A stretch of DNA of 64,000 nt from NCBI RefSeq assembly GCF_001707755.1, contig NZ_MBDL01000008.1, forward strand, positions 124,001 to 188,000, read 5' to 3'. Origin of the DNA: Acinetobacter celticus (GTDB lineage: Bacteria > Pseudomonadota > Gammaproteobacteria > Pseudomonadales > Moraxellaceae). A model generated the notes under the pieces. It was not told where the DNA came from. It saw only the letters and a list, made by a program, of their open reading frames with translations, and searched no databases. Shown here one piece after another: positions 1 through 64,000 of this stretch (positions within the stretch are counted from its first letter, which is position 1; every line of letters begins with the position of its first letter). Both the position numbers and the translations under genes were made by a program.

Positions 1-1731
1 TCAGATATTTTTCAGAATTCGACAGAACTTAAGTTAGATAAGCTTAGTTTTTGCCCGACCAATGCAAAAGGCCTGCAAGAATGGCTAGCGGGCGTGTCTA
101 TTTTACAACTCGGCACATCATCTAAATCATTATTCAATGCTTTAGTTGAAATTTCAGAACTCAAGTGTCAAGAAATGCTTCGTTTTGACTTGATTCAGAT
201 CTTGCACCCCACACTGGAAAGTATTCTCACCAGTCTAGAAAAACACTTTGCCAATCAAGGTTTGATTACCACAGATCGAAATGATCAGATTATTGAGCTG
301 GCGATGCTTTTGCGTAGCCACTTTGCTAAAATTTATATTGATATTGCAAAACGTTGTCATCAGCAACTGAGTCAACAAAAATTTTCGATCTTCTCGTTTG
401 GCCATAAAAAAAGTCTACAAACTGCACGCATTGCGTCAATTTATTATGCATTGCAACAACTGTCTTTGTTACTTTACCAACAACAAATGCTTTATACCGC
501 ACCAATGCCTGGTCAGTGGTTAGTTGCACACCAACTGATCGAGTATGCGGTAGAAAATAATTTCTACCAAAGTAATTTGAATCAACTACTGGGCACCCAG
601 CATCAAATTAGTACCATTGCACAAGCTTATTCTCAGCTTATTTTATTGGATATCTTTAATACTAATCAAATTCGCCCCGCAGAGATTCAAGGCTTATTTT
701 TATGTAGCTTTGATTGGGCTAAATTGGTTCAAATTTTACAAAAAGAGACTACGCTTTCACGCTATATAATTGATACAGAAAAAGACCATCCACCTGTTTT
801 CAATACGAATCAAGCTGGACACTATAAACCTGATCTTTTTATATCAACCCAAAGCCTGCTCGATCACTTGGTTGAGATGCAAACAAAAAATGGGCAGTAT
901 TTATCTAAAAATGAAAAATTATTCTTAACCCCTGCTCTGCATTTTCATATTCATAATTTACTCTCTAATAATTCAGAGCGTAGACATGAGCGCTATGAGT
1001 ACTCTGCACAAATTAATATTTGTTTTAGTTTATCTGTAGCACATTTTTATTTATCTAAAGGCAAAACCTTCAACGAGACACTCGATTTAGAGGCGAATTA
1101 TAATTTACACAATGAATCTAGTTTTACCAATTCCATGGAAAACAATATGCAAGCAACATTGTCCAATGCCAAGGCCATTGACCGTGAAGCGAAGCAAATT
1201 CATTCTGCAGAAGTCCTCGATATTAGTGTAAACGGTTACCGAATTAAGTGGACGGGTGAAACGCCAGTACAACTAAAAACAGGTGAATTCATCCTTGTGC
1301 AAGAAAATGCACAAAGCCAATGGCGTGGCGGTGTGATTCGCTGGATTAAACAATCCACAGAAAAAAGTTTGGAAATTGGTCTAGAAGTCTTAACGCAAGA
1401 CATGTTCCCTTGTGCAGCACATGTTCGAACAGATCGCAATACACATAATTATCAACCTGCTTTACTGACCCAAACCTCTCAGCTTGACCAAATTACCACC
1501 ACCTTGATATTGCCAGGTTCAAACCTATTTCGAGAAAAACAAACCATTCATCTACGCCTAGGCAAAGAAGAATTGAAAGTTTATCTCACTAAAGCACAGT
1601 TGATCACGCAAAGCTTTATTCGTTTCGAATATGAATTATTAAATGATCAACAAGAAAGCACTGTAAAAGATTTTATTAACCACCAAGTAAATGAAATCAA
1701 AAATAATGATTTATGGGAAGCATTAAAGTGA
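1..1731 (+). CDS. PilZ-type c-di-GMP-binding protein (5' end outside window)
   Basis: The frame is open from base 1, so the gene begins upstream of the window; the GTG at 94 is only the first internal start-like codon. The first two thirds or so are mostly helical and unrecognised. From about base 970 there is an RxxxR motif (RRHER), and near 1220 a DxSxxG motif (DISVNG), the two signatures with which PilZ domains grip cyclic di-GMP. They are farther apart (about 80 residues) than in a minimal PilZ domain, so an insertion is likely. The stop overlaps the start of a FimX-like gene, which suggests an operon and a shared role in c-di-GMP control, perhaps of type IV pili. The motifs are seen; ligand binding and pilus role are inference. 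Confidence 0.7.
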   Translation, partial: SDIFQNSTELKLDKLSFCPTNAKGLQEWLAGVSILQLGTSSKSLFNALVEISELKCQEMLRFDLIQILHPTLESILTSLEKHFANQGLITTDRNDQIIELAMLLRSHFAKIYIDIAKRCHQQLSQQKFSIFSFGHKKSLQTARIASIYYALQQLSLLLYQQQMLYTAPMPGQWLVAHQLIEYAVENNFYQSNLNQLLGTQHQISTIAQAYSQLILLDIFNTNQIRPAEIQGLFLCSFDWAKLVQILQKETTLSRYIIDTEKDHPPVFNTNQAGHYKPDLFISTQSLLDHLVEMQTKNGQYLSKNEKLFLTPALHFHIHNLLSNNSERRHERYEYSAQINICFSLSVAHFYLSKGKTFNETLDLEANYNLHNESSFTNSMENNMQATLSNAKAIDREAKQIHSAEVLDISVNGYRIKWTGETPVQLKTGEFILVQENAQSQWRGGVIRWIKQSTEKSLEIGLEVLTQDMFPCAAHVRTDRNTHNYQPALLTQTSQLDQITTTLILPGSNLFREKQTIHLRLGKEELKVYLTKAQLITQSFIRFEYELLNDQQESTVKDFINHQVNEIKNNDLWEALK

Positions 1732-3869
1732 GAAATCCATTATTGTCTAAAAAGTTAAAACGTACAGAAACACGTTTACTCATTATCGATGATAATCAAA
1801 TACGTTATAACCAAATCCGTGATCTTTTAACTGCCAGTGAACACCATGTTCAAGCCACGTTGCTAGATGATCTACAGAACTTTGAAAAACAGCTAAATTT
1901 GAATTGGGATCTAGTCATTTTTGGTCGTGCTTATGATTTAAAATATGATCAGGCTTTAAGCTTAATCCGTCTATCAAAGCAACCCAACCTCCCCCTACTT
2001 CTACTCAAACCCAATGACTATGTGGCAGATCAATATGCGCATTATGTGCATAAAGGAATCTACGATATTGTCAATTTGGATAATCCAGATCGTTTTTATA
2101 TCGATATTATTCGTGCACTTTCTTTCAGTCGCTTGGTTCAATCTCAGCAACAATTAATGGATGAGTTGGAAACCGCTCAAACCCAAGCACAATCTTTTGT
2201 TGAAGATAGCCATAAAGCCGTTGCTGTCATTCAAGAAGGTATTCATCTAGAAGCCAATGCAGAATATTTAAAACTCTTTGGTTTTAAAGAAAATGATGAT
2301 GTTATTGGCTTACCATTACTTGATTTACTTCAACCCAAAGATTTGAATGACTTTAAACTCCGTTTTAAAAAGCTCTCTCAAGGACAGTTTGATTTAGGTC
2401 GTTTTGAACTTGATTCACAAAATACTCAGGTTTCAACTCAAAACCCATTAAAAATTGAATTCATCCCAGCAACCGAAGATGATGCGTTACAAATTACCAT
2501 TGATATCGGCAGTGAAAATTCAGCTCACTCATCAACTTCAGAAAAAAATGTAGCGAAGCCAAATACCTATCAATTATTAAAACGTACTATTACCAAACAA
2601 CCATCTGATATTAATGCCTTGGTTATTTTTTCTCTGGCATCCTGCGCAGAAGAAATTTTTCAAGTAAATTGGGAAACTTTTAAATCATATTTTCATGAAC
2701 TTAAAGCCTTTCTCAAAGAACAAACTCATGCACCATTATTTCAATTGGAAAGTGGCGTTTATGTAGGACTGTTTCAAGCAGAGTCTAAAGCAAAATTAGA
2801 GTCTAAATTAATTGGCCTCAACTCACTGACTAAACCGCAACTGCTTACATTGAAACAAGATTCATATCCGTTAAATCTTAAAATAGGCTATACCATCTTA
2901 GACAATGACATTCGAGATGAAGCTCATTTTGATCAATTTATTGCACAAGCTTTCGTTACAACATTACCTCAAAGTTTACCAAAACCTGAACTCGATCTTT
3001 CTATGCCTGAGTTACAGTTTTCAATTCAAGAACCTGAAATTGTCGTACCTTCTGAAAGTCTAAATATTAATTTTAGTAAACCTGAGGTTGAAATACCGAC
3101 TGAAATTCTCAATGAACCCGCTATTATTAAAGCTCTACGCACATGCTTGGAACGAGGTGAAATTCATTTAAAATATCAACAACTCTATGATAAAGAAGAT
3201 GTAAATCTTTATACTTATGAAGTTACCAGTGGGTTTATTTTTAATAACAAATGGAAAGACATTACACAATTACGCGAACTTGCTGAAGATCAGGAACTTT
3301 CAATTAAATTAGACCGATGGATTTTAGTCGAATCATGTAAACAATTACATAATTTTATTATTCAATATCCAGATGCAAAATTGATTGTGAATTTAAACAA
3401 AGAAGTCTTGTTGCAAGACCGTACTTTCCCTGAGTTTATTTCAAAATTAATCACGATTATTCGCAGTAAACAACAATATCCTTTAAGTCTTCAATTTTCT
3501 GCAGATGATGTGAATCAAAATATTCCAGATGCGCAAAAGGCAATTGTAGAACTACATAAAAATGGTGCTGAAGTAACTTTACGTGATTTTGGCCACTCTA
3601 TGTTCAGTGAAACCTTGTTGCGCCAAGTGGACGTCAATGGCTTAACACTGCATAAAAGCTTAACTGAAATGTTGAGTTCAGATAAACAATGTGCTGAACT
3701 TCAAGAAAAAATCACCAGTTACCATGAAATTAAAAACGTGCAAATTATGTTACGAGAGTTAAATGATATGACTTCATTTGCAAATGCTTGGAACGTTGAT
3801 GCCCGCTTCATTCAAGGCGATTACTTCCAGAAAAAACTCGATCATCTTATTGATGTGCAAGACCAATAA
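1728..3869 (+). CDS. fimX: FimX-like protein: REC-like, PAS, degenerate GGDEF and EAL domains
   Basis: A protein of about 713 residues laid out like Pseudomonas FimX: a receiver-like domain opening with LLIIDDNQ (about 1-130), a PAS-like domain (about 150-260), a GGDEF remnant in which the signature is replaced by ESGVY, and a C-terminal EAL domain. The EAL motif reads EVT and the DDFG motif reads RDFG, so phosphodiesterase activity is unlikely. FimX is known as a non-catalytic c-di-GMP receptor that promotes type IV pilus assembly and twitching. The GTG at 1728 overlaps the upstream TGA and has GGGAAG in front; an in-frame ATG at 1713 is the alternative. Coupling to a PilZ-type gene fits the known FimX-PilZ partnership. 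The domain order is visible; the pilus role is inferred. Confidence 0.75.
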   Translation: MRNPLLSKKLKRTETRLLIIDDNQIRYNQIRDLLTASEHHVQATLLDDLQNFEKQLNLNWDLVIFGRAYDLKYDQALSLIRLSKQPNLPLLLLKPNDYVADQYAHYVHKGIYDIVNLDNPDRFYIDIIRALSFSRLVQSQQQLMDELETAQTQAQSFVEDSHKAVAVIQEGIHLEANAEYLKLFGFKENDDVIGLPLLDLLQPKDLNDFKLRFKKLSQGQFDLGRFELDSQNTQVSTQNPLKIEFIPATEDDALQITIDIGSENSAHSSTSEKNVAKPNTYQLLKRTITKQPSDINALVIFSLASCAEEIFQVNWETFKSYFHELKAFLKEQTHAPLFQLESGVYVGLFQAESKAKLESKLIGLNSLTKPQLLTLKQDSYPLNLKIGYTILDNDIRDEAHFDQFIAQAFVTTLPQSLPKPELDLSMPELQFSIQEPEIVVPSESLNINFSKPEVEIPTEILNEPAIIKALRTCLERGEIHLKYQQLYDKEDVNLYTYEVTSGFIFNNKWKDITQLRELAEDQELSIKLDRWILVESCKQLHNFIIQYPDAKLIVNLNKEVLLQDRTFPEFISKLITIIRSKQQYPLSLQFSADDVNQNIPDAQKAIVELHKNGAEVTLRDFGHSMFSETLLRQVDVNGLTLHKSLTEMLSSDKQCAELQEKITSYHEIKNVQIMLRELNDMTSFANAWNVDARFIQGDYFQKKLDHLIDVQDQ

Positions 3870-3942
3870 AGTCTTGCGCACTTCCTCTCTACTTTAAGGT
3901 CTCATCGATTAAAAACATCTTTAAACCTTAAAATAGAGGAAT

Positions 3943-3974
3943 AAAAAAAACGGGCATAAAGCCCGTTTTTTTTA
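3943..3974. terminator. Bidirectional rho-independent terminator
   Basis: AACGGGC-ATAAA-GCCCGTT hairpin flanked by an A-run on the left and a T-run on the right. It lies between the convergent fimX-like gene and rpmE, so it can serve both strands. Confidence 0.85.
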
Positions 3975-3983
3975 TTCTGAGTA

Positions 3984-4211
3984 TTAATCGCGTTTGATTG
4001 AACGTGACATACCAGAAAAACGTTGTTTGAACTTGTCGATACGACCGCCAGTGTCAACGTTCTTTTGCTTACCAGTGTAGAATGGGTGGCAAGCTGAACA
4101 TACGTCTAAGTAAAGAGTTTCTTTACCAGTAGCTGAACGAGTTTCGATTACGTTACCGCATGAACATGTAGCAACTAATTTTTCGTATTTTGGGTGAATA
4201 TCGGCGCGCAT
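3984..4211 (-). CDS. rpmE: 50S ribosomal protein bL31
   Basis: A 75-residue ribosomal protein of the large subunit, bL31, which helps bridge the two subunits. It begins [12 protein letters not shown] and carries the zinc-binding cysteines as CSC and CSAC, so it is the zinc-containing (C+) form rather than the zinc-independent paralogue. An in-frame ATG five codons upstream was rejected because its ATGGAG contains the GGAG ribosome-binding site for the ATG at 4211. The gene stands alone with its own promoter and a leader of about 160 nt, and shares a terminator with the convergent fimX-like gene. Confidence 0.96.
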
Positions 4212-4406
4212 CGTCGATGACTCCATAAAAGTAAGAAGGTTTAGCTGTCATCGCAATTGATCACTCTCCCCTAAGGAGGACGTGCTGTGGTAAAACAGCA
4301 GATCAACACCATAACAGACCATTCTCTTGGCCCACCGAAACGGATACCGTCAGGGCTAAGCACAACAAGTGGACGCTATTATACGAAATAAATCCATATA
4401 AAGCGA
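4212..4406 (-). promoter_or_regulatory. rpmE promoter and ~160-nt 5' leader
   Basis: On the minus strand a perfect TATAAT lies at 4378-4383, with a weak -35 about 17 bp upstream. Transcription would start near 4371, leaving about 160 nt untranslated before rpmE. The leader can fold: CTTAGCCC near its 5' end nearly pairs with GGGCCAAG, and TGCTG/CAGCA forms a stem with an 8-nt loop around 4284-4301. A bL31 autoregulatory leader has been described in gammaproteobacteria; whether this one belongs to that class needs a covariance search. The promoter is seen, the regulatory role is inference. Confidence 0.6.
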
Positions 4407-4407
4407 A

Positions 4408-5388
4408 TTATTCTTGGTCTGCACCCGCAGACTGTTTAGCCCAATAATTTGCAATTACGCCACAAACCATTAACTGTATTTGGTGAAAAATCATGATGGG
4501 CAACACAATCATGCCTAAAGGCTGACCAATAAATAAAATCTGTGCCATTGGTACACCACTGGCCAAGGTTTTCTTGGAACCACAAAAGAAAATTGCTTTT
4601 TGATCAGCCCGATTAAAGCCCATCCAACGTGGAATATACAGGGTCAATAACATAATAAGGGTCAGCAATACTGAACACACTATAATTAATAAAATCAGGG
4701 TTTTCCCACTCACCTGATGCCACAGTCCTGCAACCACTGCACTGCTAAATGCACCATACACCACCATCAAAATTGAGCCTTGATCAAACGCTTTTACAAT
4801 ACTGGGCATTTTTTGCATATACGGTAGGACATATGGGCGAAGTATTTGACCCAAAATAAAAGGAATCAGCAATAACAAGGTAATTTGAATAATAGAAGCT
4901 GTTGGATCAAAGCCATGATCTGACTGGCCTAAAATAAAAAAACTGACTAAAACAGGCGTAATAAACATACCAATCAAATTGGAAAATGATGCACTACAAA
5001 TTGCGCCTGCAACATTCCCTTGTGCCACCGATGTAAATGCAATTGAAGATTGCACCGTAGACGGCAAAAAGCACATAAATAGAAAACCCCAATACAACTC
5101 TTGGCCTAACATCGGCACAAGTATAGGCTTCGCAAGTAAACCTAACACTGGAAATAAAGCGAAGGTGAATGTAAACACCAAAGCATGCATTTTCCAGTGC
5201 ATTATCCCTTCAATGACCGCTTCTCGTGAAAGCTTTGCGCCATGTAAGAAAAATAAAATAGCAATTGCAGCCGTTGTAATGACACCAAAAATGTCAGCTG
5301 ATTTTCCATAAACAGGGAAAAAACTCGCTAAAATTACCATAACAAATAAAAGCACTGTGAACCTGTCCAGCGCCAGCATTTTTAACAT
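4408..5388 (-). CDS. Bile acid:sodium symporter (BASS) family transporter, YfeH-like
   Basis: A 326-residue inner-membrane protein with about ten hydrophobic segments, typical of the BASS/YfeH family (bile-acid:Na+ symporter fold). The start MLKMLALDRFTVLLF leads directly into the first membrane segment. The segment GSKKTLASGVPMA matches the conserved crossover region of the family. Members of the YfeH group have no firmly assigned substrate; organic-anion or metabolite uptake with sodium is the usual assumption. It sits alone between gloA and rpmE, on the same strand as both, with its own upstream gap. Confidence 0.8.
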   Translation of the reverse strand: MLKMLALDRFTVLLFVMVILASFFPVYGKSADIFGVITTAAIAILFFLHGAKLSREAVIEGIMHWKMHALVFTFTFALFPVLGLLAKPILVPMLGQELYWGFLFMCFLPSTVQSSIAFTSVAQGNVAGAICSASFSNLIGMFITPVLVSFFILGQSDHGFDPTASIIQITLLLLIPFILGQILRPYVLPYMQKMPSIVKAFDQGSILMVVYGAFSSAVVAGLWHQVSGKTLILLIIVCSVLLTLIMLLTLYIPRWMGFNRADQKAIFFCGSKKTLASGVPMAQILFIGQPLGMIVLPIMIFHQIQLMVCGVIANYWAKQSAGADQE

Positions 5389-5433
5389 ATTTACATCCTG
5401 TAATTTATTAAAAAGTATAAAAACTTAACCATG

Positions 5434-5484
5434 AAAAAACCCAGTACGATTATTTTACCTATTGGTAAGTTTTATCTTACTGGG
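5434..5484 (-). terminator. Terminator downstream of gloA
   Basis: Minus strand: CCCAGTA pairs with TACTGGG and is followed by six T. The large loop holds a second small hairpin (TTACC/GGTAA). It is placed to end the ampG-gloA transcript. Confidence 0.55.
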
Positions 5485-5552
5485 TCTCATCAATAAAGCT
5501 AATTTTCTAGTTTAATGTTCAACATTTTTCTAAACTATGGCTTTATTCATAC

Positions 5553-5954
5553 TCAATTATTACGTGCATGTTCGTCTTGCTGAATCAGTTCAATTTTATA
5601 ACCATCAGGATCTTCAACAAAAGCAATCACTGTTGTACCGCCTTTCATTGGGCCAGCTTCGCGTATTACATTGCCACCACGCGCTTTAATGTCATCACAT
5701 GCTTGGTAGGCATTATCTACACCAATTGCAATATGACCATAAGCATTGCCTTGTTCATAACTAGCTGTATCCCAATTATGGGTGAGCTCTAACACAGTAT
5801 GATGTTCTTCATCACCATAACCCACAAATGCTAAAGTAAAGCGACCTTCTTCATAATCACGCTGACGAAGTAAAGTCATACCGAGCACTTCAGTATAGAA
5901 CTGCAAAGAACGTTCTAAATTGCCTACACGTAACATGGTATGAAGCATGCGCAT
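5553..5954 (-). CDS. gloA: Lactoylglutathione lyase (glyoxalase I)
   Basis: A 133-residue glyoxalase I that isomerises the hemithioacetal of methylglyoxal and glutathione to S-lactoylglutathione in the cytoplasm. The four metal ligands are in place: His in MLHTML, Glu in VLELTHN, His in GHIAIGV and Glu in YKIELIQ. The short length is that of the nickel-type bacterial enzyme. The ATG at 5954 is preferred over a GTG at 5963 because AAGG lies 8 bases before it and the product then starts MRMLHTML, as usual. It begins 1 bp after the ampG stop, so translation of the two is probably coupled. Confidence 0.93.
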
Positions 5955-5955
5955 A

Positions 5956-8115
5956 TTATTCACCTTTTCGATTCAATTGTGCATTGTTATGGTCACGCAA
6001 TAATCTTCCGACCCAAACCACTAAAAATAAAATGGGAATACCAATTAAAGTAGTCATCAGGAAGAATTTTGGATAACCAATATTGCTGACTATTGTACCT
6101 GAATAGCCACCCAAAATCTTAGGGGTAAGCGTCATTAAAGAACTGAAAATTGCGTATTGAACAGCCGTAAATGACACACTGGTTAAACTAGACAAAAACG
6201 CAATAAAAGCAGCGCCTGCTAAGCCTGAAGCTAAATTATCAATAATAATTGCAAAATATAACCACAACGAACTATAAGATTTAATCACCTTGCCTTTTAG
6301 TTCAACTTGCCCTTGATCATCGGTAATTGCCAAATTCATTGGCTGAATATCAATGTCTAGTGTACCGGCCCTATTGGCTACAGTATTGACCTTATACCGA
6401 TGCTCTACACTGCTCTGAATTTTATTGCCTTCAAGTAATTGTGCAGTGATTGATTGACTTGGAGACTGTGCTAATGCATCACCTGAAATTGCTACGCTAA
6501 AAATACCATCTTTATCCAATTTCGCTTCAAATGGTTTGCCATCTAAAGTCACTTGAATCTTTTGATTTTCATTCAATGCTTGTGCAAACTGGCCACGAAC
6601 GACCACACTATTTTGACTTTCATTGGCATTAATTAAGTTGTCCGCAGTCACTGGTAATAACAATAATTGTGTTGCATCTGCACCATTTAGATACGGCATT
6701 GCAACGGTCGTCGGGGCGCTATCATCATTCAAATAACTGGCTTCAACCTGAATTTGTTGTGCCAATTTTAAGCTTTCAACAGGTACTTTCAGTTTCCACG
6801 CGCCCGTCTCATCGGATTGCACTGTATAAGTCTGTCCACCAGCGATGACAGTTACATCATTTAATGGCTGACCAGATTTAACCAAACCAATAAAAATAAG
6901 ATTGGTCGAACTGGCCAAAACGGCCCCCACAAACATCAATTTCATGATATTCATACGCTGTGCAAGCAAGCCTCCTAAAAAGCCCCCCACTAAGCTAAAA
7001 ATCACCCCATAAACTTTAACTGCTTCTGCAATTTGTTCTTTACTAAAGTTAAGGTCTTGATAAAAAACGTTAGAGATCACCCCTGCAATAATGTCAGAAA
7101 TTCGATAAAAACCAATCAATAACAACAACACCAAAGCCAACTTCATTCCATACCGCTTAAAGAAGTCTGCAATAGGATTGACCCATGTTTCATAGGCCAT
7201 TTGCTGGTTGACTGCTCCCATTTTTACCAAGAGTGATCCTACGGCTAAAGCTACAGCTCCCGAACCAATAAAACGTACGGCTTCAAAACAAAATAATAAA
7301 AGCGAATCTTTAATATGAAGTTGAGCTTTCAATGCCTCAACAGCATGACCTGAAAAAATATAAGTCACAACAAAACTGATGACTGCAACAAAAAACACAG
7401 CCACAAGTCGATAATAATCGATGCGTTTATAGTCCTTATGGACACGCTCTACTTGTGGCTCTCGGATAATTAACGTGGTGATAATTCCCACCGACATAAC
7501 ACCCGCCATCGCTAAGTAAGTGGTTCTCCATGCTTCATAGATATAATTGCCTTTGGCTGTACCTAAATATGCTGCTAAAAATAATGCACCCGCACCCGCA
7601 ACAATCATTCCAATACGGTAACCTGCATTATAAGTAGAGGCTAACACCGTCTGTAATTCAGTTTCTGCCAATTCAATTCGATAAGCATCTATGACAATAT
7701 CTTGTGTGGCTGCCGAAAAACCTAACAGCACTGCACCAACTGCCATTTGATAAAGATAGCTTTGACCTAAAGATGGATCTGAAAATGCCATAATACAAAT
7801 AGCACAAATAATCAGACATTGTGCAATGAGCAACCATGCTCTTCGTCGGCCCAACAATTTAGTTAAAAATGGAACGGGTAATTCATCAATTAAGGGCGCC
7901 CAAACAAATTTAAACGAGTAACCCAATGCGGCCCAACTAAAAAAAGTCACGGCGCTTTTATCAATTCCTGCTTCACCTAACCAAAGAGATAAACTGGAAA
8001 AAATCAACAGAATAGGAATACCTGCTGAAAAACCCAGAAACAGCATAATTAAGGCGCGACGATCTAAAAATGCGGTAAAAGCCGATTTCCATCCGGAAGT
8101 TTGTGTTGTCATCAC
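5956..8115 (-). CDS. ampG: AmpG-type muropeptide permease with periplasmic Ig-like insertion
   Basis: A 719-residue MFS permease. The N-terminal half matches AmpG, which imports anhydro-muropeptides for cell-wall recycling (FLGFSAGIP near residue 28, WAPLIDELP near 72, GRRRAW near 89). It is much longer than E. coli AmpG (491 residues) because of about 200 mostly hydrophilic residues at roughly 413-612, before the final membrane segments. That insertion is rich in beta strands and resembles Ig-like repeats of Bap adhesins (for example NINANES-type spacing and [14 protein letters not shown]). In many bacteria AmpG affects beta-lactamase induction; a class C enzyme is encoded 11 kb away, but no AmpR is seen here. 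Family sure; insertion's function unknown. Confidence 0.82.
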
Positions 8116-8293
8116 ATTATTTTTGTCTAAAAACGATTGTTGCTATTCAAACGCTTAATCGTATTTGTTTCAACAACATTTATGAAATCATTCTTTTATT
8201 TTATCGATTAAATCATAGCGCTAGCTTGATCTTTTTACAGAATCCAGTATACCTTTAAATCCTGCCGTCATTAATTTGTTTTGGATTTAACCT

Positions 8294-10930
8294 GTGCCCC
8301 AAAAACTCGACAATATACAGTCTTCATTACCTACCAATACATCCACATCCGAACAAAGCGCCCAAAAGCTTCTAACCACACTACATAGCGTATTCGATCA
8401 ACCTGAAATTCAAACAACATTAAGTAAAACCAAACTGAGTGCTGAGCAACTCACACATAGTACTGACCTCAAAAAAATTCCGACATCTACAAAACGGATT
8501 AAGCCCCTAAATGACTTTTTAGGTCAAGACCGTGCACGTGCTTCTGTAGAAGCAGGCATTTCCCTTCCTTATTCAGGCTATAACATTTTTGCTGTCGGTA
8601 CGGCAGGCTTGGGTAAGCGCACCATGATTAAGCGCTTACTTCAACAGCATGCCAAAAATATGCAAACGCCAAATGACTGGGTTTATGTCAATAATTTTAA
8701 GCATTCGCGCCAGCCTGTTGCGCTACAACTTCCTGCAGGACAAGCACCGAAGTTCCAAGCCACCCTGCATCAAACATGGCAAATTATTTTAAAACAACTA
8801 GAACGCCGTTTTACCGCCGAAACTTACCATAACCGTGTTGAAATGATTCGTCAGCAAACCGGTGATGTACAGCATCAAGCACTGATTGAGCTAAATAGAG
8901 AAGGTGAAACGCTCGATCTTAGACTTATTTCGCAAGATGATGAACATTGCTTTGTGCCAGTTCATTTACTTGACAACGAAATGCAGGAAATGTCTAAAGA
9001 AGACATCAATGCACTAAATAGCAAAGAACGTTCTACCATTGCCACAAACATCCGATTAATGAACAAAAAGTTGGAACGTTTGGGTTTGCATTTAGGTGAT
9101 TTAGAAGATGATGCACGTGATCGAGTTCAAGCGCTAAACCGTGATATTGCCAAACAAGTCGTAATGCCACGTATTGACCTTATTCTGAATAAATTTGGTG
9201 ATGTTGAGGGTTTGGAAGAATATTTAAAATACTACGCTGACGATATTATTAATAATGTCGAAATTGTCTTAGAACAAGAAGAAGATGATTTCACACCCGG
9301 CGTATTCAGTCGTGTGCCTGCTCGTTATCAAGCCAATATTATTGTGAGCTATAAACCCAATTCAGGTGCGCCCGTTGTATTTGACGACTTCCCAACACAT
9401 TACAACCTGTTGGGTCATGTCGAACAACTTACTCAAAATGGCACCATTACCACAGACTTCACCTTAATTCGCCCTGGTGCATTGCATAAAGCCAATGGTG
9501 GGTTCCTTTTACTTGAAGCTGAACAGTTGCTTGAACAACCTTATGCATGGCAAGGTCTGAAACGGGCTTTAAAATCTGGGCAATTAAAACTCTCATCACT
9601 AGAACACATGCTGACACTCACAGGTAGCATCTCTATTGAACCAGCACCTATCCCACTAAATATTAAGGTTATTCTTTTAGCCGAACCTGAAATTTATTAT
9701 GATATTTTAGAGCTTGAGCCAGAGCTTGGTAGTGTATTTAAAATCCGTGCCGATTTTACCGACACATTACAACGTAATGACAATAATGAACAAGCCTATA
9801 TGCAACTGATTGCAGACTATGTGCAAACAGATAAATTATTGCCGTTTGATCGCTCTGCACTGGCGGCTTTACTCACTGACTCCAGCCGTCAAGCTGAAGA
9901 TCAAAGTTCATTGTCATTACATGCCTTAACTTTAGGTGATTTAATTCGTGAGGCACATCATCACGCCGCACAAGCCAACGACAAAATGGTGACTGAACAA
10001 CATATCAATATGGCTTTAGATCACCGTAAATATCGTCTGGGTTATTTACGTGAACTGTATTGGCAAGATTTGTCTCGTGGCACCCAACTGATTGAAACCA
10101 AAGGTCATCGTTTAGGTCAAATTAACGCGCTTTCTGTGATTCATTATGCAGATGTAGAGTTTGGTCTGCCCTCACGCTTAACGGCTTCGGTTTATCAAGG
10201 TGGTGGCGATATTTTAGATATTGAACGCAGTGTGGAACTGGGTGGCTCTTTACATGCCAAAGGTGTCCTGCTGATGTCCAGTTTCCTTAAAGCCCATTTT
10301 GGTCGCGAGCAAATTTTACACTTCTCAGCCGCTCTTGCCTTTGAACAAAGCTATGGTCAAGTCGATGGCGACAGTGCAACTGTAGCTGAACTATCTGCTT
10401 TAATTTCTGCCATTAGCCAACTACCCATTGACCAGTCATGGGCCATTACAGGTTCTATGAACCAACTGGGGCAAGTCCAACCCATTGGTGGCGTAAATGC
10501 TAAAATTGAAGGCTTCTTTGATGCATGTAAGCTACAAGGTTTAACCCATAAACAAGGTGTGATTATTCCGCGTCAAAACATGCAACATCTGATGTTACGT
10601 AAAGACGTGATTGAAGCGGTAAAAAATGGTCAATTCCATATTCATGCCATTGATACCATTGATCAGGCTTTAGAGATTTTGATGGCACGTCCAGTCGGTA
10701 TTTTAGACAAAAAAGGCCGTTACACTAAAAACTCGATCTTTGCAGCCGTGATGGCGCAATTAGAATACTGGCAAGCCATTGAGGATGGTGCAAGATTGGA
10801 AGAAGTGCCGAAGAAAAAAAGTAAAAAGAAGAAGAAAGCCAAAAAAAAGGCCAAAGCTGAAAAAGTCGCGCTTGAACTTGCAAATAATGTCGCTGAAGCT
10901 TTGCAAGCTGAACAATCTGCCCAAAATTGA
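8294..10930 (+). CDS. Lon-like (S16) protease with degenerate AAA domain
   Basis: An 878-residue protein of the LonB/YcbZ-like group. The C-terminal S16 protease domain keeps the Ser-Lys dyad: Ser in GDSATVAELSAL and Lys in GGVNAKIEGFF. The AAA part is unusual: the Walker A region reads GTAGLGKRT, with Arg where Ser/Thr should follow Lys, and the Walker B region reads FLLLEAEQLL rather than ending in Asp-Glu. A strongly basic lysine tail closes the protein at about 835-860. The start is a GTG with no strong ribosome-binding site. The protease assignment is secure; ATP dependence is doubtful from the motifs. It is a single-gene unit ended by a strong terminator. Confidence 0.85.
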   Translation: MPQKLDNIQSSLPTNTSTSEQSAQKLLTTLHSVFDQPEIQTTLSKTKLSAEQLTHSTDLKKIPTSTKRIKPLNDFLGQDRARASVEAGISLPYSGYNIFAVGTAGLGKRTMIKRLLQQHAKNMQTPNDWVYVNNFKHSRQPVALQLPAGQAPKFQATLHQTWQIILKQLERRFTAETYHNRVEMIRQQTGDVQHQALIELNREGETLDLRLISQDDEHCFVPVHLLDNEMQEMSKEDINALNSKERSTIATNIRLMNKKLERLGLHLGDLEDDARDRVQALNRDIAKQVVMPRIDLILNKFGDVEGLEEYLKYYADDIINNVEIVLEQEEDDFTPGVFSRVPARYQANIIVSYKPNSGAPVVFDDFPTHYNLLGHVEQLTQNGTITTDFTLIRPGALHKANGGFLLLEAEQLLEQPYAWQGLKRALKSGQLKLSSLEHMLTLTGSISIEPAPIPLNIKVILLAEPEIYYDILELEPELGSVFKIRADFTDTLQRNDNNEQAYMQLIADYVQTDKLLPFDRSALAALLTDSSRQAEDQSSLSLHALTLGDLIREAHHHAAQANDKMVTEQHINMALDHRKYRLGYLRELYWQDLSRGTQLIETKGHRLGQINALSVIHYADVEFGLPSRLTASVYQGGGDILDIERSVELGGSLHAKGVLLMSSFLKAHFGREQILHFSAALAFEQSYGQVDGDSATVAELSALISAISQLPIDQSWAITGSMNQLGQVQPIGGVNAKIEGFFDACKLQGLTHKQGVIIPRQNMQHLMLRKDVIEAVKNGQFHIHAIDTIDQALEILMARPVGILDKKGRYTKNSIFAAVMAQLEYWQAIEDGARLEEVPKKKSKKKKKAKKKAKAEKVALELANNVAEALQAEQSAQN

Positions 10931-10951
10931 TTCCATCAGGTATTCATTCAT

Positions 10952-10983
10952 AAAAAAAGCACCTGATTTAGGTGCTTTTTTTA
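10952..10983. terminator. Bidirectional terminator between Lon-like gene and grxD
   Basis: AGCACCT-GATTT-AGGTGCT hairpin with seven A before and seven T after. It serves the convergent Lon-like gene and grxD. Confidence 0.88.
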
Positions 10984-10996
10984 TATTTGTTCTGAA

Positions 10997-11338
10997 TTAA
11001 GCTTCAGGAGCTGGGCTGTATTGTTCAACCAAGGGCTTTAACTCACCTTTTTGGAACATATCAAGCATAATGTCGCTTCCGCCAATTAACTCGCCGTTAA
11101 TCCATAATTGCGGAAAAGTTGGCCAGTTTGCAATTTGCGGTAAAATCGCGCGAATATCTTGATTTTCCAAAATATTTACATATGCAAATGGACGGCCAAT
11201 TTGACTGAGTGCTTCAACTGCGCGTGCAGAGAAACCACATTGCGGGAATTGTGGAGTGCCTTTCATATAAAGCAGAACTGCATGTTTAGCAATTTGGTCG
11301 CGAATTAACGCTTCTGTATCACGAGCTTGTTCAGTCAT
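10997..11338 (-). CDS. grxD: Monothiol glutaredoxin, Grx4 type
   Basis: A 113-residue monothiol glutaredoxin with the CGFS active site (QCGFSARA). Members bind a [2Fe-2S] cluster with glutathione and deliver it in iron-sulfur assembly in the cytoplasm. The conserved MKGTP, WPTFPQLW and GGSDIM segments that bind glutathione are present. The ATG at 11338 is chosen because GAGG lies about 8 bases upstream; a longer frame reaching 11377 has no such signal and adds an unlikely N-terminus. Confidence 0.95.
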   Translation of the reverse strand: MTEQARDTEALIRDQIAKHAVLLYMKGTPQFPQCGFSARAVEALSQIGRPFAYVNILENQDIRAILPQIANWPTFPQLWINGELIGGSDIMLDMFQKGELKPLVEQYSPAPEA

Positions 11339-11538
11339 TGATATATCCTCAATAAATCTGCATCGCATTATACCCAAAACTGAACAAAACAGTATGGTTA
11401 AAGCAATAAATCCAATTTTATTTACAATCGGGCTTTAAATCCCAGATAGATTTTGCTTATATAGAACATCTTGGCCCATGTCTTTATATGGTGTCATCAT
11501 CGCTTTATTTCAATTCACCGAATAGATAAGAGTTAGTC

Positions 11539-12750
11539 ATGAATAACATTACCCTTGCGCCTGTGCAAACTGATCAATCATCACATTTGATGCCGGTATT
11601 TGGCCGCCAACCGATCAGCTTTGTCCGAGGACAAGGTTCTTATCTTTACACAGAAGATGGCACTGAATATTTTGATGCGCTGACAGGCATTGCAGTGTGT
11701 GGTTTAGGCCATTCTCACCCTGCTGTAACCGAAGCGATTGCTGATCAAGCTGCAACTTTAATTCATACCAGCAATATTTTTGAAGTGCCATGGCAAACTG
11801 CCGCTGCACAAAAACTTGCTGAAGTGGCAGGTATGGAAGAAATTTTCTTCTCGAATAGTGGTGCAGAAGCGAATGAAGGCGCAATTAAAATTGCCCGTAA
11901 ATTTGGTTATATGCAGGGTATTGCTCAGCCGAAAATTATCGTAGCAGATCATTCTTTTCATGGTCGTACATTAGCGACATTGTCTGCAACAGGTAACAAG
12001 AAAGTCCAAGAAGGCTTTGCACCTTTAGTCGAAGGTTTTATTCGTGTTCCATTTGGTGATATTGATGCCATTACAGAAGCAGCCATCAATCACCCAGATA
12101 TTGTGGCTATTTTAGTTGAACCTATTCAAGGTGAAGGTGGTGTCAATACTGCACCTCAAGGCTTTAGTTATCTTGAAGAAATTCGTCACATTTGCAACCA
12201 ACACAATTGGTTGATGATGTTAGACGAAGTTCAAACAGGTAACGGTCGTACAGGTCAGTATTTTGCTTACCAACACACCAGCATTGTTCCAGATGTATTG
12301 ACTACGGCTAAAGGCTTGGGTAATGGCTTTCCAATTGGTGCTGTCATGACTCAAGGTCGTGGCGTGGGTGTACTGACTGCAGGCAATCATGGTTCTACCT
12401 ATAGTGGTTCACCTCTTGGTTCACGTGTGGTTTATACGGTTATTGATACCATTCAAAAAGAAAATTTAGTCGACAATGCTTCACAAATGGGTGCATACAT
12501 TGTTGAGCAATTTAGAACCCAACTTGCAGATCAAAATGTGATTGTTCGCGGTTTTGGTTTGATGATTGGTATTGAATTACCTAAAGCCTGTGGCGACTTA
12601 GTGAATGTCGCACGTGACGACTATCATCTTATTATTAATGTCACAGCAGGTTCTGTAATCCGCTTACTTCCAGTACTTAATATTAATAAAGAGCAAGCCG
12701 ATCAACTCATTACGCGTATTGTGAAAATGGTCAAAAACTTTTTAGCGTAA
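11539..12750 (+). CDS. argD: Acetylornithine/succinyldiaminopimelate aminotransferase
   Basis: A 403-residue class III PLP aminotransferase, best matched to ArgD, which makes N-acetylornithine in arginine synthesis and can serve in lysine synthesis. The PLP lysine lies in TTAKGLGNGFPIG, with the cofactor-binding aspartate in MMLDEVQTGNGRTG and the phosphate-binding SNSGAEANEGAIK. It stands apart from other arginine genes here, as is common. Substrate preference within this family (acetylornithine, succinylornithine, GABA) cannot be fully settled from sequence. Confidence 0.88.
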   Translation: MNNITLAPVQTDQSSHLMPVFGRQPISFVRGQGSYLYTEDGTEYFDALTGIAVCGLGHSHPAVTEAIADQAATLIHTSNIFEVPWQTAAAQKLAEVAGMEEIFFSNSGAEANEGAIKIARKFGYMQGIAQPKIIVADHSFHGRTLATLSATGNKKVQEGFAPLVEGFIRVPFGDIDAITEAAINHPDIVAILVEPIQGEGGVNTAPQGFSYLEEIRHICNQHNWLMMLDEVQTGNGRTGQYFAYQHTSIVPDVLTTAKGLGNGFPIGAVMTQGRGVGVLTAGNHGSTYSGSPLGSRVVYTVIDTIQKENLVDNASQMGAYIVEQFRTQLADQNVIVRGFGLMIGIELPKACGDLVNVARDDYHLIINVTAGSVIRLLPVLNINKEQADQLITRIVKMVKNFLA

Positions 12751-12768
12751 TTTTAACACTGTAAATAT

Positions 12769-12810
12769 GAGATCTAAAAAAAGCCACAATTGTGGCTTTT
12801 TTTAGATCTC
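12769..12810. terminator. 42-bp perfect palindrome acting as bidirectional terminator
   Basis: Two 21-bp arms form an exact palindrome with no spacer. The core AAAGCCACAA/TTGTGGCTTT is flanked by seven A on one side and seven T on the other, and by AGATCT at both ends. It separates convergent argD and the LysR-type gene, ending both. Confidence 0.85.
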
Positions 12811-12820
12811 GACTTTGATT

Positions 12821-13750
12821 TTAAGATGCGTCTTGATAAATACGACCGCCAGGCAATTGGCTGAAATACTGCTTCAAAGCATCGACACAACGATGAATTT
12901 TGGTTGGTTGCTGTTCACGTTTTAACATGACTGCATACAGTGTAAATTTCGGCAACTTCCACTCAGGTAAAACTTCGACCAGTGAACCATTCATTAAATC
13001 TTTTTGAACATCTAAATATAAAACTCGAGCAATACCATGTCCCTGTAAACACAAGGATTTAGCCACCAAAATATTATTTGTAGATAATCTTGACTTCATT
13101 TCAACATTCGCCACTTCACCTGTTTTTACATGTTGAAAGGCAAACTGTTGATAATTTTTCATAATACTCATGGCCAATAAATCATGATTGACCAGATCTT
13201 GAGGACGTGAAATTAAAGCGGATTGATTAATAAAACTTGGCGTTGCAACAAGGACTTGATCGACATGCGCAAGTGGAACAGCATATATATTTTGCTCATC
13301 AATATGAGCACTCATACGTAGTGCAATATCAATGCGACCATCAATCAAATCAATATACTGATTATCTGCTTCCAAATGCACTGCAAGCCCACGATGAGCA
13401 GACATCCAATGCGATAACGCAGGAATAATATGGTTCGCACACAATTCAGGTGTAGAGGCAATTCGTAAATCACCGATTAAATCGTCACGCAATTGATTAA
13501 TGCGAATTTTGCCACGTTCAGCGGCAGAAATCATCTCTTGGCAACTATGGAAAAAAGCCTGTCCTGCTTCGGTTAAACTGAGCTTTCGGGTAGAACGATG
13601 AAGTAATACCGCGTCCATTCCCTGCTCTAGAGAACGGATTTGCTGGCTGACAGCACTGGTGGTTATTCCCAACTCTCGTGCCGCACCGCTAAATGAGTTC
13701 TTTTCCACAACGCAAGCGAAGACGCCCATTGCCCGAAGTTGATCTAACAT
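12821..13750 (-). CDS. LysR-family transcriptional regulator
   Basis: A 309-residue LysR-type regulator. The N-terminal winged helix-turn-helix is clear (MGVFACVVEKNSFSGAAREL, then TTSAVSQQIRSLEQ), followed by a periplasmic-binding-protein-like effector domain (about 90-295). The group resembles regulators of quinone-reductase, efflux and aromatic genes often called YafC/DmlR-like. GAGG sits 8 bases before the ATG. Its neighbours are convergent argD and the oppositely placed nlpD, so there is no divergent partner to name as target. Target unknown. Confidence 0.9.
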   Translation of the reverse strand: MLDQLRAMGVFACVVEKNSFSGAARELGITTSAVSQQIRSLEQGMDAVLLHRSTRKLSLTEAGQAFFHSCQEMISAAERGKIRINQLRDDLIGDLRIASTPELCANHIIPALSHWMSAHRGLAVHLEADNQYIDLIDGRIDIALRMSAHIDEQNIYAVPLAHVDQVLVATPSFINQSALISRPQDLVNHDLLAMSIMKNYQQFAFQHVKTGEVANVEMKSRLSTNNILVAKSLCLQGHGIARVLYLDVQKDLMNGSLVEVLPEWKLPKFTLYAVMLKREQQPTKIHRCVDALKQYFSQLPGGRIYQDAS

Positions 13751-13839
13751 AAATTTCCCTCTAAACTTATGAGGTGCTCTAATTCAATAAAAGCAACTCA
13801 TTGTATTATACGGTGAAATTAATGTTTTGCATTATATAT

Positions 13840-14664
13840 TTAATTGTTTGGTAAAACGGTCATCGGATTAATTGGCTTACCATCTAAACGTACTTGAAAC
13901 TCAAGCATAGTCTGAGTTGTACCTGATGAACCCATCTCAGAAATTTGCTGCCCAGCCTTCACATTATCGCCACTTTTCACATTCATTTTACTATTGTGTG
14001 CATAAGCTGTGATGTAACCATTTATATGTTTCAATAAAATAAGATTGCCATATTCTTTTAAACCGTCCGCAGCATAGACCACTTGGCCATCGGCAGCTGC
14101 AACAACGGGGTCACCTATTTTGCCACCATAACGGGTACCTTTTATATTGGAAGCCAAATTAAAAGTTCCAATCACAGGGCCATTAGATGGTTTAGCCCAA
14201 CGTAATGAAGATGATTGTGCAGAAATAATAGGTGTAGCCGGTACTGTTTTAACTTGTGAGGAAACTGAAGGTGCGACTGGAACCGTATTTTGTGGTAAAG
14301 GTACTGTTTGACGCTGAATAGGTGCTGTTTGCGCCATCGCCTGTGTAGACGTAGCACGACGAGCCCCAGAGTTCTTTAAGCGAATAGACTGCCCCACATA
14401 AATACGGTACGGCGACGCAATGTCATTCATTTCAGCAACACTGGTATAACTTAAGCCATAACGGCCTGCAATTCCACTTAAGGTATCCCCTGAGCGCACT
14501 GTATAAAAGTCAGGTGCAACCGCATAACGTGTTGCATTATTAATTTGCGGTTTAGATGCACAACCACTCAAAATAACGGTCGAAACAGTCGCCACGGTAA
14601 ATAGAAGTGACTTTAAAAAACCTGCTGGAGTTGCAACTAAGCGATACTGTGACACCAGGGACAT
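13840..14664 (-). CDS. nlpD: NlpD-like LysM/M23 lipoprotein (amidase activator)
   Basis: A 274-residue envelope lipoprotein. The signal peptide ends in the lipobox LSGC; a LysM peptidoglycan-binding domain follows (YTVRSGDTLSGIAGRYG), then a Pro/Gln/Thr-rich linker, then a LytM (M23) domain at the C-terminus. The LytM domain looks inactive: the zinc-binding His/Asp region reads GTRYGGKIGDPV, and the last motif reads LEFQVR in place of LHF. YAH is kept. Degenerate LytM proteins of this type (NlpD, EnvC) activate amidases that split the septum. The ATG at 14664 has GAGAGG before it; a GTG six codons upstream would place that site inside the gene. It lies downstream of surE, as in E. coli, but no rpoS follows. 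Confidence 0.85.
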   Translation of the reverse strand: MSLVSQYRLVATPAGFLKSLLFTVATVSTVILSGCASKPQINNATRYAVAPDFYTVRSGDTLSGIAGRYGLSYTSVAEMNDIASPYRIYVGQSIRLKNSGARRATSTQAMAQTAPIQRQTVPLPQNTVPVAPSVSSQVKTVPATPIISAQSSSLRWAKPSNGPVIGTFNLASNIKGTRYGGKIGDPVVAAADGQVVYAADGLKEYGNLILLKHINGYITAYAHNSKMNVKSGDNVKAGQQISEMGSSGTTQTMLEFQVRLDGKPINPMTVLPNN

Positions 14665-14775
14665 TATTTTCCTCTCTAACACGAATAATATGATGCGTAT
14701 AATTGCGCTAAGATTAGCAAAAAATAGTCTAAAAAAAGCTATGCATTTAGCATTTTCACAAAGTTATAACACTAC

Positions 14776-15552
14776 TTAACCATTTTTAGAAAATTGCGCA
14801 TGTAAGTTGTTCAAAATAGCGTAATTTGTCGCATCCATTTGAATGGGCGTTACACTAACATAACCATTGGCAACAGCGAAAAAGTCTGACTCTATATCTG
14901 TTAAGCCTTTTTTAGGATCAGCGACTGCTTCACCCGATAAGCCAATCCAATACACTTGACGACCTCTTGGGTCGACATGGCTACTAATTGGTTTAGATTG
15001 GTTTCGTCTTCCCTGATAGGTAATTTTTGCCCCTTTCAATTCTGTAACATCTGGAATATTCACATTTAAAATGTGACGAGGTGGCAATACTGGCAAGCCT
15101 TGTACAATAAAATCATGTACCCATTGCGCCGCTACTGCAAAGTCTTCAGGTGTTTCATAAGAACGTACATTTGGCCCTGCCAGTGAAACTGCAATGGCAG
15201 GTTGCTTCATTAAACGTCCTTCAAAAGCAGCACCGACTGTGCCTGAATAAAGTACGTCATCCCCCAAATTTGCGCCATTATTAATGCCACTCACCACCAA
15301 ATCAAATTCAAAATTGAATAACCCATTCATAGACAAATAAACACAATCTGCTGGTGTACCATTTACTGCCCACATATCTGGGGCAATTTGAATCGGTCTT
15401 AATGGTCGGTCTAAAGTTAACGCACTAGAAAAACCACTACGCTCGGCTTCAGGGGCAACCACAACAACACGCCCCAAAGGGCGTAAAGCCTGTGCTAAGG
15501 CTTGAATACCTGGAGCAAAAATACCATCATCGTTCGCAATTAAAATATTCAC
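14776..15552 (-). CDS. surE: 5'-nucleotidase SurE
   Basis: A 258-residue metal-dependent nucleotidase (SurE) that dephosphorylates nucleoside monophosphates in the cytoplasm. The N-terminus shows the DD metal site ([13 protein letters not shown]); the conserved [19 protein letters not shown] and NVNIP segments are present, as is NGTPADCV. Length is the family norm. It lies upstream of nlpD on the same strand, the surE-nlpD neighbourhood found widely in gammaproteobacteria, here without pcm. Confidence 0.95.
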
Positions 15553-15662
15553 GCAAAAACCTACACTTATACAAAAATGACTGATAAGAATATTTAATTG
15601 AAATATATTAAGAATTCTATATATTTACAGCTCAACATTTATCAAAAATATGTGATTTTAAA

Positions 15663-16037
15663 ATGACTAAAACTATATCATTTCGAGGCGTATTGGGTTT
15701 AAGTTTTGCTATGCTTTTTTCTCCCGCAATTATGGCAAATGAAGACCTCACACCCGTTGAAATAAATACCATTGTGAAAGAAGATATTGCTTCAGCACAA
15801 ATTATGGCTGAAATGTGCCCTGCAACCATCGGTAAGAATGCAAAATTTGATGCAAATATCAAAACATTAGTCCAGAGCTATTTAGCGGATTATGCAGATA
15901 AATCGATGACTTATGAAAAAATCCAATCAGATAGCGAATATAAGTTACTTTTAGATGAAGCACGTCAGGTCGCTAAAGAAACCCCTAAAGATGAACAACA
16001 GTCTGTTTGTAATGATGTTTTAAATTATCAAGCATAA
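15663..16037 (+). CDS. Small secreted protein, first of two tandem paralogues
   Basis: A 124-residue protein with a signal peptide (cleavage probably after PAIMA). The mature part is helical and has two cysteines, one in AEMCP and one near the C-terminus (VCNDVL), that could form a disulfide in the periplasm. Its layout matches the next gene: Cys-Pro early, a YLADY/YLPNE-type segment in the middle, and Cys about ten residues from the end. It resembles a Moraxellaceae-restricted family without known function (possibly the group labelled MCR_0457, from memory). It has its own hairpin terminator downstream. Confidence 0.75.
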   Translation: MTKTISFRGVLGLSFAMLFSPAIMANEDLTPVEINTIVKEDIASAQIMAEMCPATIGKNAKFDANIKTLVQSYLADYADKSMTYEKIQSDSEYKLLLDEARQVAKETPKDEQQSVCNDVLNYQA

Positions 16038-16050
16038 TTTAATGATATAA

Positions 16051-16085
16051 AAGGATAATGTTTTGGAGCGTTATCCTTTTTTTAT
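16051..16085 (+). terminator. Terminator after first secreted paralogue
   Basis: AAGGATAA pairs with TTATCCTT across a 12-nt loop and runs into a T-tract, right after the stop at 16037. Confidence 0.75.
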
Positions 16086-16202
16086 TTCACAATTCTTTCA
16101 TTTTTCAACAGCTTCAATACAAACTTTCTCTTTTAATTGTTCTTAATAGTTTTTAATCTAACACTCATTCTTCTTTTTATTAAATAATTCAGGTGATGTT
16201 GA

Positions 16203-16583
16203 ATGAAAAATTCTGTTGTTAAAGCTATAAGCATCCTCTCTTTTTCGGTTTTTACATTGATGACGCATTCAGTTTATGCAGCAGATGAAAAAATTGAAGT
16301 TACACCAACACCTCAAGTGACCCAACAAGAATTGGCTGCAATTTATGTGTTATCTGATATTTGTCCAAGTTTAGTCAGCGATCAGGCTAAGTTTGCACAA
16401 GGTTATGCCAAATTGACCAAAGAATATTTACCCAACGAAAAGAACCCTGTAACAGCCTTAGAAAGGCTTGGTCAACAAAAAAGTTTCCGTCCTATTTTAA
16501 ATGAAGCACAGTCTGATGCGCAAAAAGCGGGCAACGAAAAAAACAAAGAAATTTGCCAAGAGCTCAGTACTTACGCAAATTAA
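16203..16583 (+). CDS. Small secreted protein, second tandem paralogue
   Basis: A 126-residue protein with a signal peptide (cleavage probably after SVYAA). The mature chain shares the plan of the preceding gene: IYVLSDICP early, KLTKEYLPNE in the middle, and EICQELSTYAN at the end, with two cysteines at matching places. Sequence identity is low, so the duplication is old. No catalytic motif is visible; function unknown. The two genes have separate terminator and leader regions and are probably separate transcripts. Confidence 0.75.
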   Translation: MKNSVVKAISILSFSVFTLMTHSVYAADEKIEVTPTPQVTQQELAAIYVLSDICPSLVSDQAKFAQGYAKLTKEYLPNEKNPVTALERLGQQKSFRPILNEAQSDAQKAGNEKNKEICQELSTYAN

Positions 16584-16699
16584 TTTCACTTCGTTACAAT
16601 ACTCTTAAAATAAGCCATATCCCCCCATAGAAGTACGCCTAGCTTTGTCCTAAAATGCTAGGCTCTCTGCGCTATAACAAGTTATTGGAACTACCCAGA

Positions 16700-17848
16700 A
16701 TGACCCGAAAAACAGCCCTTGCCGCCTTAATTCTCGCTCCATCTTTTTCATTCGCGGCAACTGTCTTATCTGCACCTCCAGAATTGAATAATAAATCTTA
16801 TGTGCTGATGGACTATGAAACCGGGCAAATCCTTGCTTCGAAAAATGAAAATGAAAAATTAGCCCCTGCTTCTATGACAAAAATGATGACCAGTTACATC
16901 ATTGAACAGAAGCTTCTAAATGGTGAGTTAACCGAAGACGAAAAAGTTCGTATGAACGAATCTGCTTGGTGTCGTGGCAGTAGCTCAGAATCATGTATGT
17001 ATGTGCCTTTAAACGGAACAGCGACTGCACTTGAAATGTTGCGCGGTATTATTATTCAATCGGGTAATGATGCATCTAAAGCCATGGCTGAACATATTGC
17101 TGGGAACGAAGGTACCTTCGTGCATATGATGAACCAAGAAGCAAAACGTATTGGTATGGCCAATACCCAGTTTATCAATGCAACAGGTATGCCTGCTGAA
17201 GGTCATTATTCAACTGCAAAAGATATGGCGACACTGGCTCAGCATATTATTCATGACAGTTCTAAATATTATCCGATCTATTCTGAAAAAGAATTTAGTT
17301 TTAATGGGATTAAGCAAGGCAACCGTAATGCCCTACTTTATACAGACCCAAGTGTAGACGGTTTAAAAACTGGCCATACCAATGAAGCCGGTTATTGCTT
17401 AACGACGTCTGCTAAACGTGGCCCATTACGTTTAATTTCCGTAATTTTTGGCGCACCAAGCATGAACGAACGTGCATCTCAAACACGTGAAATTTTAGCT
17501 TGGGGTTATGCAAATTTTGAAACGGCTCAAGTTCAACCCGCTAAGCAAGTTCTTGCAAGAGCTAAAGTTTGGTACGGCAAAGAAAGCGATGTGCAAATTG
17601 GCCTAGCAGAAAACTTTAACGTGACATTGCCTAAAGGCGAAGCAAACGCAATTAAAACCCAATTGGTTGTTCAACCAAAATTGACAGCACCGTTAAAACA
17701 AGGTCAAGTCGTGGGTAAATACGTTGCCAGCTTAAATGGTAAAGTCATTGCAGAAAAACCACTTGTTGCCTTAAAACCTGTAGAAGAAGCTGGTTTCTTT
17801 GCAAAAATGATTGATCACATCAAACAATTTTTTGCAAACCTATTCTAA
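16700..17848 (+). CDS. dacC: D-alanyl-D-alanine carboxypeptidase, PBP5/6 type
   Basis: A 382-residue low-molecular-weight penicillin-binding protein that trims the terminal D-Ala from peptidoglycan pentapeptides in the periplasm. The three active-site motifs are present: SMTK in PASMTKMMT, SGN in IQSGNDASKAM, and KTG in GLKTGHTNEAG. A signal peptide (MTRKTALAALILAPSFSFA) precedes them, and the C-terminus FAKMIDHIKQFFANLF is an amphipathic membrane anchor like that of PBP5. The ATG at 16700 is preferred because it starts the signal peptide; an upstream in-frame ATG at 16655 adds 15 unneeded residues. Confidence 0.93.
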   Translation: MTRKTALAALILAPSFSFAATVLSAPPELNNKSYVLMDYETGQILASKNENEKLAPASMTKMMTSYIIEQKLLNGELTEDEKVRMNESAWCRGSSSESCMYVPLNGTATALEMLRGIIIQSGNDASKAMAEHIAGNEGTFVHMMNQEAKRIGMANTQFINATGMPAEGHYSTAKDMATLAQHIIHDSSKYYPIYSEKEFSFNGIKQGNRNALLYTDPSVDGLKTGHTNEAGYCLTTSAKRGPLRLISVIFGAPSMNERASQTREILAWGYANFETAQVQPAKQVLARAKVWYGKESDVQIGLAENFNVTLPKGEANAIKTQLVVQPKLTAPLKQGQVVGKYVASLNGKVIAEKPLVALKPVEEAGFFAKMIDHIKQFFANLF

Positions 17849-17894
17849 GCATTCTTAAATCGGTTTTCTAAGTGATTATTTTGACTTAGACCAA

Positions 17895-17926
17895 AGCATC
17901 CTACCTTCGGTTAGGGTGCTTTTTTA
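17895..17926 (+). terminator. Terminator after dacC
   Basis: AGCATCCTACC-TTCG-GTTAGGGTGCT hairpin with a stable UUCG-type loop, followed by a T-run. Confidence 0.8.
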
Positions 17927-17967
17927 TTTTATACTTCTCTGATTATTAAATTTTAAGATGGATCATC

Positions 17968-18507
17968 ATGAAAAAGAATATTCGCCCTTATTTAGAACAT
18001 CATCCAAAAATTGATTCGACGTGCTATATCGATGATCTGTCTGTCGTGATTGGTGAAGTGACCTTGGCAGAAAATGTGTCCGTTTGGCCTTTTGCCGTGA
18101 TTCGTGGCGATGTCAATCATATTAAAATTGGGCGAAACTCGAATGTACAAGATCATACGATGTTGCACGTCAGCCATAAAAAAGCCGATAAACCCGAAGG
18201 CTCACCGCTGATCATTGGTGAAGATGTGACCATTGGTCATCATGTTAAGTTACATGGCTGTACGATTGGCAACCGAGTCTTGGTCGGTATTAGCACCATT
18301 GTTTTAGATGATGCAATAATTGAAGATGATGTGATGATTGGCGCAGGTTCACTTGTACCGCCGCGTAAGCGTTTGGAAAGTGGTTATTTATATGTAGGAA
18401 GTCCTGTTCAGAGAATTCGTCCTTTAACCGATCAGGAAAAAGAGTTTTTATCCTATTCGGCACATCATTATGTAAAAGTGGCAAATAATTATTTAGAACA
18501 GAACTAA
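17968..18507 (+). CDS. Gamma-carbonic-anhydrase-like hexapeptide protein, YrdA type
   Basis: A 179-residue left-handed beta-helix protein built from hexapeptide repeats (for example VIGEVTLAENVSVWPFAV). The metal-ligand histidines of the gamma-class carbonic anhydrase group are visible: MLHVSH and IGHHVKLHGC. Many YrdA/CaiE-like members lack proven carbonic anhydrase activity, so the reaction is uncertain. It is a single gene between two terminated units. Confidence 0.88.
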   Translation: MKKNIRPYLEHHPKIDSTCYIDDLSVVIGEVTLAENVSVWPFAVIRGDVNHIKIGRNSNVQDHTMLHVSHKKADKPEGSPLIIGEDVTIGHHVKLHGCTIGNRVLVGISTIVLDDAIIEDDVMIGAGSLVPPRKRLESGYLYVGSPVQRIRPLTDQEKEFLSYSAHHYVKVANNYLEQN

Positions 18508-18549
18508 TTTCATTCAATGATTATTAGCATGTTAATTGAAGATAAAAGT

Positions 18550-18574
18550 ATTCACTAAAGCAGAAATAGTGAAT
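18550..18574. repeat. Perfect inverted repeat upstream of the class C beta-lactamase
   Basis: ATTCACTA and TAGTGAAT, 8-bp arms around a 9-nt spacer, 45-69 bases before the ATG at 18619. There is no T-run, so it reads more like an operator or a leader hairpin than a terminator. Confidence 0.55.
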
Positions 18575-18618
18575 AAATGAGAGAATAACGGTTTACATGA
18601 TTGAGGAAAGCAACAGAA

Positions 18619-19785
18619 ATGTTTTTTAAATTTCAGAGCGTATTTAAAACTAGCATCGTTACATTGGCGATAGGATTAAGCAGCTATTCCAATGCAGATG
18701 AAATCAGTCAAAATAAGAAAAACATTGAAACTGCCGTTAATCAATCATTTCAGCCACTTATGGCAAAGTATGGCGTGCCTGGAATGGCAATAGGTGTCAT
18801 TTATAAAGGGAAAGTTTATGAACAATATTATGGTCTCCAATCTCAGGTTGATCATAAACATGTAGATAGCCGAACGCTTTTTGAATTAGGTTCTGTCAGC
18901 AAAATTTTTACTGCAACTGCAGGAGCTTACGCCAAAACTCAAGGCAAACTCTCTTTTGATGACCATCCAAGTCAACATTGGCCTGCTCTAAAAAATTCAG
19001 AAATAGACAAAGTTAATTTATTAGAACTAGTCACGTATACAAGTGGTAATTTACCCTTACAATTTCCAGACCATGTCAAAACCGATACGCAAATTTTAGA
19101 ATATTTCCAAAATTGGCATAGCAAAAACCCTATTGGTCAGTATCGTCAATATTCAAACCCAAGTATTGGACTGTTTGGCGAATTAACCGCAAGATCAATG
19201 CAAATTCCTTTTACCTCACTCTTAGAACAAGTCATTTTTCCAAAACTCAATTTAAAACATACATATGTCAACGTACCCAAAGCACAAATAAAACACTATG
19301 CTTTTGGTTATGATCAGCAAAACAACCCGATTAGAGTGACCCCTGGTGCCTTAGATGCGCAAGCCTATGGTGTCAAATCTTCCCTTCCAGATATGCTGAC
19401 GTTCTTAAATGCCAATTTAAGTATAGAAAAAAATGGTTCAGATATTCAAAAAGCAATTTCTGAAACACACAAAGGCTATTTTAAGCTTGGCAACATGACA
19501 CAAGCACTGGGCTGGGAAACTTTTTCGTATCCGACAACTTTGGAAATTTTGCAAGAAAGCAATTCTGAAAAAGTGGTGATGCAATCAAATCCAGTTGTAA
19601 AAAATACGGTTCAGGAAAAATCTAAAGTTTTTCACAAAACTGGTTCTACCAATGGCTTTGGGAGCTATGTATTCTTTGTTCCTGAAGAAAACTTTGGATT
19701 GGTGATGTTGATGAATAAAAGAATCCCCAATCAGGAACGTATCAAAGCAACCTATGACGTCTTTAATAGCTTAAAAAATCAGTAA
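18619..19785 (+). CDS. ampC: Class C beta-lactamase, ADC family
   Basis: A 388-residue periplasmic serine beta-lactamase of the Acinetobacter-derived cephalosporinase (ADC) family. The motifs are complete: SVSK (nucleophile Ser, in GSVSKIFTA), YSN (in QYSNPSIG) and KTG (in [11 protein letters not shown]). The signal peptide ends near SYSNA. Long stretches match ADC enzymes from memory ([48 protein letters not shown]), but the sequence diverges clearly from the A. baumannii forms. The ATG at 18619 is used; a TTG at 18601 is in frame but lies within the ribosome-binding region (GAGGAAAG). No ISAba1-type element and no ampR gene lie upstream. Confidence 0.93.
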
Positions 19786-19834
19786 TTTTTTTAAAATGAG
19801 ATAATAAAATTCACTGAACATCCATATTTTATAC

Positions 19835-19871
19835 AGAACCATTTCAGTAAAAACCTGACTGGGATGGTTCT
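19835..19871 (+). terminator. Two-tier hairpin after ampC
   Basis: AGAACCAT/ATGGTTCT outer stem with an inner CAGT/ACTG pairing, about 50 bases after the ampC stop. The T-run is poor, so this is a possible but not strong terminator. Confidence 0.45.
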
Positions 19872-20051
19872 TCGTTGATGATGACAGTTTCGTGTTGACC
19901 ATTTGAATGCTGTTTCATCAGTTTTGATTCAGCCTTCTTATCTATACAACTTAACCTTGCATTAAATAAACAACCAAAGAAATATTCTCTCAACATAGCC
20001 ATGCCCGCCTAAATTTTGTAGAATAGCCTTTTTATCCCATGGTGCTTTTTT

Positions 20052-20537
20052 ATGACCGCTTGGACTGCCCACGTTACTGTCGCAACTGTCGTTGAAAAAG
20101 ACGGAAAATTTCTGTTTGTAGAAGAACATACAGAAGGTGTTACGCACACTGTGTTTAATCAGCCTGCGGGTCATGTTGAATGTGGTGAATCTATTATACA
20201 AGCGGCCATTCGTGAAACCATGGAAGAAACGGGCTATGCGGTAGATATTGATGCCCTATTGGGTATTTATACTTATACGCCGCCGATGTTTCCAGACCGT
20301 ACCTATTTCAGATTTTGCTTTTTAGCCCATGTACTGGAATATTTTCCAGAAGCTGAACTAGACAAAGGCATTGTCGGGCCAAAATGGATGTCGTTGGATG
20401 AACTCCAAGAATCAGCCCGCGCACGCAGTCCCTTGGTCATTAAAGCTGTACAAGATGCGCTTTCTGGTCAAAAACATCCTTTATCGCTCGTTTATGAGCA
20501 CCAAAATTCTCCCTTAATTTCAAATTTGGATGCTTAA
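20052..20537 (+). CDS. nudJ: Nudix hydrolase, NudJ-like
   Basis: A 161-residue Nudix hydrolase with a complete Nudix box ([20 protein letters not shown] then TGY). E. coli NudJ hydrolyses HMP-PP and nucleoside di- and triphosphates. It begins at ATG 20052 and overlaps or abuts mnmA. The nudJ-mnmA-hflD-purB order is the one in E. coli, which supports the ortholog call. It is probably the first gene of a transcript shared with mnmA. Confidence 0.88.
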
Positions 20538-20541
20538 TCCT

Positions 20542-21675
20542 ATGCAACAACGTGTCATCGTCGGTATGTCTGGTGGTGTAGATTCTTCTGTTTCTGCAGC
20601 ACTTCTTCTTCAACAAGGATATCAAGTTGAAGGTCTTTTCATGAAAAACTGGGAAGAAGATGATGGTACGGAATATTGTACGGCGATGGATGACTTAGCC
20701 GATGCACAAGCGGTTTGCGACAAAATTGGTATTAAGCTACACACAGCCAACTTTGCCATGGAATATTGGGATCGTGTATTCGAGCACTTCTTAGCTGAAT
20801 ATGCTGCGGGTCGCACTCCAAATCCAGATATTTTATGTAATAAAGAAATTAAATTTCGTGCATTTTTAGATCATGCTGTAAATTTAGGTGCAGACTTTAT
20901 TGCGACGGGTCATTATTGCCGTCGTGGTGAAACAGCAACGAATTCACGTGGTGAAGAATATGCCCCTTTGTTACGCGGTTTAGACCAGAACAAAGACCAA
21001 ACCTATTTCTTACATGCCGTGCATGGTCGTGAAATTAATAAAACATTATTCCCTGTCGGCGAAATTGAAAAGCCTCAGGTGCGTAAAATTGCAGAAGAAC
21101 TGGATTTAGCGACAGCTAAGAAAAAAGACTCTACAGGTATTTGTTTTATTGGCGAACGTCGCTTTAATGATTTCTTAAAACAATATTTGCCTGCACAGTC
21201 TGGAAAAATTCTTCTGGACAATGGTAAAGAGGTTGGTGAACACCACGGCTTAATGTACTATACGCTCGGTCAGCGCGGTGGCATTGGCATTGGCGGTTTA
21301 AAAGGTGCTGAAGAAGGCGCTTGGTTTGTCTTATATAAAGATATTGAAAGCAATCGTTTGGTTGTTGGTCAGGGACATGAACATCCCCTCATGCAAAGTA
21401 CTATACTTTGGAGTGAAGCTGTAGATTGGGTTGCTGGCGAACAGGAAATTCCTGAAACAGGTTTCCGTTGCACGGCAAAAACTCGCTACCGTCAGTCCGA
21501 TCAGGCTTGTACTTTGTACAAAGACACAACTATGCCAAATGGTGTCCGTGTCGAGTTCGATGAACAGCAACGTGCTGTGACCCCAGGACAAAGTGTTGTG
21601 TTTTACTCAGGTGAAGTTTGTTTAGGCGGTGGTGTGATCCATCATACCAATGCACCTAAACCGGATTTTATTTAA
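20542..21675 (+). CDS. mnmA: tRNA-uridine 2-sulfurtransferase
   Basis: A 377-residue enzyme that thiolates U34 of tRNAs for Lys, Glu and Gln in the cytoplasm. The ATP-binding PP-loop is GMSGGVDSS, and the two catalytic cysteines lie in [12 protein letters not shown] and [10 protein letters not shown]. The target-recognition region [10 protein letters not shown] is present. The start at 20542 ([12 protein letters not shown]) is preferred over an ATG at 20530 because GGATG lies 9-10 bases before it; either way it overlaps or closely abuts nudJ. Confidence 0.96.
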
Positions 21676-21690
21676 AAGGATTGTTTAGGC

Positions 21691-22422
21691 ATGACAGAGT
21701 TACCGTTTCAACAGTCTCAGACTCTGAATGTTCGCCAAAATCGTGCATTAGCGTTAGCAGGTGTTTTTCAAGCTACCCAACTAACGCATATGACTGCACT
21801 AGCAGGACATCAGAATATAGGCGAAAGCGGTAGCTTTTATTTAGAGCAACTCATTAAAGCCAGTTTAAATATTCGGCCCAGTGGCACTTGTCACTGCCAG
21901 ACCTTAGATTTTTTTCATCAACTGGCTGATATTTCATTGGGTCTCAAAACACTAGAAAGTAGCATTAACCAACCGTTTAATACCTCTCCGACGTCTAGAT
22001 TACCTAAACTTTCCAATACAAAATTACCGATGAGCTATGCGATGGCATTGCTCCAATTAGAAAAAAAAGTCTACAACAATCCTAAATTTGTTGAAATTAT
22101 TGAACAGTCTCAACAAAAAATATTAAAACAACTTTCATTTTTTGATCATAATTATCTACATCCAAGTGTCATTGCTAGTCTGGCACAGACGTATGTCGAA
22201 ACTGCAGGACAAATTAATCCACGAATTATGGTTCGTGGTAATGCTGAAGCATTTAAAGATTCATCTCACACCAACCGCATTCGCGCTTCCCTTTTTACTG
22301 GCCTACAAATGGCGCATTTATGGCGTCAACTGGGTGGCAGTTCATGGGGAATGATTTTCAGTAAGCGCAAACTACTTAAAGATATTCAAGATCTGGCTCG
22401 TTTACAGTATCAGGTGATTTAA
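21691..22422 (+). CDS. hflD: HflD-like lysogenization regulator
   Basis: A 243-residue all-helical protein of the HflD (YcfC) family, begun 15 bp after mnmA. The N-terminus [20 protein letters not shown] matches the family, as does the C-terminal [21 protein letters not shown]. In E. coli HflD binds the phage lambda CII protein; its native role is unclear. It is somewhat longer than the E. coli protein (about 210 residues). Its place between mnmA and purB supports the call. Confidence 0.88.
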
Positions 22423-22469
22423 CTGATGCTAGACGAGCTCTTCGCTTTACGTTTAATTCCAAAGTTTAA

Positions 22470-23867
<1,398 letters not shown>

Positions 23868-23883
23868 TTCGTCTTTAAACTAA

Positions 23884-23911
23884 AAGGCGAAGCTCCGGCT
23901 TCGCTTTTTTA
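23884..23911 (+). terminator. Terminator after purB
   Basis: GGCGAAGC-TCCG-GCTTCGC hairpin with a run of T directly after it. Confidence 0.88.
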
Positions 23912-23947
23912 TTATCATTCCAATACTTTATAGTCGAAAATAACAAA

Positions 23948-24586
23948 ATGATTGAATCCCAATTCAGCGTAAAACACTGGCTTCTTTTAGGTTTTTTAGT
24001 CCTTGCCATTATCATTGCAAGTATTCAACCGCTCGAACTATCCTCTTATATACTGCATCAGATTGGTACAGTATTGATGCTGATTGCCCTATTCATTTGT
24101 TTTAAAAAAATTGGTCTCAACTTTTATAGTTTTACTTTGTACATTGGCTTTTTACTCATTCACATTGTTGGCGCGCACTATTTATATTCTTATGTGCCTT
24201 ATAACGAATGGCTCATTCAATATTTCAATTTTGATCTCAATCAAACAATGGGCTGGACACGTAATATGTACGATCGTTTAGTTCATTTTGCTTATGGCGT
24301 ATTGTTATATCCTTTTTTCTACCGCTTATTCCAAGTCTGGTTATCTACATTAAAACCATTCACAGTTTTTCTGTTGGTTATTCAATTTGTTATGGCAAGT
24401 AGCCTGGTCTATGAATGGATTGAATGGTGGATTGCGATGGGTTTATCTCCTGAAGATGCAGAAAACTATAATGGACAACAAGGAGACATCTGGGATGCTC
24501 ATCAAGATATGTTACTCGCGACAGTCGGTGCCATGATCACGGGTATCTTTCTACTCATTACAGGGCAGAAAAAAGCACTCGATTGA
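23948..24586 (+). CDS. DUF2238/YjdF-type inner-membrane protein
   Basis: A 212-residue protein with about six membrane segments. The loop region YDRLVHFAYGVLLYPF, followed by YEWIEWWIAMG and GDIWDAHQDML, fits the DUF2238 (YjdF) family, which has conserved acidic and His residues in membrane loops. Function is unknown in the family. The stop codon lies inside the loop of the terminator hairpin it shares with the convergent Bap-like gene. Confidence 0.82.
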   Translation: MIESQFSVKHWLLLGFLVLAIIIASIQPLELSSYILHQIGTVLMLIALFICFKKIGLNFYSFTLYIGFLLIHIVGAHYLYSYVPYNEWLIQYFNFDLNQTMGWTRNMYDRLVHFAYGVLLYPFFYRLFQVWLSTLKPFTVFLLVIQFVMASSLVYEWIEWWIAMGLSPEDAENYNGQQGDIWDAHQDMLLATVGAMITGIFLLITGQKKALD

Positions 24587-24596
24587 GTGCTTTTAA
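24573..24596. terminator. Bidirectional terminator overlapping a stop codon
   Basis: AGCACTC-GATT-GAGTGCT hairpin with A-run before and T-run after. The TGA of the DUF2238 gene lies in its loop. It also ends the convergent Bap-like gene. Confidence 0.75.
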
Positions 24597-24610
24597 TCAA
24601 ATCGTTTTAT

Positions 24611-26806
24611 TTAGAGCAGAATGTAGCTTTGATGCTGTAATTCATCTAAGTCTAGTCGAATATTTGAGTGTACAGAATCCAACGTCTGCACTTGTTCTAT
24701 CATTTGAGAGCTAGAAAATTCTGCTGATGGCTTAGCCAGTTCTTCAATCAATAATGCATCAATATTCAATGAACCTAGATCAATTTCAGCATGGTCTACA
24801 ACATTTTCATTTAACAGTGATTGAATATTGAATTTTACTTCCTCAACCATTGTCTGTTTAGGCTGAGAAGATGCGATGATTAATAATTCACTCAATTGCA
24901 TAAATTGAGTAGAAACAACATCATTTTGCGCTAAATCAACATCTGTTTCTGCAACATCAACAGTAAATTCAAATGTACCACTCTTAGCGCTTGGGTTTCC
25001 TGCTGAGTCTGTTTGGCTAAATGCATAGCTATATTTACCTGGGGGTAAATCGCTTTCAGGTGTATAAGTCCATTTACCTTTTGCATCAACCTTAACTATT
25101 ATAACAGCTATCCCATTTTCATAAATGGTAATAGTGGCATTTGCCTCCCCCTTTCCTTCAAAAATTGGAGTACCGTCTTTGGTGGTTTCACCAGACTTAA
25201 TGACTGATTTACTTTCGCCAGTATCATCATATACATTCGGTAAATCTGGTACAGCAGGTGCTTTTGTATCCTTAGTTCCTTTTATTTCACTCGGGCTAGA
25301 CTGATTTCCAGATGGATCATAAGCATAAACGTTAGCAACTGTATCATCAGTCAATGCAGGTGATAGCTTGATGATATAGGTTCCATCCTCTTTTACTGTG
25401 CCTGAGCCCAATAAACTACCATCTGTTTTACTTCGAATTTCAATTTTTGAACCAGGCTCAGCTTTACCGCTCACCTCAGTACCATCGGTATTCAATATAG
25501 CTGTTGGAGCCTCTGGTGCAATATTATCCTGACCTGCAACAATATCCACAAGTTTAGATTTATTACCAGCTGTGTCTTCGGCAGAAATACTGGCTTTATC
25601 GCCCTTCGCTAATGCAGGATTAAGTGCGATTTCAAAATTACCTTGACCATCTACATCAGCTGTGCCAATAGGTTTTCCATTCACATCGGTGATTGTAATT
25701 TTTGAATGGGGTTCAGCCTTTCCTTTTACTAAACGACCATCTTCAGTGACTTCAAATTGTGGTTGATTTGGCGCTAAAGTATCTTTACCAAATTCAACAG
25801 TACTTCCGTCCGAACGATTGCCAGCGCCATCTTCAACGATAACTTTTGCTGTGTCACCCGACTTTAATGCAGGACTAACAGGAATACTAAAACTTCCATC
25901 TGAAGCAGCCAAAACTGGGCCACCAATGATGGTCGTCCCATCCGCGGCATAAAGATAAACTTTCGCACCAGCTTCTGCATAACCTGAAACAATGTTACCC
26001 GACTCATTAACTTGTGCATTTGCATCATCGGGGGCAATGGTATCTTTATTACCTGTTATGAGTATTCCTTTAGATTTATTACCTGCTTGATCAACAACAT
26101 AAACGATTGCTTTAGTGCCATCTGTAATTGCATGGTCTAGTATAATTTTATAACTCCCATCACTCCCGACAGTCGCTTTTCCAAGAATATTTCCTTTCAA
26201 ATCTGTAATATAAATTATGGCATTTGCTTCAGCTGTACCTGAAAGTACTTTCCCTTCATTATCTAGACTACCTTTTGGCGTCGCTGGTGCAACAATATCA
26301 GTATTTTTATGATCACTTTCCTTGTCATCATCTTTATTAAATGCCAACAAATACAATCCCTCTGCGGCAAGTAGACCTAAACCTGCCTTTAAAAGAGAGG
26401 GAGAATCATCTTCAAGTGTATTTCCCGTATTCACTGCTGTCTGTTGTGCAGCGCTAACGGTTGTACTTGTAGCTGAATTGATAATTTGAAGATTTTCATT
26501 TACAGGAGTGTAATCGATAAATGTGCCATTAATATCAAACTCAGCCAATGCATATTCACTGTGCTCTCCATAAAATAAAAGTGTATGACTTTCCTCAATT
26601 CCTTCGACAAAGAAATTTTCAATAATAATTTTTTGGCCATTTTTTAAAAGAATAATACAATTATTTCCAGAACGTGTCAGAGAAGCTACGTCCTCTTTAC
26701 TAATAGCAACTTGCACATATGAGGGTTGCATTAAATTTATTTTTGATGCTTGAGTGTCTTTTAATACAGCTTGACTTGCTTTTGCAATAACGACGATTCT
26801 TGTCAT
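24611..26806 (-). CDS. Short Bap-like protein with five Ig-like repeats
   Basis: A 731-residue surface-type protein. Residues 1-110 look like the BapA prefix-like domain that opens Acinetobacter biofilm-associated proteins. A hydrophobic stretch (about 138-156) follows, then four Ig-like repeats of about 85 residues, each opening with an IAP- or LAP-type motif and holding DxAGNxS, then a fifth, longer and different repeat (about 515-620). The last 105 residues are unusual and have no RTX GGxGxD repeats. Classical Bap is thousands of residues long; this resembles the short Bap-like (BLP2-type) proteins reported in the genus. GAGGG precedes the ATG. The repeats are seen; adhesion is inference. 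Confidence 0.8.
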   Translation of the reverse strand: MTRIVVIAKASQAVLKDTQASKINLMQPSYVQVAISKEDVASLTRSGNNCIILLKNGQKIIIENFFVEGIEESHTLLFYGEHSEYALAEFDINGTFIDYTPVNENLQIINSATSTTVSAAQQTAVNTGNTLEDDSPSLLKAGLGLLAAEGLYLLAFNKDDDKESDHKNTDIVAPATPKGSLDNEGKVLSGTAEANAIIYITDLKGNILGKATVGSDGSYKIILDHAITDGTKAIVYVVDQAGNKSKGILITGNKDTIAPDDANAQVNESGNIVSGYAEAGAKVYLYAADGTTIIGGPVLAASDGSFSIPVSPALKSGDTAKVIVEDGAGNRSDGSTVEFGKDTLAPNQPQFEVTEDGRLVKGKAEPHSKITITDVNGKPIGTADVDGQGNFEIALNPALAKGDKASISAEDTAGNKSKLVDIVAGQDNIAPEAPTAILNTDGTEVSGKAEPGSKIEIRSKTDGSLLGSGTVKEDGTYIIKLSPALTDDTVANVYAYDPSGNQSSPSEIKGTKDTKAPAVPDLPNVYDDTGESKSVIKSGETTKDGTPIFEGKGEANATITIYENGIAVIIVKVDAKGKWTYTPESDLPPGKYSYAFSQTDSAGNPSAKSGTFEFTVDVAETDVDLAQNDVVSTQFMQLSELLIIASSQPKQTMVEEVKFNIQSLLNENVVDHAEIDLGSLNIDALLIEELAKPSAEFSSSQMIEQVQTLDSVHSNIRLDLDELQHQSYILL

Positions 26807-26943
26807 TTTTCCCTCAATATCCTAATTTTTTAGTTTTCTAAAGAATAAAAAACTTATTTTATTTCTTATGGCTAACTTAACAAAACAATGCAAATGGTAC
26901 AATTAAAAACATGAAAAATAATGTATTAAATAAATACTTGGCC

Positions 26944-26975
26944 AAAAAAAAGGCCAGTAAATACTGACCTTTTTA
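26944..26975 (-). terminator. Terminator downstream of sohB
   Basis: Minus strand: GGTCAGTA/TACTGGCC hairpin (one G-T pair) followed by eight T. Confidence 0.75.
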
Positions 26976-26995
26976 TTCTGCTATTTAAAAACTAT

Positions 26996-27958
26996 TTATA
27001 ATTTCGGATCACGTATTTGTATTAAGCTTGAGTTGGCTTGGCTTAAGGTTTCTATGACTTTATGCATGACTGTTGGAACCAACGAATCTGCAATTTGTGC
27101 TGCTTGTAAACCTAATTTCTCACCCAAAGTTGGCTTTTTACGGGTTTCAATTACATAAACATCATGCTGAGGCAATAAGTTCAATACGAATTCATCTGAA
27201 GTTTGTAATTGATCTACAAGTTTCAAGTCCAAAGCATCTTGACCATACCAATGTTCACCTGTTGCCACCTTATCAACATTCAATTGAGGGCGATATTTCG
27301 AAACGAAATGCTTAAACAGGTTATGCGTTTGTTGCAATTCCTCTTCAAATTTTGCTTTGCCTTCATCGGTATTTTCGCCAAACATGGTTACTGTACGTTT
27401 GAACTGACCGGCTGTATAGAGTTCAAAGTCGATGTGTTTTTCTTTCAATAAACGATTAAAATTAGGTACTTGTGCAACCACGCCGATTGAACCAACCACT
27501 GCAAATGGTGCAGAAATAATTTCTGAGCCAATACATGCCATCATGTAGCCACCACTGGCTGCCACTTTATCGACACAAATACTTAACTGAAAACCTGCAT
27601 CACGTAAGCGCACCAATTGCGCCGCAGCCAAACCATAGCCATGTACCATGCCACCGGGGCTTTCCAAACGCAGTACCACACGGTCTTTGCCTGCTTTCGC
27701 TGTGGCTAAAATTAAAGTAATTTCTTCGCGTAGGTGCTCAACCGCCGAGGCAGCTGTATCGCCTTTAAAATCCAATACATAAACTTTTTGATTGGTTTTT
27801 CTGCGTGCACGGGCTTCTTTCGATAATTGTTGCGCCAATTGAAGCAACTCAAGTTTTGAGCTTGTTGTTTGAGCAATTTTTTTTCTTTGTTCGTTAATAC
27901 GAGCATTCAAATGATGAATGCGAATTTCAGCAGGTAACTTAGTTGTATGAAATAACAT
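26996..27958 (-). CDS. sohB: S49 peptidase, SohB-like
   Basis: A 320-residue signal-peptide-peptidase-type protease. The nucleophile Ser lies in ASGGYMMAC and the general-base Lys in GQFKRTVTMFGENT, the Ser-Lys dyad of family S49. SohB acts at the inner membrane of E. coli on membrane and signal peptide fragments. This copy is a little shorter than E. coli SohB (349) because the N-terminal membrane anchor is reduced to a basic helical region with no clear membrane segment. It is followed by a terminator; a membrane gene lies upstream in the same direction. Confidence 0.87.
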   Translation of the reverse strand: MLFHTTKLPAEIRIHHLNARINEQRKKIAQTTSSKLELLQLAQQLSKEARARRKTNQKVYVLDFKGDTAASAVEHLREEITLILATAKAGKDRVVLRLESPGGMVHGYGLAAAQLVRLRDAGFQLSICVDKVAASGGYMMACIGSEIISAPFAVVGSIGVVAQVPNFNRLLKEKHIDFELYTAGQFKRTVTMFGENTDEGKAKFEEELQQTHNLFKHFVSKYRPQLNVDKVATGEHWYGQDALDLKLVDQLQTSDEFVLNLLPQHDVYVIETRKKPTLGEKLGLQAAQIADSLVPTVMHKVIETLSQANSSLIQIRDPKL

Positions 27959-28040
27959 ATAATTTATTTTCTCGAATTTAATCTGTGCTTAAAAGCTAGA
28001 TTAGGTCAATTGCATCTTTTTTCAATAGCAGTTTTGCATC

Positions 28041-28667
28041 TTAGCCTGACTTTCTTCGTTGCAATAAAGTGTATTGCTTTTCAATATCGTTAACTGCAAA
28101 TAAGCGTAAATACAACCAGAAGTTTATATAGTATAAAAGCCCGATGAAGCCAGCATTAATGGGCCACCATGTTTGAATAAAAAACTGACCGCGTCGAGCA
28201 GATGGATTTGGCACCAACACTGAGTACATTAAAATAAAGATCATCAACATAAATAAAATGACGGCTATTTCAGCCCCACGACTTTGTATCAAAGGTTTTT
28301 TACCTTGCTGTATTGCCTTCTGAATTCGATGCATTTTGAAGATAGCTTGTGCCTGAATATAGCTTCGCCATTGCTGGCGTACAACAACATGCTGCTTTTG
28401 TCTTTGCAATATGTAATACAAAATTGGCCCGATCATGCATGAAATGATGACAAATTGATCATATAACCAGCGATGATAATTTGTCATTCCTTCACTACGT
28501 GAAGTGGGAAACCAACCCTCATACGGTATGAATATGGCCAAAACAACACTCGTCAACACCAAAACCACCGCCAGATATTCTGCAATATACGGTGTGCCCA
28601 ATAGAGCCTGATATAAATCCCTTTGTGCTTTTTGCGCAATTTTGGCTTGTTGTTTATTTTCAATCAT
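28041..28667 (-). CDS. Membrane protein of unknown function
   Basis: I do not recognise this 208-residue protein. It has four likely membrane segments in two pairs (about 28-50, 72-88, 132-152, 168-190) with a long basic cytoplasmic loop between them (QQWRSYIQAQAIFKMHRIQK region). No catalytic motif is visible. It lies 82 bp upstream of sohB on the same strand and downstream of pstB, from which a terminator separates it, so it may be co-transcribed with sohB. Confidence 0.7.
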   Translation of the reverse strand: MIENKQQAKIAQKAQRDLYQALLGTPYIAEYLAVVLVLTSVVLAIFIPYEGWFPTSRSEGMTNYHRWLYDQFVIISCMIGPILYYILQRQKQHVVVRQQWRSYIQAQAIFKMHRIQKAIQQGKKPLIQSRGAEIAVILFMLMIFILMYSVLVPNPSARRGQFFIQTWWPINAGFIGLLYYINFWLYLRLFAVNDIEKQYTLLQRRKSG

Positions 28668-28705
28668 TCATTTTTTAAATTAAAATTTTTATGCATAAAT
28701 TATAA

Positions 28706-28733
28706 CAAAAAAACAGAGCGCTAAGGCCCTGTT
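28706..28733 (-). terminator. Terminator of the pst operon
   Basis: Minus strand: AACAG-containing stem with a mismatch, then seven or more T, about 35 bases after the pstB stop. Confidence 0.6.
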
Positions 28734-28768
28734 TATACTATTTTTTTCTTTTTAATTAGATTGATATA

Positions 28769-29695
28769 TTAACCAAAACGACCTGTAATATAGGCTTCCG
28801 TCAATTGATGATCGGGTTGCGTAAAGACTTTTTCAGTGGAGTTCACTTCAATTAAATCACCCAAATGGAAGTAAGCTGTACGGTCAGAGACACGCGCTGC
28901 CTGTTGCATAGAATGCGTCACAATCGCAATGGTATATTGATTTGATAATTCTGAAATGAGCTCTTCAATTTTAGCCGTCGCAATTGGATCTAATGCTGAA
29001 CAAGGTTCATCCATTAAAATAACTTCAGGGCTCACCGCAATGGTACGCGCAATACATAAACGTTGCTGCTGACCACCCGACAACCCCGTACCCGGTTGGT
29101 TTAAACGATCTTTTACTTCGTCCCACAAACCTGCTTTACGCAAACTGTTTTCAACAATTTCTTCCATGTCATATTTATCACGTGCCAAACCATGCAATTT
29201 CGGGCCATAAGCCACGTTATCAAAAATGGACTTCGGAAATGGATTGGGCTTTTGAAAAACCATACCTACCTGTGCACGAAGTAAAACCACATCCAGATTT
29301 GGATCATAGATATCTTGATTATCCAACATCACCTTGCCTGTTACACGACATGAATCAATCGTGTCATTCATGCGGTTCAGGGTACGAAGGAACGTTGATT
29401 TACCACAACCCGACGGCCCAATAAAAGCAATGACTTCATTTTCATAAACTTGTATATCAATGCCTTTAATCGCTTCAGCTTCGCCATAGTAAACATGCAC
29501 ATCCGTCGTGCTCAATTTTACATTTTTCGACTTCGCATCTTTTTTATTGCTCGACTGTGTATCGAACTGAGAGACAAAAGAAGTTGCTGTCTGTTTTTGC
29601 TCTTCTGGAGAGGCGGTAAATTGTTTTTGCTCTGGATTCACTGATTTATCCTGATCTAAGGAATTCATTTTTGATGTTGCCGTTACAGTATTCAT
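28769..29695 (-). CDS. pstB: Phosphate ABC transporter ATPase PstB
   Basis: A 308-residue ATPase that powers the high-affinity phosphate importer at the inner membrane. Walker [10 protein letters not shown], signature LSGGQQQR, and Walker B VILMDEP are all intact; GYITGRFG-type C-terminus is present as YITGRFG. A polar N-terminal extension of about 55 residues, rich in Gln, Ser and Lys, precedes the ABC domain, making it longer than E. coli PstB (257). It is the last gene of pstSCAB; phoU does not follow. Confidence 0.95.
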
Positions 29696-29708
29696 ATCAT
29701 GCTCTCAA

Positions 29709-31100
29709 TTACCAGCGCACTTCAAATTTTTTGCGTAACCAAATAGCCAAGCTATTTAAGCCAATCATGATTGCAAGAAGTACGATAATGGCAGCCGCTG
29801 TACGGCCTTCAAAGAAGTTACGTAATTCATTGCCTTGCCATAAGAAAATCTGTACAGGCAATGCAGTGGATTGATCTAAAGGAGTTGCGGGTACACTGGC
29901 AACAAATGCACTCATACCAATCAGTAATAATGGGGCTGTTTCACCTAAAGCCTGTGCTACGCCAATAATTGCACCGGTTAAAATACCCGGTAGCGCTAAA
30001 GGAAGGACATGGTGAAATACCGTTTGTAAGCGCGATGCACCTAAACCTAAAGCCGCTTGACGAATAGACGGTGGCACAGCTTTAAGTGAAGCTCGCGTGG
30101 TAATAATCACCGTTGGCAATGTCATTAGACTTAAAACCAAGCCACCAACCAATGGCGCAGAAAGTGGCATATGCATCCAACCAATAAAGATCGAAGCACC
30201 CAACAAACCAAAGACAATTGAAGGAACGGCTGCCAAATTATTAATATTGACTTCAACAATATCGGTAATGTAATTTTTTGGTGCAAACTCTTCTAAGTAA
30301 ATTGCTGATGCAACACCAATAGGAATAGAGATTAAGATGACAATCATCATCATGAACAATGAGCCCATGATTGCACCAGCCAAGCCAGAAGTTGCAGGCG
30401 AGCTGCGTGAGTCTGGGCTCGTAAAAATATTGGTGTTAAATGTATTGTTAATAATGCCTTGTGCTTTTAACTGATCTGCCAATTGACGAACTTCTGGGCT
30501 TAATTGTTGCTGATCATCTGGTAAAGAACGATCAATATTACCAGCAAGCCACACATCTACATTGGCATCGGCAAGCACTTTAATCTCTTCTCTTTTACCA
30601 ATCAACGATGGATCTGCAAAAACCATATCGCGTAAACGGTAAGATTCAGAACTGGTATACAAAGAGGTTAAATCATCGCGTTTGGCTTCGAGTGCTTTAT
30701 CTTTGGCAATTAAACCATTCACAATCAACGCATCCCAATCCACCATTCCCATTTCAGTTTGCCATGCAATGTAGCGTTCCTGATAATGCGCAGGAGATTC
30801 CCCTGCTTTTTGAGTCGGTTTCGGGCCTGCATTAATAATCGATGGATCAAAATACACTGGAACCGTCATACTGCTTTGCCAAAATGCAGGTAAGCCTTTC
30901 GCTAAAATACTGCCAAACAACAGCGCAACGAAGAATAGCCCTGCAATGACCGCTGAGAAACCAAAAATTCGAAATGTTTTTTCTTTACGATGACGTTTCG
31001 CCAAAGAGCTTTCAATGGTTTTTTTCCGCTTTTCGCGTAGTTCAGCTGCGGCCCGAGGGTCTAATGCTTGATCTATAGATGATGTATTTGAAGTACTCAT
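29709..31100 (-). CDS. pstA: Phosphate ABC transporter permease PstA
   Basis: A 463-residue permease that pairs with PstC to form the phosphate channel. The C-terminal half holds the permease domain with the ATPase-coupling loop (ALGLGASRLQT). The protein is much longer than E. coli PstA (296): an N-terminal membrane segment (about 45-70) is followed by a periplasmic domain of about 160 residues before the transport domain, a layout also found in Pseudomonas. The start overlaps the pstC stop by one base (TAATG), so translation is probably coupled. Confidence 0.94.
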   Translation of the reverse strand: MSTSNTSSIDQALDPRAAAELREKRKKTIESSLAKRHRKEKTFRIFGFSAVIAGLFFVALLFGSILAKGLPAFWQSSMTVPVYFDPSIINAGPKPTQKAGESPAHYQERYIAWQTEMGMVDWDALIVNGLIAKDKALEAKRDDLTSLYTSSESYRLRDMVFADPSLIGKREEIKVLADANVDVWLAGNIDRSLPDDQQQLSPEVRQLADQLKAQGIINNTFNTNIFTSPDSRSSPATSGLAGAIMGSLFMMMIVILISIPIGVASAIYLEEFAPKNYITDIVEVNINNLAAVPSIVFGLLGASIFIGWMHMPLSAPLVGGLVLSLMTLPTVIITTRASLKAVPPSIRQAALGLGASRLQTVFHHVLPLALPGILTGAIIGVAQALGETAPLLLIGMSAFVASVPATPLDQSTALPVQIFLWQGNELRNFFEGRTAAAIIVLLAIMIGLNSLAIWLRKKFEVRW

Positions 31101-32479
31101 TAGTCGTATTGCTCACGGTATTTGCGCACGATGTAAAGCGCCACAATATTCAAGCCTAAAGTAATTACAAACAAGGTTAAACCCAGTGCAAATGCCACCA
31201 ACGCTTGCGGGCTAGCAAAATCTGTATCCCCTGTTAATTGGTTCACAATGGTAATGGTAACGGTTGAAACCGCTTCAAGCGGGTTGATATGCAACAATGG
31301 ACTGTTCCCTGCGGCTAACACCACAATCATGGTTTCCCCAATGGCACGCGAGGCTGCCAATAAGAATGCACCGATAATCCCTGGAAGAGCCGCAGGAATC
31401 ACCACCTGACGAATGGTTTCAGACTTTGTCGCGCCCAAACCTAATGAACCATCACGCAGTGAACGAGGGACTTGGGTAATAATGTCATCTGACAATGACG
31501 AGACAAATGGAATAATCATAATGCCCATGACAAAACCAGCCGTCAGTGCGCTGGTCGCGTTAATTTCTAAGCCAATATACGCTCCCATATTTTTCATAAA
31601 TGGGCCAATAATCATTAAGGCAAAAACACCATAAACAATAGTTGGAATACCCGCCAAAATTTCAATGGCTGGCTTAGCCCAAGAACGAAAACGCGAAGAA
31701 GCATATTCAGCCAAATAGATGGCTATCATTAACCCCACTGGTACGGCCACTAAAAGTGCAATACCGCTGACCATTAAGGTGCCCCACAACAATGGGAGTA
31801 AGCCGTAACTGCCTTCTGCACTACCAGAGGTGCTAAAACCGGGGTTCCATACCGTGCCAAAGAAGAAATCGAGTGGACTGACAAAACTAAAGAAGCGCAT
31901 AGCTTCACTAAACATTGACATCACAATGCCAATGGTCGTCAAAATAGCCACACCAGAACATAGCGCTAAAGCAATGTTCATGATTTTTTCAACTTGGTTA
32001 CGTGCGCGGTATTGCTGTGCGACACGACGTTTAGCCCAAATTAAACCAAGTAAGGCCACACAAATGACTACGGCCAGTTTTGCAAAATTGGCAATACTTT
32101 CAAATTTTGCAAGTTGCTGTGCAGCAGCCAATTCATAGCTAGCAGGCTTATCACTCACACCAAAACCTGATGCAATTGCCTGTACGCGATCGACCAAAAC
32201 ACCAATACTTGCAGGGTCAAGCGTTGCCTTAATTTGTTCAGGCACATTATTTAAAACAACTTGCTTTAAAATATTAGGTTCAACAATATTCCAAACAATC
32301 AAAATTAAAAAAGCTGGGATCCCACACCAAAGTGCAACCAAGGCGCCATAATAACCTGGTCGCGAATGTAGCATTGCAGAGTTATTTCCCTTGCCTGCTA
32401 ATTTACGGCTTTTGGTTAAACCAATTTGATAGGCTATGGCAATAATTGCCAGTAAAACACCTATAAGCAGTAGATTCAT
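31100..32479 (-). CDS. pstC: Phosphate ABC transporter permease PstC
   Basis: A 459-residue permease, partner of PstA. The transport domain with its coupling loop (SLGLGATKSETI) is in the C-terminal half; an N-terminal membrane segment, a periplasmic loop and another membrane segment precede it, so the protein exceeds E. coli PstC (319). It lies 101 bp after pstS and joins pstA by TAATG. Confidence 0.94.
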   Translation of the reverse strand: MNLLLIGVLLAIIAIAYQIGLTKSRKLAGKGNNSAMLHSRPGYYGALVALWCGIPAFLILIVWNIVEPNILKQVVLNNVPEQIKATLDPASIGVLVDRVQAIASGFGVSDKPASYELAAAQQLAKFESIANFAKLAVVICVALLGLIWAKRRVAQQYRARNQVEKIMNIALALCSGVAILTTIGIVMSMFSEAMRFFSFVSPLDFFFGTVWNPGFSTSGSAEGSYGLLPLLWGTLMVSGIALLVAVPVGLMIAIYLAEYASSRFRSWAKPAIEILAGIPTIVYGVFALMIIGPFMKNMGAYIGLEINATSALTAGFVMGIMIIPFVSSLSDDIITQVPRSLRDGSLGLGATKSETIRQVVIPAALPGIIGAFLLAASRAIGETMIVVLAAGNSPLLHINPLEAVSTVTITIVNQLTGDTDFASPQALVAFALGLTLFVITLGLNIVALYIVRKYREQYD

Positions 32480-32580
32480 GTATTCTCCACTGTTTTTTCA
32501 ATTTTCATTATTTGAAAAAACTTTGTTTCTTTACAAAAAGCCAAAGGCAGGATCACCCTACCATTGGCTCTTTCATATTC

Positions 32581-33606
32581 TTATTTAACTGCTTTGCCTG
32601 CTTTAAAGTTCGCTAAAACTTGTGCACGTTCTTTATCAGACATTGAAATTAGTCCTGCTTTTTCTAACTTAGAACCTTTACCAGATACTTTCTTGCTTAA
32701 GAAAAATTCTGTGTACTGTTGTAAGCCTTTAATCGATTTTAAATGCTCACCTTTCACGTAGTAGAACAATGGACGAGAGACTGGATAAGAACCATTTAAG
32801 ATGGTTTTTTCAGAAGGTGCTACATTGTTTACTGTCGCTACACGTAATTTGTCACGGTTTTGGTCATAGAAACCTAAGCCAAATACACCTACTGCGCTAG
32901 GAGATGTTTTTAAGCGAGCCAATGTTTCTGTGTAATCGCCAGAAATTTCAATCACACGGCCATCTTTACGGAAAGTAGAACATGCTTTTTTCTGTGCATC
33001 TTTATCTAGTTTCGCAAAAGCGTCGTAAGTTTCACAACCCGCTTCAACCATTTTTTCTTGGAACACTTCACGTGTACCGTGGTTAGATGCAGGAATAACT
33101 AAAGTAATGGGTTCATTTGGTAATGCTTTGTCAATTTGATTCCAACGTGTATATGGGTTTGCAACCATTTTACCATTGGATGGAAGCTCTGCAGCCAAAG
33201 CAGCAAATACGTGTTGTGGACGTAATTTATATGCCGCTTTATTCGAGTTTGACGCAAATACAATACCGTCATAACCTATTTTAACTTCTAAAACCTGATT
33301 TACGCCTGCTTTTTTACATGCTGCTAATTCGGTATCTTTAATTTTACGAGATGCATTTGCAATATCAATCGTGTTGTCGCCAACACCATTACAGAACTGT
33401 TTTAAACCACCTGAAGTCCCGCCAGAACCGACAACGGGTGTTTTAAATTGTGGGAAAGTGTTGCCAAATTCTTCAGCAACAATACTTGCATATGGCAATA
33501 CCGTAGAAGAACCTGCAATTTGAATTGTGTCACGAGCAGCATTTGCAGTTGTTGCGACAACTGCTCCAGTTAGTGCAAACGCAAGTGCCATATTAGTTAA
33601 GCGCAT
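32581..33606 (-). CDS. pstS: Periplasmic phosphate-binding protein PstS
   Basis: A 341-residue phosphate-binding protein of the PstS type. A signal peptide ends at TTANA/ARD, and the start of the mature protein has QIAGSSTVLPYASIVAEEF with the phosphate-contacting serines; GSGGTSGGLKQFC and the NHGTREVF loop also belong to the binding site. ATG 33606 is preferred because AGAGAG lies 6-7 bases before it; ATG codons at 33612 and 33630 are in frame but lack good spacing. It is the first gene of pstSCAB, preceded by a Pho box. Confidence 0.94.
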   Translation of the reverse strand: MRLTNMALAFALTGAVVATTANAARDTIQIAGSSTVLPYASIVAEEFGNTFPQFKTPVVGSGGTSGGLKQFCNGVGDNTIDIANASRKIKDTELAACKKAGVNQVLEVKIGYDGIVFASNSNKAAYKLRPQHVFAALAAELPSNGKMVANPYTRWNQIDKALPNEPITLVIPASNHGTREVFQEKMVEAGCETYDAFAKLDKDAQKKACSTFRKDGRVIEISGDYTETLARLKTSPSAVGVFGLGFYDQNRDKLRVATVNNVAPSEKTILNGSYPVSRPLFYYVKGEHLKSIKGLQQYTEFFLSKKVSGKGSKLEKAGLISMSDKERAQVLANFKAGKAVK

Positions 33607-33674
33607 TCTCATCTCTCTTATTTGATGCAATATAGGAGTACGCCACTTTTTATTAAGTTTTGTACTTATTTCGA

Positions 33675-33726
33675 TATGTGCATTTTGATTTCAGAATATG
33701 ACAGATAAGTTACAGCTTTATGACGA
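33675..33726 (-). promoter_or_regulatory. Pho box (three 7-bp repeats) and promoter of pstSCAB
   Basis: Minus strand: TCGTCAT, CTGTAAC and CTGTCAT occur at exactly 11-bp steps (33720-33726, 33709-33715, 33698-33704), the pattern bound by PhoB dimers. The last repeat is a perfect consensus. Ten bases downstream, CAAAAT (33682-33687) can be the -10, with start near 33675. This places the operon under phosphate-starvation control; binding is inferred. Confidence 0.8.
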
Positions 33727-34234
33727 TTTCATGATGTTTAGCCACCAGCTTGTTTAACCAATCAAAAATTTAGATTCCATTTTTCTACTCTAATTCAAAG
33801 TCTGTTTATCGTTCTTCTGATCATGTTCTGACTCACTATTCAAGCATTTACAAATCTGCCTTTATGCCAATCAAATAAAGGCACAATAAACAATTTAATT
33901 AAATGTGATTTATCATTATAAAACCATCCTATTGAATTTTTAGCTTCGTAATACAACCTTCGTTAGGAATTTCGTTGATTCGCTTTACTGATTTCCACAT
34001 CTCTTTCAGCCTGCTGAATAAATATATAAATCAATAATTTAACCACCTATCTTCAAAACTGTATTAAAGGCTACACTACAAATTGATATATATTAATGAA
34101 ATGAAAATGGGTTAAACAATAAAAATTAATAAAACCCTAATTAAACGAGATCGTGTATAAAATTCTATGTTTTTCGTGTCCCGATCATGTAATGTTTATA
34201 AATTATCCAGTCTGTTTATACATAGAGTATAGCC
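33727..34234. other. Intergenic region between pstS and the LuxR gene
   Basis: AT-rich with no supported gene. Just upstream of the LuxR start, TGTTTATA occurs twice, at 34193-34200 and 34213-34220, exactly 20 bp apart (two helix turns), a possible binding site. Nothing else is recognised. Confidence 0.4.
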
Positions 34235-34966
34235 GTGCTTTTAGAACATGATTTAACCTCTTTGGAACTTCAACTTTTTGCTGAAATCTTGTGGAAACTT
34301 GGGTCTGAAAACGGTCAGCCCTATTTACGTGAAAATATCATTGCAGATACTGCAACTTTACTTCGAGCTGATTTCGCGGCTTCATATATTTGGGATGCAA
34401 AGCATAATTTATCAAAACAAGGCATTATGTGGAGAATTGACCAAAAAGCCATTCAAGAATACGAACATATTTGGCAATATAATGACCCTATTACCTTGCC
34501 ACTTCGTGAACGACAAAAACCGACCTTTGTGAATGAAGTTATTTCTTTGACCGATCTAAAAAAAACCATGTATTACAATGAATTTCTACAGCCTCATGGT
34601 TTATATCACGGGTTAAATGTATATTTTATTCGTAATAAAATTGATGTTGGTGATTTTCGTATTTGGCGTGCCAAAGATTCTGTCATGTTCGGTGAACGCG
34701 AAAAAAGAATCTTAAATCTGCTTGAGCCTTATCTAAGTAAAGCACTGCCCTTCGACCTTTCTACACGCTATTCTTTAACGCCACGTGAACAAGACGTAGT
34801 GACGTTAGTTTGTAAAGGTTTAAGCGACAAAGATGTAGCAAACTTACTCGATATCAGCTTTACCACAGTAAGAACACATCTAAAAAATGCAATGAAAAAA
34901 ATTGGTTGTAATAATCGAACAGAAATGGCTTTACTGATTCAACATTCATTCAATCCTCAATTTTGA
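34235..34966 (+). CDS. LuxR-type transcriptional regulator
   Basis: A 243-residue regulator. The C-terminal helix-turn-helix is a typical LuxR/FixJ type (LTPREQDVVTLVCKGLSDKD, then VANLLDISFTTVRTHLKNAM). The N-terminal 170 residues do not look like an acyl-homoserine-lactone binding domain or a receiver; they resemble a GAF-like sensor. The start is a GTG. It is 68 bp upstream of an amidase on the same strand, so it may control it and the convergent transporter. Confidence 0.85.
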   Translation: MLLEHDLTSLELQLFAEILWKLGSENGQPYLRENIIADTATLLRADFAASYIWDAKHNLSKQGIMWRIDQKAIQEYEHIWQYNDPITLPLRERQKPTFVNEVISLTDLKKTMYYNEFLQPHGLYHGLNVYFIRNKIDVGDFRIWRAKDSVMFGEREKRILNLLEPYLSKALPFDLSTRYSLTPREQDVVTLVCKGLSDKDVANLLDISFTTVRTHLKNAMKKIGCNNRTEMALLIQHSFNPQF

Positions 34967-35034
34967 GGATATAGATCTGCTTTATAACTGTATTAAATTG
35001 TTTACATAACAGCTTAAACGGATTTTAAGTCTTC

Positions 35035-36493
35035 ATGTCAATTATTAATGAAAAAACACATTTAATTCAGTCACTTGATTTATTTAACTTATCTGCAAGT
35101 GAAATTACAATATTGGTTCGAGATAAAAAAATTACATGTGAACAATTGGTTCATTTGTATTTTTCTAATATAGAACAGCAACAATCATTGAATGCCTTTA
35201 TTACAGTTGATAAAAATGCAGCACTAGAGCAAGCGCAATATTGGGACAAACACATTCTTGAAGGCAAAGCTTCCCTTGCTTTAATGGGTGTTTTGATTGC
35301 AGTGAAAGATAACATTCATGTTTCAGGCTTTCCAAATAGCGCAGGCACACCTGCCTTAGCTCAATTTAGACCCAAGACTTCTGCTCCGATTATTCAAAAA
35401 CTGATTGACCATGGGGCAATTATTGTAGGCAAAGCTCATATGCATGAATTGGCATTTGGAGTAACAGGCTATAATTCAGCAATGCATGTTGATGGCGTTA
35501 TAGGCACACGAAATGCGAAAAACCCACGCCATATTGCTGGTGGTTCATCATCTGGAAGTGCTGTTGCAGTTGCTGCAGGAATGGTTCCCATTGCAATTGG
35601 AACAGATACTGGAGCTTCGGTTCGATTACCTTGTGCTTTAAATGGATGTGTAGGATTCCGTCCAACAACAGGACGATATTCTCAAGTTGGAATTACACCT
35701 ATCTCACATACGCGTGATACAGCTGGCCCTATGGCACACACCGTAGCCGATATTATTTTGATTGATCATTTGATTACACAGCAAGACATACAAAAAACCA
35801 ATACCCGCACAGCAAATTAGACTGGGAATAAATCAATATTTTTGGAATCATTTAGATGAAGAGGTTAATCATCAGGCACATATTGCCCTAGAGTATTTAA
35901 AAACTGCTGGAGTTGAAATCATCCCAGTAGAACTGCCTGAACTTGAACAACTTAATCACAGTATTTCATTTCCAGTAGTCATACACGAAGGTAAATATGA
36001 TCTTATCCAATATCTAAAAAACCATACAAATATTACGATTGAATCTATAGTAGATCAGATTTCCAGCCCTGATGTTCAAGCTTTATTTCAGCAAAATATT
36101 CTTCCAGAATTAATTGCAGATCATACAGGACATCTTGTACCTGTTTTACCCTTGTACCAAAAAGCCATAACAGAAGCCAGACCGCAGTTACTTTCTATTT
36201 ATGAAAAAGCATTTAAAGAACATCGTTTAAATGCTTTGATCTTTCCTACTTCTCCCATTGTTGCACCACTTGCAAGTGACCAAGTTAGTTCAATTGAAAA
36301 TTTTCAGGCTCTGGTTCGCAATACCGATCCAGGCAGTAATATTGGACTTCCAGGGCTGAGTTTACCTATAGAAAGTTCATTTAAATCCAATTTGCCTATC
36401 GCACTTGAAATAGATGGTTTACCTCATACAGATAGTGAATTACTTGCTATAGGGGCAACGTTAGAAGCGATATTTAAAAACTTACAAAGCTAA
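35035..36493 (+). pseudogene. Amidase (indoleacetamide hydrolase-like), frameshifted
   Basis: Two frames together make a complete amidase-signature enzyme of about 485 residues. Residues 1-254 are in one frame (35035-35796) with the Lys of AVKDNIH (K91), the cis-Ser region GGSSSGS (169-175) and the nucleophile Ser of DTGASVR (S195; the usual DTGGS has Gly before Ser, here Ala). That frame stops at 35818-35820. From 35798 the next frame is open to 36493 and continues the protein. An A6 run at 35792-35797 explains it: removing one A restores the full frame. Similarity to indoleacetamide hydrolases is visible in SHTRDTAGPMAHTVAD. True mutation or sequencing error. Confidence 0.85.
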
Positions 36494-36600
36494 TCTTTAT
36501 TAGAGGAGTATGAAAACCATCATTTTTGATACTTCTTCTCATAAAAAAGACTGTGTTATGGCACATAAAACCTAGCTAAATGGATTAAAATCCCAAAATA

Positions 36601-36631
36601 AAAAAGGAGATCAAATGATCTCCCTTTTTAT
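36601..36631. terminator. Bidirectional terminator
   Basis: GGAGATCA-AAT-GATCTCC type hairpin with A-run and T-run either side, between the convergent amidase and transporter genes. Confidence 0.85.
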
Positions 36632-36640
36632 CGTTCAATT

Positions 36641-37999
36641 TTAGTGAGCTGTAATATGCTGATCGATCTTCCGCTTTTGGTCTTTGATTAATACAATGCA
36701 TATTAACGCGACAATGAGTGGTACACCCAGTGCATAGAAATAACCAGAAACACCAAATTCACTCAGAATAATCCCACCAATAGCAGAGCCAATAATTGCA
36801 CCGAAACGGCCCATACCAATAGCCCAACCCGTTGCTGTCGCTCTGACTGATGCAGGATATGCATCTACCACTAAATAATTTAAAGCCAATTGTTGTCCGC
36901 CCACACCAAAACCTGCCAGCGCAATTAACAAAAATATATATGTCCATTGTTGTGTTTCAATGAGTGAACCCAAACCAACAACAACCCCTAAGCCAACAAC
37001 GACCATGAAAGCCAAAATTTTTGCTGTATTTAACTTTGGTAAAAAATAGGCCAGCGGTAATGCAAATAAAATAAAAGCCGCATTTACTGTTACAGATGCA
37101 TAGGGTGCTTGATCTGGTGCCAATCCTGCTTGTTTCAAAATGGTTGGCAACCAAGAAAGCAACATAAACCATGCAATCCAGTTAAAGAAATACACACCCC
37201 AGACACCAATTGTGGTTCGTCCTAAACCATTTTGAAACAACATTGAAAGGTGCATTTTTTCAGTACGAACTGGGCTCAATAAAGCCAAGTCCTGATCTGA
37301 AATCGTGACTTTTTTCGTTGTCATACGCTCAAGGACGGCCTCTATTTTCTGCTTCGCATTGCTTTTTTTACTTTGCGCTAAATATTCTAAAGATTCAGGC
37401 AAGGCAAAATATAAGAGTACCAAAAGAAGCAATGGTAGTATGCCACCAATCAAATAAATTCCTTGCCAGCCCCATAGAGGTAAAATTTTAGCAGCCAACA
37501 AACCACCAATCATTGCTCCTGCTGGCAATGCAAGTAGCACACAAGTAGTCACCGTACCTTTATATTTTTGCGGGGAATATTCTGCAGCCAAAGCCAATAA
37601 AACGGGAGTTGCACCGCCCATTCCTAGCCCCGCAATAATCCGAAGAATAAAAATTTGATCGACATGATTTACAAAAGCAGTGAGCAGTGTCGAGACTGAA
37701 AAAATCGTCACACAAAACAGTAACGTTTTTCTACGCCCAAGTTTGTCGCCCAAAATACCTAGACACATGGCACCAATGGTCATACCAATGATACCCGCCG
37801 TTAAAATAGGTGCTAAAGCGCCTGCTTTTAAATTAAAATGTTCCAATAACGCTGGAGCGGTAAAAGCAACAGCTTGTGTATCAAAACCATCAAATAATGC
37901 GATAGCAAAACAAAGTAATATGACCCGCCACTGAAAGCCTGAAATATTACGATCAATCACCGATTTTATGACTGATTGTTCTTTTACAACTTGCTCCAT
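36641..37999 (-). CDS. MFS aromatic acid:H+ symporter (AAHS family)
   Basis: A 452-residue 12-segment MFS transporter. The first segment has the AAHS motif DGFD (ALFDGFDTQAV) and the loop between segments 2 and 3 has GDKLGRRK. PcaK, BenK and 4-hydroxybenzoate carriers belong here; the substrate is probably an aromatic or similar small acid. The ATG at 37999 is chosen over a GTG at 38029 (which adds ten polar residues); GAGA lies upstream of the ATG. It is convergent with the broken amidase, which could yield an aromatic acid such as indoleacetate, but this link is inference. Confidence 0.85.
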   Translation of the reverse strand: MEQVVKEQSVIKSVIDRNISGFQWRVILLCFAIALFDGFDTQAVAFTAPALLEHFNLKAGALAPILTAGIIGMTIGAMCLGILGDKLGRRKTLLFCVTIFSVSTLLTAFVNHVDQIFILRIIAGLGMGGATPVLLALAAEYSPQKYKGTVTTCVLLALPAGAMIGGLLAAKILPLWGWQGIYLIGGILPLLLLVLLYFALPESLEYLAQSKKSNAKQKIEAVLERMTTKKVTISDQDLALLSPVRTEKMHLSMLFQNGLGRTTIGVWGVYFFNWIAWFMLLSWLPTILKQAGLAPDQAPYASVTVNAAFILFALPLAYFLPKLNTAKILAFMVVVGLGVVVGLGSLIETQQWTYIFLLIALAGFGVGGQQLALNYLVVDAYPASVRATATGWAIGMGRFGAIIGSAIGGIILSEFGVSGYFYALGVPLIVALICIVLIKDQKRKIDQHITAH

Positions 38000-38120
38000 C
38001 CAATTATCTCTATCATCCTTAATAACCACTACTTTAGAAAGATATTACAAAATGATCAATGACTGCTAAAGTATGTTTGCATACTTAAACTGATACGAAC
38101 TTTTTTTTAAATGAACCCAA

Positions 38121-38146
38121 TAAAAAAGAGGCCTGACGGCCTCTTT
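38121..38146 (-). terminator. Terminator after dat-ddc
   Basis: Minus strand: AAGAGGCC-GTCA-GGCCTCTT hairpin followed by T-run. Confidence 0.85.
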
Positions 38147-38172
38147 CAATATACATGCAAATCAATTAGAAA

Positions 38173-39705
38173 TTAATCAAGCGCAGTCACATAGCTACCA
38201 TCAGCAATGGCATATTTAATACGATCCGCTTCTGCAAGCACCAATGCAAGCAAATTTTTCACGTTATCTAAAGTTGCAACAGGGCTTAAAGTGGTCATTT
38301 TCAATGATTGATTTTGACCCACTTTTGTCACACCAATATTCGCTTCACCACGTGCAAATAACTCGTCTGCCACGTTTTGATTCAGTGTATCAAGCAATTC
38401 TGTTGGATAACCTTCAGGAATCACACGGAACAATACCGAAGCAAATTGTGGATCAATCAACATTTCTAAACCGTCAGTTGCATCAATATACGCTGCAACA
38501 TCACGTGTTAGTACCACACCATGATCAATCATTGAACCATAAAGTTCTTCACCTAATGATTCGATGGTCATCCACAATTTCAACGCATCAAAACGACGTG
38601 TGGTTTGTAATGACTTAGACACCAAGTTCGGCACACCGTGTTCTTCATCATAAGCCGAGTTTAAATACTCAGCTTCATAATGCATGAAACGGTAATTCGC
38701 TTCGTCTTTCAACAAGAACGCGCCACACGAAATGGTTTGGAAATAATGCTTATGGAAATCAAGCGTGATCGAATCAGAAAGTTCAATTCCATCTAACATG
38801 TCACGGAAATCATTCGATAAAATTAAAGCACCACCCCATGCTGCGTCAATGTGCATCCACGCGCCATATTTATTGGTGACTTCACGAATCTCTTTCAATG
38901 GGTCAATCGCGCCTGCATCGGTTGTACCCGCAGTTGCAACCACACATGCCACGATTTTGCCTTCCGCTTGAAGGTGTGCCATTGTTTTTTCTAAAGCAAC
39001 CACGTCCATCTGTGCATTGTCGTTCACAGGAACAGTCACCACAGATTGGAAGCCCATGCCCATCATCGCCATGTTCTTTTGCACAGAGAAATGTGCATTT
39101 TCAGAACAAATCACTTTGACGTTACGCATTGCATCCGCAGGCACGCCATCACGCTGAACTGACCACGGTTTGCCGTTTTCGTCTTTCCAGTTTTTCGCAA
39201 TACAGGCATCACGTGCAAGCAATACGCCCATCAAATTAGACTGCGTGCCACCAGAAGTGAATACACCTGCCTGACCTGCACCATAGCCTACTTTTTGACG
39301 CAACCAGTCAATTAACTGCACTTCCATCAATGAACCCGCTGGGCTTTGATCCCATGAATCCATTGATTGATTGGTCGCATTAATCAGCACTTCTGCAATT
39401 TGGCTAGTCACCATAGTCGGACAATGCAAATGTGCAAGTGAATGCGGATGATGTACTTTCAAGCTTTTATTGAGGAAAAGCTCAACCATACGATCTAGCG
39501 ACTTTTGTACGCCTAGACCTTGTTTTGACGGATTAAAAGCAATTGCCTCACGCAATTCTTTAATACTACCGCCTGTATACATTTTATCGTTTTGCAACCA
39601 TGCTGCGACTGCTTTAGTCGCTTCACCCATTGCCGACTCATAGTCAGCAATAGATGCAGCATCATTGCAGAGTAACGCCTTACGGTGTTCTGCAAAATCT
39701 ACCAT
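38173..39705 (-). CDS. ddc: L-2,4-diaminobutyrate decarboxylase
   Basis: A 510-residue PLP-dependent group II decarboxylase that converts L-2,4-diaminobutyrate to 1,3-diaminopropane. The PLP lysine lies in [16 protein letters not shown] and the binding site in [13 protein letters not shown] and [10 protein letters not shown]. It starts 3 bp after the dat stop and clearly forms one operon with it. The dat-ddc pair was first described in Acinetobacter baumannii, and 1,3-diaminopropane is the main polyamine of the genus. Confidence 0.95.
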
Positions 39706-39708
39706 GTG

Positions 39709-41082
39709 TTATACGCCTCGAGTTGCAACAAGTGCTTCAGCAATTGCTTTCTTGAAGCGAGAAACAGCTTCAACACATTCATCATGCGTAATAATGAGTG
39801 GGCAAAGTAAACGAATCACTGTACCGTTACGACCACCTTTCTCTAACAATAATTTGTTATCGAAACAAGCCGTTTGAATCGCTGCTGCCAATTGAGAATC
39901 ACCTGGTAATGACCCCATGTGATCTGCTTTTTGGCGCTCATCAACGATTTCTACACCCAGCATCAAGCCACGGCCACGGACGTTACCAATACATGGAAAC
40001 TCTACTGCTAATTTTTTAAATTCAGCTTGTAAGAAATCACCACGTTCTTGGGCGTTTTGTGCAAGATTTTGTTCTTGGATGGTTTTAATGGTTGCAAGAC
40101 CAGTACCCATTGCCAATTGGTTACCACGGAAAGTGCCCGTGTGACCCGCAGGTTGCCATGCATCAAACTTACGTTTAATACCAAGCACAGCTAGAGGTAA
40201 GCTACCACCTACCGCTTTCGACATCACAATCACATCAGGCTCAATTCCTGCATGTTCAAAGGCAAACATTTTACCTGAACGTGCAAAACCAGCTTGAACC
40301 TCATCCAGAATCAACACAATGTTGTGTTTTTCAGTGACTTCGCGAATTTTCTTTAACCATTTCACAGGTGCAGTGACCACACCGCCTTCACCTTGAATTG
40401 CTTCAAGAATTACAGCTGCAGGCTTGGTTACACCACTTTCTACATCTTCAATAAAGTTTTCGAAGAAATAGGTTAAAGCATCCACACCCGCTTCACCGCC
40501 AAGACCCAATGGGCAACGGTATTCATGCGGATAGGGCATAAATTGAACACCTGGCATTAAACCATTCACCGCATTTTTGGCAGACAAGTTACCTGTCATT
40601 GCCAAAGCGCCATGCGTCATACCATGGTAACCGCCAGAGAAGCTGATTACTGTGCTACGACCAGTGTAGGTTTTTGCTAATTTAATTGCTGCTTCTGTAC
40701 CATCTGCACCAGATGGGCCACAAAACTGCAAACAATACTCAGCCTTACCACCAGGTAATTGCTCAAGTAGTGCTTCAGTAAAAGCATCTTTTAAAGGCGT
40801 TGTTAAATCTAAAGTATGTAAAGGAAGACCACTTGCTAAAGTGTCTTGAATACTTTGGATGACCGCAGGATGATTATGGCCTAATGCCAATGTTCCTGCC
40901 CCAGCTAAACAATCGAGGTACTCTGTACCTTCAACATCAGTAATCCAACATCCTAAAGCTTTTGCTATTGCCAACGGTAATTTACGTGGGTAGCTACGAA
41001 CATTCGATTCCATCTGGCTTTGGCGAGTCAAATAGTATTCGTTAGTAGAATTAGGGGCAGGATTTACAGAAGAAACGCTCAT
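39709..41082 (-). CDS. dat: L-2,4-diaminobutyrate:2-oxoglutarate 4-aminotransferase
   Basis: A 457-residue class III PLP aminotransferase that makes L-2,4-diaminobutyrate from aspartate semialdehyde with glutamate as donor. The PLP lysine lies in [14 protein letters not shown], and the cofactor aspartate in [13 protein letters not shown]. It is the first gene of the dat-ddc operon; the enzyme supplies the substrate for the next gene. The product of the pathway is 1,3-diaminopropane. Confidence 0.95.
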
Positions 41083-41557
41083 ATCGAATTACCATCTCTG
41101 ATATGGGTTGAAAGAAATAAGTCGGGTGACTTGCGGTCCTTTGACTCGGTGCTTTATAAATCTAGTTAGACTGTTTATATGTTGGTCATAACTAAAGGGC
41201 GGATGATACAGAAGTTTTCAATAAAATAAACAAATTTTATGCGTTTATCCACCCGAAGCTGATCAAAAAAATATCTCAGCCTAGATCATAGATCGAATTA
41301 TTATCTTACAGTGTGACAGCATAAAGAAAACCATCCACTTATATTTTTTTGAAAATAATCGCTGTTTTATTGTAAAGTGAATCTTAATACTTATTTAAAG
41401 CTATAAAAAATATAGACTTAATAAATATTATGTGAAACCAATTTATACGATTTTCTTACAAAGCAAACACAATTATTTCTTAAATTCCCCACAAAAACCG
41501 ATTAGTATTTTTCTAATCTCAACTCACCCTCTTTATAAATAACAACAGGTATAATTC
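41083..41557. other. Intergenic region between divergent dat and SIMPL genes
   Basis: 475 bases without a supported gene. It must hold promoters for dat (leftward) and the SIMPL gene (rightward). The part next to dat (41100-41150) is relatively GC-rich and can fold when read leftward (GACCGCAAGTC region), suggesting a structured dat leader; the rest is AT-rich with many short A/T repeats. No known riboswitch recognised. Confidence 0.4.
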
Positions 41558-42262
41558 ATGCGTAATTTAATTCTTTCATCTCTCGTTCTTGCCACTGCAT
41601 TTTCAAGCTCTGTTTTTGCACAATCAGATAACGCCTTAAACTACAATGTAGTCAATATTCAAGCTGAAGCGATGCGCCAAATTTCTAATGATGAAATGCA
41701 TGCCGTTTTATATATTGAAAAAAGCCATAAACAGCCCGCTCAGCTCGCAGCCGACATCACTCAGCTGATGAATAAAGCCACCGCCCTTGCTAAAAAATAT
41801 CCTCAAGTCAAAATTGAAACTGGCACACAAAACACCTATCCTATTTACGACAATGACAATCAGAAACTAAAAGAATGGCGTGGCCGTGCAGAAATTCGTC
41901 TAGAAAGTACCGACTTTAAAGCAACGAGCCAATTGGTCGGTGAACTTCAGCAAGATTTCCAAACTCAATCAATTAATTTTACTGTGTCTGATGCGCAGCG
42001 TAAAAAAGTTGAAAATGAGTTGATGGTTGAGGCTTCTAAGAATTTTCAGCAACGTGCGCAAATGCTGACTGCTGCATGGAATAAGTCTGGCTATAACTTG
42101 GTAAATTTAAACTTAAATACCAACAATTACTTCCCACAACCGATGATGCGTGCCAGCATGGCCAAATTCTCTGCAGCCCCAGAAATGGCAGACGCACAAA
42201 ATGTGTCAGGTGGTGAGTCTAAAATTTCAGTTAATGCGAATGGCACCATTCAATTTAAATAA
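41558..42262 (+). CDS. SIMPL (DUF541) domain periplasmic protein
   Basis: A 234-residue secreted protein with a signal peptide (cleavage probably after SSVFA) and one SIMPL/DUF541 domain: VNIQAEAMRQISNDEMHAVL opens it, and VKIETGTQNTYPIYD is the typical middle segment. SIMPL proteins such as E. coli YggE are linked to stress tolerance and form rings in some species, but have no known enzymatic activity. It is a single-gene unit ended by a strong terminator. Confidence 0.87.
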   Translation: MRNLILSSLVLATAFSSSVFAQSDNALNYNVVNIQAEAMRQISNDEMHAVLYIEKSHKQPAQLAADITQLMNKATALAKKYPQVKIETGTQNTYPIYDNDNQKLKEWRGRAEIRLESTDFKATSQLVGELQQDFQTQSINFTVSDAQRKKVENELMVEASKNFQQRAQMLTAAWNKSGYNLVNLNLNTNNYFPQPMMRASMAKFSAAPEMADAQNVSGGESKISVNANGTIQFK

Positions 42263-42276
42263 TGGCTAAATGAAGT

Positions 42277-42306
42277 AAAAAACCATGCTCATGCATGGTT
42301 TTTTAC
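42277..42306 (+). terminator. Terminator after the SIMPL gene
   Basis: AACCATGC-TC-ATGCATGGTT-like hairpin (AACCATGCTCATGCATGGTT) followed by T-run. Confidence 0.85.
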
Positions 42307-42552
42307 TTTTGAACAGCTATAAAAACTTCGAATCACACCATTATAAACAATAATGATTGCTATTTATAAAAGTTAAACTTCGCGCTGTGACAGGAATTTA
42401 AATTGATGTACTGAAAAATTCAAAATCGATCTTTCTTGGTATTTTTTCTTCATATCATCAAATATTTCAGTTTGGTTGCATTTATTTACACAGTACAACG
42501 GCTAGTTTGCTAAATTCCATCTCAGTTTTTTTAATTATTCCGTCACTTTATT

Positions 42553-43149
42553 ATGTCCCTAGACAGCTTAAATTTATATTTATTTAATATATTAAATGCG
42601 CCTGATCAAGCATCTTCATTTATGGTGCACTATGCTGTATTTGCTGCCCATGATTTAATTTATCTCACGTTGCTTATTTTTGCTGTGCTCTGGTTGCGTG
42701 GTGGCTATCAGGTTAAAAAACAGATTTTAAAAGCCTTTGTTTTTACCTGCATTACATTAGCCATCAGTGAAATTTTGTCTGCTGTATTACATACACCACG
42801 GCCATTTGTCATGGACGTTGGACAAACGCTCATTCAACATGAACCAACTGGCTCGTTTCCAAGTAATCATATGACTATTTTCAGTAGTATTGCATTTGCT
42901 TACTATTTTTCTGAACAGCGACAGATTGGTAAATTCTTAATTGCTGTTGCATGGCTGGTTGCTTGGGCACGGGTATATGTTGGCGTGCATTTTCCAATAG
43001 ATATGTTTGGTGCATTTTTATTGGCATTTATCGTCAATGCCTCTGGCCTCACCTTATGGAATACATACAAAGAACAACTCATGAAATGGGTGTTATTTCT
43101 TTATGAAAAGCTATTTCATTCATTAATTCAAAAAGGTTTTATAAAATAA
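42553..43149 (+). CDS. PAP2-family phosphatase, undecaprenyl-diphosphatase type
   Basis: A 198-residue membrane protein with about five or six segments. The PAP2 motifs are mostly there: RP in HTPRPF (the first-motif Lys is not evident), PSNH in GSFPSNHM (for PSGH), and ARVYVGVHFPIDMF for the third, which supplies the catalytic His and Asp. Such proteins (BcrC/PgpB type) recycle the undecaprenyl carrier lipid from its diphosphate, or dephosphorylate related lipids. Substrate not fixed by sequence. Confidence 0.82.
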   Translation: MSLDSLNLYLFNILNAPDQASSFMVHYAVFAAHDLIYLTLLIFAVLWLRGGYQVKKQILKAFVFTCITLAISEILSAVLHTPRPFVMDVGQTLIQHEPTGSFPSNHMTIFSSIAFAYYFSEQRQIGKFLIAVAWLVAWARVYVGVHFPIDMFGAFLLAFIVNASGLTLWNTYKEQLMKWVLFLYEKLFHSLIQKGFIK

Positions 43150-43155
43150 AACCAC

Positions 43156-43192
43156 ATACTTAAAAACTGCTTTTAGGGTGGCTTTTAAGTAT
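43156..43192. repeat. 10-bp inverted repeat after the PAP2 gene
   Basis: ATACTTAAAA and TTTTAAGTAT, perfect arms around a 17-nt spacer, just after the PAP2 stop. It may weakly end that transcript; there is no T-run. Confidence 0.4.
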
Positions 43193-43370
43193 CTAGAGAT
43201 CATTTAATCTATAAAAATAGCTCAGCGATTTCAGGTTAAATGCATATTTAATACAGATATTTTATTATATTCATCTGCACGTTATAAATGCGTTAGCTTC
43301 CCTCTCTTTAAAAAGCATTTTTTACTACTTTCTGTATGCGTAATTATTTTATTCAATATTAATTGTATAC

Positions 43371-43397
43371 AAAAAAAAACAGCCCCGAAAGGCTGTT
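43371..43397 (-). terminator. Terminator after proB
   Basis: Minus strand: AACAGCC-TTTCG-GGGCTGTT hairpin followed by a run of about nine T. Confidence 0.87.
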
Positions 43398-43416
43398 CTT
43401 AAAATCATACATTCAA

Positions 43417-44550
43417 TTAATAAATTGCCATATGGTTGCGGTGAATCATTTCCAATGAACGTGCCTCACCCAAGACTTGATATACTTTATCAGATGCTAA
43501 ACCTTTCACAATATCTGCAGAACGTGAACTAAAATTCACCCGACCTACAGCAACGCGGCCACCTTGTCGATCGACACATTCAACCACATCACCACGTTCA
43601 AAATGCCCTTCTACAGCGCGAACACCAACAGGCAATAAACTACGATGATTGTCTTTAATGGCTTTTACAGCACCATCGTCAATGACTAAACGGCCTGCTG
43701 TTTGCAAATGTGCTGCCAGCCATTGCTGATGCGCTGTCATACGGTCATTATCGGTAATAAACAATGTACCCAATAATTCGCCCGCCATTAAGCGCGACAG
43801 GACATTGTCGCTCTCACCGCTCGCAATTAATGTTGGGCAACCTGATTTTGCTGCCAAGCGTGCTGCACGTACTTTGGTCAACATACCACCACGACCAAAT
43901 TTACCGCCACCACCTGCCATATCAAACAAGCTTTCATCTAATGCGCGAACAGTATGAAACAATTTCGCATTCGGATTAGAGCGTGGGTCTGAATCAAACA
44001 TCCCTTGCTGGTCAGTTAAAATGATAAGTAAATCACCATGCACCTGACCTGCAACCATAGCGGCCAAAGTATCGTTATCACCAAAACGAATTTCGTCAGT
44101 CGATACTGTGTCATTTTCATTAATGACAGGAATAACACGCCAGTCAATTAGGTGTTGCAAAGCATCACATGAATTTAAATAACGTCGACGATCAGCCAAG
44201 TCATCATGGGTTAATAAAACTTGGGCTGTTTGAATCGCATGTTTTTCTAACACACTAGACCACGTTTGAATTAAACCCATTTGACCAATGGCTGCGCACG
44301 CTTGAAGACTGGGTAGATCGGTGGGTCGGCTCTCAAGTTTCATTCGAACCATACCCTCAGCCACAGCACCAGAAGACACAAGAATAATCTCATGTCCGGC
44401 ATTGTGAAGATCTGCAATTTGTTTCGCCCAATGCGAAATTGCATCCAGATCTAGACCTCTGCCATTTGCTGTGAGTAAAGATGATCCGATCTTAACAATG
44501 ATTCGTTTACAATCCTTGAGCTGACGTTGCCCACCTACCACTTCTATCAT
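43417..44550 (-). CDS. proB: Glutamate 5-kinase
   Basis: A 377-residue kinase for the first step of proline synthesis (glutamate to gamma-glutamyl phosphate). An amino-acid-kinase domain ([39 protein letters not shown]) fills about residues 1-260 and a PUA domain follows (about 275-360). GGGGA lies before the ATG. It is 28 bp downstream of obgE on the same strand; obgE-proB adjacency is common in gammaproteobacteria. Confidence 0.96.
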
Positions 44551-44578
44551 CTTGTCCCCAATAACTCTTCTTCAGAGC

Positions 44579-45793
44579 TTAACGTACGTAGTGCACTTCC
44601 ACATCAATATCGTCATCTTCTTCGTCGTCTTCATCATCGTCCAATAGACCTTCAAGACGTTGCTGACGGCGCATTTCACGATACGCTTCTTTCGCTGCAA
44701 TAGTTTGTTCGCGTGTTTCTGCCTCAAGCTGATCACGGAATGCTTTCATTTCTGCAGCGTATTCAGGATCTTCAACTTCACGTTCGCGTTGTTGTTCAAT
44801 TTGATCCATTAGATAATAAACAACAGGTTTAGTCCCTTCTTCAAGCAAGCCTGAAGTTTTGAATACAGGGCCTTTCCAGTCCATTTCTTCAAGAAGGTGA
44901 TTACACCATTCTTCTTGAGTCGATGGATCTAATTGGTCAAGTTTGTTCAACACCAATACAATTGGCAGTTTTGCTAAAGTTGGAGAGAATTTATCTAACT
45001 CCGCCAAAATTGCTTTTGCATTATGTGCAGGATCTGAACCATCAATCGGTTGAACATCCACAATGTGAAGTAAAATACGGGTACGTGCCAAATGCTTCAA
45101 GAAGCGAATACCTAAGCCCGCGCCCTCTGAAGCCCCTTCAATCAGTCCAGGAATATCAGCCATGACAAATGAACGGTAACGATCGGCATCGACCACGCCC
45201 AAGTTAGGCACCATTGTAGTAAATGGATAATCTGCTACTTTTGGTTTAGCTGCCGATACTGCACGAATAAATGTCGATTTACCCGCATTTGGCATACCCA
45301 ATAAACCAACATCTGCAAGAACTTTAAGTTCTAAACGAATTTCACGAAACTCGCCTTTTGCACCATGTGTACATTTACGTGGTGAACGGTTCGTTGATGA
45401 TTTGAAATGAGTATTACCCAATCCACCATCACCGCCTGCCGCCACAAGTACGCGTTGCCCGTCGGCGACTAAATCGCCAATGATATCGCCCGATTCAATA
45501 TCTACAATTGTTGTTCCAACTGGAACCCATAATATAACGTCTTCACCGCCACGGCCTGAACAGTTTGCACCGCGACCATTTTTCGCACGCTCTGCACGGA
45601 ATCTACGTGTATAACGATAATCTACTAGGGTGCTAGAGTCGTCACTTGCTTGGACATAAACACTGCCTCCACGACCGCCATCGCCACCATCTGGGCCACC
45701 AAACGGTACAAATTTTTCACGGCGAAAACTGGCAACGCCATTGCCACCGTCGCCAGCCTCTACGGTAATGACTGCTTCATCAACAAAGCGCAT
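44579..45793 (-). CDS. obgE: Obg-family GTPase
   Basis: A 404-residue essential GTPase that acts in late assembly of the large ribosomal subunit. The glycine-rich Obg domain (about 1-158) begins [19 protein letters not shown], and the G domain follows with [10 protein letters not shown] (G1), DIPGLIEGA (G3), and NKLD (G4). The C-terminus is strongly acidic (a run of Asp and Glu around 388-400), as in other Acinetobacter Obg proteins. It forms an operon with proB. Confidence 0.96.
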
Positions 45794-46108
45794 ATTGCCA
45801 ATCCTCTAAAAACTTTAAAACCGTATATTCTGCCATATTTTAAAGAATTTCTCGAATAGAATTATCGAGCAAATGCTGAGTATTTGCATTTTTTCCATTT
45901 TCATGACCACCTTTTTAGGCAAACAAGGCTGAATTTAAGATAACGCATTAAAAATATATGGTCTTTGGCTGTATTTTTTCAAAATGGCAATTTTTATATT
46001 TTGCCAAATTGCACGTTTAAACATCATTCCATCAAATAAATTATGCGCAACAAGCAACCGTTTTTTTTGAATGACATTTTATTTTTGGCAATTATTATGA
46101 GCTAAAGA
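45794..46108. other. Intergenic region upstream of obgE
   Basis: 315 AT-rich bases with no supported gene. Small inverted repeats occur (CTCGA/TCGAG at about 45847-45867; GCAAAT/ATTTGC at about 45869-45888 followed by six T; TGGCAA/TTGCCA at about 45984-46006). The last may help end the hxlR transcript. Confidence 0.4.
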
Positions 46109-46471
46109 TTAGCCTTTCTGCTCTAAAATTTCAGGTAAATTGGTTTCAATCCACCCCACCAAATACATGACTTTTTCTGCCGCCTGTGAACCTGTTATGG
46201 TAAGTTGATATTCCACTTTTGGTGGCACAACAGGGTAAACCGTTCTTAAAAGAAAGCCATCTTGCTCTAGCGTTCTTAAGGTTTGAGCCAGCATTTTTTC
46301 ACTAATCCCATCAATACGCTGTTTTAGTTCACTGAAGCGATGGACACCATCACTCAAACAGCGCAAAACCAAAACTGCCCACTTACTGGTGATGTGTTCT
46401 AAAATTTCACGAGATGGACAATTGGCCGATAAAATCTGACCCAATAATTTACTTGAAGCATATGTACTCAT
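46109..46471 (-). CDS. HxlR-type regulator, QorR-like
   Basis: A 120-residue winged-helix regulator of the HxlR family (REILEHITSKWAVLVLRCLS, then FSELKQRIDGISEKMLAQTL). A Cys near the N-terminus (SANCPSREIL) matches the redox-sensing Cys of family members such as YodB and QorR. It is divergent from a QorB-like quinone reductase gene, as ytfH-ytfG is in E. coli, so it probably represses that gene and itself in response to quinones or electrophiles. Confidence 0.88.
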   Translation of the reverse strand: MSTYASSKLLGQILSANCPSREILEHITSKWAVLVLRCLSDGVHRFSELKQRIDGISEKMLAQTLRTLEQDGFLLRTVYPVVPPKVEYQLTITGSQAAEKVMYLVGWIETNLPEILEQKG

Positions 46472-46506
46472 TAATTCTCTCCAATGCGTAACAAACTAAC
46501 TTTTTG

Positions 46507-46529
46507 GTACGTACTTACATTTAGTAAGT
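46507..46529. promoter_or_regulatory. Probable HxlR operator
   Basis: ACTTAC-ATTTA-GTAAGT, a perfect 6-bp inverted repeat at 46513-46529, overlapped on its left by GTACGTAC (46507-46514). It lies between the divergent hxlR and qorB genes, about 60 bases from qorB. Binding is inferred from position and symmetry. Confidence 0.55.
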
Positions 46530-46588
46530 TATCAGATTATGATTTCACCATCAAGTATATTTTATAAGCAGATCTAGAGGAATAAATC

Positions 46589-47449
46589 ATGAAAATCGCA
46601 ATTACAGGTGCAACAGGTCAACTGGGCCAATTGGTCATTCAAGCACTTTTGAAAACAGTTTCAGCAACTCAAATCGTCGCATTGGTTAGAAACCAAAGTA
46701 AAGCTGAATCTTTCGCAAAACAAGGTATTGAACTACGCCATTTTGACTATGATACACCTGAAACCTTAGTGCCTGCCCTGACTGGTATTGATAAATTATT
46801 ACTAATTTCTGCCAATGAAATTGGTCGACGTACACCTCAACACAAAGCGGTCATTGAGGCAGCAAAACAAGCAAACGTGCCCTATATTGCCTATACTAGC
46901 TTGTTGCATGCAGACACCTCGCCTTTAGGCTTAGCACAAGAACATCGTGAAACTGAGGCGCTGATTCAAGCCAGTGGCTTAAACTATACTTTTTTACGTA
47001 ATAACTGGTACAGCGACAACTATTTGACTGGGATCGCTCAAATCGTAGAATCCGGTGTGGTGTATGGCGCATCTCAAGATGGAAAAATTAGCTCTGCCTC
47101 ACGTGCAGATTATGCAGAGGCCACTGCTAAAGTTTTATCTTCAACCGGACATGACCACAAAATTTATGAATTAGCCGGTTCCGAAAGCTTTACTAAGGCC
47201 GATTTAGCACAGTTTATCAGTCTAGCTTCAGGGAAAGATGTTATTTACCAAAACTTAACTGCCGAAGAACTTAGCCAAGGCTTAACACATGCAGGCTTAC
47301 CCGCAGAATTAGTTCACGTAATCGTCGATGCCGATATTCAAACAGCTAAAGGTGCTATGTTTAGCGACAGTCAAGAGCTAGAAAACCTAATTGGCCACCC
47401 AAGCACAACTATTTTGGCTCAAATTAGAACGGCTTTAAGTGCCTCATAA
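46589..47449 (+). CDS. qorB: NAD(P)H:quinone oxidoreductase, QorB-like
   Basis: A 286-residue NmrA-type atypical short-chain dehydrogenase. The dinucleotide-binding ITGATGQLG motif is at the N-terminus; RNNWYSDNY and the TSLLHADTS segment match E. coli QorB (YtfG), which reduces quinones with NADPH. GAGGA lies before the ATG. Divergent HxlR regulator and shared operator suggest induction by quinones. Confidence 0.87.
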   Translation: MKIAITGATGQLGQLVIQALLKTVSATQIVALVRNQSKAESFAKQGIELRHFDYDTPETLVPALTGIDKLLLISANEIGRRTPQHKAVIEAAKQANVPYIAYTSLLHADTSPLGLAQEHRETEALIQASGLNYTFLRNNWYSDNYLTGIAQIVESGVVYGASQDGKISSASRADYAEATAKVLSSTGHDHKIYELAGSESFTKADLAQFISLASGKDVIYQNLTAEELSQGLTHAGLPAELVHVIVDADIQTAKGAMFSDSQELENLIGHPSTTILAQIRTALSAS

Positions 47450-47518
47450 AACAAATCAGCACTCCATGATACCTCCTAGAAGTCTCCATAAAATCTTAAA
47501 TGACCTTTAAATAGATAT

Positions 47519-47552
47519 AAAAAAAGAGCTTCAAAAGAAGCCCTTTTTTATC
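47519..47552. terminator. Terminator between qorB and GAPDH-like gene
   Basis: AGAGCTTC-AAAA-GAAGCCCTTTTT hairpin with one mismatch, A-run before and T-run after; convergent genes. Confidence 0.75.
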
Positions 47553-47563
47553 TTACAAACAAA

Positions 47564-49021
47564 TTAAGCGTTTTTTTCCGCAGGAACTTTTGGATAGCTC
47601 ACGCCAGCCATTTGTTCAGCAATACGCAACACTTGGCAGCTATAACCTACTTCGTTGTCGTACCAAACATATGCAGTTAAACGGTTACCCGCAGTAATTG
47701 TCGCTTGCGCGTCAAATACACCCGCAGTACGTGAACCAATAAAGTCAGACGATACAACTTCTGTAGAATTTGTATAGCCAATTTGACCTTGAAGGCTTGA
47801 ACCAATTGAAATTTGACGAATATATTCGTTCACTTCTTCACGATCGACTTCTTTATCTAAAGTTAGATTTAGAATAGCAAGAGATACGTTTGGTGTAGGT
47901 ACGCGTACAGAGTTACCTGTCAACTTACCTTGAAGTGCCGGAAGCGCTTTAGCAACAGCTTTCGCTGCACCAGTTTCAGTAATCACCATGTTCAATGTTG
48001 CAGCACGGCCACGACGGTCTGCTTTATGGTAGTTGTCAATTAAGTTCTGGTCGTTTGTGAACGAGTGAACTGTTTCAACATGACCATTTAACACTGTGTA
48101 TTTGTCATGTAATACTTTAAGTGTTGGTGTAATTGCGTTAGTTGTGCAACTTGCAGCAGAAATGATTTTATCTTCATCAAGAATGTCAGCTTGGTTCACA
48201 CCAAATACAACGTTCTTCATCTCACCCTTACCAGGTGCAGTTAAAATTACACGTGCAGCGCCTGGGCATTGAAGGTGTTGTGCAAGACCTTCTGAATCAC
48301 GCCATTTACCCGTGTTATCAATCACAAGTGCATTACTAATACCGTATGCAGTGTAATCTACTTCAGAAGGGTTTGACGCGTAAATTACTTTAATGAAGTT
48401 ACCGTTTGCAATAATTGCTTCGTTTTCTTCATCTACAGAAATTGTGCCTGCAAATGGACCATGAATCGAATCACGGCGCAGTAAAGAAGCACGTTTTTCT
48501 AAATCACCATCAGATGATTTACGAACTACGATTGCTTTCAAGTTTAAGCCACGACCTAAACCAGATTGGCTAATCATCAAACGCGCTAAAATACGACCAA
48601 TACGACCGAAACCGTAAAGAACGACATCTTTAAGTTCAACTTCTGCAGCATTGCCTTTTAAAGATTTAACAGCGTCTGCAACAAATGCATCAATGTCGCC
48701 ACCTTTTTCTTTAAATTCAACAGCAAGTTTACCTAAATCAACTTCACCTGTACCAATGTTCTCTACTTTAGCCAATGCTTCAAGAATTGGGAAAGTATTC
48801 ACAACTGAAAGTTCAACATCGAGTACGCGTGTACGACGGTGCGCTTTCAAGATTTGAATTACAGAGCGGTTAATTAATGAGCGACCGTAAACTGTAACGA
48901 CAATGTTTTTTTCACGGTATAACTGACCCATTAGGGCAATCATACGTTCCGCAAGTTCTTCACGGTTTTTCCAGCGACCTTGGTGCTCTGCATGTAGGGC
49001 AACTATAGTGTCTTTGCTCAC
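47564..49021 (-). CDS. Glyceraldehyde-3-phosphate dehydrogenase, long type
   Basis: A 485-residue GAPDH-like enzyme with about 130 extra residues before the NAD-binding domain, which opens DVVLYGFGRIGRILA. The catalytic Cys lies in SAASCTTNAITP and the base His in TVHSFTNDQ. The same long form is found in Pseudomonas beside the standard Gap; the extension is helical and of unknown role. Probably acts in glycolysis or gluconeogenesis; cofactor preference is not clear. Upstream there are two strong palindromes. Confidence 0.88.
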   Translation of the reverse strand: MSKDTIVALHAEHQGRWKNREELAERMIALMGQLYREKNIVVTVYGRSLINRSVIQILKAHRRTRVLDVELSVVNTFPILEALAKVENIGTGEVDLGKLAVEFKEKGGDIDAFVADAVKSLKGNAAEVELKDVVLYGFGRIGRILARLMISQSGLGRGLNLKAIVVRKSSDGDLEKRASLLRRDSIHGPFAGTISVDEENEAIIANGNFIKVIYASNPSEVDYTAYGISNALVIDNTGKWRDSEGLAQHLQCPGAARVILTAPGKGEMKNVVFGVNQADILDEDKIISAASCTTNAITPTLKVLHDKYTVLNGHVETVHSFTNDQNLIDNYHKADRRGRAATLNMVITETGAAKAVAKALPALQGKLTGNSVRVPTPNVSLAILNLTLDKEVDREEVNEYIRQISIGSSLQGQIGYTNSTEVVSSDFIGSRTAGVFDAQATITAGNRLTAYVWYDNEVGYSCQVLRIAEQMAGVSYPKVPAEKNA

Positions 49022-49149
49022 AGATACGTCCTCTAATTAATTGTAAATCTAGGCATAAATTTCAAAACCCGACAATTGTAATGGAATTATCGGCAATATA
49101 GAATCCAAAACCTAATTTTAAGGAGTCTATTTTCCTACATATTCACTAT

Positions 49150-49196
49150 TATTTTATAAAATACTTGTAATGATTTTATAAAATCATCTATAAAAT
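49150..49196. promoter_or_regulatory. Two ATTTTATAAAAT palindromes upstream of GAPDH gene
   Basis: TATTTTATAAAATA (49150-49163) and TGATTTTATAAAATCA (49171-49186) share a 12-bp core and have centres 22 bp apart, about two helix turns; a third half-site ATAAAAT follows (49190-49196). They lie 130-175 bases upstream of the GAPDH-like gene in an otherwise gene-free stretch (49022-49329). A dimeric regulator is a possible reader; also possibly just AT-richness. Confidence 0.4.
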
Positions 49197-49329
49197 GTTA
49201 ATTATCAATTAAATGTAATTTTTATATTTTCTAATCTATTTGTTCCTTTATCCAACAAGGATATAAATTAAAATGATGATACTCATCACCTAAAGTGGAA
49301 TCAGCTCATCAATTTGGGTTTTAAGCCTA

Positions 49330-50262
49330 TTATGAATCTAAACGTTTCTGTACTTGTTCAATATTTGCTTTCAATACTTTCGCCTGACGTTTTTGTTTCA
49401 TAACATGTAAAACTCCCTCAATCACCAACAATACCACTGCCAACCAAATTGGAATATAAGTCAATCATTCTGTCGCTTCTACTCGCTCACCCAAAGCAAT
49501 TGAAGCAAAGGCCAATAAAACGGGTTCTAAATAACTCAATAGGCCAAAAACAACAAAAGGTAAATAACGACTTGATAAGATGTAACTCCCCAAGCCTAAT
49601 GCACTGAAAAAACCTAAGCCAACTACTGCCCAAATCAAATGCGTATAATTTTGTATTAAAACCAAACTATCGCTGTAAATGAAGCCCAAATAAACCGCGA
49701 CAGGAAGAATCAAAAATAGATCCCACCAAAAGCCACCTAAATGATCTGTTTTCAATAGACGACGCATGAAAAAATACAGTGGATAGGCAAAGGCGACGTA
49801 CAAAGTTTCCCATGCAATACTCCCTATTCGCCATACCTCATGACCAACGCCAAGCACGGCCAAAATCACGGCAGCCCATTGCCAACGACTTAACTTTTCT
49901 TTGTAAAGCACACAGCCTATCAATACCATAATCAAAGGTAATAAGAAGTAGCCTAAAGAGACCTGTAAACCTCTTCCATTGATGGGCCCCCACAAAAACA
50001 ACCAAAGCTGTGATGTACACAATACAGAACTAAAAATAAGCCAAGGAAACATCCAAGGCTGTTTAAAAATTCGTTTAAAGATTTCTGTAATATACTTTAA
50101 GTCGCCAGACCACCACATAAATAGGGTTAAAAATGGCAAAGTTGCCAACATGCGCCACGCAAAAGTTTGTTCACTGTCTAAAGGCTTTAAAAACTGGGTA
50201 TAAAAATATAACACGCCAAAAGTGATGGATGCCAAAATAGACAATGCAACGCCCTTATACAT
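49330..50262 (-). pseudogene. rarD: RarD-like EamA permease, internal stop codon
   Basis: A drug/metabolite permease with about ten membrane segments (EamA repeats) that would be about 310 residues. The frame ends at a TGA (49465-49467) after residue 265, but continues in frame for 44 residues to TAA at 49330. Read through, it gives EW-LTYIPIWLAVVLL-VIEGVL, that is the last membrane segment and a basic tail normally found in RarD. TGG (Trp) to TGA is the simplest cause. RarD proteins are linked to chloramphenicol sensitivity but have no clear substrate. Truncation probably removes the last segment; the product may still be made. Confidence 0.8.
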
Positions 50263-50345
50263 CTTTCACCTCTGGTTAGCTTTGTTTTTTACAGGTATTT
50301 AATACTTGAATTTTCAAGTAGATTTTGTGCCTATTCTAACAAATA

Positions 50346-50373
50346 AAAAACCATGCCTAAGCATGGTTTTCCA
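50346..50373 (-). terminator. Terminator after lipocalin gene
   Basis: Minus strand: AAACCATGC-TTA-GGCATGGTTT hairpin, then T-run. Confidence 0.82.
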
Positions 50374-50388
50374 ATAAAGCATCAAATT

Positions 50389-50976
50389 TTATTTCACAGT
50401 ATGTTTGGTGCGGATTAAATTTTTCAAGTCATAACCTACAGATTTTGCATAATCTAAATATTCATTCACAACGCGCGGGTCTGGATGAGGGTCTCGTGAA
50501 AGCACCCACATGTATTTACGGCTAGGCTCACCGACCAAAACGGTTTGATAGTTTTCGTCAATTTTTAAAATCCAGTAATCACCACGCCCTGCTGGCAACC
50601 AACGAATGGCTTCTGGTAAAAAACTTACTTTAAGCTTGGTATTAAAGGGTGCATTTTGAACAAAAGCCTCGCCTATTGCATGACTTTGCTGACCGTCTTT
50701 CATCGTACAGCGGTTATCCACTAGTACATTGCCATTTTCATTGAAGGTATAGGTTGCAGTGACATTGCTATCGCATTGATTTTGAAAAGACATCGGTTTG
50801 CGGGCAATTTCATACCAAACCCCTAAATATTTATCTAGCTCAACCTTGTCAGCCACATGCAATGGTTTTGCCTGAGCATATACCATAGTCGTGGCAGCCA
50901 AGCCCAATAAAATAACACCACCCACGGCAATTTTTGCCAATTTATACCCTGCTTTTGGAAGGTTTTCTGCAGTCAT
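50389..50976 (-). CDS. blc: Lipocalin (Blc-like)
   Basis: A 195-residue lipocalin. The lipocalin N-terminal motif (LGVWYEIARKP) is intact, and the second region GDYWILKIDENYQTVLVGEP matches the Blc family. An N-terminal membrane segment (about 15-33) anchors it or acts as signal; the sequence after it, VYAQ, has no lipobox Cys, unlike the E. coli lipoprotein Blc. Probably binds or carries a lipid or hydrophobic ligand in the periplasm. Two cysteines (QNQC, DNRC) could pair. Confidence 0.87.
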   Translation of the reverse strand: MTAENLPKAGYKLAKIAVGGVILLGLAATTMVYAQAKPLHVADKVELDKYLGVWYEIARKPMSFQNQCDSNVTATYTFNENGNVLVDNRCTMKDGQQSHAIGEAFVQNAPFNTKLKVSFLPEAIRWLPAGRGDYWILKIDENYQTVLVGEPSRKYMWVLSRDPHPDPRVVNEYLDYAKSVGYDLKNLIRTKHTVK

Positions 50977-51123
50977 AATTTAAGTACCTTTACTGTCGCG
51001 TTCACACGCTGTAATAAAAAGCGATCAATTAAAATAACGTGTAAAAAACGTCCTGACTGTCTAGGTTCTGTAATGGTTTTCAATACCTTGTAAATTACAC
51101 ACAACACAAAACTATCATTCAAG

Positions 51124-53160
51124 CTAAAGAAGCATCTGTGCCTTTAAACGCAATATTTCATCACGCACACGCGCTGCTTGCTCAAATTGTAGCTCTTTCG
51201 ATGCTTTCAACATCTCTTTTTCCAACTTAGAGAGATGTTTCGCCAGTAATTTTGGATCGGACAATAAATGTCGTTCGTCTGCACTCAATGCCCGTGATTG
51301 ATCTGAAATATTGGTTTCAATTTCATCATCATTGAGTACCTCACCATCATCTAAATCTTTTGTCACTTGACGTACTGCACTACGTGGCACAATGCCATGC
51401 TCTTCATTAAATGCAATTTGTCTCGCACGGCGACGATCCGTTTCATCTATGGCTCTTTGCATAGAATCGGTAATACGGTCTGCATATAAAATGGCTTTAC
51501 CATTAATATTACGTGCAGCACGACCAATGGTTTGAATCAACGCACGTTCGGAACGCAAAAAGCCTTCTTTGTCGGCATCTAAAATCGCCACCAGAGACAC
51601 TTCTGGCATATCCAATCCTTCACGTAGCAAGTTAATGCCAATTAAGGCATCGTGTACACCTGAACGTAATTCATGAATAATCTTGGTACGTTCCATCGTA
51701 TCAATATCGGAATGTAAGTAAGCGACTTTAACGCCATATTCTTTTAAATAAGAAGTCAGATCTTCCGCCATGCGCTTGGTTAGAGTCGTGACAAGCACTC
51801 GCTCATTCAACTCTTTGCGGTTATTAATTTCTGACAGTACATCATCAACTTGGGTCAATACTGGACGAATTTCAATTTCAGGGTCAATCAACCCTGTTGG
51901 ACGCACTACTTGTTCAACAATCTGTTGCGACTTTTCTAATTCGTATTTGGCTGGTGTTGCACTGACATAAATCGTGGTCGGAACAATGCGCTCCCACTCT
52001 TCGAATTTCATTGGACGGTTGTCCAACGCACTGGGTAAGCGAAAACCATAATTGACCAAATTTTCTTTACGTGAACGGTCACCTTTATACATGGCGCCAA
52101 TTTGTGGCACGGTCACATGTGACTCATCAATAATCAGTAAGGCATCGTCTGGTAAATAGTCAAATAAAGTCGGTGGTGCTTCGCCCGCAGGTCGGCCCGA
52201 TAAATGCCGTGAATAGTTTTCAATCCCGTTGGTATAACCCAGTTGTTGCATCATTTCTAAGTCATAACGTGTGCGCTGTTCAATCCGCTGTGCTTCCAGC
52301 AATTTATCATGGGCGCGAAAAAATTCTAAACGATCCTTCAATTCGTCTCGAATGGTGTCAATGGCACGAGTTAAATGATCTTTTGGTGTTACATAATGGC
52401 TTTTTGGATAAATGGTCACACGAGGTACTTTACGAACCATTTTACCCGTCAGCGGGTCAAACCAACGAATAGAATCAACTTCATCATCAAACAGTTCTAT
52501 ACGAATGGCATGTTGGTCAGATTCGGCAGGAAAAATATCAATAATTTCGCCACGTATACGATATGTCCCGCGTAAGAACTCAAGTTCATTGCGGCTATAC
52601 TGCATTTCAACCAAACGACGGATAATATCGTCACGGTTTAAGACATCCCCCTGCACAATATGAAGCAACATGCTCATATAGGCATTAGGGTCACCCAAAC
52701 CATAAATTGCAGAGACAGAAGCAATAATAATAGCATCACGACGTTCCAGTAATGAGCGCGTCGCAGAAAGGCGCATCTGGTCAATGTGATCATTAATCGA
52801 AGAATCTTTTTCAATAAATGTGTCCGAAGATGGCACATAGGCTTCAGGCTGATAATAGTCGTAATAACTTACGAAATATTCCACAGCATTGTTGGGAAAA
52901 AATGCTTTAAATTCGCCATACAACTGTGCCGCCAACGTTTTATTATGTGCCATGACAATGGTCGGACGTTGCGTCTGTGCAATGACATTGGCCATGGTGT
53001 AAGTTTTCCCTGAACCAGTCACGCCCAACAACAACTGATCGTGATAACCTTTTTCTATGCCTTTTACTAATTTTTCAATGGCTTGAGGCTGATCGCCCGC
53101 AGGCTGATAATGGGTCACTAATTCAAAAGGCAACTTTTCTGACACGGGCACTTCACTCAC
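51124..53160 (-). CDS. uvrB: UvrABC excinuclease subunit B
   Basis: A 678-residue helicase-like subunit of nucleotide excision repair. Walker A ([12 protein letters not shown]), the beta-hairpin region with [20 protein letters not shown], Walker B ([10 protein letters not shown]) and helicase motif QTIGRAARN are all present. The C-terminal UVR motif ([21 protein letters not shown]) that binds UvrC closes the chain. It starts at a GTG. It is divergent from the macro-like gene at 53289, with 128 bp between. No LexA box is seen, and Acinetobacter lacks a standard LexA. Confidence 0.97.
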
Positions 53161-53288
53161 GTTTCTGCGAACCCCGTATTTTAACAGACTCTGAACTGCA
53201 CCATGCCCCTCATTGTAATTTTTTACGTAGTTTCAGGCAGATGAATTTTGTTTTCGCTTGACCCGCCCGCCATTCATCGGCAACATGA

Positions 53289-54098
53289 ATGGACAAGATT
53301 ACGACAGTAGCACAGCCTATGACTTACCATTATCATGACGAAACCATCATCAAAAGCTTACCCGAAGATACGGTTTTTGTATTTGGTAGCAATATGGCTG
53401 GAACACATGCAGGTGGTGCTGCCCGTACCGCACTAGAAAATTTTGGTGCAATGAAAGGTGTCGGGCGTGGCTGGGCTGGACAAAGCTTTGCGATTCCAAC
53501 CATGAATGAACATTTACAACAAATGCCATTGTCGCAAATTCAGCATTATATTGATGATTTTAAAATTTATACCAAGAACCATCCTAAAACCAAATATTTT
53601 ATTACCTCTGTTGGTTGTGGCGTTGCAGGTTATAAAGTCGAAGAAATTGCGCCTATGTTTAAAGGCATTTCACATAACGTGATTTTTCCTGCTTCATTCC
53701 GCCCTTTTGTCGAAAAACCCTTACCCAAATTAACACAACACTTTTTAAAAACTATTTTTACCGATCCTGTCATTTTTTCTGCACAAGATGATGATGTTAT
53801 TGCCCCATTAGATTTATCTGAAAATGAAAAAAGTGCAGCCAAAATTATTTTAAATACACAAATTTATCCAACCGACAGCAATGGTCGTGATCGTACGTTC
53901 GAAATACAAGATATTCTGCACACCTTGCAAAATAAAGGTTTTGACTGGCAAAATCCTGCTGAAGGCGCTGCGATCTATGGAAGCGTGATTCTAGCTCTAC
54001 TTGAATTGTATAATATTAATGAAACAGATTTTGCCGATGTCTGGCTAGGTAAACGGGAAATCTCCCCACCCAAACCCGCCAACCACTCCCGTAAATAG
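53289..54098 (+). CDS. Macro-like domain protein, function unknown
   Basis: A 269-residue protein. The N-terminal half has an alpha/beta layout with FVFGSNMAGTHAGGAARTA near residue 30, resembling the nucleotide-binding loop of macro-type and related phage/bacterial proteins, then TSVGCGVAGYKVEEIAP. The C-terminal part (about 170-255) is helical with a hydrophobic core (EGAAIYGSVILALLELYNIN). I do not know the function; ADP-ribose or NAD-related binding is only a guess from the Gly-rich motif. Start could be ATG 53289 or ATG 53319; neither has a strong ribosome-binding site. Divergent from uvrB. Confidence 0.65.
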   Translation: MDKITTVAQPMTYHYHDETIIKSLPEDTVFVFGSNMAGTHAGGAARTALENFGAMKGVGRGWAGQSFAIPTMNEHLQQMPLSQIQHYIDDFKIYTKNHPKTKYFITSVGCGVAGYKVEEIAPMFKGISHNVIFPASFRPFVEKPLPKLTQHFLKTIFTDPVIFSAQDDDVIAPLDLSENEKSAAKIILNTQIYPTDSNGRDRTFEIQDILHTLQNKGFDWQNPAEGAAIYGSVILALLELYNINETDFADVWLGKREISPPKPANHSRK

Positions 54099-54104
54099 CA
54101 CATG

Positions 54105-54137
54105 AAAAAAGCCAATCAGAATTGATTGGTTTTTTTA
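54105..54137 (+). terminator. Terminator after the macro-like gene
   Basis: CCAATCA-GAAT-TGATTGG hairpin with T-run after and A-run before. Confidence 0.83.
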
Positions 54138-54226
54138 TTTATTTCGGTTATTTTGAGAGATAAATCACATTATATTAAAATTATATCTTTCACTTCCGAA
54201 AAAATACCCAGAAACAGAGCCCAGAA

Positions 54227-55663
54227 ATGATGCTGAATGACAATCCCATTTTCAATATATCGCCAATTCCCTTATGGCTTGAAGACTTCAGTGACATCAA
54301 AAAACAACTGGACACTTGGCGTAAGCAAGGGGTGCAAGACTTAAGGCAATATTTATTTGAAAATCCATCTCTAGTGGTTGAAAGCACCCAAAAAATTAAA
54401 ATACTTAATGTGAATGCCCGTACCTTAGAATTGTATGAAGCCCATCATTTTAATCATTTATGTGAAAATTTAGATCAAATTTTCCAACAAGATATGCTCA
54501 ATACCCATATTAATGAGCTGGTTGAGTTATGGGAAGGAAAAACACATTTTAGTAATACAGCCGTTAATTACACGCTCAATGGCAAGCGCCTTGATATTCA
54601 GCTCCGTTGTATAATTTTGCCAGAGCACGAGCATGATTGGTCTCAAGTACTCATCAGCACTGAAAACATTACCCCTTACCGCGATGCTTGTCGGCTAGAA
54701 GAAAAAAACCGTCAACTTGCCGAGTCTCGTTTTAACTTCTCACCAACGTCCCTTTGGGTTGAAGACTTCAGCAGTATTAAAACGCGCTTAGATCAGCTTA
54801 AAAAAATTGGAATTGAAGATTTCACTACATTTTTAGATGTACACCCTGATTTTATTCAGCAATGCATCAAAGAAATTATCATCACAGATGTCAATCAAGC
54901 GACGCTGAATTTATTTTGCGCTACGGACAAAGCCACATTGCTTCAAAATATACATAAAGTTTTTAGTCATGAAATGACCCAAACCTTTCGCTGCCAGCTA
55001 CTAGACCTTTGGAATGGTAAAATCCACCATCAACATGAAGCAGTCAATTATGCATTAGATGGCAGTATTCGCCACGTGCTTTTACAATTTACCGTTTTCC
55101 CTGGATTTGAGGACACATGGAGTACCGTTCAAGTTGCTTTGGTGGATATTACGGCACGCAAAAAAGCTGAAAATTATTTAGAATATTTAGGCAAGCACGA
55201 TGTACTTACAAAACTCTATAATCGTACTTTTTATACCGAAGAAATTAATCGTCTAGAACGAAGTATGCAACGTCCAATCTCTTGTATCTTTATCGATTTA
55301 AATGGCCTTAAAGAAGTAAATGACCTTTATGGACACGATGCAGGAGATGAATTACTCAGACGTATGGGCAATGTCCTGAACCAACTCATTCAAAACACCC
55401 AATATACTGCGTCTAGAATTGGCGGAGATGAGTTTGTGGTTTTATTGCCAAATGCAGATGAGCCTTCATTAAAAAACTGTCTAGATAGCTTGCATGAGCT
55501 CATGTATATAGATAATCAATATAATTCTACTATCCCCATCAGCTTATCGCTTGGGCATGCAAGCTCAACCTTAGGTGAAAGAATTGAAGACACATTAAAA
55601 CGGGCTGATGCGGCAATGTATCTGCAAAAAAAGGCCTATTATATGCGTCTAAAACCGCTTTAA
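54227..55663 (+). CDS. Diguanylate cyclase with two tandem PAS-like domains
   Basis: A 478-residue cytosolic enzyme that probably makes cyclic di-GMP. The catalytic GGDEF is intact (RIGGDEFVVLLP), as is IDLNGLKEVNDLYGHDAGDEL. The RxxD inhibition site five residues before GGDEF is absent. Two similar N-terminal repeats of about 145 residues (PLWLEDFSDIKKQL and SLWVEDFSSIKTRL; then LWEGKTHFSNTAVNYTLNG and LWNGKIHHQHEAVNYALDG) form PAS-like sensors made by internal duplication. No membrane segments, so it senses a cytosolic signal. Together with the PilZ/FimX pair it shows active c-di-GMP signalling in this organism. Confidence 0.88.
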   Translation: MMLNDNPIFNISPIPLWLEDFSDIKKQLDTWRKQGVQDLRQYLFENPSLVVESTQKIKILNVNARTLELYEAHHFNHLCENLDQIFQQDMLNTHINELVELWEGKTHFSNTAVNYTLNGKRLDIQLRCIILPEHEHDWSQVLISTENITPYRDACRLEEKNRQLAESRFNFSPTSLWVEDFSSIKTRLDQLKKIGIEDFTTFLDVHPDFIQQCIKEIIITDVNQATLNLFCATDKATLLQNIHKVFSHEMTQTFRCQLLDLWNGKIHHQHEAVNYALDGSIRHVLLQFTVFPGFEDTWSTVQVALVDITARKKAENYLEYLGKHDVLTKLYNRTFYTEEINRLERSMQRPISCIFIDLNGLKEVNDLYGHDAGDELLRRMGNVLNQLIQNTQYTASRIGGDEFVVLLPNADEPSLKNCLDSLHELMYIDNQYNSTIPISLSLGHASSTLGERIEDTLKRADAAMYLQKKAYYMRLKPL

Positions 55664-55680
55664 ATCATCCGAATCAAACA

Positions 55681-55708
55681 TAAAAAAACCTGCAAATGCA
55701 GGTTTCTT
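55681..55708. terminator. Bidirectional terminator
   Basis: AACCTGCA-A-ATGCAGGTT hairpin with A-run and T-rich flank between the cyclase and the 59-aa gene; best on the minus strand, where T-run follows. Confidence 0.75.
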
Positions 55709-55709
55709 A

Positions 55710-55889
55710 TTAACGCTTGCCCATAGAGCGACGTGTACCACGCGGAGGCATCCACGTACGGTCAGCATAGCCTTCTGGTTTCGGACGTACCTGATTATGC
55801 ACAGAATCTTGCTGTGCCTGATCAGCAGATGCAATAGGAAACGGAAGTTTCACTACAGCCTTTTTTTTGGGAGGATTTTGCGTATTCAT
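55710..55889 (-). CDS. Small basic protein of 59 residues, function unknown
   Basis: A 59-codon frame read from ATG 55889: MNTQNPPKKKAVVKLPFPIA at the start, RPKPEGYADRTWMPPRGT near the end, closing RRSMGKR. It is rich in Lys, Arg and Pro, with no membrane segment. A terminator follows its stop directly, and it is too short for simple length filters. Codon use looks like its neighbours. Not recognised from a described family; the C-terminal Arg/Pro cluster suggests a nucleic-acid or protein-binding tail, which is a guess. Confidence 0.65.
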   Translation of the reverse strand: MNTQNPPKKKAVVKLPFPIASADQAQQDSVHNQVRPKPEGYADRTWMPPRGTRRSMGKR

Positions 55890-56334
55890 GTGATTTACTC
55901 AATCAAAACTGTCGCTATTGTACAAAAAAAATAGCCTGCATGTGAAATGCTTTACGAAAAATGCCTTTTTCAGACCTTTAATTCCTTATTCTGACTCATC
56001 AAACCGTACAATTTTTCACCGATAAGAAAAATCGTATAGATGTTCACGCAAGTTGGAATATGCATCAAAAAACCCAAAAAATATCAAAAAATATCAAAAA
56101 ATATCAAAAAATATCAAAAAATATACGGCGATCGACCATCAACTTTTCATAACGTATTGTAATGATTTTTACAGAACACTAAAAAATAAAGTACGTATTT
56201 GAAGTATATTTCTTAGATTTTTACAGAAAGTACACCAGATTCTCTGCCTTAAATAACAATGTTCACCATTTTTCATTCTCATAATTGGCCTCTAAAAAAA
56301 ATATCAAATCAATATATTGGACATGGAGTCCTGA
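55890..56334. other. Intergenic region upstream of the OmpW-type gene
   Basis: 445 bases, no supported gene. It holds the phased A-tract repeat (56076-56125) and AT-rich sequence up to a GGAGTCCTGA ribosome-binding region before ATG 56335. Confidence 0.5.
56076..56125 (+). repeat. Tandem AAAAAATATC repeat (10 bp, about 5 copies)
   Basis: Four exact copies of AAAAAATATC and a fifth ending TATA. The A6 tract recurs every 10 bp, close to one helix turn, which is known to give intrinsic DNA curvature. It lies about 210 bases upstream of the OmpW-type gene and 190 from the 59-aa gene, so it may bend DNA near their promoters or vary in copy number. Confidence 0.9.
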
Positions 56335-57483
56335 ATGAATAAAATTTTACTTTGCACAGCTGTATCTATAGCTACGTTACCCATTATGAGTCATGCGACC
56401 AATTCACCTTATTTTAGTTTAAAAAATGGCGATGGTTTTAAACGCTTTTCTGTCTCTGTCGGTGCATTGCATGTTATGCCTCAAGGCAAAGCTCAACCCT
56501 TTCATGTCAATACTGCCGTTAATGAAGGAACAAAATCGAAAGTCGGTGATGTTCAAGCTACGTCTGTACTTGATGCTATTGATGAATCCCAAAATGGCGC
56601 ATCTACAAAAAAAGGCATTTTAAAAGGTCTTTTAGATGTTGAAAAAACCACTATTTTAGATCTTGGAATTATTAATCAAGGGCTCATTTCATACAAAGGG
56701 AACGATGGTCAACAATATTTGAAAGGCAATATTGCTGGCGAAGCGACTTTATATGGGCTTTCAGATTGGGATAATGCAGGCACAGGGCTTGAAGCCGATG
56801 ATGTGACAACATTAGGCATCATGACCAATTATTTCTTTACCGATAATATTTCATTTGAAATGAAAGCAGGTATTCCTCCTAAAGTGGACTTGCAAGGTCA
56901 AGGGAAAATTTATGCGCCCCTCAGCGGTATTGCAACACCAGAAGGTATTGGTGCTATTTTAGGTGACCTTCCCCTCAAAAAAAGTATTGAGATTACTGAC
57001 TTAGGCGCATATGGGCCAGCTGCAACGGCACGCGCATGGACACCTGCATTTGAATTTCAGTACCACTTTGGCAAAACAGGCGTGAATAAATTCCGCCCTT
57101 ATGTCGGTTTTGGGATGATGTATGCCTATTTCAATGAGTTGAAAATTAATCCACGTACTGAACAAGATTTGATTGCTGCTGGTCATATGATTGCAAATAT
57201 TAAAGATGGCAAAGCAGGTGCTGCTTTGGATGGAAAACCAAGTAGTACCAATCCTAAAGTTGACTTAGAAGCATCCGACACCTTTGCTCCCATTGCGACC
57301 GTTGGCTTTACTTACGACTTTAATGACAAATGGTTTGCAGTCGGTTCTGTGTCTTATGCACATATGAAAAATGACACGACCATTACTGTTTCAGATGATA
57401 CACACGGTGAGTTAATCCGCTCTCAAGCAGATATTGAAATTAACCCGATTCTTGCATATGCAGGTATTGGAATACGTTTCTAA
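56335..57483 (+). CDS. OmpW-family outer membrane protein, large form
   Basis: A 382-residue outer-membrane beta-barrel protein. The signal peptide ends near SHA; FSVSVGALHVMPQG opens the barrel in the OmpW way, and the C-terminus ends in phenylalanine (YAGIGIRF), the outer-membrane sorting signal. Segments TNYFFTDNISFEMKAGIPP, and FRPYVGFGMMYAYFNE match OmpW. At 382 residues it is well above E. coli OmpW (212); extra residues after position 45 and around 190-260 probably form long loops or turns. OmpW proteins form small hydrophobic channels. Likely expressed as a single gene. Confidence 0.82.
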   Translation: MNKILLCTAVSIATLPIMSHATNSPYFSLKNGDGFKRFSVSVGALHVMPQGKAQPFHVNTAVNEGTKSKVGDVQATSVLDAIDESQNGASTKKGILKGLLDVEKTTILDLGIINQGLISYKGNDGQQYLKGNIAGEATLYGLSDWDNAGTGLEADDVTTLGIMTNYFFTDNISFEMKAGIPPKVDLQGQGKIYAPLSGIATPEGIGAILGDLPLKKSIEITDLGAYGPAATARAWTPAFEFQYHFGKTGVNKFRPYVGFGMMYAYFNELKINPRTEQDLIAAGHMIANIKDGKAGAALDGKPSSTNPKVDLEASDTFAPIATVGFTYDFNDKWFAVGSVSYAHMKNDTTITVSDDTHGELIRSQADIEINPILAYAGIGIRF

Positions 57484-57501
57484 AATATCGCCATAACTAG
57501 C

Positions 57502-57528
57502 AAAGACGACATCCGTCGTCTTTTTTTA
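57502..57528 (+). terminator. Terminator after the OmpW-type gene
   Basis: AAAGACGAC-ATCC-GTCGTCTTT hairpin with a T-run. Confidence 0.87.
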
Positions 57529-57621
57529 TGGCTTACACATAACAAAATTTTATTACTTGGTTAAAATTATTTAATCGTTTTCATAGAATGAATCGAATAC
57601 CATAGGCGCACAACATAGCGC

Positions 57622-58848
57622 ATGGACAGCCCAATGACCGACTCTCGATTCTCAAAACCTCTCATTTATATGCTGATAGGAAGTGCCATCATTTTGGCAT
57701 TATCGTTGGGAGTACGTCATGCATTCGGACTTTATCTTGTTCCCATGAGCCACGAATTTGGTTGGGGACACAATGTCTTCAGCCTTGCCATTGCCATGCA
57801 AAACTTAATTTGGGGCGCAGTTCAACCCATTACGGGGGCTTTTGCCGATAAATACGGCAGTAAAGTTGTTGTCGCTGTTGGTGGACTTTTATATAGTCTG
57901 GGGCTATTGCTCATGGCGGTTAGCTCTACAGGATGGATGCTGAATTTAAGTGTAGGATTAATTTTAGGACTGGCACTATCAGCAACCTCTTTTCCCGTAT
58001 TACTGTCAGCTGTTGGACGGGCAGCGCCCCCAGAAAAGCGAAGCATGGCCATGGGTATTGCCAGTGCAGCTGGGTCGTTTGGCCAATTCATTATGTTGCC
58101 TTCTACCCTCTTGCTCTTACAGAGTTTTGGCTGGTCAGCTGCCTTGGTCGTGAGTGCCATTTTAGTGGCTTTAATTGTGCCATTGGCATGGATGCTTAAA
58201 GCACCCATGTATGTCGCGCCAAATGCTCATTCAGCAGAAAGTAAACCAAACTTAGGCTTTAAAGATGTTTTAATCATTGTCAAAAATCATAAACCGTTTT
58301 GGTTCTTAGCTTTAGGTTTTTTGGTCTGTGGCTTCCAAGTGGTCTTTATTGGTCTTCATTTACCCGGCTATTTAATTGACCATGGTTATACGGCAACGAC
58401 AGGTACAATCTTTTTGGCATTAATTGGTTTATTTAACATTATTGGAACCTATAGCGCAGGTTGGCTAGGTGGGAAATTTTCTAAACCGCATTTACTCATG
58501 TGGTTATATGGCTTGCGTGGCATTGCCATTATTGGCTTTTTAATGTTGCCCTTAAGCACATGGACAATTTATGCTTTTGGCGTCATTATGGGCTTATTAT
58601 GGTTGGCTACCGTGCCTCTAACCAATGGTATTGTGGCCAATATGTTTGGGGTAAAATACTTAAGCATGCTCAGTGGCATTGTATTTTTCACCCATCAAGT
58701 CGGGTCATTTTTTGGTGGATGGTTGGGTGGTGTAAACCATGATATGACAGGTAATTACAATATGATTTGGGCCGTTTCAATTATTTTAAGTGTATGTGGC
58801 GTATTGGTTCATTTCTTTGTTACAGAGGAGCATGTCATTCATGACTGA
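57622..58848 (+). CDS. MFS transporter
   Basis: A 408-residue MFS permease with 12 predicted segments. The first half has FADKYGSKVVV in the loop after segment 2, and the second half GWLGGKFSK and FMMLPLSTWTIYAFG. The substrate is unknown; the group resembles monocarboxylate-type carriers. Start may be ATG 57622 or ATG 57634, since only a few residues differ. Its stop overlaps the start of the next, 44-codon gene. Confidence 0.83.
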   Translation: MDSPMTDSRFSKPLIYMLIGSAIILALSLGVRHAFGLYLVPMSHEFGWGHNVFSLAIAMQNLIWGAVQPITGAFADKYGSKVVVAVGGLLYSLGLLLMAVSSTGWMLNLSVGLILGLALSATSFPVLLSAVGRAAPPEKRSMAMGIASAAGSFGQFIMLPSTLLLLQSFGWSAALVVSAILVALIVPLAWMLKAPMYVAPNAHSAESKPNLGFKDVLIIVKNHKPFWFLALGFLVCGFQVVFIGLHLPGYLIDHGYTATTGTIFLALIGLFNIIGTYSAGWLGGKFSKPHLLMWLYGLRGIAIIGFLMLPLSTWTIYAFGVIMGLLWLATVPLTNGIVANMFGVKYLSMLSGIVFFTHQVGSFFGGWLGGVNHDMTGNYNMIWAVSIILSVCGVLVHFFVTEEHVIHD

Positions 58849-58975
58849 TTCTATGTTGGGCTTAAAACTAGCCATTACTGGCGCTATCCTCCTATTATTT
58901 ATTATCGCCATTGCCTTGTGGCTTCGAACGCCCGAACTTTTTGACTATTTTAACCAAGCTTTTTGCGCACATTAA
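58841..58975 (+). CDS. Single-segment membrane microprotein of 44 residues
   Basis: An ATG overlaps the MFS stop by 8 bases (ATGACTGA), with GAGGAG exactly 10 bases upstream, a strong ribosome-binding site. The product MTDSMLGLKLAITGAILLLF... has one hydrophobic segment (about 8-28) then a short polar tail. Because it overlaps and follows the transporter, it may be a small partner of that permease, as known for some MFS and other membrane proteins (inference). Size and context, not homology, support it. Confidence 0.65.
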   Translation: MTDSMLGLKLAITGAILLLFIIAIALWLRTPELFDYFNQAFCAH

Positions 58976-59149
58976 TGCTTAATTTTTTGATATTTCTCAG
59001 TCGTTATCGGACTTTGTTTTTAATATTTAAGATTAGAAAAAAGTGTGAATGTTATGATGTCAATTTCAGTTTAAAAGACCTTTATTAAAGTAGCTTGAAC
59101 TGGAAAAATTACATAGTGATAAGAATTTCATTCAACCCTGATAAAATTG

Positions 59150-59174
59150 CTTCGGACAGAATTTTTGTCCGAAG
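59150..59174 (-). terminator. Hairpin terminator of the 68-aa gene
   Basis: CTTCGGACA/TGTCCGAAG, a 9-bp perfect stem with a 7-nt loop; on the minus strand it is followed by AATTTTATC. It ends the small gene at 59187. Confidence 0.6.
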
Positions 59175-59186
59175 ACAAATTCATCC

Positions 59187-59393
59187 TTAAACTTCAACTA
59201 CTTTATAAATACTAGATGAATTTTGACTTTCAAACAAAAGCTCAATACTTGGCAATATAACTTCACCATCAATCACAATATGTTCAATACGATTGAACAC
59301 TTCAAGTGATTCTGGTCTAAGACGTAAAAGTGCTTTTGCATCTAAAATCTGACTAAACTGGTCCTTAACTTTAATATCAATTATTATGGTCAT
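59187..59393 (-). CDS. Hypothetical protein of 68 residues
   Basis: A 68-residue frame beginning MTIIIDIKVKDQFSQILDAK, acidic with a beta-alpha-beta feel; I do not recognise it. AGAG lies about 10 bases before the ATG and a 9-bp hairpin follows the stop, which supports a real transcription unit. Neighbours are the MFS/microprotein pair (convergent) and the intergenic region with the likely small RNA. Confidence 0.5.
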   Translation of the reverse strand: MTIIIDIKVKDQFSQILDAKALLRLRPESLEVFNRIEHIVIDGEVILPSIELLFESQNSSSIYKVVEV

Positions 59394-59569
59394 GGTTATT
59401 ACTCTATTTATTTATGAATTATTTTTTATAGCACAGGCCACTCTTTACACCTTCTTAAAAAGTGTTAGATTTTTTGGCATTGTAAACTTAGGTAGTTAGA
59501 ATAATTATAGATCAGTAAGATATGATCAACTGATGTAAATTGTATGACAAAACGATACGTTTCCACATT

Positions 59570-59706
59570 AAAAAAGCTCGCATTTCTGCGAGCTCTATGT
59601 TGGAAGGCTAGTGCTGATTTGTTGTCTTAACCGAAGTTTATGACTCAATTAGCTGTCATTGATCCGTCCAACTACATCGTAGCGTCTTTATGTTGCGACC
59701 TACTGT
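59570..59706 (-). ncRNA. Probable small RNA of about 137 nt
   Basis: Minus strand: promoter elements (next entry) predict a start near 59706, and the transcript would end in AGCTCGCA-GAAA-TGCGAGCT followed by six T at 59570-59594, a clean rho-independent terminator. Between them no reading frame longer than a few codons occurs. The RNA can form AUGAC/GUCAU and GUUGGA/UCCAAC stems, and has a GGACGGA stretch in single-stranded context. Not recognised as 6S, tmRNA, RNase P or another common RNA. No convincing protein alternative. Confidence 0.65.
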
Positions 59707-59712
59707 AGTTTT

Positions 59713-59741
59713 AATATAGTCGTGATTCTTTTTCTTGGCAA
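59713..59741 (-). promoter_or_regulatory. Promoter of the likely small RNA
   Basis: Minus strand: TTGCCA (-35, 59736-59741), 17-bp spacer, TATATT (-10, 59713-59718). Five of six bases match the -35 consensus and the spacing is ideal. Confidence 0.7.
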
Positions 59742-60396
59742 GGGGGTTTAACACTTCAGCACATTTGACCAAAATAAATACAATTGAAGTTTAGCTAAAA
59801 AAGCATACAATATTGAAACTAAAATTAAATAATTCTCAAATCATTCCAATTAAAAACATAAGCATTTGAATATAAAAAATTTTAAAGTAAACATCACTAC
59901 ATTCATTCTTTCACATTAATAAAAAATTCTTTCTCTTATTTAATCTTGGTGCTCTTTATATTCAATAGATGCTCAAATTTTTAGATCTTTTTTTAATCAT
60001 TTTAAATATTCTTTTTTTGTACATACCGATGTTAATTCATAGCAAGATATAAATTGAGTTTATCGTCAGAATGATGGATAGAGAATTTCAGCCACAACAC
60101 ATACTTTGAATTAGGCATTATAAATTCGAACTTAAAGACACTTATCCACAAATTTAAATTCAAAATTTATGGATAAGAATAATAAAGCGTCTGTCAGTAT
60201 TCAGATTTAAAGCACTCATTTAGTGAGTTAAATCACTAAAAAACCATAAGTTTAAAAAACTGATAAATTCTATTTCAATAAATTGAACGGTTTGATCAGT
60301 TTTGCTTAGATAGTACTTTATTTAATCGATTTTTTATGATAAAAATGCAAATAACAAATATGATTTAACGATAAATAGATCGGAAAATAAATATCT
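59742..60396. other. AT-rich intergenic stretch with inverted repeats
   Basis: About 650 very AT-rich bases without a supported gene. It has a hairpin formed by two DnaA-box-like sequences at 60141-60177, TTTAGTGA/TCACTAAA at 60219-60240, and AAAACTGAT/ATCAGTTTT at 60257-60303. Nothing else recognised. Confidence 0.5.
60141..60177. repeat. Inverted pair of DnaA-box-like sequences
   Basis: TTATCCACA (60142-60150) is a perfect DnaA box (TTATNCACA); the facing TTATCCATA on the minus strand (60168-60176) has one mismatch. CTTATCCACAAATTT and AAATTTATGGATAAG pair at 14 of 15 positions, so the two boxes form an arm of one hairpin. Confidence 0.6.
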
Positions 60397-60537
60397 ATGA
60401 AAATCGTGCAAGAAGAAAACTTACAGCAAGTCGAACATCAACTTATCTCTCGGTATCATATTGAACCGATGGCATGCTTCTTTTTTACATTAGGTATGCT
60501 GATGTGCGCTTATTTCCTCCATACCTTTATTCTCTAA
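60397..60537 (+). CDS. Small membrane protein of 46 residues
   Basis: A 46-codon frame from ATG 60397 to TAA 60537: a polar N-terminus (MKIVQEENLQQVEHQLISRY) then a hydrophobic segment (MACFFFTLGMLMCAYFLHTF). GGAAAA lies upstream, weakly spaced. A strong terminator follows directly. Similar to other single-segment microproteins; no family recognised. Confidence 0.55.
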   Translation: MKIVQEENLQQVEHQLISRYHIEPMACFFFTLGMLMCAYFLHTFIL

Positions 60538-60551
60538 TTATTTAGAGCAAT

Positions 60552-60579
60552 AAAAACCCATCGTTAAGATGGGTTTTTT
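60552..60579. terminator. Bidirectional terminator between microprotein and serC
   Basis: AAACCCATC-GTTA-AGATGGGTTT-like hairpin with A-run and T-run; the genes are convergent. Confidence 0.83.
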
Positions 60580-60599
60580 ACTTTATTAGATTTTAAAAC

Positions 60600-61679
60600 T
60601 TATGCATTGCGTTTAGCAAAGTCATCCATAAAATCAACCAAAGCCTGTACGCCTTCTAAAGGCACGGCGTTGTAAATACTTGCACGCATACCGCCAACAG
60701 AACGGTGACCCGCAAGATTCAACAAATGATTTTCTTCTGCTTCTTTTAAGAACTGTTTATCTAAATCTGCATTTGCCAAAGTAAACGGTACATTCATAAT
60801 AGAACGGTTGGGTTTAGCAATTGGATTGGCATAAAAATCACTTGAATCAATATAACCATATAACAATTCAGCTTTTGCTAAATTTGCTTGATAAATTGCG
60901 TCAATACCACCCTGTTCAAGCAACCATTCAAAGACTAAACCAGACAAATACCATGCATAAGTTGCAGGCGTATTTACCATAGATTCATTCTTTGCTTGCG
61001 CTGAATATTTCAACAAGCTTGGAATCTCAGCTTTGGCTTGATCTAATAAATCATCACGGATAATGACCAAAGTTAAACCTGCTGGGCCAATATTCTTTTG
61101 CGCACCTGCGTAAATTAGACCAAATTTAGACACATCTATTGGTGCAGATAAAATACTTGAAGATAAATCAGCAACTAAAGGTTTATTTGTTTCTGGAATA
61201 TGGGCAAACTGAATTCCCCCAATTGTTTCATTTTCTGCATAATGCACATAGGCTGCATCATCAGATAAATTCCAAGTGCTTTGATCTGTAATAGCCAACT
61301 TACCATCGAGTGTTGTACCCGCTTCAATCACGTTAATGTCGCCATAACGCTGTGCTTCTTGGGTTGCTTTTTCTGACCAAATACCCGTATGGATATAATC
61401 TGCTTTATTATTTTTACCCAGCAAATTTAAAGGAATTGCAGAGAATTGAAGTGAAGCACCACCTTGTAAAAACAGTACTTTATAATTCTCTGGAATATTC
61501 ATGAGCTTACGTAAATCTGCTTCAGCCTTTTCTGCAACTGCAACATAATCTTTACTACGATGGCTCATTTCCATAATGGAAAGACCTTTGCCATGCCAAT
61601 CGAGCATTTCAGCTTGGGCTTTTTCTAAAACGGCAGTAGGTAATGCAGCAGGGCCAGCACAGAAATTGTACGCGCGCAT
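60600..61679 (-). CDS. serC: Phosphoserine aminotransferase
   Basis: A 359-residue class V PLP aminotransferase that makes phosphoserine from 3-phosphohydroxypyruvate with glutamate as donor, for serine synthesis, and serves also in pyridoxine synthesis. The start [13 protein letters not shown] and PLP lysine in [15 protein letters not shown] are characteristic; [14 protein letters not shown] closes the active site. Length is the family norm. A single gene here, with no serA next to it. Confidence 0.97.
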
Positions 61680-61799
61680 GAGTTTTTCCTTTCAAAGTGA
61701 AGCACAATAAAATCATGGCATTTAACCACAGATAACCTATTGCTGCAGTAATTTATCCTGAAAATATTTCAATGCTGTCGGACATTTAAAGTCAAAATG

Positions 61800-62462
61800 T
61801 CAATAAAGATCTGATCTTTTGGCTGGTTTAATAATTTCAATAAAAGGTTCGCCTGCCAGTAAATAACTGACGATTCTCAATATTAGAGCAGGAATTACCA
61901 CAATGCTGTGAATCAACAGTGCAAAACCGATATAAATCGTAAATTCCAACCATCTTAACCATGGTAAAAATACAGATGGTTTATATTCTAATTTCATTTT
62001 TTTTAATTCAGAGATAGACGATTCGCCATGCAGGTCTATCCACTGCCGTGTTGCTAAATCATAAGTATTGGCACTGATTAAACCTCGCCGATATGCCTGT
62101 ATCATACGTTTGGGTGTTAAAAAAAAGCCTGTAGACAGCGCGATTAAGTTCATAATTCCTAAAATAGGATGGCGAAACATAGAGCCTGTACCCAATTCCC
62201 AAGCACTGATCTCTCCTTCACCAATACGCCCTACGGTATACCCCGTTAAAATATGATGCATATCGTGATATTTTAAGTATTTATGTCTCACCCCAATATT
62301 GGGCATAGGAACAATTAAACAACCAGTATATACACCGACGGTCAACGGCTCACGATCACCCACTATTGGGCCAAAGCCATTTTTCTGATAAAAAAGAGCA
62401 TAGGCTTCATCGAGTGAACAAGAGTCTGCAAAAATATTTGGTGATTTGGCTTGTAAATTCAT
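61800..62462 (-). CDS. COQ4-family-like protein
   Basis: A 220-residue protein whose middle carries an exact HDxxHx11E motif (HDMHH, then Glu after 11 residues), the metal-binding signature of COQ4-type proteins, followed by WELGTGSMFRHP. COQ4 acts in ubiquinone synthesis in eukaryotes; bacterial relatives are poorly defined. Two hydrophobic stretches near the C-terminus (about 165-205) suggest membrane attachment. ATG 62462 is used; an in-frame TTG at 62480 is the other choice. It is between serC and a divergent TolC-family gene. Motif is seen, ubiquinone role is a guess. Confidence 0.65.
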   Translation of the reverse strand: MNLQAKSPNIFADSCSLDEAYALFYQKNGFGPIVGDREPLTVGVYTGCLIVPMPNIGVRHKYLKYHDMHHILTGYTVGRIGEGEISAWELGTGSMFRHPILGIMNLIALSTGFFLTPKRMIQAYRRGLISANTYDLATRQWIDLHGESSISELKKMKLEYKPSVFLPWLRWLEFTIYIGFALLIHSIVVIPALILRIVSYLLAGEPFIEIIKPAKRSDLY

Positions 62463-62623
62463 CTTATATTTATTAAACAATACAGTGAGCTGTATACAAT
62501 ATAATCGATAAATTTATTTTTTACAGCTTTCCTTTCATATCAAAATATAAACACTGGTATAAAAAAGTACTTTGCTATTTCCCTTGCTTTATACTCGAGA
62601 CGACAATGCGGAGAGTCTATTGG

Positions 62624-64000
62624 ATGTTACAGCGTTCTTCTTTATTCAAATTACAACAACATCAACCCATTAAAACAAACAGTGAAACTGTCATACAAAG
62701 TGTCATATTTACGGCGTCTATGTTGTTTAGTTCGATGTGTTTTGCACAAAGTATGAGTTTTCAACAAGCTGAAATTAATATTTTAAAAGATTCTTATAGC
62801 ACACAGGCCAATCAGGCTTTAGAACAAGCGTCTCGATTAGAAGCTGAAGCAATCAAAGGAATTGGATTGCCACGTGTCGACTTAAATGTCCGCGCTTATG
62901 CCTTTCATAATGAAGTGGATGTTCCTTTAGGTGCGCTAAAAAATAATTTAGAGCAATCGCTGAGTAATGGTGTAAACAATAAAATTGATGAATGGCAAAG
63001 CTCTAACCCAAACTTAGGTGGTTTAGCAGATCCGTTAAGGGATAGCTTGAATCAGACGATTCATGACGGCGTTGGTTTAATTCCAGATTCATCTCAAATA
63101 GTTCTAGAAGACCAAGTTATTCGCCCGACGGTTTCTGTAATGATGCCTTTATATACCGGCGGTTTAACCACAAGTGCGAAAGAATTAGCCAATATTAAAG
63201 CACAACGTAGTCAGTTAACCAGTAAACAACAGCAAGATGTACAACGCTTTGAACTCATTCAAGCTTATTTCAATGTCCAGCTTCAGCAACAACTGACAGC
63301 CAGTAGTCAATTTAATTTAAATTCGATGCATAAACATTACAATAATGCCCTAAAACTAGAGCAACAAGGCTTTATTAGTAAAGGGCAACGTATGCAATTT
63401 GAAGTGGCGCGTAATAATGCAGAGCGTATAGATCAAAATACCCGAGCAAGCTATAAAGCCAGTTTATTTCAATTGAATAATCTATTACAAAGTAGTCAAA
63501 TTACTGAATTAAGCACCCCACTCTTTGTGAATGCCACACAAAATTTAGCATTAAATAATTTACTGAAAAGTTTTCCTGAACATTCTGCGCTCATTCAAAA
63601 AATGCAAATGGACACACAATTGGCCAATGTAAATGTTCAGGTACAGAATGCGGCTAAAAAACCCAGTGTATTTGCTTTTGGCGAATATAGTTTGGACGAT
63701 AAGCAAAACTGGATTGTTGGCATAGGTGCACGTTACAATTTATTTTCTGGTATTGATAAAAACAAAAATGTTCAGGCTGCTGAATTGCAACGCTATGCAT
63801 CGCAATTAATGACCGAACGTACCAAACAAGAAATTGAAAATGTGATTTATAAATCTTACAGTGAAGTAACGACAGCACAGCAAAGTGCTCAACTGTTACA
63901 ACAAAACCTAAAGGTAGCACAAGAAAATTTACGCATACAAGAACTGTCTTTTAAGGAAGATATGGGCACTGCGACACAAGTGATTGATGCACAAAACGCC
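62624..64000 (+). CDS. TolC-family outer membrane factor (3' end outside window)
   Basis: A frame open from ATG 62624 to the window end. GGAGAG lies 9-14 bases upstream; an ATG at 62606 is in frame but places that site within the gene. A signal-like segment (IFTASMLFSSMCFA) is followed by long coiled, Gln- and Ala-rich helices typical of the TolC tunnel ([26 protein letters not shown]). PLYTGGL and FSGIDKNKNVQAAE match the two barrel-helix junctions. TolC proteins form the outer-membrane exit duct for drug efflux or type I secretion; partner genes would be downstream, outside the window. Confidence 0.82.
   Translation, partial: MLQRSSLFKLQQHQPIKTNSETVIQSVIFTASMLFSSMCFAQSMSFQQAEINILKDSYSTQANQALEQASRLEAEAIKGIGLPRVDLNVRAYAFHNEVDVPLGALKNNLEQSLSNGVNNKIDEWQSSNPNLGGLADPLRDSLNQTIHDGVGLIPDSSQIVLEDQVIRPTVSVMMPLYTGGLTTSAKELANIKAQRSQLTSKQQQDVQRFELIQAYFNVQLQQQLTASSQFNLNSMHKHYNNALKLEQQGFISKGQRMQFEVARNNAERIDQNTRASYKASLFQLNNLLQSSQITELSTPLFVNATQNLALNNLLKSFPEHSALIQKMQMDTQLANVNVQVQNAAKKPSVFAFGEYSLDDKQNWIVGIGARYNLFSGIDKNKNVQAAELQRYASQLMTERTKQEIENVIYKSYSEVTTAQQSAQLLQQNLKVAQENLRIQELSFKEDMGTATQVIDAQNA

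Follow-up and report, generated by a model that had tools for sequence, protein, structure and literature searches.

The window analysed here, a stretch of 64 000 nucleotides from Acinetobacter celticus, contains a 1-kb gap between the gene of an uncharacterised 68 amino-acid protein, C1 (59187–59393, minus strand), and a 46 amino-acid open reading frame (ORF), the latter adjoining a gene that we take to be serC-like. Within this gap, the minus strand carries a promoter-like sequence, TTGCCA-17-TATATT (59713–59741; -35 box TTGCCA at 59741–59736 and -10 box TATATT at 59718–59713), and an intrinsic terminator with a GAAA loop and a T tract (59570–59596). A small RNA of ~137 nt (59570–59706, minus strand) is placed here by a covariance model match and a predicted fold; its 5′ start would lie ~7 nt past the -10 box. 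Promoter and GC-rich terminator stem had both been noted in a preliminary description of the locus and are read directly at the positions given there. The stem, AGCTCGCA-GAAA-TGCGAGCT (59594–59575, minus strand), does consist of eight perfect pairs, and it ends about 138 nt past the -10 box, within a base of the 137 nt announced. A run of six T is also present (59575–59570), but it starts at the last base of the stem, so that five T, rather than six, lie past it. Contrary to the view that the RNA is far from any neighbouring gene, C1 is encoded on the same strand and starts at 59393, i.e. about 180 nt past the terminator. As for the absence of a coding frame, it holds for long frames (the sole listed ORF of at least 30 amino acids overlapping the stretch on the same strand, a 38 amino-acid frame with a TTG start at 59656–59772, begins upstream of the promoter) but not for very short ones: a frame of four codons (59659–59645) lies in the core of the RNA.

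How clean the two signals are was assessed by comparing both strands of the region 58850–60600 with shuffled sequence. Four terminator-like sites were observed against 0.5 expected, and the terminator is therefore above chance. For promoter-like sites the numbers were 12 observed against 9.6 ± 3.3 expected; TTGCCA-17-TATATT, with 10 of the 12 consensus positions matched, ties for the best of them, but a promoter by itself is not above chance in this region. The predicted fold of the stretch including the terminator has a z score of -3.7 and was equalled by one shuffled sequence out of 200.

What settles the matter is comparison with related genomes, in which conservation is strong. Among 73 aligned copies, 71 have a promoter-like signal according to a permissive rule (no fewer than 8 of the 12 consensus positions matched, with 3 or more in the -35 and 4 or more in the -10 box, spacing of 16–18), and the -10 box reads TATATT in 60 of them and TATAGT in 9. 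For the seven terminator stem pairs counted in these sequences, 99.8% of the cells are paired and three pairs are changed on both sides. The final 12 aligned bases include a run of at least four T in 57 of the 73 copies and of at least three T in 69, in an alignment whose rows were trimmed near the T tract. Upstream of the -35 box (59742–59790, minus strand), the conserved columns define a further element, made of CAATTG (59786–59781) and two TGT triplets (59763–59761 and 59753–59751). In the 63 distinct upstream regions compared (two rows, at offset 41, took another TGT as anchor), conservation is strong for the second triplet and weaker for the first; the pair, TGT-N7-TGT, has a 10-bp spacing and lies just upstream of the -35 box, with the conserved CAATT farther upstream. 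This tandem element looks like a possible activator site. BfmR was considered as the corresponding factor, and no lead emerged.

The RNA is common to about half of the Acinetobacter genomes examined. In an initial blastn comparison covering 58 genomes, the segment was present in 17 of the 37 Acinetobacter genomes (host counted) and in none of the 21 others. A pattern based on the core gave 58 matches in a collection of named genomes, 57 of them titled Acinetobacter, A. lwoffii, A. towneri, A. indicus, A. schindleri and A. tandoii being among the carriers. The remaining match, in a Chthonomonadales bin (L019), was rejected as a carrier: its likeness ends at the pattern on one flank, and few bases are seen on the other. 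One record labelled A. baumannii (ACIN00150; L018) has a copy close to the one seen in A. piscicola and A. sichuanensis, and we infer from this resemblance that its label may be wrong. A covariance model built from 58 copies was then run on 175 Acinetobacter genomes. It gave 88 full-length matches, with E values below 1e-20, in 87 of them, one genome (G142) having two, and a single copy in two halves in another (G073). The scores are bimodal. At E ≤ 0.01 the tally rises to 101 genomes, 13 of which have only weak matches, with E above 9e-4; in the 8 of these 13 genomes whose matches were read (all except G102, G111, G122, G129 and G179), the match corresponds, by eye, to the terminator hairpin alone. 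In a family-wide sample of 249 genomes from 16 genera, all 41 genomes with matches belong to Acinetobacter, and no match was found in the plasmid and phage collections searched. Of the 87 genomes whose copy is intact, 77 have the exact 20-letter core GTTGGACRGATCANTGACAG, and so does the split copy of G073; the 10 other intact carriers have core variants, each of which was read individually.

Presence of the RNA tracks phylogeny. On a single-gene rpoB tree with a midpoint root, for which 100 of the 170 genomes with an rpoB match were picked so as to balance presence and absence (50 with the RNA, the split copy of G073 being counted as present, and 50 without), its distribution requires 3 changes; when the labels were shuffled 200 times, the number never fell below 26. 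With the midpoint root, the 50 non-carriers form one clade of 48 genomes plus two isolated genomes, G176 and G019, which lie among carriers and gave weak matches only in a permissive search with the model. Since the carriers make up the rest of the tree thus rooted, the RNA would be ancestral to the sampled genomes and would have disappeared from one large clade; rooted differently, the tree could instead imply a gain. That the RNA can be lost is indicated by G176 and G019 as well as by G073, in which the gene is split by a transposon. The inserted element (about 1987–3268 of L111) contains transposase-type frames (integrase core, HTH_21) and has inverted ends, in a layout that looks IS3-like to us, and the C1 gene downstream of the split RNA gene is an open frame of 72 amino acids. 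Acinetobacter sp. ANC 5054 carries the RNA twice (L023 and L065). The second copy shares its cluster of upstream neighbours with the copies of A. bouvetii (L040) and of strain ANC 3813 (L041), which hints at transfer between species.

Two successive alignments were made. The first one (A3) has 58 rows, 56 obtained by script and two added by hand (L017 and L050), with L036, L038 and L065 trimmed, L001, L019, L072 and L026 left out and identical rows dropped; the second (A5) has 73, i.e. the former 58, L120 and 14 of 20 further stretches, the other six being omitted as already represented, by eye. The predicted architecture begins with a 5′ hairpin, continues with a long irregular one and closes with the terminator. 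In the 5′ hairpin, GTAGGTC...GACGCTAC (59679–59703, minus strand), there are seven pairs, with 98.2% of the cells paired over 73 sequences and three doubly changed pairs. The long hairpin is closed by a long-range helix, GUUGGA-C-GG/CC-N-UCCAAC, and has a variable tip. The 5′ side of this helix and the bases after it constitute the most conserved block of the RNA, GTTGGACGGATCAATGACAG (59653–59672, minus strand), while its 3′ side belongs to a segment, ACAACAAATCAGCACTAGCCTTCCAAC (59599–59625, minus strand), that also includes an A-rich stretch and the motif CACTAG (59613–59608). The latter is invariant in all 73 copies, and the mean unpaired probability over the 73 folds is 0.73–0.87 for ACTAG and 0.48 for the first C.

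For the whole structure of 33 pairs, 96.2% of the cells are paired in the 73 copies, against 91.9% in shuffles, and 13 pairs are doubly changed, against 7.4. None of 500 shuffles scored as high on four of the five structure measures, and 75 of the 500 reached the observed value on the fifth, the number of further pair types; shifting the partners by 1–3 columns reduces pairing to 33–52%. These shuffling and sliding controls remove only part of the relatedness among copies. The doubly changed pairs indicate that the helices are kept through paired changes, which, together with full-length matches in 87 of 175 genomes, is what the covariance search of Acinetobacter genomes advocated in the preliminary description has given. 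The closing helix hardly varies, although nine copies show a compensatory change from G-C to A-U: out of its eight pairs, three are invariant, three vary on one side, one is doubly changed and one departs by mismatch only. At the other end of the long hairpin, all four counted pairs of the variable tip show double changes. Between the two, the pairing may follow one of two candidate inner folds. An inner hairpin, CANUGA/UNNUUG, brings the proportion of paired cells over the whole structure to 97.2%, versus 96.2% with a nested helix, GCUxGUU/AAUxAGC (73 copies), but none of its six pairs is doubly changed and one fails in 25 copies. The nested helix has double changes at two of its seven pairs, one position being unpaired in 46 copies and another in 17. 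Energy models favour CANUGA/UNNUUG in 28 of the 73 sequences and GCUxGUU/AAUxAGC in 10, and RNAalifold, run on the 73 copies, predicts neither inner fold (24 pairs, 8 of them doubly changed).

Conservation follows the limits of the proposed gene. Over 63 loci, mean pairwise identity drops from 0.72–0.98 in the conserved parts of the RNA to 0.57 in its variable tip, to 0.52 in the promoter region and to 0.36–0.48 in the flanks; the core value, 0.977, is an overestimate, most rows having been retrieved with a pattern located in that block, and the proportion of 77 out of 87 given above is a fairer estimate. Promoter, core and terminator are thus conserved together, unlike the diverging flanks, and the independent small RNA gene originally proposed is strongly supported by sequence. 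We regard it as highly probable, from these comparisons, that there is a conserved and structured small RNA gene at this locus.

This RNA does not correspond to a family already catalogued in Rfam 15, which gave no match at gathering score over the 64-kb window; the matches at the RNA in permissive Rfam searches, run with the locus and eight relatives, were all below threshold. 6S RNA (RF00013), a long hairpin with internal loops, bears a general likeness to it. This identity is excluded because the genome has a separate 6S gene (C9:472584-472766, 98.8 bits), and there is no RF00013 match at the present locus. Among RNAs described in Acinetobacter, Aar (sRNA21), which is 103 nt long in A. baumannii and 181 nt in A. 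baylyi, is also an intergenic sRNA of similar size with an RpoD-like promoter and an intrinsic terminator (PMC11472050). However, Aar is reported from these two species, whereas the 57 matches to the present RNA include no A. baylyi and one possibly mislabelled A. baumannii; judged by species range, the two may be distinct. AbcR200 of A. baumannii DS002 is another intergenic sRNA with a small uncharacterised ORF, orf72, downstream, but it is encoded between omt and orf72, extends into the 5′ part of omt and is Lrp-controlled (PMC11869524). Its two RACE primers match the RNA family and the region 59201–60000 at 16 of 26 and 17 of 27 bases at best. Finally, the A-rich stretch ACAANAAA resembles, by description, those of sRNA99, for which three AAN motifs are mentioned (PMC12802169), and of CrcZ-type Hfq-binding RNAs; the present RNA has one such stretch and a structured core. 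No occurrence of four strings taken from the core was found in open-licence literature text, supplementary files aside, and the available portions of the open-licence literature on Acinetobacter sRNAs, supplementary tables aside, do not describe the RNA (PMC11472050, PMC5320573, PMC11869524, PMC12802169). It is apparently an undescribed small regulatory RNA of Acinetobacter: its general kind, the bacterial intergenic small RNA, is already known, and the RNA is new within it. The Acinetobacter sRNA papers that our searches brought up are mainly concerned with A. baumannii. This RNA spans about half of the genus genomes examined. Its regulon can be tested directly with the help of the alignment and covariance model, the natural losses, the copy split by a transposon and the short invariant segments.

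What could its function be? Our preferred reading, with moderate confidence, is an Hfq-assisted antisense RNA acting by base-pairing; antisense pairing, also raised in the preliminary description, is thus the leading idea. The host has an Hfq gene (PF17209 match, E = 1.3e-29), and nearly 100 Hfq-associated sRNAs have been reported in A. baumannii (PMC12802169). In addition to its U tract, the RNA contains ACAANAAA, which precedes CACUAG and is a possible Hfq site. We propose that the RpoD holoenzyme would transcribe the RNA, perhaps with an activator acting at the tandem TGT element, and that Hfq would bind the U tail and the A-rich stretch. Either the accessible CACUAG or the conserved segment AUCAAUGACAGCU would then pair with target mRNAs, which would alter their translation or stability. 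The anatomy of the gene, its conservation and the host Hfq gene are read from the genomes; expression, Hfq binding and target pairing are what we infer. One feature counts against a base-pairing mode of action: the most conserved block is, in the predicted structure, largely paired, which is unusual for a seed.

No established target emerged when the host genome was searched for complements of the core. The complement of a 14-mer of the core has 38 matches, versus 8 for the reversed control. Twenty-five of the 38 were inspected, against all 6 and all 13 in the two other lists, each list including the RNA gene itself. Since these matches lie mostly inside or opposite ORFs (13 of the 25 inside in sense and 8 opposite), the excess is taken as an effect of coding composition. 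The inspected sites as a whole are mostly inside or opposite genes, and only three are near ORF starts (L175, L200 and L201). Two of these belong to the second core-complement list, with six matches, and sit 22 (L201) and 52 nt (L200) inside an ORF. For CTAGTGCTG, there are 13 matches versus 18 for the control, none of them near an ORF start in sense; the one intergenic match (L351) lies on the other strand from a gene which by eye we would name cold-shock-like. The third site, AGCAGTCATTGATC (L175; 38054–38067, minus strand), is a candidate target, complementary to the core with one mismatch: ten pairs, the mismatch, then five more pairs. It lies 25–38 nt upstream of the GTG of a 462 amino-acid ORF (36641–38029, minus strand) which, by eye, resembles a transporter of aromatic acids of the MFS type. 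Since a simple estimate gives about one such 14-mer with at most one mismatch by chance, and four were found besides the RNA gene, the site upstream of the MFS gene should be considered a lead and not evidence.

The main rival to this base-pairing sRNA is a structured RNA that binds a protein, the long-range helix and the segments it encloses serving to titrate or scaffold that protein without pairing to mRNAs. Such a role, which we consider unlikely though deserving of attention, would account for the near-invariance of the long-range helix, which on both strands concerns the sequence itself and not just the pairing, as well as for the position of the most conserved part of the RNA, in the block adjoining the helix. 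On the other hand, the RNA matches no known family, the canonical 6S RNA is encoded elsewhere and there is no protein candidate.

It is improbable, in our view, that the RNA is translated, or has a dual function, by means of the short frame found in its core. This putative micro-frame, ATG ACA GCT AAT TGA (59645–59659, minus strand), would form with a GGA of the core a small translation unit gated by the long-range helix, the general form of the frame, from its NUG start, being NUG ACA GCU NNU UGA. The start is NUG in all 58 copies of the first alignment (50 AUG, 7 UUG and 1 CUG), most of which were found by a pattern that requires the UG; the frame stops after four codons in 49 of them, and a synonymous change, ACA to ACG, is seen in five genomes. 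However, the nine other frames run over 6–20 codons, codon 4 varies freely, non-synonymous changes occur (GCU to GUU, ACA to AUA), and the GGA is mostly paired in predicted folds. Altogether, the changes do not look like those expected under protein-coding constraint. One could also imagine, and we rate this as quite improbable, that the core mimics a translation-initiation site, with GGA, NUG and a four-codon frame shut by the nearly invariant long-range helix. If so, a target or a protein that engaged the strand CC-N-UCCAAC or CACUAG by pairing would open the ribosome-binding site, and the molecule would be a dual-function or ribosome-gated RNA and not a plain antisense sRNA.

Proximity to C1 raises the possibility that the RNA is a 5′ leader or attenuator of that gene: C1 is on the same strand, at the short distance given above, and is a frequent neighbour, its cluster adjoining the RNA in 50 of the 74 loci examined, among which some genomes are present twice and some loci end early. 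We nevertheless judge it quite unlikely. C1 has its own upstream box and -10-like element, conserved, by eye, in carriers as well as in 20 non-carrier loci (a regular expression written for the box was too strict and matched 5 of 40). The gene also occurs in genomes devoid of the RNA, its place is occupied by a different gene, C0, at several loci, and the terminator of the RNA is conserved. From the separate upstream box and the independent occurrence of C1, the RNA is most simply seen as its own unit; its upstream neighbour varies between loci. Nor did predicted pairing of the RNA with the start region of the C1 mRNA prove consistently better than with shuffled sequences over 39 loci (mean z of -0.57, range 1.8 to -4.3, with four loci below -2). 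The C1 protein has no Pfam, NCBIfam or PHROGs match; its small-protein family is matched in 137 of 175 Acinetobacter genomes, more distant paralogues included. Just downstream of C1, a second terminator-like hairpin was noticed (59150–59174, minus strand), with a stem CTTCGGACA/TGTCCGAAG followed by CAATTTTATC.

The preliminary description had also suggested, from the stretch GGACGGA, that a CsrA-like protein could bind the RNA. RNAs of the RsmY/RsmZ type, which sequester this protein, carry several GGA loops. Growth of A. baumannii on rich media is described as requiring CsrA (PMC12802169), and the present RNA does have one ACGGA, conforming to the ANGGA motif. Yet over the 73 copies this motif occurs once in 62, twice in 1 and not at all in 10, and 9 of the latter read ACAGA with the partner changed from C to U, so that the helix is kept. 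The hallmark of CsrB/RsmZ-type RNAs, several ANGGA in hairpin loops, is therefore absent, with at most one motif in 72 of the 73 copies, located in a helix. As the sole ANGGA is helical and missing from 10 copies, the CsrA idea is not supported, and a sequestering RNA of this type is very unlikely. Least probable is a chance promoter next to an unrelated terminator with no RNA gene between them, which the weakness of the promoter by itself might suggest but which is hardly credible given the conservation in 87 of 175 genomes, the paired changes and the phylogenetic signal.
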